NCBI GenBank assembly: GCA_030154025.1
Contig: JASKKT010000020.1
Span: forward strand, 1-38,900
Direction: 5' to 3'
DNA: 38,900 nucleotides
Source: Methanolobus sp.
Lineage (GTDB): Archaea; Halobacteriota; Methanosarcinia; Methanosarcinales; Methanosarcinaceae
In this document: one piece after another, positions 1 through 38,900 of the stretch
Position numbering within the stretch: position 1 is the stretch's first letter
How the letters are laid out: every line of letters starts with the position of its first letter
Position numbers and translations under genes: made by a program
Notes under the pieces: generated by a model
Database searches by the model: none
What the model saw: only the letters and a program-made list of their open reading frames with translations
What the model was told of the DNA's origin: nothing

Positions 1-959
1 TCGTTCGAAATATTCTTTGTTTTTTGAATAATTTTCCGTTTTTTGAGCATTGTTGGTAGTTTTTTAACTATGTCTAAAATGACCCGCATAAAAACAAATT
101 TTAATCTTTTATTCACAATCTCTGATTTTATATCGCATTGGTTTGAGCATAGATAGTACCTTTTGATTGAATAAAATAATGATTTTCCACCCATGTGCCA
201 AGGCAAAATTTTGACAATGTTATAAATCCGATTTCTTTCAGTTTGATATATTTTAAATGATGATCGTGCCTTACCTGTTGCTGAATGTACATGATATACT
301 ACAGATCTCGGAACAAAAACACAGATAAATCCCGCGAATCGACCTCTCCATGCAACGTCATCATCTTCCCTATATGCAAAGTAATCGTTATCGAAGTATT
401 CATTATACCCTAAGTCAATTTTTTCAAGCATTACTCTGCTATATAATGCACTACACCCTATCGGACCAAAAATATCTAACTTACCATCATATTGTCCTTT
501 GTCTTCTTCAAACATTCCTCTGTTTGTTGTCGTCAAGTCCTTATACAATAAAATACCTGTGCTATGTATTTTTTCAGTACCCATAAATAAAATTTTAGAT
601 TGGCACATCCCGATTTTTTCATCCGTTCCAGCAGCTTTTACCAGTTCATTCAACCAATTTTCGTCTGTTTTTGTATCATTATTTAAACACGCAATGTATG
701 CCACATTTGGATCTTCGAATGCTTTCTTGATTCCAATATTATTGCCTCTGGCAAAACCAGTATTTTCATTTAATCCGATTAGATTAACTTGAGGATATTT
801 TTCATCAATAAATTCAACAGAACCATCTGTTGAGCCATTATCTACAACTATTACTTCATAATTTGGATAATTTTGATTGAATACTGATGAAAGACAAACA
901 TCTAAATGTTTTTTTCCATTCCAATTTACTATTATCACTGAAACTTTGGAATACTTCAT
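1..959 (-). CDS. Family 2 glycosyltransferase, 3' end cut by the left window edge
   Basis: The minus-strand frame stays open from an ATG at 959 to the window edge, giving about 319 residues without a stop. The N-terminus reads as a GT-A fold GT2 enzyme: VSVIIVNWNG, then VVDNGSTDGS (nucleotide-binding Asp), CLNNDT in the DXD region and an acidic YREDDDVAWRG motif. GT2 enzymes of this type, often annotated as rhamnosyltransferases, transfer a sugar from a nucleotide donor to a growing glycan at the cytoplasmic membrane face. The start codon overlaps the stop of the upstream GT4 gene by one base (TAATG), so the two are probably translationally coupled. With dTDP-rhamnose genes upstream, rhamnose is a plausible but unproven donor. 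The gene is strongly AT-rich compared with the rest of the window. Confidence 0.85.
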   Translation of the reverse strand, partial: MKYSKVSVIIVNWNGKKHLDVCLSSVFNQNYPNYEVIVVDNGSTDGSVEFIDEKYPQVNLIGLNENTGFARGNNIGIKKAFEDPNVAYIACLNNDTKTDENWLNELVKAAGTDEKIGMCQSKILFMGTEKIHSTGILLYKDLTTTNRGMFEEDKGQYDGKLDIFGPIGCSALYSRVMLEKIDLGYNEYFDNDYFAYREDDDVAWRGRFAGFICVFVPRSVVYHVHSATGKARSSFKIYQTERNRIYNIVKILPWHMGGKSLFYSIKRYYLCSNQCDIKSEIVNKRLKFVFMRVILDIVKKLPTMLKKRKIIQKTKNISN

Positions 960-2104
960 TAGATACGCACGTCCCCAAAACTTCTTTCATATTCTTTTAC
1001 AATACTCTCAATATAAAATCTCGTGATATCTTTTTTGTTTTTTTCAATCATTTGTAACCTTAATGACTCATTATCAATTAATATCTTAATTTGTTCAGCC
1101 AGCGCGTCACTATCCTCAACTGGCACCATCAGAGCATTTACTCCATCAATCAAAAAATCGGTCTGCCCACCATTATCCGTCGAAACAATTGGCAAACCAC
1201 AGTACATAGCTTCTAACAAACAGATACCGAATCCCTCATGTAAAGATGACAAAACATAGATATCTGAAATAGAAAGGTACTGAAATTTCTTATCCTCCGA
1301 CACAAATCCTAAAAAATCAACTTTATCTTCCACATCAAGGCTTTTTGCCAAACTTTTCAGATTATTTTCCTCAGGCCCGTCTCCAATAATTAGATATTTT
1401 ATATTTTTAAAATGTAATTTGCTAATTGCCCGAATCGCATATTCATACCCTTTTCGTTTCACTAATCTACCAACTGAGATTAAAATGATATCTTCTTCTG
1501 ATAAGTTCAAATCTTTTCGTGTACTTTTTATATACTCTGGTGTAACAAAGCCTAAAGGAATAATGGTTATTTCTTTATGAAGCTGGTAATATTTGCTAGC
1601 ATTATTTTTTGTGTTGCTGGATTGTGCAATGATTTTATCAGAGTGATTTAAGAGGAAGCTGATTACTTTCCTTAATAAAAAGTGCTTGTGCGGAGACCAT
1701 TTTTTACTTGGGTCATATATGTCTCCTCCATGAATAGACATAACGATTGGTATCTTAAATAATTTAGAGAGAAACATTCCCGTTGGACCTGACGGTATTA
1801 CAAAGTGTGTATTTATCACATCATATTGATTTGATTTGCACAACTTAATTCCTTTTGCCATACTTGAAGGCAAAAACGTCAACATGGACAGAAGTGTTGC
1901 CGTGCTCAATTCTTTCCTGCCTAACACAGGTACACGATAAACATTAATTCCATCAACAACTTCAAATTTCGGTAAACCTTTATGGCCAGTCGTAAGATAA
2001 TCCACACTATGTGTTTTGGCCAATTCCCTTGCTATATGATAGCAAGCAACCCCTCCACCTCCTCCTAAAGGTGGAAATTCATAATTAACAATCAAAATGT
2101 TCAC
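959..2104 (-). CDS. Family 4 glycosyltransferase (GT-B fold)
   Basis: This 381-residue protein has the two-domain plan of GT4 retaining glycosyltransferases. The N-terminal acceptor domain begins MNILIVNYEFPPLGGGGG, with the Gly-rich loop after strand 1, and contains the SIHGGDIY segment. The C-terminal donor domain starts near ISVGRLVKRKGYEYAI and carries the EX7E signature in HEGFGICLLEAM around residue 290. It would add one sugar to a lipid-linked surface glycan in the cytoplasm. Its ATG overlaps the stop of the upstream GT2 by four bases (ATGA), and its stop overlaps the next start by one base. Donor and acceptor cannot be read from sequence. Low GC content suggests a variable glycan module. 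Confidence 0.88.
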   Translation of the reverse strand: MNILIVNYEFPPLGGGGGVACYHIARELAKTHSVDYLTTGHKGLPKFEVVDGINVYRVPVLGRKELSTATLLSMLTFLPSSMAKGIKLCKSNQYDVINTHFVIPSGPTGMFLSKLFKIPIVMSIHGGDIYDPSKKWSPHKHFLLRKVISFLLNHSDKIIAQSSNTKNNASKYYQLHKEITIIPLGFVTPEYIKSTRKDLNLSEEDIILISVGRLVKRKGYEYAIRAISKLHFKNIKYLIIGDGPEENNLKSLAKSLDVEDKVDFLGFVSEDKKFQYLSISDIYVLSSLHEGFGICLLEAMYCGLPIVSTDNGGQTDFLIDGVNALMVPVEDSDALAEQIKILIDNESLRLQMIEKNKKDITRFYIESIVKEYERSFGDVRI

Positions 2105-3036
2105 TCCACCACCTTCTCGATCAGATAATTCTTTCTACCATTTTGTCCATAATACACCTTTAGCACGATGTCTGCTATAATTCCAGACACAATAAACTGT
2201 ACACCGAGAATTATCAATAGAATTGATAGTAAAAACATTGGTCTGTTAGTCAAACTGATACCAAAGAATAATCTCTGGATACCCATCAATCCACCAGCCA
2301 AAACACCTGTGGCAGTTAATAGCAACCCCAACCCTCCGAAGACATGAATTGGGCGAACAGCATATTTTTGCCAGAAACTGATTACTATCAGATCAAGGAA
2401 GCCTTTAATAAGTCTCTTCCAGTTATACTTTGTATATCCGAATTTTCTTGAGTGATGCTGAACTTCTACTTCACCAATCTTGTAGCCTTTCCAGAATAGC
2501 ATTGCAGGGATGTAGCGGTGGAGTTCTCCATAAAGTTCAAGATCTTTCACACATTCGTGCTTGTAGACTCGGAAAGTACATCCTGAATCATGTATAGGTT
2601 CACTTGTTATTTTATGACGAATGAAGTTGGCTATTCTAGAGAACAATTTCTTGAAAATTGTGTCTTTTCTGTCAGCACGCCAGCCACACACGACATCGTA
2701 ATCCTCTCGAGTGATTTTATCTATTAGTTTTGGTATATCGGCAGGATCATTTTGGAGGTCCCCGTCCATACTGATGATCAAATCACCAGTTGCATGATCG
2801 AAACCTGCTTTCAAAGCAGCACTCTGACCGAAGTTCTTCCTGAATTTAACAATTTTTAAACTTTTTTGTTCATCTTCAAGTTTCATCATTTCTTCAAAAG
2901 TATTATCGGTAGAACCGTCATCTACAAAAGTTATTTCATAAGGATGACCCATATTGTTTAAAACTGACGACAATTTGTCATAAATAGGGATAATATTCTC
3001 TTGTTCATTATAAAAAGGGATTACTACTGATATCAT
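2101..3036 (-). CDS. Polyprenyl-phosphate glycosyltransferase, DPM1/GtrB/ArnC-like GT2 with two C-terminal membrane helices
   Basis: The 311-residue product begins MISVVIPFYNEQENI and shows VDDGSTD and the DXD-containing MDGDLQNDP, typical of GT2 enzymes that load a sugar onto dolichyl or undecaprenyl phosphate. The catalytic part covers about residues 1-225. Two hydrophobic helices follow (about 230-255 and 265-292), then a short basic tail, as in DPM1/GtrB/ArnC proteins. The start overlaps the rmlA stop by one base (TGATG) and its stop overlaps the GT4 start by four, so it sits inside the coupled operon. In this setting it likely makes a membrane-bound sugar donor for a flippase or a GT-C enzyme. 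A relic of a second gene with a similar N-terminus lies at 6109-6189. Confidence 0.88.
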   Translation of the reverse strand: MISVVIPFYNEQENIIPIYDKLSSVLNNMGHPYEITFVDDGSTDNTFEEMMKLEDEQKSLKIVKFRKNFGQSAALKAGFDHATGDLIISMDGDLQNDPADIPKLIDKITREDYDVVCGWRADRKDTIFKKLFSRIANFIRHKITSEPIHDSGCTFRVYKHECVKDLELYGELHRYIPAMLFWKGYKIGEVEVQHHSRKFGYTKYNWKRLIKGFLDLIVISFWQKYAVRPIHVFGGLGLLLTATGVLAGGLMGIQRLFFGISLTNRPMFLLSILLIILGVQFIVSGIIADIVLKVYYGQNGRKNYLIEKVVE

Positions 3037-3818
3037 CAGTTACCTTCCTTACATTCAGACGATTCTGAAGATACGATTCCTAAACATGCCACTTGATCGC
3101 CCTGTGCAGTTTTCATACTTCTGACCAACTCACTCGCACAATGCAGTGAATCAAAAGTCCCTGCATCACTCCAGAATCCTCTTAGTACTGAGTATCTCAT
3201 CCTGTTCTTCTGGATGTAATGATTGTTTACGTCAGTAATCTCAAGTTCGCCACGATGTGAAGGCTTAAGGATTTTAATTATATCAAAGACATCATTGGAA
3301 TAGATATACAGGCCTGTCACGGCAAAATCTGACTTCGGTTGAGTAGGTTTCTCTTCAATTCCCAGTACATGACCGTTATTCTCGTCAACTTCTGCCACAC
3401 CGAATCTCTGGGCATCAGGCACAGGTTTCAGGAAAATATGTGCACCTTCCTTAAAATTTTGCACAGCATCCGTGATATTGTCCTGGAATATATTATCTCC
3501 CAAAATGACCGTAACGTTTTCACTGTCTGCGAAATCTTCTGCAAGACCGAGTGCTTGAGCAATACCCCCTGCTTCATCCTGAATCTCATATGTCAACTTT
3601 ACTCCAAAGTCTGCACCCGAGCCCAATAGCTCAAGAAAGTGTCCTGCATGTCCACGGCCAGATACTATCATTATATCCTTGACACCTGCGCCAATAAGAG
3701 TCTGTAGTGGATAGTATATCATTGGTTTGTCATAGACAGGTAAAAGGTGCTTGTTCGTAACCTTTGTAAGTGGGTAAAGTCTGCTTCCAGTGCCGCCTGC
3801 AAGTATTATGCCTTTCAT
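3036..3818 (-). CDS. rmlA: Glucose-1-phosphate thymidylyltransferase
   Basis: RmlA joins dTTP and glucose 1-phosphate to give dTDP-glucose, the first step to dTDP-L-rhamnose. The 260-residue protein opens with the nucleotidyltransferase signature MKGIILAGGTGSRLYPLT and continues with NKHLLPVYDKPMIYYPL, GDNIFQD in the metal-binding region, EEKP and FWSDAGTFDSL, all typical of short-form RmlA. Its ATG overlaps the rmlD stop by four bases (ATGA) and its stop overlaps the next glycosyltransferase start by one. The last 20 or so residues (after VRSMKTAQG) look like a local extension rich in Ser, Glu and Cys with no motif I recognise. Confidence 0.95.
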   Translation of the reverse strand: MKGIILAGGTGSRLYPLTKVTNKHLLPVYDKPMIYYPLQTLIGAGVKDIMIVSGRGHAGHFLELLGSGADFGVKLTYEIQDEAGGIAQALGLAEDFADSENVTVILGDNIFQDNITDAVQNFKEGAHIFLKPVPDAQRFGVAEVDENNGHVLGIEEKPTQPKSDFAVTGLYIYSNDVFDIIKILKPSHRGELEITDVNNHYIQKNRMRYSVLRGFWSDAGTFDSLHCASELVRSMKTAQGDQVACLGIVSSESSECKEGN

Positions 3819-4600
3819 GTTTTTGTCTCCTTAAGATAAGCGTTTAATGCTTCTTTCCAGTGTCTCATTTGTGTTGTTTTAGTATTATTGAGAATTGAGT
3901 ATAGGGGACGTTCTGCTTTTGTGGGATATTCATTGCTTGTGCATGGAGTTGCATTCTTAATGGCCGCAGACGCAAACTCGTACCAGGAACATATTCCATT
4001 ATTGGTAATGTGATAGATGCCAGGTTCCATGTCAATTATCTCAGCAGTCTTGCGTGCCAGGTCGGCTGTGTATGTGGGCCTGCCGAACTGGTCGTTTACG
4101 ACCTTTACTTTTTCCATCTGCGGGGAAAGTCTCAGCATGGTATCCACGAAGTTCTTTCCATTCTTCCCGAAAAGCCAGGACGTACGTATGATTATGAAGT
4201 TGTCTGTGTTTTTGGCGATTTCCTGCTCACCACGTAGTTTGGATTTGCCGTATGCGTTGATGGGATTAGGATTATCGGATTCTATGTATCCCTGTTTTGT
4301 ACCCTCAAAAACGTAGTCCGTGCTGTAGTGAATGAGCTTTGCGCCGATTTGCGAGCAACCTTCGGCGATATGGCCCGGCGCATAGCCGTTAACCTCGAAA
4401 GCAAGCTCGTTTTCATCTTCTGCTTGGTCTACCATTGTATAGGCAGCAGCGTTGATGACCACATCAGGGCTATTATCTAGGATGGCACCTATAACAAGCA
4501 GCCTGTTGGTAATGTCCAGTTCATTATGTGTGAAGGATATGGCATCAGGGAACACTTCACACAGGTCTTTGCCAAGCATCCCACCTGCACCAAAGATCAT
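3815..4600 (-). CDS. rmlD: dTDP-4-dehydrorhamnose reductase
   Basis: RmlD performs the final NAD(P)H-dependent reduction to dTDP-L-rhamnose. Visible are the Rossmann glycine motif GAGGMLGKD, NAAAYTMVDQAE, the STDYVFEG strand and the YGKSK form of the YxxxK catalytic pair, all normal for this short-chain reductase. I chose ATG 4600, which overlaps the rmlB stop by four bases (ATGA). The open frame continues upstream: GTG 4618 is possible. An in-frame ATT at 4609 lies five bases after a GGTGG Shine-Dalgarno-like sequence and would give the family-like N-terminus (M)KVMIFGAGG. The exact start is therefore unsettled, but the function is clear. With the 4600 start the protein is 261 residues, slightly short for the family. 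Confidence 0.93.
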   Translation of the reverse strand: MIFGAGGMLGKDLCEVFPDAISFTHNELDITNRLLVIGAILDNSPDVVINAAAYTMVDQAEDENELAFEVNGYAPGHIAEGCSQIGAKLIHYSTDYVFEGTKQGYIESDNPNPINAYGKSKLRGEQEIAKNTDNFIIIRTSWLFGKNGKNFVDTMLRLSPQMEKVKVVNDQFGRPTYTADLARKTAEIIDMEPGIYHITNNGICSWYEFASAAIKNATPCTSNEYPTKAERPLYSILNNTKTTQMRHWKEALNAYLKETKT

Positions 4601-5550
4601 GACTTTAATGGTTCCCACCACCATCTGTTGTCTATGTACCATTGGATGGTCCGGTCTAGTGCTGTGTCAAAGTCATAGGCAGGCTCCCAACCCATTTTTT
4701 TGAGCTTGGTGCAGTCGATAGAATATCGGAAATCATGGCCTTTGCGGTCTTCTACATATCGGATCATGGATTCACTCTTACCCAGGGCTTTCAGTATTCG
4801 GTGTGTGATCTCAAGGTTGGTGAGCTCGTTCCCACCGCCGATATTGTATATATCTCCGGCCTTGCCATGCTTTCTTACAAAATCAATGCCTGAACAGTGA
4901 TCTTCAACGTGGATCCAATCCCTTACGTTCAGGCCGGTACCATACACAGGAACTTGTTTGCCGTTCATTAGGTTGGTGATAAAAAGTGGGATTAGCTTTT
5001 CCGGGAACTGATATGGTCCGAAGTTGTTGGTACAGCGGGTGACGGTCACAGGGAGTCCGTATGTATTATGGTAGGATAATGCTAGCAAATCAGAGCCTGC
5101 CTTGCTTGAGGAGTAGGGGCTGGATGGATCCAGGTTATCATTCTCACAGAACGAGCCTTCCTTAATACTGCCGTATACCTCATCTGTGGACACATGGATG
5201 AACTGCTTCATGTTAGAGTCCATGGCGCACTTCAGGAGATTATTGGTTCCCACTACATTGGTCATGACAAAGGCGGAACTATCCTCGATCGAACGGTCTA
5301 CGTGGCTCTCGGCTGCAAAATGTACGACAGTGTCCACATCTTCCATAGCCTTCATGACAACTTCAGGATCACATATATCCCCTTGAACGAAACTATAACC
5401 TGGATATGAAATGTCTTTCAGGCTCCCTAGATTACCTGCATAAGTGAGTTTATCAAGGTTTACGATCTCTATTCGGGGGTACTTTGCAAACATCATCCGA
5501 ATGAAGTTGCTTCCAATAAAGCCAGCTCCACCTGTGACTAATAATTTCAT
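4597..5550 (-). CDS. rmlB: dTDP-glucose 4,6-dehydratase
   Basis: RmlB converts dTDP-glucose to dTDP-4-keto-6-deoxyglucose using bound NAD. The 317-residue extended short-chain dehydrogenase shows MKLLVTGGAGFIGSNFIR at the N-terminus, HFAAESHVDRS, the STDEVYG strand with the acidic dehydratase residues, YSSSKAGSD (YxxxK) and TRCTNNFGPYQFPEKLIP. These are hallmark RmlB sequences. It is preceded by GGTGTG a few bases before the ATG as a ribosome-binding site, lies 10 bases after the rmlC stop, and overlaps rmlD by four bases. The gene order C-B-D-A indicates one transcription unit for dTDP-L-rhamnose supply. Confidence 0.96.
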   Translation of the reverse strand: MKLLVTGGAGFIGSNFIRMMFAKYPRIEIVNLDKLTYAGNLGSLKDISYPGYSFVQGDICDPEVVMKAMEDVDTVVHFAAESHVDRSIEDSSAFVMTNVVGTNNLLKCAMDSNMKQFIHVSTDEVYGSIKEGSFCENDNLDPSSPYSSSKAGSDLLALSYHNTYGLPVTVTRCTNNFGPYQFPEKLIPLFITNLMNGKQVPVYGTGLNVRDWIHVEDHCSGIDFVRKHGKAGDIYNIGGGNELTNLEITHRILKALGKSESMIRYVEDRKGHDFRYSIDCTKLKKMGWEPAYDFDTALDRTIQWYIDNRWWWEPLKS

Positions 5551-5560
5551 TTTTTCACAC

Positions 5561-6112
5561 CTAGAAATTCATTTCAGCTTCAGCTATAACAGGCCATTTT
5601 TTGTCTTTTTCAGCTATTATGAGATCATCAGGACTTACTTTCCAGTCAATGCCAAGTGCCGGGTCGTTGAAAATAATACCTCTTTCGGCTTTAGGATTGT
5701 AACATTCATCACACTTGTAAGCAAAAACAGCGTTTTCACTCAGGACAACAAACCCATGAGCAAAACCTTTTGGAACAAGGAACTGCTTTTTATTTTCAGC
5801 TGAAAGCTCAACTCCTGCCCATTCCCCAAAGGTTGGTGAGTCACTTCTCAGGTCCACAGCTACATCATATACTCTTCCCTGGATAACACGGACAAGCTTT
5901 GTCTGACTGTATGGTGCTAATTGATAATGCAGACCACGTAAAACTCCGTAGGATGATTTGGATTCGTTATCCTGAACGAAAGTATATTCCTCAGAGATCA
6001 GACTGTCTAGTTTCTTTTTGGTGTAGCTCTCAAAGAAATAGCCTCGCTCATCTCCGAAAATATCCGGTTCTAGGACATAAAGTCCTTCAATCTTCGTTTT
6101 TAGGGCTTTCAT
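5561..6112 (-). CDS. rmlC: dTDP-4-dehydrorhamnose 3,5-epimerase
   Basis: RmlC epimerises C3 and C5 of the 4-keto-6-deoxy sugar. The 183-residue cupin protein has the expected length and signatures: PDIFGDERGYFFESY, VLRGLHYQLAPYSQTKLVRV with the catalytic His, VYDVAVDLR, and VPKGFAHGFVVLS followed by FAYKCDECYNP with the catalytic Tyr region. The ATG at 6112 overlaps by four bases (ATGA) the stop of a 26-codon glycosyltransferase relic, which probably now serves as the upstream cistron for translational coupling. It lies directly before rmlB in the minus-strand rhamnose operon. Confidence 0.95.
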   Translation of the reverse strand: MKALKTKIEGLYVLEPDIFGDERGYFFESYTKKKLDSLISEEYTFVQDNESKSSYGVLRGLHYQLAPYSQTKLVRVIQGRVYDVAVDLRSDSPTFGEWAGVELSAENKKQFLVPKGFAHGFVVLSENAVFAYKCDECYNPKAERGIIFNDPALGIDWKVSPDDLIIAEKDKKWPVIAEAEMNF

Positions 6113-6189
6113 TCTGTTACCTTCTTATCTTCGTACAGTGGCAGAACGTTCTCTTCCTCATTATAGAACGGTACAACGATGGATATCAA
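6109..6189 (-). pseudogene. 26-codon relic of a GT2 glycosyltransferase N-terminus
   Basis: Between the epimerase and rmlC a minus-strand frame starting at TTG 6189 encodes ISIVVPFYNEEENVLPLYE, then DKKVTE and a stop. The first 19 or so residues match the start of DPM-type GT2 enzymes, including the gene at 2101-3036 (MISVVIPFYNEQENI). Everything after the first helix, including the DXD site, is absent, so no enzyme activity is possible. The TGA stop overlaps the rmlC ATG in an ATGA arrangement, and a GGTG sequence precedes the TTG. This looks like an internal deletion that kept both ends of the gene. It may still be translated as a leader cistron for rmlC. The frame and homology are read directly; the deletion history is inferred. 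Confidence 0.65.
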
Positions 6190-6200
6190 CAATCTCACAC

Positions 6201-7247
6201 CTATACCGCTATGTAATCCTGTTCTTTTCTCTTGTCTTTATCCGGGGATTGTACCGAATCAGAGATCTTGGTCTTGATAATGTCACTGTCCTGGAAAACG
6301 GTACGCTCATTCCTGTACCATTCCACGAACCTTCTGACACCCTCTTCGATCTTTATCTGGGGGTTGTACCTTATGAGGGATCTGGCTTTGGAGATATCTG
6401 CATAGGTGATAGGTACGTCGCCGGGCTGGTCGGGCAGCTCTTTGATCTTTGCCTTTTTGCCAAGGTTCTGTTCGATGACGCGGATCAGGTAGCGCAGCTC
6501 CACCACGTCGGAATTGCCGAGGTTGATGATCTCATAGCCCTCTTTGATCCCTGTGGCATTGACTATGCCGTCCACGATATCGTCTATGTATGTGTAGTCC
6601 CTCTTGGAGGCTCCGTTGCCGTACATCTCGATCTCGCTTCCCTCGTCGATCAGCTGCGTGAACTTGTGGATGGCCATCTCGGGTCTTTGCCTGGGTCCGT
6701 ATACTGTGAAAAAGCGTAGGCATACGACCGGCAGGTTGTAAAGGTGATGGTGTGTGTAGCAGAACGTCTCACACGCTTTTTTGGATGCCGCATAGGGTGA
6801 GATAGACCTGTCAACACAATCCTCTTCACTGAACGGGACTTTCTCGTTGGCGCCGTACACGGAGGATGTGGATGCAAGAACAAAATTCTCTACATTATAT
6901 TTTCTGCTAAGCTCCAGCAGGTTCAGAGTACCCCGGATATTGACATCTTCATATAATAGAGGATCATTTATTGAAGGTCTTACTCCTGCCCGTGCTGCTA
7001 AATGGATTATTGTAGTGATATCGTTATCCTGAAAAATAGCATTCATTTCTTTGATATGCCGGATATCGGCATTATATAACGCAAAATTTTGGTTTTTCAA
7101 ATTGTGCTCTATGTTTTTGCACTTAATAAGAGGATTGTAGAATGAATCAAAATTGTCCACTCCTATTACTTCTTCGTTCATGGAAAGAAGCCTGTCCAGC
7201 ACATGTGAACCGATAAATCCTGCACAGCCCGTAAGTAAAATTACCAT
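6201..7247 (-). CDS. NAD-dependent sugar-nucleotide epimerase (UDP-glucuronate/UDP-glucose 4-epimerase-like)
   Basis: This extended short-chain dehydrogenase carries VILLTGCAGFIGSHV (NAD-binding Gly motif), HLAARAGVRPS, the STSSVYG strand with catalytic Ser, YAASKKACE (YxxxK) and RFFTVYGPRQRPEMA. The ARAGVR and FFTVYGP(R/W)xRPD/E type motifs resemble the CapI/UDP-glucuronate 4-epimerase group. I chose ATG 7247 (348 residues), because GGTGG lies five bases upstream and the Rossmann strand then begins at the start. A longer start at 7259 would put the ribosome-binding site inside the gene. It is the first gene of the surface-glycan operon. The roughly 350 bases at its 5' end are AT-rich while the rest is GC-richer, suggesting a mosaic gene. 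The C-terminal tail of about 25 polar residues is unremarkable. Confidence 0.88.
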   Translation of the reverse strand: MVILLTGCAGFIGSHVLDRLLSMNEEVIGVDNFDSFYNPLIKCKNIEHNLKNQNFALYNADIRHIKEMNAIFQDNDITTIIHLAARAGVRPSINDPLLYEDVNIRGTLNLLELSRKYNVENFVLASTSSVYGANEKVPFSEEDCVDRSISPYAASKKACETFCYTHHHLYNLPVVCLRFFTVYGPRQRPEMAIHKFTQLIDEGSEIEMYGNGASKRDYTYIDDIVDGIVNATGIKEGYEIINLGNSDVVELRYLIRVIEQNLGKKAKIKELPDQPGDVPITYADISKARSLIRYNPQIKIEEGVRRFVEWYRNERTVFQDSDIIKTKISDSVQSPDKDKRKEQDYIAV

Positions 7248-7878
7248 ATATACCACCATTTTTAAAAATTTGGTTTTTGATTGCCGCCTAAATGTGGAGA
7301 AACTTTAAATAATTTTTCATTACTCATCGCAGATGAAGCAATTTTTTTTCGCAGTTATGCATATCTTCACCATTCACTTTCTTCTTGCCAGGATAAATTT
7401 CTGTTTTTATCAGAGAGCATCGGTTTCACCATTTATGTAAGTCTCTTCACTAATCCGTTTTTCAAAGATTTCATCATCTTAAATGTTACTACACAAATTA
7501 TTATTTAGATTTAATTATATGTTATTTAAATCTATCCATTAATGTCTGCATTGGGTCCATACCTGTCGAATCTTGCCATGGGTAATAGATGTATGAAATA
7601 TATGGATAGTGAGAAAATTTGTGATTTTGCGTATATGATGCTTAGGAAGGTGCCTCACTTTAGAATTTCTCTCTACATGCACCATAGTCATGAAAATATC
7701 AGAGCCCGGTAATGGTTTGTGGAAGTACTTTAAGCATTATCCCCTCATACAAATCTCAATTTCCTGCAAATTTCGATAAACCAACAAACACATATGAAAC
7801 CAACACTTTAATATTAAGTCTTCCAGATAGGGTAATAGTTTTAGAGCATCTGATTCTTAAATATCATATCAGGTTACC
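7248..7878. other. AT-rich intergenic region between divergent units
   Basis: About 630 bases separate the minus-strand glycan operon from the plus-strand membrane glycosyltransferase. I see no convincing gene. A 75-codon plus-strand frame at 7281-7508 lacks family features and a ribosome-binding site. A 9-bp AT-rich inverted repeat lies at 7506-7514 and 7526-7534 (TAGATTTAA / TTAAATCTA) with an 11-base loop. A weak TATA-like CTTTAATATTAAG near 7804-7816 could serve the gene at 7879. Confidence 0.5.
7303..7312 (-). promoter_or_regulatory. Candidate TATA box for the surface-glycan operon
   Basis: On the minus strand the sequence GAAAAATTATTTAAAG contains an archaeal box-A-like TTATTTAAA preceded by a purine/A-rich BRE-like stretch. 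It is about 56 bases upstream of the epimerase ATG at 7247, so a start of transcription about 25 bases downstream would give a leader of roughly 30 bases. The region is AT-rich overall, so the match is only moderately specific. Confidence 0.35.
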
Positions 7879-9483
7879 ATGAAATACGGACTGCAATTGA
7901 TCAAAAACAATATCGTAATCCTGGCTGTATTGATATCAGGCTTCATTTTAAGAATCCACAGCCTCGGAAGTGAGTCCTTCTGGTTCGATGAAACGATTAG
8001 TTCGATTGCGGCAATTGCCCTGTCCGAACGTGGGGCTCCCGTCTTTCCTTCAGGTTTCTTTTATGGACGTGCAATCCTCAACACGTTTCTGATATCGCTT
8101 TCCTTCAGCGTTTTTGGCGTCAATGAGTTTGCAGGCAGGTTCCCCAGTGTGATCTTCGGAGCCCTGACTATACTCCTCGTTTATCATATCGGCAGCAGGT
8201 GGGGCAACAAAAGGATAGGGATCATCGCAGCGATCCTGGTGGCCTTCTCAGTATGGGAGATAGCTTGGTCAAGGCAGGCAAGAATGTACCAGCAACTGCA
8301 ATTCTTTTATCTCCTGTCATTGTACCTGTTCTACGGTTACGTCAGTAGCAGGGACAAAAGACATCTGTTATTGCTAGTTGCTTCGTTTGTAGCAACTATT
8401 TTGTCCCATGTATTCGGTTATACTCTGATCGTTGTTTTTTTGTTCTTTTTAATTATATCCTTCCTGAAACAGAACAGGGATATGAATATTCTCAGACAAA
8501 AAAACATTTTATACGTAGGTATAGTATTTTTATTCCTGCTCGGGATAGCTTATAATAAAGGCGTGATTTCGCATGTGCTTCAGACACAAGTGAATTATTA
8601 TGAGGAATACATCTATTTTCTGAAAAAAAACCTCGGCTTTTCTTTATTTGCAGCAGTTCCCGGAGCAACCGTACTTATGAATAGGGATTGGAGAAAAGGA
8701 TTACTCCTGACACTGTCTGTTGTCATTCCTTTTTATTTGATATTCTTCCACGTCCTTCTTTTTGGGATCCGCTACCTGTATTTTGTTATACCTATGTTGT
8801 TCATTCTTGTAGCTTATTTCCTTGATTTTATAATTGAGTATATCTCACAAGCAGTAAGTAAGAGATTCGGTCCATTAAAAACCAATGACAGTACAAAAAA
8901 CGATACTGGCTATGCTGGCGTCCGTGGCAAGAATGCAGTCCAAGACAACCTTTCTCCAAATATTCCGATAAAGCCTGTAATATACTCAATAACGGTAGTC
9001 TCACTGATACTTCTGATGTACTTTTCCCCGGCCTTCACGTTTACACCAAAGGAGGTGTATGATCTGGGTCCCAATGCACCTCTTTCGGATTTCAGGAAGG
9101 CATATTCCCATGTAAGCAGTAATATGCAGCCGGAAGACGTAGTTATCTCCACATGGACCGCTCCCGCTCAGTTCTATCTTGGCAAAAATGATTACTGGCT
9201 GGCTTTCAACGTTGTTGGCACCGGCATGGAATCCTTTACGTTAAACAACGAGTCCCGGGATGTATATTCCAATTCCATAGTCCTAAAGAACATCGAAATG
9301 CTAGAAAATGTCACTGAGATCCATGAGCGAGGTTGGATTGTCACAGATACGCTTGCATGGCATAAAATATCCCCACAGTCTAGAAACTTCATCGAAGCCA
9401 AAACAACGAAAGAATTGCATGACGCAACTGTGAGAGTTTACATGTGGGACCATAGCAACAACACCCAAAACCAGACATCATAA
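7879..9483 (+). CDS. GT-C membrane glycosyltransferase, PMT/ArnT (GT39/GT83)-like
   Basis: The 534-residue protein is an integral membrane enzyme. The first helix is followed by an external loop with SFWFDE at residues 33-38, the acidic pair that is catalytic in PMT/ArnT-type GT-C enzymes. About nine to eleven hydrophobic segments are spread over residues 10-385, then a soluble domain of about 140 residues ends the chain (ADR-like loops, EDVVISTWTAPAQFYLG). GT-C enzymes use polyprenyl-phosphate sugars on the outer face of the membrane, which fits the GT2 of DPM type encoded at 2101-3036. A hydrophilic loop at about 330-365 interrupts the membrane part. The ATG at 7879 has only a weak AGGT before it. 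It is a single-gene unit; acceptor unknown. Confidence 0.8.
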   Translation: MKYGLQLIKNNIVILAVLISGFILRIHSLGSESFWFDETISSIAAIALSERGAPVFPSGFFYGRAILNTFLISLSFSVFGVNEFAGRFPSVIFGALTILLVYHIGSRWGNKRIGIIAAILVAFSVWEIAWSRQARMYQQLQFFYLLSLYLFYGYVSSRDKRHLLLLVASFVATILSHVFGYTLIVVFLFFLIISFLKQNRDMNILRQKNILYVGIVFLFLLGIAYNKGVISHVLQTQVNYYEEYIYFLKKNLGFSLFAAVPGATVLMNRDWRKGLLLTLSVVIPFYLIFFHVLLFGIRYLYFVIPMLFILVAYFLDFIIEYISQAVSKRFGPLKTNDSTKNDTGYAGVRGKNAVQDNLSPNIPIKPVIYSITVVSLILLMYFSPAFTFTPKEVYDLGPNAPLSDFRKAYSHVSSNMQPEDVVISTWTAPAQFYLGKNDYWLAFNVVGTGMESFTLNNESRDVYSNSIVLKNIEMLENVTEIHERGWIVTDTLAWHKISPQSRNFIEAKTTKELHDATVRVYMWDHSNNTQNQTS

Positions 9484-9682
9484 ATTTGATACTCGATAAT
9501 GTTTGCATTGACGTTATCATTAGATGCAATATGAGCTTTGTGTTTTTCCACATTTGCATGCTACCCCTTTTGCAGTTTTTGTTCCACAATATAAGAATGC
9601 ATGCATTTTTGTAAGAATATTTGTGATTTTGATGGTAATCTGAATAAAATAAGCAATTATCACATATCTAAAAATGCATTTA

Positions 9683-9725
<43 letters not shown>

Positions 9726-9920
9726 GCTATAATATCATCAATTGGTTGATAGACCCCGAATAACTAAGATTTATTCAAGTTCTCTTTTTCTTTGGCTTAA
9801 AGTTTTGTTTTTGGGAGAAACCAGTTAATAGCTAATATAATAATAGCTACATGATTAAGCTCATTTCGAAACTATAAATACTACAACATAATGAAAGGCA
9901 AATAATTATAAAATGAACTA

Positions 9921-9935
9921 TGAAGAAATAGAAAA
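9921..9935 (-). terminator. Candidate U-tract terminator of the ATP synthase operon
   Basis: Directly after the ahaG stop the minus strand reads TTTTCTATTTCTTCA, a pyrimidine/T-rich run of the kind that ends transcription in archaea without a stable hairpin. More T-rich DNA follows downstream. The assignment rests on composition and position only. Confidence 0.4.
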
Positions 9936-9936
9936 C

Positions 9937-10107
9937 TCAGATCGGGATCATATGCCTGATCTTCGTATAAATGATGATATAACCTAATACAAGCATGACC
10001 AGGGAAATGAACCAGGCCCACCTGAGTATCCTGGCAAGGTTCTCAGGGCGGGACATTCGAATGAAAAAGCGGTCGACCAGGTTTGGGCGACCATTGGGAG
10101 TGCTCAT
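9937..10107 (-). CDS. ahaG: ATP synthase operon small membrane protein AhaG
   Basis: A 56-codon gene starts at ATG 10107, six bases after the ahaD stop, and ends at TGA 9937. The product has a basic polar N-terminus (MSTPNGRPNLVDRFFIRMSR), one membrane helix of about 20 residues (WFISLVMLVLGYIIIY, residues 31-47) and a short basic tail. In Methanosarcina the aha operon ends with a small hydrophobic gene, ahaG, of unknown function, and position, length and single helix match here. It is shorter than most gene-finding cut-offs and easily missed. The ribosome-binding site is weak (AAAGGT overlapping the ahaD end), which suggests translation coupled to ahaD. The role is unknown; it may assist assembly. 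Confidence 0.75.
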   Translation of the reverse strand: MSTPNGRPNLVDRFFIRMSRPENLARILRWAWFISLVMLVLGYIIIYTKIRHMIPI

Positions 10108-10113
10108 AAGGAA

Positions 10114-10731
10114 TTAACCTTTGATCCTTTTCAGCCTGAAGGTGTTTTCCCTTTCCATCTCTTCGAGACGGAGCCTTATGAAGTTCATTGCTTCCTGAAG
10201 TTCGGGGATCACCTTGAACTCGAGAGCATTGACACGCCTTTTGGTCTTCTCGATATCCTCGAGAAGCTTCTTCATGGTGGTCTCGATCTCTGCTGCAAGG
10301 ATGATCTTCTCAACAAGGATCTCGTATGAATCTGCTGCCTCATCCGTGTAGGAACTGGTACCGACGATACCGTATCCACGCTCATCGAGCGCTTTGTGGA
10401 CACTGGATGACTCGATCTTGGGAACGACGACACCCATTATATTGCGGCTTTCCAGCTCGATCTCCGGCTTGCCCTGAAGGGCAAAAGAGGTGGATTTGAC
10501 GGTGATCACACCGTCAACAGCTTCTGCAATGGCTATCCTGCGGGAAGCGACTTCATAGGCGGCGTCCAGCTCGGTCCTGACATCCTTGGCCTTGCCGAGT
10601 ATCTCGAAGAACTCAAGGATAAGTCCGTCCCTCTTCATCTTGAGCAGCTTGTGGCCGCTCTGGGAGAGCTTGATCTTCTTCTTGAGCTCGATAAGTTCGG
10701 ACCGGGTTGGTTTTACATCTTTTACGCCCAT
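10114..10731 (-). CDS. ahaD: A1AO ATP synthase subunit D (central stalk)
   Basis: Subunit D forms the long coiled coil of the rotating central shaft inside the A3B3 ring. The 205-residue protein starts with KPTRSELIELKKKIKLSQSGHKLLKMKRDGLI, a strong family signature, followed by a middle domain and a C-terminal helix with TKRRVNALEFKVIPELQEA and basic RLKRIKG end. The length is normal. A clear ribosome-binding site GGTGATC lies four bases before the ATG. It is 16 bases downstream of ahaB and followed by ahaG in the same minus-strand operon. Confidence 0.96.
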   Translation of the reverse strand: MGVKDVKPTRSELIELKKKIKLSQSGHKLLKMKRDGLILEFFEILGKAKDVRTELDAAYEVASRRIAIAEAVDGVITVKSTSFALQGKPEIELESRNIMGVVVPKIESSSVHKALDERGYGIVGTSSYTDEAADSYEILVEKIILAAEIETTMKKLLEDIEKTKRRVNALEFKVIPELQEAMNFIRLRLEEMERENTFRLKRIKG

Positions 10732-10747
10732 GTAGGATCACCTGACT

Positions 10748-12127
10748 TTACTTGCTCTTGTGAGCGGGGTGGTACTTCTGGATGTACTTGTTGTCCACTC
10801 TTGTGAGCAGGGCTTCCGGAAGTTCTGCAAGGATGCTCCAGGAGACGTTCAGGGTATCCTCGATAGTCCTGTCCTCATCCCTTCCCTGGCGGACGAACCT
10901 GTCCTCAAAGAGGTCTGCGAACTCAAGGATCTTCTGGTCCCTCTCGGAAAGAGCTTCCTTACCCACGATGGCAACGAGACCCCTGAGGTCACGGCCTTCT
11001 GCGTAGGCTGCATACATCTGGTCAGAGACTGCCTTGTGGTCATCCCTGGTCTTGCCTGCACCAATGCCTGAGTTCATCAGACGGGAGAGTGAAGGCAGTA
11101 CGTTGATAGGTGGATAGATACCCTTTCTGTGCAGTTCCCTTGAGACCACGATCTGTCCTTCGGTAATGTAACCTGAGAGGTCAGGGATCGGGTGGGTGAT
11201 ATCGTCACCGGGCATGGTAAGGATTGAGAACTGTGTGACTGAACCCTTCCTTCCCTTGATGACACCTGCGCGCTCGTAAAGTGATGCAAGGTCGGTGTAC
11301 ATGTAACCCGGGTAACCACGCCTTCCAGGAACCTCTTCACGGGCTGCACCCATCTGACGGAGTGCCTCACAGTAGTTGGTGATATCCGTAAGGATGACCA
11401 GTACGTGCATGTCGTGTTCGTATGCGAGGTACTCTGCTGCGGTGAGTGCCATCCTTGGTGTGATAAGGCGCTCTACAGCAGGGTCGTCTGCGAGGTTGAG
11501 GAACACCACTGCTCTCTCAAGGGCACCGGTCTTTTCGAAGTCTTCCATGAAGTACTGTGCTTCCTCACTGGTGATACCCATTGCAGCGAACACTACCGCG
11601 AAGTCCTCGGTGGAGCCGGGAACCTTTGCCTGACGTGCGATCTGCAGTGCGATCTCGTTGTGTGGAAGACCTGATCCGGAGAAGATGGGCAGCTTCTGGC
11701 CACGTACGAGGGTGTTGGTACCGTCGATGGTTGAAATGCCTGTCTGGATGAATTCCTCAGGTGGCATCCTTGAATATGGGTTCATTGATGCACCGTTGAC
11801 GTCTACCCTGTCTTCAGGGATGATGCGTGGTCCGCCGTCCAGTGGCTCACCGGATCCGGAAAGGATACGGCCGAGCATGTCCTTGGAAACCGGGAGCTTG
11901 ATGGTCTCGCCTGTGAAGACCACACCGGATTCCTCGTTGAGTCCGCCGGTACCTTCGAATACCTGGACTGCTACCATGTCAGCGGAGGTATCAAGGACCT
12001 GTCCTCTTTTGGTGGTCCCGTCCGGAAGGTTGATAGTAACCAGTTCATTGTAACCTACAGGTTCGGTCTTCTCAAGGAAGACCAGTGGTCCTGAGATCTC
12101 TGTGATTGTCTTATATTCCTTGGTCAT
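10748..12127 (-). CDS. ahaB: A1AO ATP synthase subunit B (non-catalytic)
   Basis: Subunit B alternates with A in the A3B3 hexamer and binds nucleotide without hydrolysing it. The 459-residue protein has the N-terminal beta-barrel ([14 protein letters not shown]), the central nucleotide-binding domain with a degenerate P-loop near [15 protein letters not shown] in place of GxxxxGKT, and the family motifs [15 protein letters not shown] and [22 protein letters not shown]. It starts two bases after the ahaA stop and is preceded by GGAGGT inside the ahaA end. The length and motifs are ordinary for archaeal V/A-type B subunits. Confidence 0.97.
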
Positions 12128-12129
12128 TT

Positions 12130-13866
12130 TTACTTACCTCCAAGCTGCGCAAATTCCTTATCCATCTTGGTCAGGACAGCGTCAAGTGCATCCTGGAAGT
12201 TCTCTTCGAACTTTACCTTCGCAAGTTCATCCTTTGACTCGAGGGACAGGATGTCTTTCATCGGGACGCCTGCTTCAAGTGCAGCTGTTGCCATCTCGCC
12301 GTACTTGGAGATTGCTTTCAGTAACTTGTACTGCTTGTCGAAGGGGCAGTATGTGTCCACAGGGTGGAAAGCGTTCTGCTGCAGGAAGTATTCCCTGAGC
12401 ATGCGGCAGATCTCGAGCACAAGCTGCTGGTCCTCTGGCAGAGCGTCGGAACCGACCAGCTGCACGATCTCCTGGAGTTCTGCTTCCTGCTGGAGAAGGT
12501 CCATTGCATTGTCCCTCAGGGTTACCCAGTCGGGTGCCACATTCTCACCGAACCAGCCGGAGAGTCCCTGTGTGTACAGGCTGTAACTTGTGAGCCAGTT
12601 AATGGACGGGAAGTGCCTTCTCTGTGCAAGCTTTGCATCCAGTGCCCAGAAAACCTTCACGATACGGAGGGTGTTCTGTGTGACCGGTTCGGAGAAGTCA
12701 CCGCCCGGTGGTGATACTGCACCGATTACTGTGATAGAGCCTTCCTGACCTTCGAGGGTGCGTACATATCCTGCTCTCTCATAGAACTCGGAGAGTCTTG
12801 CTGAGAGGTATGCAGGGTAACCTTCCTCACCTGGCATCTCTTCAAGCCTTGATGAGATCTCTCTCATTGCCTCTGCCCACCTTGAAGTGGAGTCTGCCAT
12901 GAGTGATACGTCGTATCCCATGTCACGGTAGTATTCCGCAATGGTGATACCTGTATAAACTGAAGCCTCACGGGCTGCCACAGGCATGTTTGAGGTGTTG
13001 GCGATAAGCACGGTACGCTCCATGAGCGGGCGTCCTGTCTTTGGGTCCTGGAGCTCGGGGAACTCGTTAAGCACATCAGCCATCTCGTTTCCACGCTCGC
13101 CGCATCCGATGTAGACCACAATGTCAGTGTCACTCCACTTTGCAAGCTGCTGCTGGGTAACTGTCTTACCGGAACCGAAGGGACCCGGGATAGCTGCAGT
13201 ACCGCCCTTTGCAACCGGGAACAGACCGTCAAGGATCCTCTGACCGGTAATAAGGGGCTTGTTCGGCATGAGCTTCTTGCCTACAGGACGTGGTTTCCTG
13301 ACAGGCCACTTCTGCATCATTGACAGTTGTGTGCCGTTCTCAAGAACACATATAATTTCATCGACCTTGAACTTGCCCGCCTTGATCTCGGAGATAGTTC
13401 CCGAAATGGTTGGTGGGACCATGATCTTGTGCTCAATGTTCTCGGTTTCCTGCACAAGACCAATTACGTCTCCGCCCTTTACGGAGTCACCCTTCTTTGC
13501 AGTTGGCCTGAACTCCCATACTTTCTCGCGGCTGAGTCCGTTTGCAGTGACTCCTCTCTGGATGAAGTCGCCCATCTTTTCCTGCAGGACCATCAAAGGT
13601 CTCTGGATACCGTCATAAATGCTTTCCAGCAATCCTGGACCAAGTTCTACTGAGAGGGACATTCCAGTGTTCACTACGGGTTCTCCCGGTTTGATACCGG
13701 CTGTGTCCTCGTATACCTGGACAGTGGCTTTGTCACCTTCTATCCTGATCACTTCACCCATTAATCCTTCGTGACCAACCTGGACCACGTCGTACATTTT
13801 AGGCTTGATGCCCCTGATAGTGACGACAGGACCTGCCACGCGATAAATTTCACCTTTCATTTCCAC
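12130..13866 (-). CDS. ahaA: A1AO ATP synthase subunit A (catalytic)
   Basis: Subunit A carries the catalytic ATP site of the methanogen ATP synthase. The 578-residue chain has the N-terminal barrel ([13 protein letters not shown]), the non-homologous bulge domain of about residues 110-190 that distinguishes A from F1-beta, and the P-loop GPFGSGKT at 228-235 followed by CGERGNEM and [17 protein letters not shown]. The GTG start at 13866 has GGTG seven bases upstream and gives MEMKGEIY, as in Methanosarcina relatives. An ATG at 13860 overlapping the ahaF stop (ATGA) is the alternative. It overlaps ahaF by 10 bases. Confidence 0.97.
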
Positions 13867-14156
13867 AGATCAACACCTACCGATTGTTTTATTTTTTCCC
13901 TTAGGTTCGAACTTTGCGCACTACCTCCAAGAGTCACAATTGTTGGCTCAACAGAGTCATTGATAGTGTTTCTTAGCATCTCCGGTAGTTTATTGAGATC
14001 ATCACCGTGCATTACAAGAATGCCTACTTCCTCATCCTCAATTATCCTGTGCACGGTAGCTTCAAGTTCGCCATCATTAACTTCATATATTTTTCTGACA
14101 CCTGCGAGCCTGAACCCTGTCACGAACTCGCTGCGTCCAACCACTGCTAATTCCAT
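13857..14156 (-). CDS. ahaF: A1AO ATP synthase subunit F (central stalk)
   Basis: Subunit F binds subunit D at the base of the central stalk and participates in coupling. The 99-residue protein has the small CheY-like fold pattern of the family: [36 protein letters not shown], and PTIVTLGG near the C-terminus. The ATG is preceded by GGTGATC and overlaps the ahaC stop by one base. Its 3' end overlaps the ahaA start region, consistent with coupled translation of the soluble A1 subunits. Confidence 0.94.
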
Positions 14157-15220
14157 CAGATCACCAACTGTTCCCTGATAATTTCATCACTGAGGTTGGC
14201 CTCTTTGCCACGTACTATTATCCGCAGGTTGTTTACCTCATTCTGCTTAGTCAGAATGTAGTCCATAATTGGTACTATTGAGAGTGGATAAACGTGTGAG
14301 AAGCTTGATGCAGATTTAAGCCTGTATTTCTTGAGCCTCGTCTCGACATGGATCAGTGATTGCATATCCGAGCTTACGATATCTGATATTTCCTCCCAGT
14401 AAGAGTATTTATTGAGCTCCTCAATAAACTCTCCAAAGGAAAGTGACATCATTCTCTGTATATCCTTGAATTTGATCTCAAGACCACCTTCTATCATCAG
14501 TTTGATCATATCGGGGTCCGTGATTCCTGCCTTCTTCAAACGGAAAAGAATCATAAGGTTCTTGATATCAATACCCGCCCTGATGAACTTGGCAAAAAGC
14601 TTGCGGTCTTTTGATTTGGAGCTGCCTGCAAGGGCAAAGAGTCCGGCGTAATACAGCTTATCAAGCAGGTTCTCTATATCCGATAGATTGGTGCCATCGT
14701 ATTTTTCAAGTATCGGATAATACTCGGTACCTTCAAATTCAGATACAACCTCCTCATAGCTCTCCTTTGTGGCCAGGCCGGAAAGTAATGTGTAGGTCAA
14801 GCTGCCTCCTGCAACAAGAGCTTCCTGGATCTCTTTTGTAGATGCCTTACAGTACTTGCCTCTCAGGATAGTCTTGATGTTCCATATGTCATATTCCTTG
14901 AGGTATTCCGCAATCAGGAAATTGACTTCTCCTTCAGAGATATTCAGGAGTTTTCTGAAGGTAACAGACAGGTTCCTGTTCAGAGAATGCTCAATCAGGT
15001 CAACGCCCTCAAATCGCAACGCCAGCTCATCAACATCTTCCGTATATCCCGACTCGCCAATGAACCTGGCTATCTCATCAATGCTCATATTCATGAGTCT
15101 GGGGTAAGTCTCTTTTGGCAAGAGCTTACTTTTCATTGCACGAACGCGTGATACTGTATATGCGTATTTGGCGTGACTTTTTGAGCCAGAACCACGCTTA
15201 AATTTCTGCAACAGCTGCAT
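14156..15220 (-). CDS. ahaC: A1AO ATP synthase subunit C (rotor adapter)
   Basis: Subunit C (V-type d homologue) is the funnel that sits on the c-ring and connects it to the D/F shaft. The 354-residue all-helical protein shows family sequences [18 protein letters not shown] near the start, [19 protein letters not shown] in the middle and [30 protein letters not shown] near the end, where the final helices contact the ring. A ribosome-binding site GGTGAT precedes the ATG. It lies seven bases downstream of ahaE and overlaps ahaF by one base. Confidence 0.95.
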
Positions 15221-15227
15221 TTAGAAA

Positions 15228-15779
15228 TCACCCAAATAAGATATCAGATGTTTGCTTCAACAACTGCTCACTTACACTCTTAAGGATGACATCGTAGGTA
15301 TAATCCAGTCTCACAGTCCCATCTTCATTCTCAATGACAACGCCACCGAGACAGTCGATGTTGCCAGCATATTCGAGAGAGCTCAGTTTCCTCACAATCT
15401 TCTCTGATGCTGCATTTGAGTATATCCTTTTACCGCCAGCTTCGTTCTTCTCAATGATGGACTTCAGAAGCTCTTCGTTCTTTTCAGGGGAAAATGCGGC
15501 TATGGATCTTTCAGTTCTGGTATATACATCTTCAAGCAATTCCTTACGTGCATTGAGCAGTGTGCGCTTTACTTCAAGATTTGCGCTAGATATTTCTTGC
15601 TGTCTCATTTTGCGGACATCATCCTCTGCCTTGGCAAGACGTTCGCCCACTATCTTCTTCGCGGCCTGACGGGCATCTTCTATAATAAGAGAAGCCTCTG
15701 CGTCAGCCTCACGGTTCAAACGGGCCACTTCCGCCTGTGCAGCATCCATGATATCCTTAACAACAATTTCAAGTCCCAT
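15228..15779 (-). CDS. ahaE: A1AO ATP synthase subunit E (peripheral stalk)
   Basis: Subunit E pairs with H to form the peripheral stalks that hold the A3B3 head. The protein (183 residues) has a long alanine- and charge-rich coiled coil of about residues 10-100 (QAEVARLNREADAEASLIIE and following) and a globular C-terminal head ending in LLKQTSDILFG. I chose ATG 15779 (MGLEIVVKDIM), because AGGTGA is six bases upstream. The ATG at 15785 would leave no spacing to that site. A perfect hairpin sits immediately upstream, between ahaK and ahaE. Confidence 0.93.
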   Translation of the reverse strand: MGLEIVVKDIMDAAQAEVARLNREADAEASLIIEDARQAAKKIVGERLAKAEDDVRKMRQQEISSANLEVKRTLLNARKELLEDVYTRTERSIAAFSPEKNEELLKSIIEKNEAGGKRIYSNAASEKIVRKLSSLEYAGNIDCLGGVVIENEDGTVRLDYTYDVILKSVSEQLLKQTSDILFG

Positions 15780-15800
15780 GCTCATTCACCTACAAAATGA

Positions 15801-15825
15801 TTTAAGAGCAAAAAGTGCTCTTAAA
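15801..15825. promoter_or_regulatory. Perfect 10-bp stem-loop between ahaK and ahaE
   Basis: The arms TTTAAGAGCA (15801-15810) and TGCTCTTAAA (15816-15825) pair perfectly around a five-base loop. In the minus-strand mRNA the loop is CUUUU and more U residues flank it. It lies six bases after the ahaK stop and ahead of the ahaE ribosome-binding site. An RNA hairpin here could protect the 3' end of an ahaH-I-K segment, direct processing, or attenuate transcription, and so help make more proteolipid than E-D subunits. The structure is seen; the function is inferred. Confidence 0.6.
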
Positions 15826-15830
15826 AAGAC

Positions 15831-16064
15831 TTATAGCATCAATATTGCGACTACCAGACCGAAAATGACGATCGTTTCGGGAATAACAGTAAGAATCAGA
15901 CCCTTACCGAAAAGGCCTTCGTTCTCAGCCATTGCACCTATTGCCGCAGCACCGATATCCCTCTCTGCATATGCTGATGCAAGACCTGTAAGTCCTACTG
16001 CGAGTGCTGCTCCGATTGCTTTCAATCCTGCTGGATCTGCCATTGTTACTGCTTCTGTTACCAT
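15831..16064 (-). CDS. ahaK: A1AO ATP synthase subunit K (proteolipid c, rotor ring)
   Basis: Subunit K forms the ion-carrying rotor ring. The 77-residue product has two membrane helices: helix 1 about residues 12-33 (GLKAIGAALAVGLTGLASAY), a polar loop AERD at 33-36, and helix 2 about 54-76 with the ion-binding carboxylate E63 in VIPETIVIFG. This is the two-helix, one-site form seen in Methanosarcina rather than the four-helix one-site forms of some archaea. ATG 16064 is chosen because GGAGG lies nine bases upstream; ATG 16043 is possible. The gene starts one base after the ahaI stop. Whether Na+ or H+ is carried cannot be decided from this reading. Confidence 0.94.
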   Translation of the reverse strand: MVTEAVTMADPAGLKAIGAALAVGLTGLASAYAERDIGAAAIGAMAENEGLFGKGLILTVIPETIVIFGLVVAILML

Positions 16065-16065
16065 T

Positions 16066-18000
16066 TTAGTTTTCCTCCGTGTATTTTCTAATATATCCAA
16101 ATGGATCGTACTTGCGCCCCCCACCTTCGTAGAATTTACCGAAGAACTCTACGTACTGTAACCTGAGCGCATGCAATCCGGGGGCTATAATGCTCAGGGC
16201 AGTGTTTAAGGCGTGTCCGAAAATGAACACTACTATCGCAAATAGGGTCATCGCACCAATCGGCGATCCCGGCGGCCATATCATGCCAAAGGCAATGGCA
16301 TTGACAGTCGAGGCAATTGATATTGATGACAGGCCTACAGCTATTATACGGGTATAGGACAGGGAATTGCTCAGAATGGATGGCAACTCGACCGGGCCTT
16401 TTATACCTTCCCCCTTCAGGAGCATGCCTACACCGATAATAAATACCGCTGCTCCCACAATTATTGGCAGCATGCCGATGTACGCAAGCGCTGTAAGAAG
16501 GATGCCGAGCTGTACAACAAACCAGCTTCCCTTCTCGAAAATAGCTGCAGACATACCGTGCTTCCTTTTCTCATTGATAAAGCCCACCAGATATCCCATG
16601 TTTATATGGATCAAACCAACAAGGATGGTCGCAACGATGAACGTCATTATAAGATGGGTCCTGTGTAAAGGATAACCGACCACTTCACCCGCAAAGGGAG
16701 TCGCGAACAGATCTATCGTTTCAAAACCGGGAATCAAACCGGGTTGTCCATGATAGCCTGCAAGTGGGAATCCCAGGAACTCACCGTACAATATACCGAA
16801 TAAGAAAGCTGATACCTGACAATATATCAGGATGTTCATTAATGGCTTAATCGCATCCGAGGATACGACCTTCTTGATAATAAAAGCAAGTGTCGCCAAA
16901 ATAAGCGCATAACCCATATCACCAAGAATCATACCATATAAGAGAGGGAATGTAATGAATATCAAAGCTGAAGGGTCAATTTCCTTGTATGTGGGACGTC
17001 CGTATAGGTTCATGATCTCCTGAAGGGGAGACACCACCTTAGGATTATTGTACTCTATAGGCACAATCTTGATGTCAGGCTTTGTTATCTCCTGCTCTGA
17101 AACGAAAGCTCGGCCGTCTGTAGCATTTTCTATGACCTGCTCCAGCCTGCCGTAATTCTCAGTGGGGAGCCACCCGTCGATAATGAATGAACTCTCAGTG
17201 GTCGCTATCCTGAGTGGAGCCTCTGACTTCTGGACCTCTATGGAGAGTATCTCGTTGCTTGCAAGAATCAAATCGGAGTACTTGAGCTTCAGAGCGTCGA
17301 TCTCAGTATCCACTGCTTCAATCTTTGTGTTGATATCTGCTTCTTTCCGCTCGATGTCAGCAAGGAGCTTGGAGGGGACACCATCCAGGGCCGGAGCCTT
17401 GATCTCTTTAAAGGAGGCACCTGCAAGCATTTCACTTACCGGCTCTGCTTTGTCCTTTGGAACAAAGAGCACAACAGTACCGTTGTGCTGATCATAGTAA
17501 ATCTCGTAAGAAGGAGTGATCCGGGAAACAAGAGTTTCAGGGTTCTCTTTTACATGCCCTGCAAACACAACCAGATTCTCGTACCCTCTATAAAGACTCA
17601 GGTCAAGGTCAATATTGATCAAAGGGAGGAGGTCTTTCTTGGAGGAGCCCAATTCCTTAAGATCAGCTTCTAAAAGTCTCTTTTTCTCAACAAGCACATC
17701 CAATTCCTGATCCAGCGTGTCCAGACAGCTGTCAAGCCGGGAGCAAACCGCAGAGGGATTCTGCTTAGCAACCGCAACTTCCTTTACACCAAGAAGGCTT
17801 GCAATGGACCTTATCTTCACCAGTTTCCTGGAAACTTCGCTTCCACCTTCTAACGGCTTGCCGATCTTAAGATCAGAGCCATCCTCATTAAAGTCTTCTA
17901 TATGGAACAGATTAGCTTTATGCAGAGCATCGACCGTTTCTTCAAGGATGTTCTTATGGCCAACTATAACGGCACGACTCATCTGTTTTGGCTTAAGCAT
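16066..18000 (-). CDS. ahaI: A1AO ATP synthase subunit I (membrane stator, a-subunit)
   Basis: Subunit I provides the ion half-channels and membrane stator. About 340 N-terminal residues are soluble with coiled-coil segments, and about eight membrane helices follow from PSALIFITFPLLYGMILGDMGY onward. The conserved Arg of the channel is expected in the late helix region SLSYTRIIAVGLSSISIAS. I chose ATG 18000 (644 residues), which overlaps the ahaH end by eight bases and has GAGGG upstream. A TTG at 18015 and an ATG at 17982 are alternatives. It directly follows ahaH in the operon. Confidence 0.94.
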   Translation of the reverse strand: MLKPKQMSRAVIVGHKNILEETVDALHKANLFHIEDFNEDGSDLKIGKPLEGGSEVSRKLVKIRSIASLLGVKEVAVAKQNPSAVCSRLDSCLDTLDQELDVLVEKKRLLEADLKELGSSKKDLLPLINIDLDLSLYRGYENLVVFAGHVKENPETLVSRITPSYEIYYDQHNGTVVLFVPKDKAEPVSEMLAGASFKEIKAPALDGVPSKLLADIERKEADINTKIEAVDTEIDALKLKYSDLILASNEILSIEVQKSEAPLRIATTESSFIIDGWLPTENYGRLEQVIENATDGRAFVSEQEITKPDIKIVPIEYNNPKVVSPLQEIMNLYGRPTYKEIDPSALIFITFPLLYGMILGDMGYALILATLAFIIKKVVSSDAIKPLMNILIYCQVSAFLFGILYGEFLGFPLAGYHGQPGLIPGFETIDLFATPFAGEVVGYPLHRTHLIMTFIVATILVGLIHINMGYLVGFINEKRKHGMSAAIFEKGSWFVVQLGILLTALAYIGMLPIIVGAAVFIIGVGMLLKGEGIKGPVELPSILSNSLSYTRIIAVGLSSISIASTVNAIAFGMIWPPGSPIGAMTLFAIVVFIFGHALNTALSIIAPGLHALRLQYVEFFGKFYEGGGRKYDPFGYIRKYTEEN

Positions 18001-18319
18001 GTACTGCCCTCTCAAACTCAGTCAGTAACATATTAACCGCATTATCCACATTGGAAGATGCCTTAACTTTAGTTGCCTCTGCCTCAGCCAGACCAGCCTT
18101 AATGATTTCCTGCTTTTCGGAGCTTATTGTCTCTTCAGCTGACTTTATCGCATTCTGTGCAGATCGATGGGCATCGGCCTCCGCCTGCTTCATGATCTCC
18201 CTGGCTTCTGCACGTGCACTGTTGATACGGTCCTGTTTACTCTTTGCACCGTTTTCAACCATTTTCCGTGCATTGCCTTCTGCTTCTTTTATTTCAGACA
18301 AGATTTTCTCTTTGGCCAT
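17993..18319 (-). CDS. ahaH: A1AO ATP synthase subunit H (peripheral stalk coiled coil)
   Basis: Subunit H is the helical partner of E in the peripheral stalk. The 108-residue protein is almost entirely Ala/Glu/Lys/Arg-rich coiled coil (EILSEIKEAEGNARKMVENG onward) with no Pro or Trp, as expected. It is the first gene of the operon, about 40 bases after a predicted transcription start. GAGGAT precedes the ATG as a weak ribosome-binding site. Confidence 0.9.
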   Translation of the reverse strand: MAKEKILSEIKEAEGNARKMVENGAKSKQDRINSARAEAREIMKQAEADAHRSAQNAIKSAEETISSEKQEIIKAGLAEAEATKVKASSNVDNAVNMLLTEFERAVHA

Positions 18320-18381
18320 GCTAATCCTCGTGATGATTGATTATAATTATCCCGAATAATTCATTCCCTCTAGTGTTAAAT

Positions 18382-18393
18382 GAGATATAAAGG
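18382..18393 (-). promoter_or_regulatory. TATA box of the ATP synthase operon
   Basis: The minus strand reads CGAAACCTTTATATCTCA. TTTATATC is a near-consensus archaeal box A with an A-rich BRE-like element just upstream. It is centred about 68 bases upstream of the ahaH ATG, placing transcription start near 18360 and giving a leader of about 40 bases. This is the clearest promoter in the window. Confidence 0.65.
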
Positions 18394-18439
18394 TTTCGTA
18401 GACGTGATTCATAAACAGGTACTGATTTTTGATTAAAGT

Positions 18440-18492
18440 GGGAGCACGAAAAACGTCAGCTGTGGCATCCTCCGCGAGACACGCCTGCTCCC
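18440..18492. repeat. GC-richer inverted repeat in the spacer upstream of the ATP synthase promoter
   Basis: GGGAGCACG (18440-18448) can pair with CG and TGCTCCC (18482-18492) with a two-base CC bulge, around a loop of about 33 bases. The block is GC-richer than the surrounding AT-rich spacer of about 240 bases between ahaH and the radical SAM gene. It could be a terminator stem for the radical SAM unit, a small RNA, or chance. No tRNA-like fold was seen. Confidence 0.35.
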
Positions 18493-18560
18493 TCTTCAGA
18501 TATAATAATAAGGGCAGTTGTATGTTTAGTATCCTTTTATATCGGACATCCTACTGGGAA

Positions 18561-19751
18561 TTAGTCCTTTTGCAGGTCCACTCTCAGGGGAAGCCTCTCT
18601 CCTTCAGGGATAGTGTGAATATACTTTTCCCTGAACAGGGGATTGCGCATCATGCAGTAGTCTGCAGATGACCTGTATGCTGCATGCTTGCCCATGCGCT
18701 CCCATATGGCTCCAAGATCCTCTTCGCGGATATTACCGAATGAAAGGGGTGTGTAGGCACAGGGAAGGACATCACCGCCTGCAGTGGCATGCATCCAGCG
18801 CCTTCCTGCAAAGCACCCGAACTGGTCAGGTCCCAGGAAATAAGGAAACGCAGTAACCCTTGGTCCTTCGGGCTTCCGGTTGGCGGACTTCTGGAAATCG
18901 GCCAGGCGCTTCACGTCTTTCTCACCGATTACCTCATCCTCATGTTCCAGCCAGCGCCCTACGGCCACTATCTCATACACGGACATCTCGTGCATGCCCA
19001 TGTCGGCAGCAAACTGGTAGAAGCCGTCAAGATCATCGATATTGTGAGGTGATACCACGACAAAGAGGTCGGCAAGGATGCCTGCGGAAAGCACGTTCTT
19101 CACACCGTTCACAGTGTCCCTGAAAGCTCCTTCGCGTCCCCTCACCCGGTCATGTTCCTTCTCATCAGGGCTGTCAAGGCTCATGTGTGCAGCAAAAAGT
19201 CCTGCTCTTTTCAGCTCGCCTGCCTTCTGCTCGTTCATGGAAAAACCGGATGTGAAGCAGGCTGCCACAGCACGGCTCTTGTCCACGGCATCGACCATCC
19301 TTGCCAGATCCTTGCGCAGCATTGTCTCTCCACCGTCAAAGGAGATGTAATAACTCCCAAGATCAAGAGCCCTGTTAACCGCACCATTGATCTCATCTGT
19401 AGTCAGCTCGGGGTCTGCAACGATACCTGCAGCACCGCAGTGTATGCAGTTGTTCGGGCATCTGCCTGTGATGCCGATGGAGAACTGGTCAGGCACTCTC
19501 TTCTTGAGAATTGAGGCAACCTGCGAGCTGATCATCCTGTTGAATACCTCTCCTGGCATGGGAGGGACCCAGGTGGAGAAGGTTATGCTTTCCTCATCTG
19601 AAAGGATTGGCTTTTCTTCCTGAAAGATGTTGTTTATACGTTTAATGATGGGTTTTGCCACTGCAGACAGGGGTCCTTCGGTGTCAAGTACGACCTTACC
19701 ATCTTCAGTGCTTGCATTGACTTTTATTACTGATTTATCATATACTTTCAT
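18561..19751 (-). CDS. Radical SAM/SPASM protein of unknown function
   Basis: The 396-residue protein has an N-terminal region of about 95 residues without a recognised motif, then the radical SAM cluster CPNNCIHC with Cys at about 98, 102 and 105, a barrel with FDGGETMLRKDL and SLDSPDEKEHDRVRG, and a C-terminal SPASM-like region (FGCFAGRR, LPCAYTPLSFGNI, YCMM) for auxiliary Fe-S binding. Such enzymes typically modify peptides or small cofactors. ATG 19751 is chosen because GGTG lies five bases upstream; the frame is open further upstream. It follows the polyprenyl diphosphate synthase by 37 bases in the unit that also has ccmE. It is not AhbC, whose CxxxCxxC lies near the N-terminus. Substrate unknown; a link to lipid or heme chemistry is only contextual. 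Confidence 0.8.
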   Translation of the reverse strand: MKVYDKSVIKVNASTEDGKVVLDTEGPLSAVAKPIIKRINNIFQEEKPILSDEESITFSTWVPPMPGEVFNRMISSQVASILKKRVPDQFSIGITGRCPNNCIHCGAAGIVADPELTTDEINGAVNRALDLGSYYISFDGGETMLRKDLARMVDAVDKSRAVAACFTSGFSMNEQKAGELKRAGLFAAHMSLDSPDEKEHDRVRGREGAFRDTVNGVKNVLSAGILADLFVVVSPHNIDDLDGFYQFAADMGMHEMSVYEIVAVGRWLEHEDEVIGEKDVKRLADFQKSANRKPEGPRVTAFPYFLGPDQFGCFAGRRWMHATAGGDVLPCAYTPLSFGNIREEDLGAIWERMGKHAAYRSSADYCMMRNPLFREKYIHTIPEGERLPLRVDLQKD

Positions 19752-19788
19752 GGATACACCTGGCATATAAAGTGGATTTAAAAGGCAT

Positions 19789-20694
19789 TCAGCTTGTCCC
19801 AAGGACACTTTCAGGCAGCATGTCTACTGTGATCAGGTTGGTTACCAGGAGGAGCTTGTCCTTTGCAAGGGAATCGCTGAAATCATCCAGTATCCCTTTT
19901 GCCTTACTGACATGCATGAGGACTTCCCGGACTGTAAGGTTCACAGCCTCCTCGCGACCGACACTTCTTTCGTAAAGCAGTGGCAGAGTCACAGACTCAA
20001 AGTTGGACTGCTTATCCTCAAGCCTGTTCAGATACTCAAGCAGGTCATCCACTATCTGGTATGCATTGCCGACGCTTTCACCGAATGACCTGAACATCAT
20101 TGCCTTTTCCCTGTCAGCGCCTGCAACATAGGCACCGATAGCAGCACTTGCAGCAAAAAGGGAGGCCGTTTTCTTGCTTATGCATTCATAATAGTTCTGC
20201 CTGCCAAATTCAGCTCCGTTACTGGAAATATCAATAGTCTCACCCTCGGCCATATACATGCCTGCCCTGCCGAACTCAAGCACGGAATCCGTGCCATAGG
20301 AAGATATGAGGGAAATGGCCTTCGAGATAAGGAAATCACCGCACAGTATGGCTGCAGGAACGCCGTATTTCTTATGGGCCGATTCAACACCCCTGCGAAT
20401 AATGCCGTCATCAAGTACATCGTCGTGTATGAGGGATGCAGAGTGAATGAGTTCGATGGCAAGGGCGGCGTTGACACTTTTTTCGCGTTGGCCCCCGCAT
20501 ATCTCCGTGCATAGCATCAGTATGATCGGCCGGATACTTTTGCCACCTGAGCTACAGACATGCAGCAGCATCTTCTTCATTTTCGAGCCGTCATCCATGC
20601 AGGCAACCAGCCCGTCCATTGAAGCCTTTATTAATCGGTATTCTTCAAGGTTCTCTATTTCCATCATAACGTCCCGTTTTCTGGTGTCACTCAC
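19789..20694 (-). CDS. idsA: Polyprenyl (geranylgeranyl-type) diphosphate synthase
   Basis: This all-helical trans-prenyltransferase makes the isoprenoid chains of archaeal lipids or quinone-like carriers from IPP and an allylic starter. The 301-residue product has GGKSIRP, the first aspartate-rich motif DDVLDDGIIRRG at residues 91-102, and a second motif region NAYQIVDDLLEY, where the usual final Asp of DDxxD is Glu. Residues just before the first motif are small (ASLIH), compatible with C20 or longer products. The GTG start at 20694 overlaps ccmE by eight bases; ATG 20667 would give a 292-residue protein and fits the family start equally well. The 3' neighbour is a radical SAM gene. Product chain length is not determinable here. 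Confidence 0.87.
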   Translation of the reverse strand: MSDTRKRDVMMEIENLEEYRLIKASMDGLVACMDDGSKMKKMLLHVCSSGGKSIRPIILMLCTEICGGQREKSVNAALAIELIHSASLIHDDVLDDGIIRRGVESAHKKYGVPAAILCGDFLISKAISLISSYGTDSVLEFGRAGMYMAEGETIDISSNGAEFGRQNYYECISKKTASLFAASAAIGAYVAGADREKAMMFRSFGESVGNAYQIVDDLLEYLNRLEDKQSNFESVTLPLLYERSVGREEAVNLTVREVLMHVSKAKGILDDFSDSLAKDKLLLVTNLITVDMLPESVLGTS

Positions 20695-21067
20695 TATACT
20701 TTGAAGGGCATCCCATAACTATCTTGTTAGCCTCGATCCTGCTTTCGGAGACCATCCTGCCACTGACTGTCAGGCCTGCGCCCTCTGCCAGGTTTGCAGG
20801 AAGGACGCCGGTGTAGATCACCTCGACCTCGTATTTCTCATTCTCAGGATCCTCCAGCACGAACGAGATACCTGATGTCGAGACATCAAGAGTGCCATTC
20901 TTCACAGTACCCATTGTATTCACGTTGTGACCCACATACCTATCCGGGTCTTCCAGCAGTTCTGAGACCAGCAGATATCCCTGCGAAAAGTCCACGTTCC
21001 ACAGACCTGCAATACCTACGACGGCGATAAAGGCAATTGCAAGCATGGTCTTGTGTTTTTTATCCAT
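20687..21067 (-). CDS. ccmE: Cytochrome c maturation heme chaperone CcmE, archaeal Cys variant
   Basis: CcmE carries heme on the outer face of the membrane for attachment to apocytochrome c. The 126-residue protein has one N-terminal anchor helix (residues 8-22), then the OB-fold domain starting at YLLVSELLEDPDRYVGHNV. The heme-binding motif near the end is CPSKY (C120, Y124), not HxxxY. Cys at this position is known from archaeal and some sulfate-reducer CcmE proteins. The C-terminal tail is very short, as in that group. GGTG is five bases before the ATG. It follows a CcmD-like gene and shares the region with heme synthesis genes, which fits use of multiheme c-type cytochromes in methanogens of this order. 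Confidence 0.9.
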   Translation of the reverse strand: MDKKHKTMLAIAFIAVVGIAGLWNVDFSQGYLLVSELLEDPDRYVGHNVNTMGTVKNGTLDVSTSGISFVLEDPENEKYEVEVIYTGVLPANLAEGAGLTVSGRMVSESRIEANKIVMGCPSKYSE

Positions 21068-21088
21068 TTGAGCACCTGTAGTATCCGA

Positions 21089-21205
21089 CTATTCATTCAT
21101 GTTCCTGCGCTTCTTGGCCAGAGACGTACGGGTACGTATAAGGTGAAGGATGTATGCAGCCAGAACGACCCAGGCAGATGCAAATGCAAGATTCAAGGCG
21201 TTAAT
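21089..21205 (-). CDS. ccmD: CcmD-like small membrane protein with apparent ATT start
   Basis: Just upstream of ccmE a minus-strand frame encodes about 38 residues: NALNLAFASAWVVLAAYILH as the single membrane helix, then a basic tail with IRTRTSLAKKRR and the stop at 21089. Size, one helix and Arg/Lys-rich C-terminus match CcmD, which helps release holo-CcmE from the CcmABC complex. No ATG, GTG or near TTG sits at the expected place. An ATT at 21205 lies six bases after GGGGTGA, and an in-frame TGA is just upstream of it. A TTG at 21196 is 15 bases from that site. The start codon is therefore unusual or misread. Identification rests on position and topology. Confidence 0.6.
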   Translation of the reverse strand: MNALNLAFASAWVVLAAYILHLIRTRTSLAKKRRNMNE

Positions 21206-21233
21206 ACATGTTCACCCCTATATTACTTTTGAT

Positions 21234-21245
21234 ACAATATAACTC
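21234..21245 (-). promoter_or_regulatory. Candidate TATA box for the ccmD-ccmE unit
   Basis: GAGTTATATTGT on the minus strand is box-A-like and ends about 30 bases upstream of the CcmD-like start, implying a very short leader. The match is moderate and the spacing would place the start of transcription close to the GGGGTGA ribosome-binding site. Confidence 0.35.
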
Positions 21246-21359
21246 TACTAAGATGATTACTGACAAGAATAAACGGCTTGCTGCAGCTTTCCATGGCTTG
21301 GACCTTACTGTGCCGATGACTAATTATTAATATGGGTGCGGACTAGTATAGCCCCATCC

Positions 21360-21366
21360 TATATAA
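21360..21366 (+). promoter_or_regulatory. TATA box of the heme biosynthesis operon
   Basis: TATATAA within CCTATATAAGC is a strong box A. Transcription would start around 21388-21392, leaving a leader of only about 6-18 bases before ATG 21398 or ATG 21407. The first mRNA is thus close to leaderless, which agrees with the lack of a good ribosome-binding site for ahbD. Confidence 0.55.
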
Positions 21367-21397
21367 GCAGAGTGGAACTTTCATCGAAACATATAAA

Positions 21398-22453
21398 ATG
21401 ATCAACATGGCCAGACCTCCAAGACTCATAGCATGGGAAACCACTGCAGGCTGCAACCTGTCCTGCAGGCACTGCCGGGGATCATCGACATCCCAGAAAC
21501 CAACGGGCGAGCTTAACACCAAGGAAGCTATGCGCTTCATTGATGAGATTTCCAGTATGGGTAAGCCCATATTGATACTCAGTGGAGGGGAGCCTCTTGT
21601 CAGGGATGATATATGTGAACTTGCCACATATGCAAACGGAAAAGGTCTCCCTGTGGCACTCGCAACCAACGGAACCCTCGTCACTCCTGAGCTTGCCTCG
21701 CACCTGAAAGAAGTAGGTATCCGGAGAATAAGTGTCAGCCTGGACGGAGCAAGCCCTGAGACACATGATGATTTCAGGTGCATGCCCGGAGCCTTTGAAG
21801 GTGCCATGCGTGGAATTGGTGCCATCAAGCAGGCAGGCATCAGCTTCCAGATCAATACCACTGTCACTAAGCGCAACCTTAAGGAAATACCTTATATCCT
21901 CGAAATGGCAACTGCGATCGGAGCCGAGGCCCTGCACATTTTCCTGCTGGTTCCCACCGGAAGAGGCAAGGAGCTCGAGGATGAGGAGATACCTCCGGTC
22001 GAATATGAAAGAGTGCTTAACTGGTTCTATGACCAGCAGAAGACTGCGAAGATACAGCTCAAAGCGACCTGCGCCCCCCATTACTTCAGGATAATGCGCC
22101 AGCGTGCCAAAAAGGAAGGTATCGAGATAAATGTCAAGACGCACGGATACGAGGCCATGACAAAAGGATGTCTTGGAGGTACTGGATTCTGCTTTGTATC
22201 AAGTATCGGGGAGGTCTATCCCTGCGGATACCTGCCTGCACTTGCCGGCAATATAAAAGAGCAGTCTTTCAGCGATATATGGGAGAACTCCCAGGTCTTC
22301 AATGATCTCCGGGACCCTTCAAGGCTGAAAGGAAAGTGTGGGGACTGTGAATACAATAAGGTGTGTGCAGGATGCCGGGCACGCGCCTATGCAGCCACAG
22401 GGGACTATCTGGCTGAGGAACCCTATTGCATATACACACCCAAAAAACAGTGA
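21398..22453 (+). CDS. ahbD: AhbD-like heme synthase (radical SAM Fe-coproporphyrin decarboxylase)
   Basis: AhbD oxidatively decarboxylates two propionates of Fe-coproporphyrin III to give heme b, the last step of the siroheme-dependent route. The 351-residue protein has the radical SAM motif CNLSCRHC (C19, C23, C26) near the N-terminus, LSGGEPLVRDD and SLDGASPETHDDFR, and a Cys-rich C-terminal part (CLGGTGFCF, YPCGYLP, CGDCEYNKVCAGCRARAY, PYC) for auxiliary clusters, as in AhbD/NirJ2-type proteins. It is followed six bases later by ahbA and then ahbB, which supports the assignment over other SPASM proteins. ATG 21407 is an alternative start. AhbC is not found in this window. Confidence 0.85.
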   Translation: MINMARPPRLIAWETTAGCNLSCRHCRGSSTSQKPTGELNTKEAMRFIDEISSMGKPILILSGGEPLVRDDICELATYANGKGLPVALATNGTLVTPELASHLKEVGIRRISVSLDGASPETHDDFRCMPGAFEGAMRGIGAIKQAGISFQINTTVTKRNLKEIPYILEMATAIGAEALHIFLLVPTGRGKELEDEEIPPVEYERVLNWFYDQQKTAKIQLKATCAPHYFRIMRQRAKKEGIEINVKTHGYEAMTKGCLGGTGFCFVSSIGEVYPCGYLPALAGNIKEQSFSDIWENSQVFNDLRDPSRLKGKCGDCEYNKVCAGCRARAYAATGDYLAEEPYCIYTPKKQ

Positions 22454-22458
22454 TCCCA

Positions 22459-22914
22459 ATGATATACCTTGATGAAACGGACAAAAAGATACTGAACACC
22501 ATACAACACGATTTTCCACTTGACACTCATCCCTTCCTTAAACTGGGGGAGGGGCTGGGGATCAGCGAAGAGGAGGTCCTCATTCGTCTCAGGAGGCTGC
22601 AGGAGGAAGGGGCGGTCCGGAAAATAGGTCCGGTCATCAACCGTAACCGTGTGGGAGGCACCAGCACGCTTGTAGCTGTGAAGGTGCCCGAGAAAATGAT
22701 CGACGAGGTAGCAGATTATATCGATGAATATGCAGAGGTATCCCATAACTACCTTCGCCCGGACATATACAATGTGTGGTTCACGCTGTCTGCATCCGAT
22801 GAGGGGAGGATACAGGAGATTCTCAGGGAGCTCAACCAGAAGACAGGTCTTGAGTTTGTCAACCTGCCTACGGTACGACTATTCAAGATAGGTGTCAGGT
22901 TCAATATCAGATGA
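22459..22914 (+). CDS. ahbA: Siroheme decarboxylase subunit AhbA
   Basis: AhbA and AhbB together remove the two acetate carboxylates at C12 and C18 of siroheme. The 151-residue protein looks like an Lrp/AsnC relative: a winged-helix N-terminus (DETDKKILNTIQHDFPLD, ISEEEVLIRLRRLQEEG) with IRKIGP-like VRKIGPVIN, then a ferredoxin-like domain with VSHNYLRPDIYNVWFTLSA. This is the NirDLGH/Ahb pattern rather than a DNA-binding regulator. ATG 22459 is preferred over 22426 because TGATC precedes it and the family start aligns. Its stop overlaps the ahbB start by four bases. Confidence 0.9.
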   Translation: MIYLDETDKKILNTIQHDFPLDTHPFLKLGEGLGISEEEVLIRLRRLQEEGAVRKIGPVINRNRVGGTSTLVAVKVPEKMIDEVADYIDEYAEVSHNYLRPDIYNVWFTLSASDEGRIQEILRELNQKTGLEFVNLPTVRLFKIGVRFNIR

Positions 22915-23402
22915 AAGCAGGTCAAAACTATCAGGTAAAAGATATGGATGCAACCGATGAAATGATACTGAAAGCCACCCAGGATGGCATACCGCTCACA
23001 GGATCACCTTTCAGGCATATCGCAGAAAAGCTGGGGCTCACTGAGGAAGAAGTCGTGGAAAGGATACGCCTCATGAAAGAAAAGGGGATCATAAGAAGAT
23101 TTGGCGCATCGATCGGACACAGGGATATAGGTATTGTGGCCAACGCCATGTGTGTCTGGAATGTCCCTGATGGAATGGTGGAGGATATAGGGAGGATAAT
23201 GGCATCCTTCCCCGAGGTAACCCACTGCTACGAAAGGCCACGGCACCCTGGCTGGGACTACAACCTCTTCACAATGGTCCATTCCTATACAAGGAATGAC
23301 TGTGAAGAGGTGGCTGCACGGATCTCGCAGTCCACCGGCATACAGGATTACAGACTCCTGTTCAGCGAGCGCGAGTTCAAGAAGACTGGTGTCCGCCTCT
23401 GA
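22911..23402 (+). CDS. ahbB: Siroheme decarboxylase subunit AhbB
   Basis: AhbB is the partner of AhbA. The 163-residue protein repeats the layout: DATDEMILKATQDGIPLTG, LTEEEVVERIRLMKEKGIIR, FGASIGHRDIGIVANAMCVW, then EVTHCYERPRHPGWDYNLFTMVH, whose HCYERP stretch is typical of the AhbB/NirDL heme-binding subunit. ATG 22911 overlaps the ahbA stop (ATGA). ATG 22944 with AGGT a few bases upstream begins at MDATDEM and matches the family start better, so either is possible. It is the third gene of the heme operon. Confidence 0.9.
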   Translation: MKAGQNYQVKDMDATDEMILKATQDGIPLTGSPFRHIAEKLGLTEEEVVERIRLMKEKGIIRRFGASIGHRDIGIVANAMCVWNVPDGMVEDIGRIMASFPEVTHCYERPRHPGWDYNLFTMVHSYTRNDCEEVAARISQSTGIQDYRLLFSEREFKKTGVRL

Positions 23403-23461
23403 ACTGTCGCAACGTTTAACTAAGTTCCGGTTCAAGGCAAATGAAATCCGGAGAAAACCGC

Positions 23462-24136
23462 ATGGCACAAGAAAACTGCTTTCTTCCACTGCTGATAGAT
23501 ATGTCAGGCCGCAGGATAGTCATCTTCGGCGGCGGTTCCGTGGGCGAACGTAAAGCGCAACTGTTTTCCAGATATGCAGACGTAACGGTCATCAGCAGGG
23601 ATTTCACCCCCTGCATCCGCCAGATGCACTCAGAAGGCAATATCTCACTTGTGGAAGCTGATGCCGGAGGACTTAGTGCTGCCCAGCTGGAAAAGTTCCT
23701 TGAGGATGCATTCCTTGTCATACCTGCAACCAATGACAAGGCGGTCAATGAAAGGATCACCTGTGCTGCAAGAAAGAAGGACGTACTCTCAAACCAGGTT
23801 GATGCGGTCGGGGATGTCACCGTTCCTTCGGTCATAAAAAAGGGCGACCTTACCATCAGCATATCGACCTCCGGCTCAAGTCCTGCGTTTTCAAGATTTG
23901 TCCGGCAAAGGATAGAAGAGGTCATAACCCCTGAGTTCTCAGACATGATAAGGGTCCAGGAAAATCTCCGGGCATACCTTAAAGAGAATGTGCCCGGGCA
24001 AAAGGACAGGAAGGAAATGCTCTGGCAGGTACTGGAAAGCAGCGAGGTATGGGAAGCTCTCCAGGTGTCCTACGAAAAAGGGTATAATGTAGCACTTGGT
24101 ATTATAAGTGAAAAAATAAACGGGAAAGTCCGATAA
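23462..24136 (+). CDS. Precorrin-2 dehydrogenase (siroheme synthase N-terminal/Met8-like)
   Basis: This enzyme oxidises precorrin-2 to sirohydrochlorin with NAD; some relatives also insert iron. The 224-residue protein has FLPLLIDMSGRRIVIFGGGSVGERKA (Rossmann start), AFLVIPATNDKAVNERI, the VDAVGDVTVPSVIKKGDLTISISTSGSSPA signature of the CysG N-terminal half and SirC/Met8, and a helical C-terminus. ATG 23462 has GGAG eight bases upstream; ATG 23441 is an alternative. It supplies sirohydrochlorin for siroheme and heme and could equally feed coenzyme F430 and corrinoids. It lies between ahbB and hemA. Confidence 0.9.
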   Translation: MAQENCFLPLLIDMSGRRIVIFGGGSVGERKAQLFSRYADVTVISRDFTPCIRQMHSEGNISLVEADAGGLSAAQLEKFLEDAFLVIPATNDKAVNERITCAARKKDVLSNQVDAVGDVTVPSVIKKGDLTISISTSGSSPAFSRFVRQRIEEVITPEFSDMIRVQENLRAYLKENVPGQKDRKEMLWQVLESSEVWEALQVSYEKGYNVALGIISEKINGKVR

Positions 24137-24193
24137 CATGTCTGGTCATAAAAAGTTTTCAGCATTGAGAAAGAACATGCGTGGTGAGTCCCA

Positions 24194-25492
24194 ATGACTG
24201 AGATATCCAGCATGGTCATCACCCATTCCAGGGCAAGCGTGGAAGAGATGGAAGAGGTCTGGGACGGGGACCTTGAGAATATCCTCAGGGATATATATTC
24301 CAATGAACTCGTTCATGAGTGCGCGGTCCTTAAGACATGCAACCGGATTGAGATGTACGTTGTTTCCAATAAAGGCAGCAGCGTAATGTTCCAGTTTGCA
24401 AAGAAGCTGGGGCTTTCATCCAATATCATCGATTTCTATGATCACGAGGAATCCATTATGCATCTGCTGAGGCTCTCTTCCGGCCTTGAGTCAATGATAA
24501 TAGGCGAGGACCAGATACTTGGTCAGATAAAGGATCTCTACCAGGTTGCAAAGAACCTCGGCACTACAGGGAGAACACTGGACACGGCATTCAGTAAGGC
24601 TATACAGGTAGGTAAGAGGGTCAGGACGGAAACAGACATCAACAGGGGCGCCCTCTCGATCGCATCTGCTGCTGTCGACCTGGCAGAAGATACAGTAGGT
24701 AACCTCAAGAACAAGATGGTGCTTGTGATCGGTACCGGGGAAATGGGAACCCTTGTCACCAGGGCTCTCTCGCACAGGGAGATCGAGCTGATGTATATCG
24801 CTAACCGTACCTATGCTGCAGCAAAGAAGCTTGCTGACGACATGGGAGGTCATGCGGTGCATTTTGACCAGATAGAAGAGAACCTGAAGAAAGCCGACGT
24901 GGTCATCTGTGCCACCGGGGCGCCGCACTTTGTGCTCAGGTACGAGCAGGTGAAAAAGGCAATGGGATCACGGGAAAAAGCGCTCCTTCTGATCGATATT
25001 GCAAATCCCCGGGACATAGAGCCCAGCATCGGAACGATCCCGCTGGTCACACTATATAATATAGATAACCTGCGTGTCATCAATGAGAAGAATCTGGAAA
25101 TGAGAATGGAGGAAGCCAAGAAGGCCCAGGCCATCATTGACGAGGAATTCGACCTCCTGATAAAGCAATACAAGCGCCAGAGAGCCGATCATATCATTTC
25201 GGGAATGTATGCCCAGTACTACCGGGTCCGCAGCCAGGAAAAAGAACGCGCTCTGACAAAGCTTAGCGCATATCACACTATAGGGGATATAGAGCAGAAG
25301 ATAATCGATGATATGACCAATTCCATTGTTAACAAGATACTTTCGGAGCCAACAAAGTCCCTGAGGAATGCAGCAGAATTATGTGATGACCAGATGCTGG
25401 ATATGGCTTTCAGGCTGTTCAACGTAGATAGATGCAATGAGAAGAAGAGAATTAAAGGAGAGTTGCCGCCATGTTCCCGGAAATCAGAATGA
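24194..25492 (+). CDS. hemA: Glutamyl-tRNA reductase
   Basis: HemA reduces glutamyl-tRNA to glutamate-1-semialdehyde, the committed step of C5 tetrapyrrole synthesis. The 432-residue protein has the catalytic Cys at position 49 in [28 protein letters not shown], the NADPH domain with [15 protein letters not shown] and [14 protein letters not shown], and a C-terminal helical dimerisation domain. GGTGA lies six bases before the ATG. The end overlaps hemB by 22 bases. It is normal in length and motifs. Confidence 0.96.
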
Positions 25493-26445
25493 GGAGATTA
25501 AGAAACGGAAAGATTAGAGATCTTGTGAGGGAAACCTCGCTTTCGGCAGATAACCTCATCTACCCAATGTTCGTGGATGAGACAATAAGCACGGTCCAGA
25601 GTACAGCATCGATGCCCGGCGTGGACAGGCTTCCACTGGACAGGGTCGCCGATGATGCAAAGGAAGCTGCAGACCTGGGAATACCGGCCCTTATACTCTT
25701 TGGCATACCTGCACACAAGGACGGACAGGGAAGTTCTGCCTGGGGCGATGAGGATATAGTCCAGCAGGCAGTCCGTGAGATCAAAGGAGAGCTCGGCAGG
25801 GACATGCTGGTGATAACCGATGTATGCCTGTGCGAGTACACAGATCACGGACACTGCGGGATGATGGATATGGAAAGGGGAGAAGTGCTGAACGATCAGA
25901 CCCTTCCCCTGCTTGGTAAGACCGCAGTGAGCCATGCAAAAGCCGGCGCAGATATGGTGGCACCTTCAGGCATGATGGACGGGATGATAGGGGCTATTCG
26001 TTCGGCTCTTGACGAGAACGATTTCAGGGATATTCCCATTATGTCCTATGCCGCAAAGTACTCCTCTTCATTCTATGGCCCCTTCAGGGATGTTGCAGAG
26101 TCGGGATGCTGTTTCGGTGACAGGTCAACCTACCAGATGGACCCTGCCAACTCAGATGAGGCTATCAGGGAAGTAGAACTGGATATCATGGAAGGCGCCG
26201 ATATAATCATGGTCAAACCGGCACTCCCGTACCTTGACATCATATACCGTGTCAAGAATGAGTTCAGGATGCCCACCGCTGCATATAACGTCAGCGGGGA
26301 ATATGCCATGATCAAGGCAGCAGCACAGAACGGCTGGCTGGACGAGAAGAAGGTGATGTACGAGTCCCTGCTTTCAATAAAGAGGGCGGGAGCCGATATG
26401 ATACTGACATATTTCGCAAAAGACATGGCGCGGATGCTTAAATGA
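25471..26445 (+). CDS. hemB: Delta-aminolevulinic acid dehydratase (porphobilinogen synthase)
   Basis: HemB condenses two 5-aminolevulinate molecules to porphobilinogen. The 324-residue TIM barrel has the zinc-type Cys triad C119, C121 and C129 in [15 protein letters not shown], and the two Schiff-base lysines K196 ([13 protein letters not shown]) and K249 ([11 protein letters not shown]). The gene begins within the end of hemA, with GGAG upstream of the ATG, which indicates coupled translation. It is ordinary for the family. Confidence 0.97.
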
Positions 26446-26460
26446 ACAAATGGTGATCCT

Positions 26461-27726
26461 ATGTCCTTAGACAAATCAAGAGAATTATACAAGAAAGCAA
26501 GGACCCTTCTTCCCGGAGGGGTCAGCAGTCCGGTCAGGGCGATCAAGCCCTACCCATTCTATACCGAATCCGCTTCCGGTTCAAAGATCAGGGATATAGA
26601 CGGGAACGAGTATATCGATTACTGCCTGGCATACGGTCCCAATATCCTGGGCCATGCACACCCCCGGATAAAGGCGGCCATCATAGCCCAGCTTGAGAAG
26701 GGATGGCTTTACGGCACGCCCACGGAGCTTGAGGTCAACCTTGCGGAGAGGATAGCAGGCATATACCCCAGTATAGACATGCTCCGCTTCGTGTCCACTG
26801 GTACCGAGGCCACCATGAGCGCACTGCGTGCTGCCAGGGGGTTCACTGGCAGGAACAAGTTCATTAAAATCGAAGGCGGCTTCCACGGGGCCCACGATGC
26901 GGCCCTCGTGCAGGCAGGATCCGGTGCCACGACCCTCGGCAAACCGGACTCCCTCGGAGTCCCTGCTGACTTTACAAAGCATACGCTGCAGGTGCCATTC
27001 AATGACATCGAGGCACTAACCGACGTGATCGAGAGGAACAAGGAAGATGTGGCTGCACTTATAATGGAGCCTGTGCTCGGCAACATCGGACCCGTGCTTC
27101 CTGAGGGTGATTACCTCCGTGATGTGCGCAAGGTCACAGAGGAGAACGACGTTGTCCTCATATTCGACGAGGTCATCACAGGTTTCAGGCTCGCCATGGG
27201 AGGCGCACAGGAGTATTACGGTGTCACCCCGGATATGACCACCCTTGGAAAGATAGTCGGCGGAGGTTTGCCGATCGGTGTCTTTGGAGGGAAGCGGGAG
27301 ATCATAGAGATGATAGCACCCTCGGGAGGCGTTTACCAGGCAGGTACCTTCAGCGGCTCCCCGGCATCTGTTGCAACCGGACTGGCTGTACTGGATGTGC
27401 TAGAGAAGGAGGACGTACACAGGAAACTGAATGCCACCGGAGACATGTTCAGGGACCGGCTCACGGAGATAGTGGCCGACCTGGGACTCGATTATAGTGT
27501 TTGCGGCATATCCTCAATGTTCAAGATATTCTTCGGCGACAGGCCACTTAACTACAGGGAAGTGCTCAGGTGCGATAAGGAAGGCTACCTGGGCTTCTTC
27601 TTCAAGATGCTGGACAGCGGTGTATTCCTGCCGCCATCGCAGTTCGAGACGAACTTCCTGTCGACCGCCCACACGGAAGAGGATCTTGAGAGGACACTTG
27701 CAGCATACGAGGCAAACTTAAAGTGA
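26461..27726 (+). CDS. hemL: Glutamate-1-semialdehyde 2,1-aminomutase
   Basis: HemL is the PLP enzyme that moves the amino group of glutamate-1-semialdehyde to form 5-aminolevulinate. The 421-residue class III aminotransferase-fold protein shows [51 protein letters not shown] and the PLP lysine K264 in [19 protein letters not shown] ribosome-binding GGTGATC lies directly before the start at 26461. It sits 15 bases after hemB and 13 bases before hemC. Confidence 0.97.
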
Positions 27727-27739
27727 ACCGGAGAAAAAC

Positions 27740-28660
27740 ATGATTATTGGAACCCGCGGAAGCGATCTGGCACTTGCACAGGCAACCACCATCGAGCGTA
27801 TGCTTGCTGAGAGGGGCGTCAAGACTACAAGGAAGATAATAAAGACAACCGGCGACACCTTCACGGACCGCCCCCTGCACGAGGTTGCAGGGGTAGGCGC
27901 CTTCGTGCGGGAACTTGACGACAGGATGCTGGAGAGGGATGTGGACATTGCGGTACACTCCATGAAGGATATGCCTACCGTCAGACCGGACAGGCTCTCA
28001 ACATCAGCCGTCATCAAGCGGGACTCGCCCTGCGATGTGCTCCTGACCATGGACGGCTCGAAACTGGAAGAGCTTCCTGAGAATGCCATCATCGGGACTA
28101 CCTCCATGCGCAGGCGCGCACAGCTGCTAAGGTACCGTCCCGACCTTGAGGTGCATGACCTGCGGGGAAATATCAACACCAGGATAAGAAAGCTGGAGGA
28201 AGGACAGTATGATGGTATCCTGCTGGCTGAAGCGGGTCTGCAGCGCATGAACTGGGACCTGGACGTGCAGCGCCTTGATCCCCATCATTTCTGTCCCTCA
28301 GCCAACCAGGGTACCATAGCCGTGGTGACGCTCGCCGGAAGCGAGGCAGAGAAGGTGACCTCGGCACTGGACGACCGCAGGACCAGAATCGAGACTGCAG
28401 TCGAGCGCATAGTAGTGGCCCCTGTAGAGGGTGGATGCACTGCGCCTGTCGGCTCCTTCACACACTTCGTCAGTGACAGTGAATTACATGTGCTGGCAGA
28501 AGTGCTCTCTCTTGACGGTACCGAGCAGGTGCGTATCGATGAGGTGATCCCCGCGGAGAATTACGAAGAGCATGCCCGAAAGCTCGGTACGAAGCTGGTG
28601 GAACTGGGTGGGAAGGAACTTGTGCAGAGAGCGGTCTGCCAGCTCAACAAGAGGGTTTGA
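27740..28660 (+). CDS. hemC: Hydroxymethylbilane synthase (porphobilinogen deaminase)
   Basis: HemC polymerises four porphobilinogens into hydroxymethylbilane. The 306-residue protein opens IIGTRGSDLALAQA and contains the loop HEVAGVGAFVRELDDRML, HSMKDMPT, the arginine-rich substrate site GTTSMRRRAQLLRYRPD, LRGNINTR and the dipyrromethane cofactor Cys C233 in VEGGCTAPVG. GGAG precedes the ATG. It is the last tetrapyrrole gene of the unit; no uroporphyrinogen III synthase (hemD) or uroporphyrinogen methyltransferase follows, so those steps must be encoded elsewhere. Confidence 0.97.
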   Translation: MIIGTRGSDLALAQATTIERMLAERGVKTTRKIIKTTGDTFTDRPLHEVAGVGAFVRELDDRMLERDVDIAVHSMKDMPTVRPDRLSTSAVIKRDSPCDVLLTMDGSKLEELPENAIIGTTSMRRRAQLLRYRPDLEVHDLRGNINTRIRKLEEGQYDGILLAEAGLQRMNWDLDVQRLDPHHFCPSANQGTIAVVTLAGSEAEKVTSALDDRRTRIETAVERIVVAPVEGGCTAPVGSFTHFVSDSELHVLAEVLSLDGTEQVRIDEVIPAENYEEHARKLGTKLVELGGKELVQRAVCQLNKRV

Positions 28661-28705
28661 GCAAATACAGGAACTATAGACAAACATTGAATATCACTCG
28701 ATAAT

Positions 28706-29608
28706 ATGATAGAGATCACAGGACTTAAGCTCAGGAACCCGACAATACTGGCGGCGGGTATCATGGGCACCACGGGTGCGTCCCTTGCACGTATCGCCTG
28801 GGAGGGCGCCGGCGCGGTGGTCACGAAATCCATCGGACCGGAGCCTAAGGCAGGCCACAATAATCCGAGTATGATAAACCTTGGATATGGATTCCTGAAC
28901 GCCATGGGGCTGCCGAATCCCTCGTACCCGGACTTCTCAGGGGAGCTCGAGATCGCGAAAAGGGAATCGGAGGTCCCGGTGATTGCCAGCATCTTTGGCG
29001 GGAATGCACATGAGTTCGCTGTTGTCGCTGACGGCCTTATTGATGCAGGGCCTGATGCCTTCGAGCTTAACGTCAGCTGTCCCCACGCACAGGGTTATGG
29101 CGCCTCCATTGGCTGCGATGCATGTGCTGTGGAGGAGATAACTGCTGCAGTATGCGATGTTACGGAACTGCCGGTATGGGTCAAGCTCACACCCAATGTA
29201 ACGGACATCGTATCCATAGGTAAGGCCGCCCAGAGAGGAGGCGCCGATGCCATAGTAGCCATCAATACCGTGCGTGGGATGGCCATCGATATACACAGCG
29301 GGTATCCGGTACTGGGTAACAGGTTCGGCGGCCTGTCCGGAAAAGCAGTTAAGCCGGTTGCCATCAAGTGTGTCTACGACCTCTACGCTGCCCTTGACAT
29401 ACCTGTTATAGGCGTTGGCGGCATATCCTCATGGGAGGACGCCGTTGAAATGATGATGGCAGGAGCCTCTGCCGTGCAGATAGGCTCTGCGGTCTACGAC
29501 GGACCCGAGGTGTTCCGGAATGTTGCCGATGGTATTGAGGATTTCATATCCTCCAGGGGATACAAGAACATTGGGGATATTGTCGGGCTTGCCCACAGGA
29601 GGACATAA
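28706..29608 (+). CDS. pyrD: Dihydroorotate dehydrogenase, class 1B catalytic subunit
   Basis: PyrD oxidises dihydroorotate to orotate with FMN in pyrimidine synthesis. The 300-residue barrel has [17 protein letters not shown]41 in [22 protein letters not shown], the class 1 catalytic Cys C125 in [10 protein letters not shown], and the FMN-phosphate site [29 protein letters not shown]. Cys as base and the next-door PyrK indicate the NAD-linked heterotetrameric type. It follows hemC after 45 bases without a clear ribosome-binding site, so it may be a separate transcript or a low-level read-through cistron. Confidence 0.95.
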
Positions 29609-30387
29609 TGTACCCGATAGATGTAACAATAACGAAGATCGTACAGGAATCCCCCTCCAACAGGACCTTCTTCTTTGACAGGAGCTTCGATGAGGCCCTT
29701 CCGGGCCAGTTCGTCATGGTGTGGATCAGGGGCACTGATGAGATCCCCATGACCCTTTCCTACAAGAATGCCATCACGGTCCAGAAGGTAGGAGATGCGA
29801 CAGCGAAACTCTTTGAGATGAAGGAAGGGGATCATCTGGGCATACGCGGACCCTTTGGCAGGGGTTTCACATTGCCTTCCCGGGATGACAATATACTCAT
29901 CGTGGCCGGCGGCGTTGGAACTGCGGCAGTTGCCATGCTTGCGGAACATGCCATGTCCCAGGGCACATGCGTTACCACCATCATGGGTGCAAGGAATGCG
30001 GATGAACTGCTCTTCATTGAAAGGCTCACACCATGCAAAGGACTTCACATGACAACTGATGACGGCTCAGCTCATCGCTGCGGCTTTGTTACCGACGTAC
30101 TCTGTGAGATAGATGCCTCTCAATATGACCGTATATACACATGCGGACCTGAGATGATGATGAAGCGTGTGTTCGATATCCTACAGGAGCAGGGTGCTCT
30201 TGCAAAGACCGAATTCAGCCTGCACAGGTATTTCAAGTGCGGCATAGGGGTGTGTGGCGCCTGTTGCATGGACAATGACGGTCTGAGGGTGTGCAGGGAC
30301 GGACCTGTGTTCAACGGGATGCAGCTCATAGGTTCCGAGTTCGGGAAATACATGAGAGGGCCAGGCGGGAACAGGAAAAAAGTTTAA
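29608..30387 (+). CDS. pyrK: Dihydroorotate dehydrogenase electron transfer subunit
   Basis: PyrK passes electrons from PyrD FMNH2 to NAD through FAD and a [2Fe-2S] cluster. The 259-residue protein has an N-terminal flavin domain ([30 protein letters not shown]), the NAD part ([32 protein letters not shown]), and the C-terminal cluster motif [20 protein letters not shown] with four ligating Cys. Its ATG shares one base with the pyrD stop (TAATG). The 3' end converges on the minus-strand CbiK-like gene with a 67-base spacer lacking a clear terminator. Confidence 0.95.
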
Positions 30388-30454
30388 AGTGAGCAGTTCA
30401 GGTGCAGTGGGAACTTCTCCCCTCGGCGAACCAATCCGCATCAAAGAATTTACG

Positions 30455-31303
30455 TCAAAGGAATCCATGCCTTTTCCCGGTATCGTGCAATGACCTGACA
30501 AGTATATTGGAGATCTCCTGTGAATCTGCAAGCAATTTTTCGCTCACCGACACCTCGTATCCTTTACCCTCAAGTGCACTCCTCCATGATTTAGGGTTAT
30601 CTCCTTCTACCTCATAGACTGAATGGTTCCCAGGGATCAATACAAAAGGAGCAAGCATAACTCTCTTAGCCCCAATGTGCTCAAGCCGCTTTGTTACCCA
30701 TTTTTGATCTTGGTATCCGGGGGAACTGCCAAGGATCACACGACCTCCTGTCCTGTCATCAAGTACGAGCTGCAGCTGGCTAAGCGAGGTATCGGCTCCG
30801 CGCTCATCCGGTGTAGAGACCAGTACTAAGGTCTCTTTTTCTCCGGGAAGACCCAGATATGAAACAATAGCATCGGCTGCAGTGATATAGCTGTTCTTAT
30901 CAGTAAGAAGCGGGTCACTGATCACTATCCCCTCGATACCAGGAGATGCATGCTTCCCTGACATTTCATTGAGAGTACTGACTATGGAGTATAATCTTTG
31001 AAGGTCCTCCCCGGGTTTGATGTAAAGGGGCTGGACTATGATCTTCGTAAAACCCTCGTCAATAAGATCGGCCAGGGCTCCCAGAGGACTTCTCTCGATC
31101 TCTCCGTCGGAAGCAAGCATCTGCCTGACAAATACGGATGTGAGTGCAAAGCGTACAACAGTACCCGGGAACGCCCGCTTGAAGACACTGACATAGTTAC
31201 CGATCAGTTTTCTTGATTCTTCAAGGGTAGTACCGGTTGTTACAAGCAGCACTGCAGTCCGTGGATCCTTGCTGATATGATGTTCCTTGTTTTTATTGTC
31301 CAT
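30455..31303 (-). CDS. CbiK-family anaerobic metallochelatase homologue with an altered active site
   Basis: CbiK-type class II chelatases insert Co or another divalent metal into sirohydrochlorin-type tetrapyrroles without ATP. The 282-residue protein has both halves of the fold: residues 16-150 (VLLVTTGTTLEESRKLIGNY, FALTSVFVRQML, IIVQPLYIKPGED) and 155-275 with H227 in VLIPGNHSVYEVEGDNPKSW. H227 matches the second metal His of CbiK (LVAGDHA in Salmonella). The first one, in the MGHG region, seems to be lost: residues 161-168 read LVSTPDER. It may thus bind metal differently or be a tetrapyrrole-binding, non-catalytic protein. GGTGAC precedes the ATG. It is the last gene of the nitrogenase-like cluster. 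It is about twice as long as CfbA/short CbiX chelatases. Confidence 0.8.
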   Translation of the reverse strand: MDNKNKEHHISKDPRTAVLLVTTGTTLEESRKLIGNYVSVFKRAFPGTVVRFALTSVFVRQMLASDGEIERSPLGALADLIDEGFTKIIVQPLYIKPGEDLQRLYSIVSTLNEMSGKHASPGIEGIVISDPLLTDKNSYITAADAIVSYLGLPGEKETLVLVSTPDERGADTSLSQLQLVLDDRTGGRVILGSSPGYQDQKWVTKRLEHIGAKRVMLAPFVLIPGNHSVYEVEGDNPKSWRSALEGKGYEVSVSEKLLADSQEISNILVRSLHDTGKRHGFL

Positions 31304-31352
31304 ATTATGTCACCTGTGTTTATATCGTGATTCCCGGACCTGCTTGCAAGAT

Positions 31353-32633
31353 TCAGGGCATTGTCCTGATGCCGTTGAGTATCTCTTCAAGCAGGAACAG
31401 GGAACCATTGATTCCCATGTATGTCCGGGGCAGGAAGTTCACATATCCTGAAGAGGGAAGGCCTATTTCCACTCCGGCCCTGCATAATCTTTTTTCGCGC
31501 ATCATCCTTACAGTATGGCCGTCTGCCAGCACTACGTCTGCAGGCTCATCTGACCGGAAATTACCCAAAGCCTCACTGAAACCTGTATCCTTCAGGAAAC
31601 CAACGAGCTCCTGCTCACTCGATAGATGCCCGCCTGAGGAGGTATTTATCCCCACAGGCACCATACCCAGATAGTAATAGAGCCATTTTGCAAGAGGAAG
31701 GGCAATGGAGCTGTCTGCCTTCACTGCAAAGGTAGTTCCCTTTGGCAGGCCAGTGAGAGAGTGAAAACGGGCTATCTTCCGGTATTGTTTCCTGCGTTCC
31801 AGATGGATGAATTCCGTTGCTTGCGAGGCATTTTTTCCCATGGCTGCAGCCAGGAACTTCAGGCATATCTCCGTAGCGTCAAAACCCACCGGGGCACCGG
31901 CAGGTGAAACGACGTAGGGGATAGAGAGGTTCCGTTCATACCAGTGTGCTATATCCAGTCCATATTCCTCGCAGATGACAAGATTACATGTAGCTTCAGC
32001 AGATCTGCGAAGCTCCTCCAGCGTTGTACCCGCACAGATAACGGAGCCTACCCGAAGACCCAGAAGGGACAGGAGCCGCTTTATCTCTTCCAGCGAGCTG
32101 TCCCAGTTGCTGTGGTACAGCGATATGCCTATGATGTTTACTGTATCAGGGATGGTATTGCATCTTTTGAGATCCAGCCAGTCAAGTAACTTAATGACCG
32201 TGCGCTGGAAACCTTCCTGCAGAGTGGATGAGTAGCCTGTGTTTTCAATGGCAATGCACCTGTCGGACAGGCCTGCGCCTTCAATGAAGCGTACAAGGTC
32301 ATCTCCTATCAGTGAAGCCCCGGGGGAATTGACAACTGCTATCAGTCCGTCCCTTGAGGACGCTATGGAAGAAAGTATCCTGCCCAGCTTTTCTGTCGAG
32401 CCTGCGATATAATCCTCACCTTCCAGATAGGTGCATGGCACCCTGGGCTGTCCGAAATAGAACTCTTCCGCATAGCTTAGCGGGTCGAAGGAAGAAGCCC
32501 TGGGATACTGGCAGTCTGACAGATGTGCATGGTAGAGCTTACAGCCTGTGGGACCGTTCAGGACAACCATGGCATCCTCGATTCCCTCTACAGCAAGCAT
32601 GGCGCCTGTAAAGGAATCCGGGTCAATTGTCAT
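31353..32633 (-). CDS. NifK/NifN/BchB-like component 1 subunit of a nitrogenase-like reductase
   Basis: This 426-residue protein belongs to the nitrogenase component 1 superfamily. The N-terminus is [20 protein letters not shown] followed by PTGCKLYH, so C31 takes the position of NifK Cys95 or the BchB Asp36 ligand. The NifK Cys70 position is Asp/Ser (residues 6-7), and the Cys153 position in the SxxxxxIGDDL motif is Pro104 ([12 protein letters not shown]). A single cluster ligand therefore remains. Later Rossmann-like repeats ([30 protein letters not shown]) and a C-terminal [23 protein letters not shown] follow family layout. It overlaps the NifH-NifD fusion gene by 11 bases, so the two are co-translated and likely form one complex. 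Substrate unknown. Confidence 0.82.
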
Positions 32634-34830
32634 AACAAATGCCTCCGTCGTTTTTCCATCCTTCGATGAAAGGCAGCCTGAAAAGCCTGCTCCATCTCTG
32701 TGCCATTACCAGACCGCTCATGAATCCTACATCCGGCGCCATTGGTATGGAATCCTGGTAAATGCCTTCTGCCTGTGTTGGAGTCATGTAGTTGGAAAGT
32801 ACGAGATCAGGTGCCATATCCACGATATCGCGCTCCCGGTTATCAGCACCGTAATCATACTCTAGTGACAGCATCCCTACGTAGCGGGTCCTGAAATCCA
32901 CGGTTTCGGGAGAAACTGCAAGCCCCACTTTGATCACATGCATCCCCAGGTCAAAGGCAGTTTCAAGCAGCCAGTCAACATTGGGACTGAAAGAACAGAT
33001 GATGACCCGTTTTCCCTTGAGCAGGGGGCGAATCCTCGATATCTCATGATTGTAGATCTTTCTTTGCATACCAATCAGTTCTGCAGCTGCATCCTCTGCG
33101 GAAAATCTCTCAGCCAGCAACTCGACCCACTCGGCCGTTTCCCTGAAACCCACCGGAAAAGGCAGGCCGAAAAACTCTGTACCGAACTCATTTTCCAGAT
33201 ACTCCTGCAAAACCTTTCCGGAATCCTCACCGTGTGCAAGGAGTGTGAGCTGACCCCGTTTGAAATGCACTACATCGTCCGCCGATGTGCTGGACAGGAG
33301 GCGGCAGTTGACTTTCAGGCCCATCTTTCCCAGCAAATCACTGATCAGCTCGTAATTGGCTCCGACGTTTGAAGAAAGGACTTTTTCTCCCACTATGTTC
33401 ACCGATCCGTCTTCAGGCCTGACGGAAGTGTCCACCATCTCCAGCACCTTTCTGTAGCCTTCCACAAGACCCTGGGAAAAATCACCTGTAATGTTACCGT
33501 CCACAGGCACGGGAATTATCCTGGTACCGGGATACTTCTGCTTCATTTCATTTACAATGCGTCCTATATCGTCACCTATCAGCCCCGCCGGACAGGTACT
33601 GACTACAAAGATATTCTTCCACCCGCTCATGAGGGCGTTCTCAAGGGATGACATGAGTTCGGCTTTCCCTCCGAATATGAACGCCTTTTCTCCCATGTCA
33701 GTTGACAGCAGCACCGGCTGCTTATCCGGCAGAGGGGTTCCATATCTTGATCTTGAGCTCAGTGAAGTGCTGGTAAGGAAGTGAGAAACTATATGTGAGC
33801 AGCTTCTGGGACCATGGACTATGGTAAGTGCGTCAGTCACTTGGGAGGTAGCTGTAACAGCACCTGCAAATGAGCAGCCTTTTAACGGTTGCTTATGTTG
33901 CATGGATTTTGTCAGAAACAAATTCCTTTTACATGACGAAACGCTTGCAGAGGAGGAACTCTCGTAGGGGATACCTGCTTTCCTGTAATAACGATCCGCA
34001 CCAGGAGACGTTTCTCTTCCAAGGATCATTGACTCCATTTCATGATCTTCAAGAGGGCAGGCAGGATAGAGCTTTGCGGAGCCGTCGGCTATCCTCTCCA
34101 CATATCCTGCAAGCCCGGAAAATATCTCCGCACAGTCGGAATCCGGATTGATCTCCATCAGGGTGGATCCATTCCTTTCCGCATCTTCAAAATCCTTGCT
34201 TCGGGGAATTGATACAACGACCGGCAGGCCCACAGCCCCGGCAAAGGCCTTCACCCTCATGTCCTCATGCAGCAAGCCCCTGCCATTATGAATTATGCCG
34301 GCCACCCTTAGGACGCGATCATTGAAGTTGCGGACCCCACGCAGGATATTGTTTGCTGCATACAGTGCCATATATTCCCCGGAGGTCACAATGAACACCG
34401 CATCTGCATAGTCTTTCCTTAAGGGTACGGCAAAACCGCCACACACAACATCCCCGAGCACGTCATACAGGACAATATCAAAAGGTATCTCCTTGATCCC
34501 GAGCTTCTCCAGTACCTCAAAGGTCGTAAGTATCCCCCGGCCTGCGCATCCGACTCCCGGCTCCGGCCCCCCGGCCTCTATGCAGGCGACCCCGCAGTAT
34601 CCTTCGAACATTATGTGCTCAAGGCTTCTTTCCCCGGGCAGGCTGTTGCGGGTGTAGTCCAGCACCGTAGGCACCGAAGCCCCTCCAAGAAGAAGCCTTG
34701 TGGAATCGTGCTTAGGATCGCACCCTATCTGCAGTACGCTCTTTCCATTCATGGCCAGTGCAGCTGAAAGATTTGCAGACACTGTGGATTTTCCAATCCC
34801 GCCTTTTCCGTAAAGGGCTATCTGGAACAT
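32623..34830 (-). CDS. NifH-NifD-like fusion protein, nitrogenase-like reductase
   Basis: One 735-residue chain joins a Fe protein to a component 1 alpha-like subunit. Residues 1-270 are NifH/BchL/CfbC-like: P-loop GKGGIGKST at 8-16, [16 protein letters not shown]95 in GCAGRGI and C130 in [15 protein letters not shown], which bridge the dimer [4Fe-4S] cluster. A Ser-rich linker follows at about 271-315 (SSSSASVSS). Residues 316-735 are NifD/BchN-like with C319 (GCSFAGA), C344 (HGPRSCSH) and C413 ([13 protein letters not shown]), the three cluster ligands. By eye the NifD FeMo-co ligand Cys275 corresponds to H533 (LTLLAHGED), and His442 is not kept. It is therefore not a dinitrogenase. GGAGG lies about 12 bases before the ATG. 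The frame is continuous with no sign of a sequencing join. A tetrapyrrole reductase is the best guess. Confidence 0.85.
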
Positions 34831-34929
34831 ATGAAATAAGAACCTCCTTGTTTTTCGAATGCATGAAACATTAAGGGCCGTATTCTGGACACAAAGCCGT
34901 ATTTGAAGAATAGGAAGTAAGCGTGAGTT

Positions 34930-36105
34930 TCATCCCGGATTCCCGAACTCCACGTTCCTCGCAATCCAGGCGGTCACGCGTATCCAGTTGTCAAGTATAC
35001 TGTCAGTTTCCTTTATGAGGCGGTCAAAAGGAGGCTCCACTTTCATACCAACCATGGCGGGCAGTCCTCTCATGATGCTGAAAGCAGCCTTTTTTCCGGG
35101 GTTCTCAGGCATGAGCCCCCATGATACCTCATCAACGATATGGAGCACCGAGCTTGCAGCACTGACTAATGAAGGATCAGTGGACATTTCCTTCAGGCTC
35201 TCCCTGAAACGTGCCTTGCTGCAGTCCCCTCCCATTGAGGCTGCTGCTTTCCAGATGGCCTTCTCATCGATCCCGAAGCGTTCAAGTCTAACGAACATGT
35301 TTCTCTGGGACAGGGGATTGAGTTCGGATTGCTTTGCAAGGGCTTCCTTGGTGGCTTCAATAACACATCTGCCTATGAGCTCTCCCAGTTTGGAGTGTTT
35401 GCCAGAGTCGGTAAGATTGAAAGGGCTTGTGCGGTCTGCGATAACAGCTATCATATCAGTTCCCGAGCCTGTGGCAATTCCAGAAGAATACCTGCTGTGT
35501 GCCATCAGTTCCTGCAGGGCGACTGTCTTTGCTTCAGTGGCTGTCATTACTGCCCTTGTCAGAGAGTATTCCGGAAGATTGGCACCTATCAGCAGGATGG
35601 TATTTATGGTCCCGCCAACCATCCTTGTCCTGCCGTTCTCCTGGAAATAGGATGCAGGGTCACCTGCCCTCCCGCCATTGACATCTATACCGCCGGTGAC
35701 TACAGCTGTTACTTCCACACCGCGGAAGGAGTGAGTGACCACAGATACCTTTTCCATATTGGCCGCAGTCAGCAGTCCTGTAGAGAGAGCCGGGTTGAAA
35801 CCAAGTTCCTCCGCGGCCAGTGACAAATGTGATTCTGCACTTCCACCTTTAAGCTCCTCTTCGTCGCCGTGAAAGGAGATGGTGTGATTGAACACGCATT
35901 CGAGGCCCTCCCTGTATCCCCCATTGAGCCATGAAGTGCTCAGGACGCTGCGCTGTGGAGGAAGCTGCACAAATATGGATGAAGCACATCGAAAAATCCT
36001 TTCTCCTGATGAGCTTTTGAAGAGCATGGTTCTGTCATTTTTGTGTTCCTGGAGTTCATATTCCTGGTATGTATCATTGCTGTCTGCAATAGTTTCTCCA
36101 TTCAT
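34930..36105 (-). CDS. cbiZ: CbiZ-like adenosylcobinamide amidohydrolase with C-terminal extension
   Basis: CbiZ removes the aminopropanol side chain of adenosylcobinamide so that archaea can salvage corrinoids as adenosylcobyric acid. Residues from about 45 to 270 have the family pattern: LSTSWLNGGYREGLECVFNH, LAAEELGFNPALSTGLLTAAN, THSFRGVEVTAVVTGGIDVNGGRAGDP, GGTINTILLIGANL, and ATEAKTVALQEL with SGIATGSGTD. A further C-terminal part of about 120 residues (FVRLERFGIDEKAIWKAAAS, VGMKVEPPFDRLI) is not part of the minimal enzyme. ATG 36105 is chosen because GAGGTGAT lies seven bases upstream; GTG 36117 and ATG 36114 overlap that site. It is 99 bases upstream of the NifH-NifD fusion gene and downstream of a corrinoid-type ABC transporter. 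Confidence 0.83.
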   Translation of the reverse strand: MNGETIADSNDTYQEYELQEHKNDRTMLFKSSSGERIFRCASSIFVQLPPQRSVLSTSWLNGGYREGLECVFNHTISFHGDEEELKGGSAESHLSLAAEELGFNPALSTGLLTAANMEKVSVVTHSFRGVEVTAVVTGGIDVNGGRAGDPASYFQENGRTRMVGGTINTILLIGANLPEYSLTRAVMTATEAKTVALQELMAHSRYSSGIATGSGTDMIAVIADRTSPFNLTDSGKHSKLGELIGRCVIEATKEALAKQSELNPLSQRNMFVRLERFGIDEKAIWKAAASMGGDCSKARFRESLKEMSTDPSLVSAASSVLHIVDEVSWGLMPENPGKKAAFSIMRGLPAMVGMKVEPPFDRLIKETDSILDNWIRVTAWIARNVEFGNPG

Positions 36106-36136
36106 TGCTGGCATCACCTCTTCACACTATCGGTTA

Positions 36137-36184
36137 TCACTGGTATCCTTTCGAATAATTATGAGCGGGACCATGTAAAATCAC
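36137..36184 (-). other. Possible 15-codon leader ORF upstream of cbiZ
   Basis: GTG 36184 lies five bases after GGAGG and opens a 15-codon frame (V/M-ILHGPAHNYSKGYQ) ending at TGA 36137, 31 bases before the cbiZ start. The strong ribosome-binding site in an otherwise non-coding leader is the only evidence. It could be a regulatory leader peptide or chance. Confidence 0.3.
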
Positions 36185-36280
36185 AGTCTCCTCCTGATGC
36201 AACTACCGCCTGAAAGAATCAATAGGTGCTAATCCGGTATACTGTGTCTTCCAAGCGGTGTTCAGTATGTCATTACCAGC

Positions 36281-36291
36281 ATATATTTAAA
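36281..36291 (-). promoter_or_regulatory. Candidate TATA box for the cbiZ/nitrogenase-like unit
   Basis: The minus strand carries TTTAAATATAT, a good box A match in GATTTTAAATATATGCTGG. Transcription would begin near 36257, giving a leader of about 150 bases before cbiZ. That is long for an archaeal mRNA and leaves room for leader regulation. Confidence 0.5.
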
Positions 36292-36464
36292 ATCAAGTTT
36301 TAGGGTAACATATATTGCCTGCATCCGCAAGATAAGTGACGCAGATGATTTGCAAATGTGCTGTCCTGAGACGGAAATAAAGCAAGGAGAACGAGAAAAT
36401 GCTTTGGAAAGAAGAACTGATGTGTAAAAATTAAATAAGAATTATCCTGTTAAGGATCCTTAGT

Positions 36465-36659
36465 CTAGACTTTAACAGCTACCAGAGAGAGATTCAGCTC
36501 TTTCTCAAGTTTGTGCATCTCATCTAGTTCCTCGGCAGAGAGATCGGCATACTTAAGATTGGTACCGGAGAAGGCCAGTAAGGTTATACCCAGTTTGTCT
36601 TCAAGTTGTTTTATAGCTTTTACCTGTTCAGTATTGAGTGCTGAGAATCCCCATATCAT
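36465..36659 (-). CDS. Small protein of unknown function (64 residues)
   Basis: The start at ATG 36659 is well supported: GGTGATC lies five bases upstream and a TATA box at 36695-36701 sits at the right distance. The product MIWGFSALNTEQVKAIKQLE and onward has two amphipathic Glu/Lys-rich helices, the first about residues 9-23 and the second about 41-55, separated by a strand LGITLLAFSG, with a matching final strand LNLSLVAVKV. The repeated helix-strand plan (KQLEDKLGITLLAF / HKLEKELNLSLVAV) suggests an internal duplication. There is no Cys and no signal peptide. It lies between the transporter ATPase gene and cbiZ. I do not recognise a family name. An upstream continuation of the frame to 36905 is not protein-like. 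Confidence 0.75.
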   Translation of the reverse strand: MIWGFSALNTEQVKAIKQLEDKLGITLLAFSGTNLKYADLSAEELDEMHKLEKELNLSLVAVKV

Positions 36660-37191
36660 GTTTGGATCACCATGACCCTTAATTAGCCGTAGAAATTTAT
36701 ACTTTTTGCTTACCGATGTTGCTTTTAAAGGTAAAATAGAATGGGGTGTACTTATGGGTAATCTAATCCTGAGATGAGCCGGATGTATGCACATATTCCT
36801 GAATATACCATCACATCGGGTAAATCCTGAGACACATCCATGCATAGCGATTCTTGAGGTACATCCATTCTCATAATGACTATGTATTCTTTTGAAGTAA
36901 CACATCTAAGCTCAATAGTTAACTATAAATATGAGTGAATCCTACTAAGGTTTACTTGATTTGACATATCGAGTTCTGCCTCCACTATAGAGTCGATCAC
37001 AACTCTTTTTAATTTTTTAAGTAATGCGGAGTGGAATCCACGTAAATGACTCTGCTCTAAATGTAAGGAGTGCACTGAAATAAGATCTCCCTGATTCCCG
37101 ATAGGATAGAGATATCAAAATAGAAACATCAGAGTCTGCACAGCTCGCTGGCCGGAGATCCGGATCCAGAAGATGGACGGACAGTTCATGT
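36660..37191. other. Intergenic region between the ABC transporter and the small gene
   Basis: About 530 bases without a convincing gene on either strand. It contains the TATA box at 36695-36701, a plus-strand T-rich run near 37001-37019 (CTCTTTTTAATTTTTTAAG), and a near-palindrome CCGGAGATCCGG near 37153-37164. No tRNA or repeat array is visible. The T-rich run is on the wrong strand to end the transporter transcript. Confidence 0.5.
36695..36701 (-). promoter_or_regulatory. TATA box for the 64-residue protein gene
   Basis: AAAAAGTATAAATTTC on the minus strand contains TATAAAT with an A-rich BRE-like stretch upstream. A transcription start about 24 bases downstream, near 36674, leaves a leader of about 15 bases that includes the GGTGATC site. 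Confidence 0.55.
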
Positions 37192-37998
37192 TCATGAGAC
37201 CGTGCATTGAGTTTCATTATGATCTTTCTGCCAGGACCGGAGCACGGGCATTATGCACAGGGAATTGTTAGTGCTCAGCCTGTTGACCTCCACCTTGATG
37301 TTAAAGGTGTGCTCCAGATTCTTTTCAGTGAAAACTGAGCCAGGAGAGCCGGTTGATACAATTTCCCCTGCTTTTAGCAGGCATATCCTGTCGCAGTAGT
37401 GGGCCGCCAGGTTGAGGTCATGTATGACCGCTATCACAGTGAGTCCCTTGAGGGAAGCTTCCTTCACCATGCCGAATATCTCCGCCTGATAGCATATGTC
37501 CAGATGGGATGTAGGCTCGTCCAGCAGGAGTATCTTTGGGGTCTGCGCAAGAGCTCTTGCAATGATCACCCGCTGAAGTTCGCCGCCGCTGAGCTGCGTG
37601 ACCAGCCTGTCACGGAACTGATAGGTGTTGGTCTTTTTCATGGCTTCTTCCACTATCCGGATATCCCGAGGAGTCTCACCTCCCTTGATATAGGGAGTCC
37701 TGCCCATGATCACTACATCCTTTACAGGGAAATCGAAATCTATGGATACCACCTGGGAAACCACTGCCACATTCCTGGCAATCTCCCTGCTGTCCATATC
37801 ATCAATACTCCTGCCGCTGATCGTTATGTCCCCTGAATCCGGTTTCAGATATTTAGCCATGCTCTTGAGCAGCGTGGTCTTGCCTGAACCATTGGGACCT
37901 ATGATGCCTATCACCTCTCCTTTATGGGCCGAGAGGTCAACACCCTTGAGTATCTGCCTGTTCCCATAACTTACTTTAAGATCTTTTACATCAAGCAT
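37192..37998 (-). CDS. ABC transporter ATPase, FecE/BtuD family (corrinoid or iron-chelate uptake)
   Basis: This 268-residue ATPase powers import through the adjacent FecCD-type permease. It has Walker A GPNGSGKTT at about 34-42, the Q-loop region VSQVVSIDF, the signature LSGGELQR at about 135-142, Walker B ILLLDEPTSHLD and the switch His in VIHDLNLAAHYCDRI. A C-terminal extension of about 30 residues follows, as in BtuD/HmuV-like ATPases. The ATG overlaps the permease stop by eight bases. CbiZ and tetrapyrrole genes downstream favour corrinoid as the substrate, though iron siderophore or heme transporters look alike in sequence. Confidence 0.9.
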   Translation of the reverse strand: MLDVKDLKVSYGNRQILKGVDLSAHKGEVIGIIGPNGSGKTTLLKSMAKYLKPDSGDITISGRSIDDMDSREIARNVAVVSQVVSIDFDFPVKDVVIMGRTPYIKGGETPRDIRIVEEAMKKTNTYQFRDRLVTQLSGGELQRVIIARALAQTPKILLLDEPTSHLDICYQAEIFGMVKEASLKGLTVIAVIHDLNLAAHYCDRICLLKAGEIVSTGSPGSVFTEKNLEHTFNIKVEVNRLSTNNSLCIMPVLRSWQKDHNETQCTVS

Positions 37999-38900
37999 AG
38001 ATAGTCTTCCTCCTTTTCCTTAGCAAATAGATGAAGAACGGAGCACCGAACATGGCTGTGATTATCCCTACTGGAAGGCTTTCCTGCGGGATCACCTTGG
38101 TGGATATCATGTCGCAGAACATGAGAAATACGGCACCTGCGAGGGTTGAAGCCGGGAACAGTGTCCGATGGTCCGGACCAATCAGAATGCGCATCACGTG
38201 AGGTATGATAAGCCCCACGAAGCCAATGATTCCGCTTACCGAAACTGCTGCTCCAGTTATCAGTGACGCTAACACCAGGATGTATTTTTTTACATATTCT
38301 ACATTGATGCCCAGGTACTGGGCCTGCTCCTCACCAAGGAGCATTACATTCAGGCTCCACGAGTGACGATACAGCAGGAGTATGCCAATAAGTATCATCA
38401 GGCCGGAAACCCCTACCTTTTCCCAGGAAGATGTCGCGAAGCTGCCCATCATCCAAAAGATTATATGGTCCCTTGAATCATTCAGGTAGACCAGGAAAGA
38501 AGTTAAGGCGCTGAGGAACGAACCTACTGCTATACCTGCAAGCAGGAGTGTGTCCACTGGGACGCACCTTCCTACCTTAGAGATATTATATACCAGGAAT
38601 ATCGTGATGACTGAAAGTACAAAGGCTGTTGCCTGAAGATGCAGTCCTATAAGCAGCGCCAGGGAAGCACCCAGAGAAGCTCCTGAAGACATGCCTATTA
38701 TGTAAGGGTCGGCCATCGGGTTCTTGAGAAGGCCCTGCATTGCACAGCCGGCAGTGCTCAGGGCCGCGCCTACAAGAGCAGCGAGCAATGCCCTGGGAAT
38801 GCGTATCTGCATCACTATTATCTCGTGCCTGGGCTCCCATGTCTTCTCGATGGTAAGGTATTCCCAGAGGGAACTCTGTCCCAGAGAAGGAGAGATGCCT
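37991..38900 (-). CDS. ABC transporter permease, FecCD/BtuC family, 5' end beyond the right edge
   Basis: The minus-strand frame is open to the window edge, so the gene is partial. Upstream of the GTG at 38815 it continues [20 protein letters not shown], which leads into the family motif [20 protein letters not shown]. The visible 302 residues show [59 protein letters not shown] (the coupling region) and [20 protein letters not shown], all diagnostic of BtuC/FecD permeases, with about eight membrane helices. A start at 38815 would remove the first helix, so it is rejected. A substrate-binding protein gene is expected beyond 38900. With the ATPase it forms a corrinoid- or chelate-type importer. 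Confidence 0.92.

Follow-up and report, generated by a model that had tools for sequence, protein, structure and literature searches.

Between the rotor-ring gene ahaK and ahaE, the aha operon of the window (the whole 38.9-kb stretch of DNA that was analysed) encodes an intercistronic RNA hairpin on the minus strand, at 15801-15825, recognised by its inverted repeat, its fold and its conservation. Pairing is kept at this place in 14 genera and the junction is the longest of the operon, which together support an RNA element dividing ahaH-I-K from ahaE-C-F-A-B-D-G, as an earlier note on this DNA had suggested. As its stem is strongly conserved and its loop varies freely, the hairpin probably represents a genuine signal by which the aha message is divided into two parts. 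The best explanation, plausible and still tentative, is an intercistronic mRNA element that would define or protect the 3' end of the ahaHIK message and uncouple it from ahaECFABDG.

The hairpin and its place in the operon

The aha genes lie on the minus strand in the order ahaH, I, K and then, across the K-E junction, E, C, F, A, B, D. The gene names are those of the earlier note, and that of ahaK also follows from the order ahaHIKECFABD given in the accessible part of PMC2838876. The upstream part (16066-18319) comprises ahaH (17993-18319) and ahaI (about 17997 to 16066), the latter separated by 1 nt from ahaK (15831-16064), which encodes the rotor-ring proteolipid of 77 aa. The downstream part begins with ahaE (15228-15779) and continues with ahaC, F, A, B and D (10114-15220), whose junctions range between -10 and +16 nt; ahaG may be represented by a short frame 3' of ahaD. 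The conserved ATGGGA start of ahaE is at 15779, and the open reading frame as listed starts at 15785, right behind the Shine-Dalgarno (SD)-like motif.

The inverted repeat consists of 10-nt arms (15801-15810 and 15816-15825), 100% complementary and separated by a 5-nt spacer, in agreement with the perfect 10-bp stem and five-base loop that had been noted directly behind ahaK. As the operon is on the minus strand, the RNA reads UUUAAGAGCA-CUUUU-UGCUCUUAAA from 15825 to 15801, with the 5' arm at 15816-15825, the loop at 15811-15815 and the 3' arm at 15801-15810. The ahaK stop (15831) stands 5 nt before the hairpin and the conserved ahaE start (15779) 21 nt after it. On its 3' side follow UCAUUUUGU, with a run of at least four U (UCAUUUUG), then the SD-like AGGUG and then the ahaE start; this stretch (15787-15800) is made up of a U-rich linker (15792-15800) and the AGGUG of ahaE (15787-15791), and linker length and SD position were compared over 101 genomes. 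Folded by itself, the hairpin reaches -10.2 kcal/mol, a value equalled by 0/200 shuffles; its 61-nt context reaches -16.8 kcal/mol, equalled by 2/200. It is the sole perfect stem of at least 10 bp with a loop of 3-8 nt in the window, and such stems were present in 3/20 dinucleotide-shuffled windows (four stems in total), so that from the window alone the hairpin is only a mild surprise against chance and is not decisive. A chance origin is ruled out by its conservation across the family. A search against Rfam release 15 gave 0 matches in the window at a family's gathering score.

When 13 operons from 8 genera were compared, the K-E junction was the longest in all of them (44-245 nt), the remaining junctions overlapping or reaching at most 54 nt. 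A scan for hairpins with 8 or more Watson-Crick pairs and a loop of no more than 9 nt found one at this junction in 12 of the 13 operons and none at the seven other junctions; in the thirteenth operon (genus g9), the stem has 13 bp and a 15-nt loop, beyond the loop limit of the scan. The same scan lists at least one such hairpin within genes in 13/13 operons, which means that stems of this size are, as such, not rare. Of 20 named loci, each covering up to 6.5 kb, 12 have a perfect stem of 9 bp or more at K-E, and the 20 together have two such stems at other places.

Conservation across the family and position in the gap

By its closest named ahaE relatives, the genome of the window groups with Methanolobus, and its family (f1) is accordingly taken as Methanosarcinaceae. 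This family showed an ahaE match in 102/111 genomes and provided 101 ahaK-ahaE gaps from 14 genera, G087 having been left out, as its ahaE was matched only in part. At least 8 Watson-Crick pairs can form in 96/101 of these gaps and at least 6 in 101/101, the corresponding figures for loci of other families being 0/48 and 4/48. Those 48 loci comprise 31 from f2-f5, four other families within the order (read out of 67 genomes with an ahaK match), and 17 from f6 and f7 (13 genomes searched of 44), two pairs among the 17 representing one and the same gap each. The outside gaps are 2-43 nt long; such a stem could fit into 25 of the 48 (23-43 nt), the remaining 23 being below 18 nt and too short for it. 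This comparison of loci suggests an origin of the element within the Methanosarcinaceae. A covariance model built from such hairpins (R1) was run with 150 candidates scored per genome and found nothing at E values up to 1 in 5/5 genomes of other families. Within the family it matched the K-E gap in 18/20 genomes, both misses belonging to g8, a recall that is expected given how the model was built. Off-site matches were returned in six genomes at E 0.027-0.93 (G006, G042, G044, G074, G083, G027), and another in G027, at E 0.0012, is a hairpin between convergent genes.

Arms like TTTAAGAGC and GCTCTTAAA, with at most two mismatches per arm, were found in 94/101 gaps and were perfect on both sides in 60. 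Two G-C pairs are kept in all 94, and the loops of these hairpins vary from 3 to 17 nt, with 74 distinct sequences. The pattern TTAAGAGCN{2,10}GCTCTTAA occurs as a single copy in each of 61 of the 111 genomes (some of which are incomplete), always in the K-E gap, and its backward-read control gave 0 matches; a repeat family or mobile element is excluded by this single location in 61/61 pattern-bearing genomes. The seven gaps devoid of the common arms are two of g6, with longer stems on similar arms, and two of g8 and three of g12, in which the stem has been replaced, as in the g8 example GGAGGCGGAAUUUUUUUCCGCCUUU, which stands at the same position. The pairing is thus kept across the 14 genera, by way of replaced stems in g8 and g12, and the earlier expectation of conservation held.

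The compensating changes that the same note had proposed as a check are scarce in the formal analysis, a MAFFT alignment of 44 hand-picked representatives of the 101 gaps, in which just 2 of 10 pairs changed on both sides, a result matched by 119/500 shuffles. In that alignment, 93.9% of the cells are paired (0/500 shuffles; 28-60% when the pairing is slid) and the covariation score is 0.123 (reached by 1/500 shuffles). The g8 and g12 rows are offset by 1-2 columns, so their replaced stems are not counted. The formal covariation of the stem is, consequently, modest. The non-Watson-Crick cells of the sense strand comprise 24 G-U, 6 A-C and 6 others, and this excess of G-U over A-C points to the sense RNA; tallied by position and genus, the same comparison is a weak count of 11 to 4. 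Taken as a whole, the evidence that selection has acted on the RNA rather than on the DNA is good but not complete.

Regarding its position, the 5' arm lies 0-11 nt past the ahaK stop in 87/94 gaps, including most of those of about 200 nt, which ties the hairpin to the 3' end of ahaK. The end of the stem was also placed 4-14 nt ahead of the SD in 99/101 gaps by an automatic search whose choice of hairpin was poor in G092 and G109 (and, in another run, in G005, G008, G038, G078, G092 and others). A fixed hairpin-to-SD distance as the main anchor was dropped, since the common-arm hairpin of the Methanosarcina-like genomes is mostly beside the K stop. In these genomes (g4, g5, g13), the gap extends over 175-267 nt and contains 3-8 non-overlapping hairpins in 33/33 cases; 100 mononucleotide shuffles per gap average 0.6-1.1, the best shuffles of some gaps equalling the observed number. 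The GAGC/GCUC theme of the arms is repeated in further hairpins of the long gaps, and in 6 of the 8 Methanosarcina-like genomes searched TTAGAGC arms form another hairpin beside the SD, the only off-site copy of this pattern being one in G080.

Readings of the element

In the preferred explanation, the hairpin behind the ahaK stop would provide the ahaHIK part with a defined, exonuclease-resistant 3' end, generated either by endonuclease cleavage within the U-rich single-stranded region that follows it, or by 3'-to-5' trimming of longer messages. The ahaECFABDG message would thereby become separate, with its own SD start, its own abundance and its own stability, and in the Methanosarcina-like genomes the single hairpin would have become a tandem array. 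That the message is cut or trimmed, that the hairpin protects its 3' end and that subunit ratios are affected at all is inferred; the K-proximal placement, together with the arrays, speaks for a role in defining or protecting the 3' end of the ahaHIK message. Each enzyme has a ring of about ten or more K subunits, one C, D or F and one ahaI. Because ahaI belongs to the same upstream part as ahaK, a K-E boundary alone could not yield more K than I. Three extra ahaK copies situated away from the operon (L166, L167 and L168, from G076, G078 and G088 of g13; about 11.6 kb off the operon copy in G076 and G078) show no 8-pair stem and no ahaE start in the stretch read behind each, which counts against this explanation. 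Expression data from M. acetivorans, as reported in the accessible part of PMC2838876, point in two directions: an earlier microarray recorded a two-fold rise on acetate for ahaECFABD and for no other aha gene, a change that starts at ahaE and places the break exactly at K-E, in favour of the explanation, and RT-PCR of ahaI, ahaC and ahaB found aha transcripts in general two-fold higher on acetate, which, with ahaI not singled out, misfits a clean break at K-E and conflicts with the microarray. Additionally, the ATP synthase operon of Methanococcus maripaludis is described in the available part of PMC10450193 as coordinately transcribed and free of internal terminators, so that an archaeal enzyme is possible without such a boundary.

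The main rival, unlikely in our estimate, is a translational insulator, by which ribosomes leaving a heavily translated ahaK would be kept from running on or re-initiating at ahaE, leaving ahaE to be translated from its own SD only. The length of the K-E junction in 13/13 operons, the closeness of the stem end to the SD in the automatic search and the TTAGAGC hairpins beside the SD speak for it, but the common-arm hairpin tracks the K stop and not the SD in most long gaps, neither arrays nor fixed arm sequences would be needed, and the loci of other families, with gaps of 2-43 nt, manage without it. The combination of near-fixed arms and free loops exceeds the needs of a plain barrier, a point that weighs against the preferred explanation too. 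Also unlikely is a partial transcription termination (attenuation) after ahaK that would lower the ahaECFABDG transcript relative to ahaHIK. A bacterial-type consensus scan does list the window hairpin (3 GC pairs of 10) and its U-rich stretch as terminator-like, and internal termination sites were described, in a source available in part, within 38% of M. maripaludis operons; the scan, however, lists 15 such sites over 9 kb, compared with 7.3 for shuffled sequence. Archaeal terminators are characterised by U-tracts, usually of 4-7 U, and do not strictly require a hairpin (PMC8716108, in its accessible part). UUUU within 15 nt past the SD-proximal hairpin occurs in the window, in 20/25 gaps of its genus and in 8/8 of g10, so that termination could still take place there, and is found in 37/101 gaps of the family and 0/28 of g13; the U-tract is not conserved over the family. 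Since UUUU follows just 37/101 hairpins, attenuation, which the earlier note had listed among its mechanisms, looks less likely than processing or 3'-end protection. Terminators inserted at atpK-atpE and atpF-atpA of M. maripaludis reduced growth (PMC10450193, partial text), which also speaks against it.

The invariance that a barrier leaves aside would suit a docking site, in which the conserved arms are recognised by a specific RNA-binding protein or small RNA and the A1 part is regulated by the substrate (acetate versus methanol, in Methanosarcina). To the two G-C pairs kept in 94/94 hairpins over variable loops can be added the recurrent GAGC/GCUC theme and the acetate-dependent microarray break at K-E (PMC2838876, in part). 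Nevertheless, the g8 and g12 stems are far from the common arms and keep the position, and the microarray result is second-hand, the RT-PCR not clearly agreeing with it (same partial source), and we regard this reading as improbable. A broader proposal, to which we give little credence, though more than to a docking site as such, is a family-specific, one-per-genome mRNA element with an arm sequence that a dedicated RNA-binding protein or a small RNA would recognise, and through which HIK, as the membrane part, and ECFABDG, as the catalytic part, would be dosed separately according to the growth substrate, the Methanosarcina array being a multiplied binding site. Finally, the inverted repeat, highly conserved and single-copy in 61 genomes, could be imagined as a DNA operator, a palindrome bound by a transcription factor. 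Such an operator would show constant half-site spacing and conserved half-sites; the spacing ranges instead from 3 to 17 nt, the replaced stems of g8 and g12 retain complementarity and the sense-strand changes are biased towards G-U, all of which makes this reading highly improbable.

Related systems and variants of the locus

A literature search, with most subscription papers outside its reach, found no description of the aha K-E hairpin, and the term 'ATP synthase' is absent from PMC5378194 and PMC10667835. The closest parallels are the stem-loops of selective RNA processing (SRPS) in C. cellulolyticum, which, according to the accessible part of PMC4423207, resemble the aha hairpin in marking a gene's 3' end inside an operon that encodes a complex of unequal subunit numbers. 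A stable stem-loop at the 3' end of the upstream gene in the operon of a heteromultimeric complex, by which SRPS is recognised, is what the aha operon has; in the place of the endonucleolytic processing site that SRPS has beside its stem-loop, the aha gaps show a U-rich linker. The SRPS case, in turn, concerns a bacterium in which processing sites and abundance were measured (PMC4423207, in part), whereas the aha hairpin is known from sequence alone and differs from SRPS in having near-invariant arms over a family. The chloroplast atpH gene is, like ahaK, the rotor-ring (c-ring) gene of an ATP-synthase operon, and its mRNA ends are related to a PPR10 site and, near one 3' end, to an atpH-atpF stem-loop; it belongs to a plastid F-type enzyme, has its 5' end at the site of an RNA-binding protein and is likened here by its description in the available part of PMC3817242. 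The internal transcription terminators (ioTTS) of M. maripaludis operons resemble the aha hairpin as archaeal intra-operon elements and set unequal transcript levels, but they act by termination (PMC10450193, partial text). If the best explanation holds, the aha hairpin would work like the SRPS and chloroplast atpH stem-loops; membership in SRPS cannot be claimed from sequence and would rest on mapped RNA ends.

How a single operon yields about ten ring subunits per enzyme is a long-standing question, to which bacterial translation rates have supplied most of the answer. Chloroplast mRNA processing has touched on it as well (PMC3817242, in part). The archaeal case would add to it an element that is precisely placed, shared throughout a family and open to testing. 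It is a hairpin of 25 nt at a single junction, and nature offers it for comparison as one copy, as an array, with its stem replaced or missing altogether. The Methanosarcinaceae include genetically tractable methanogens.

Some loci present further variants of the junction. The K-E gap of L090 (G005, g4) begins with three near-identical tandem copies starting ATCGATTTTAAGAGCGG, as if the hairpin itself had been duplicating. L087 (G072, g12, Methanosalsum-like) carries at 773-842 a partial tandem copy of the ahaK end, reading NTTSRSSLSIVIFGLVAALIISS, which lies 3' of the intact ahaK stop, the hairpin being displaced from that stop. Outside the family, 4 of the 7 f3 loci read (L141, L142, L143 and L154, but not L144-L146) have a small hairpin, CCCG-4 nt-CGGG, that directly abuts the ahaE SD.
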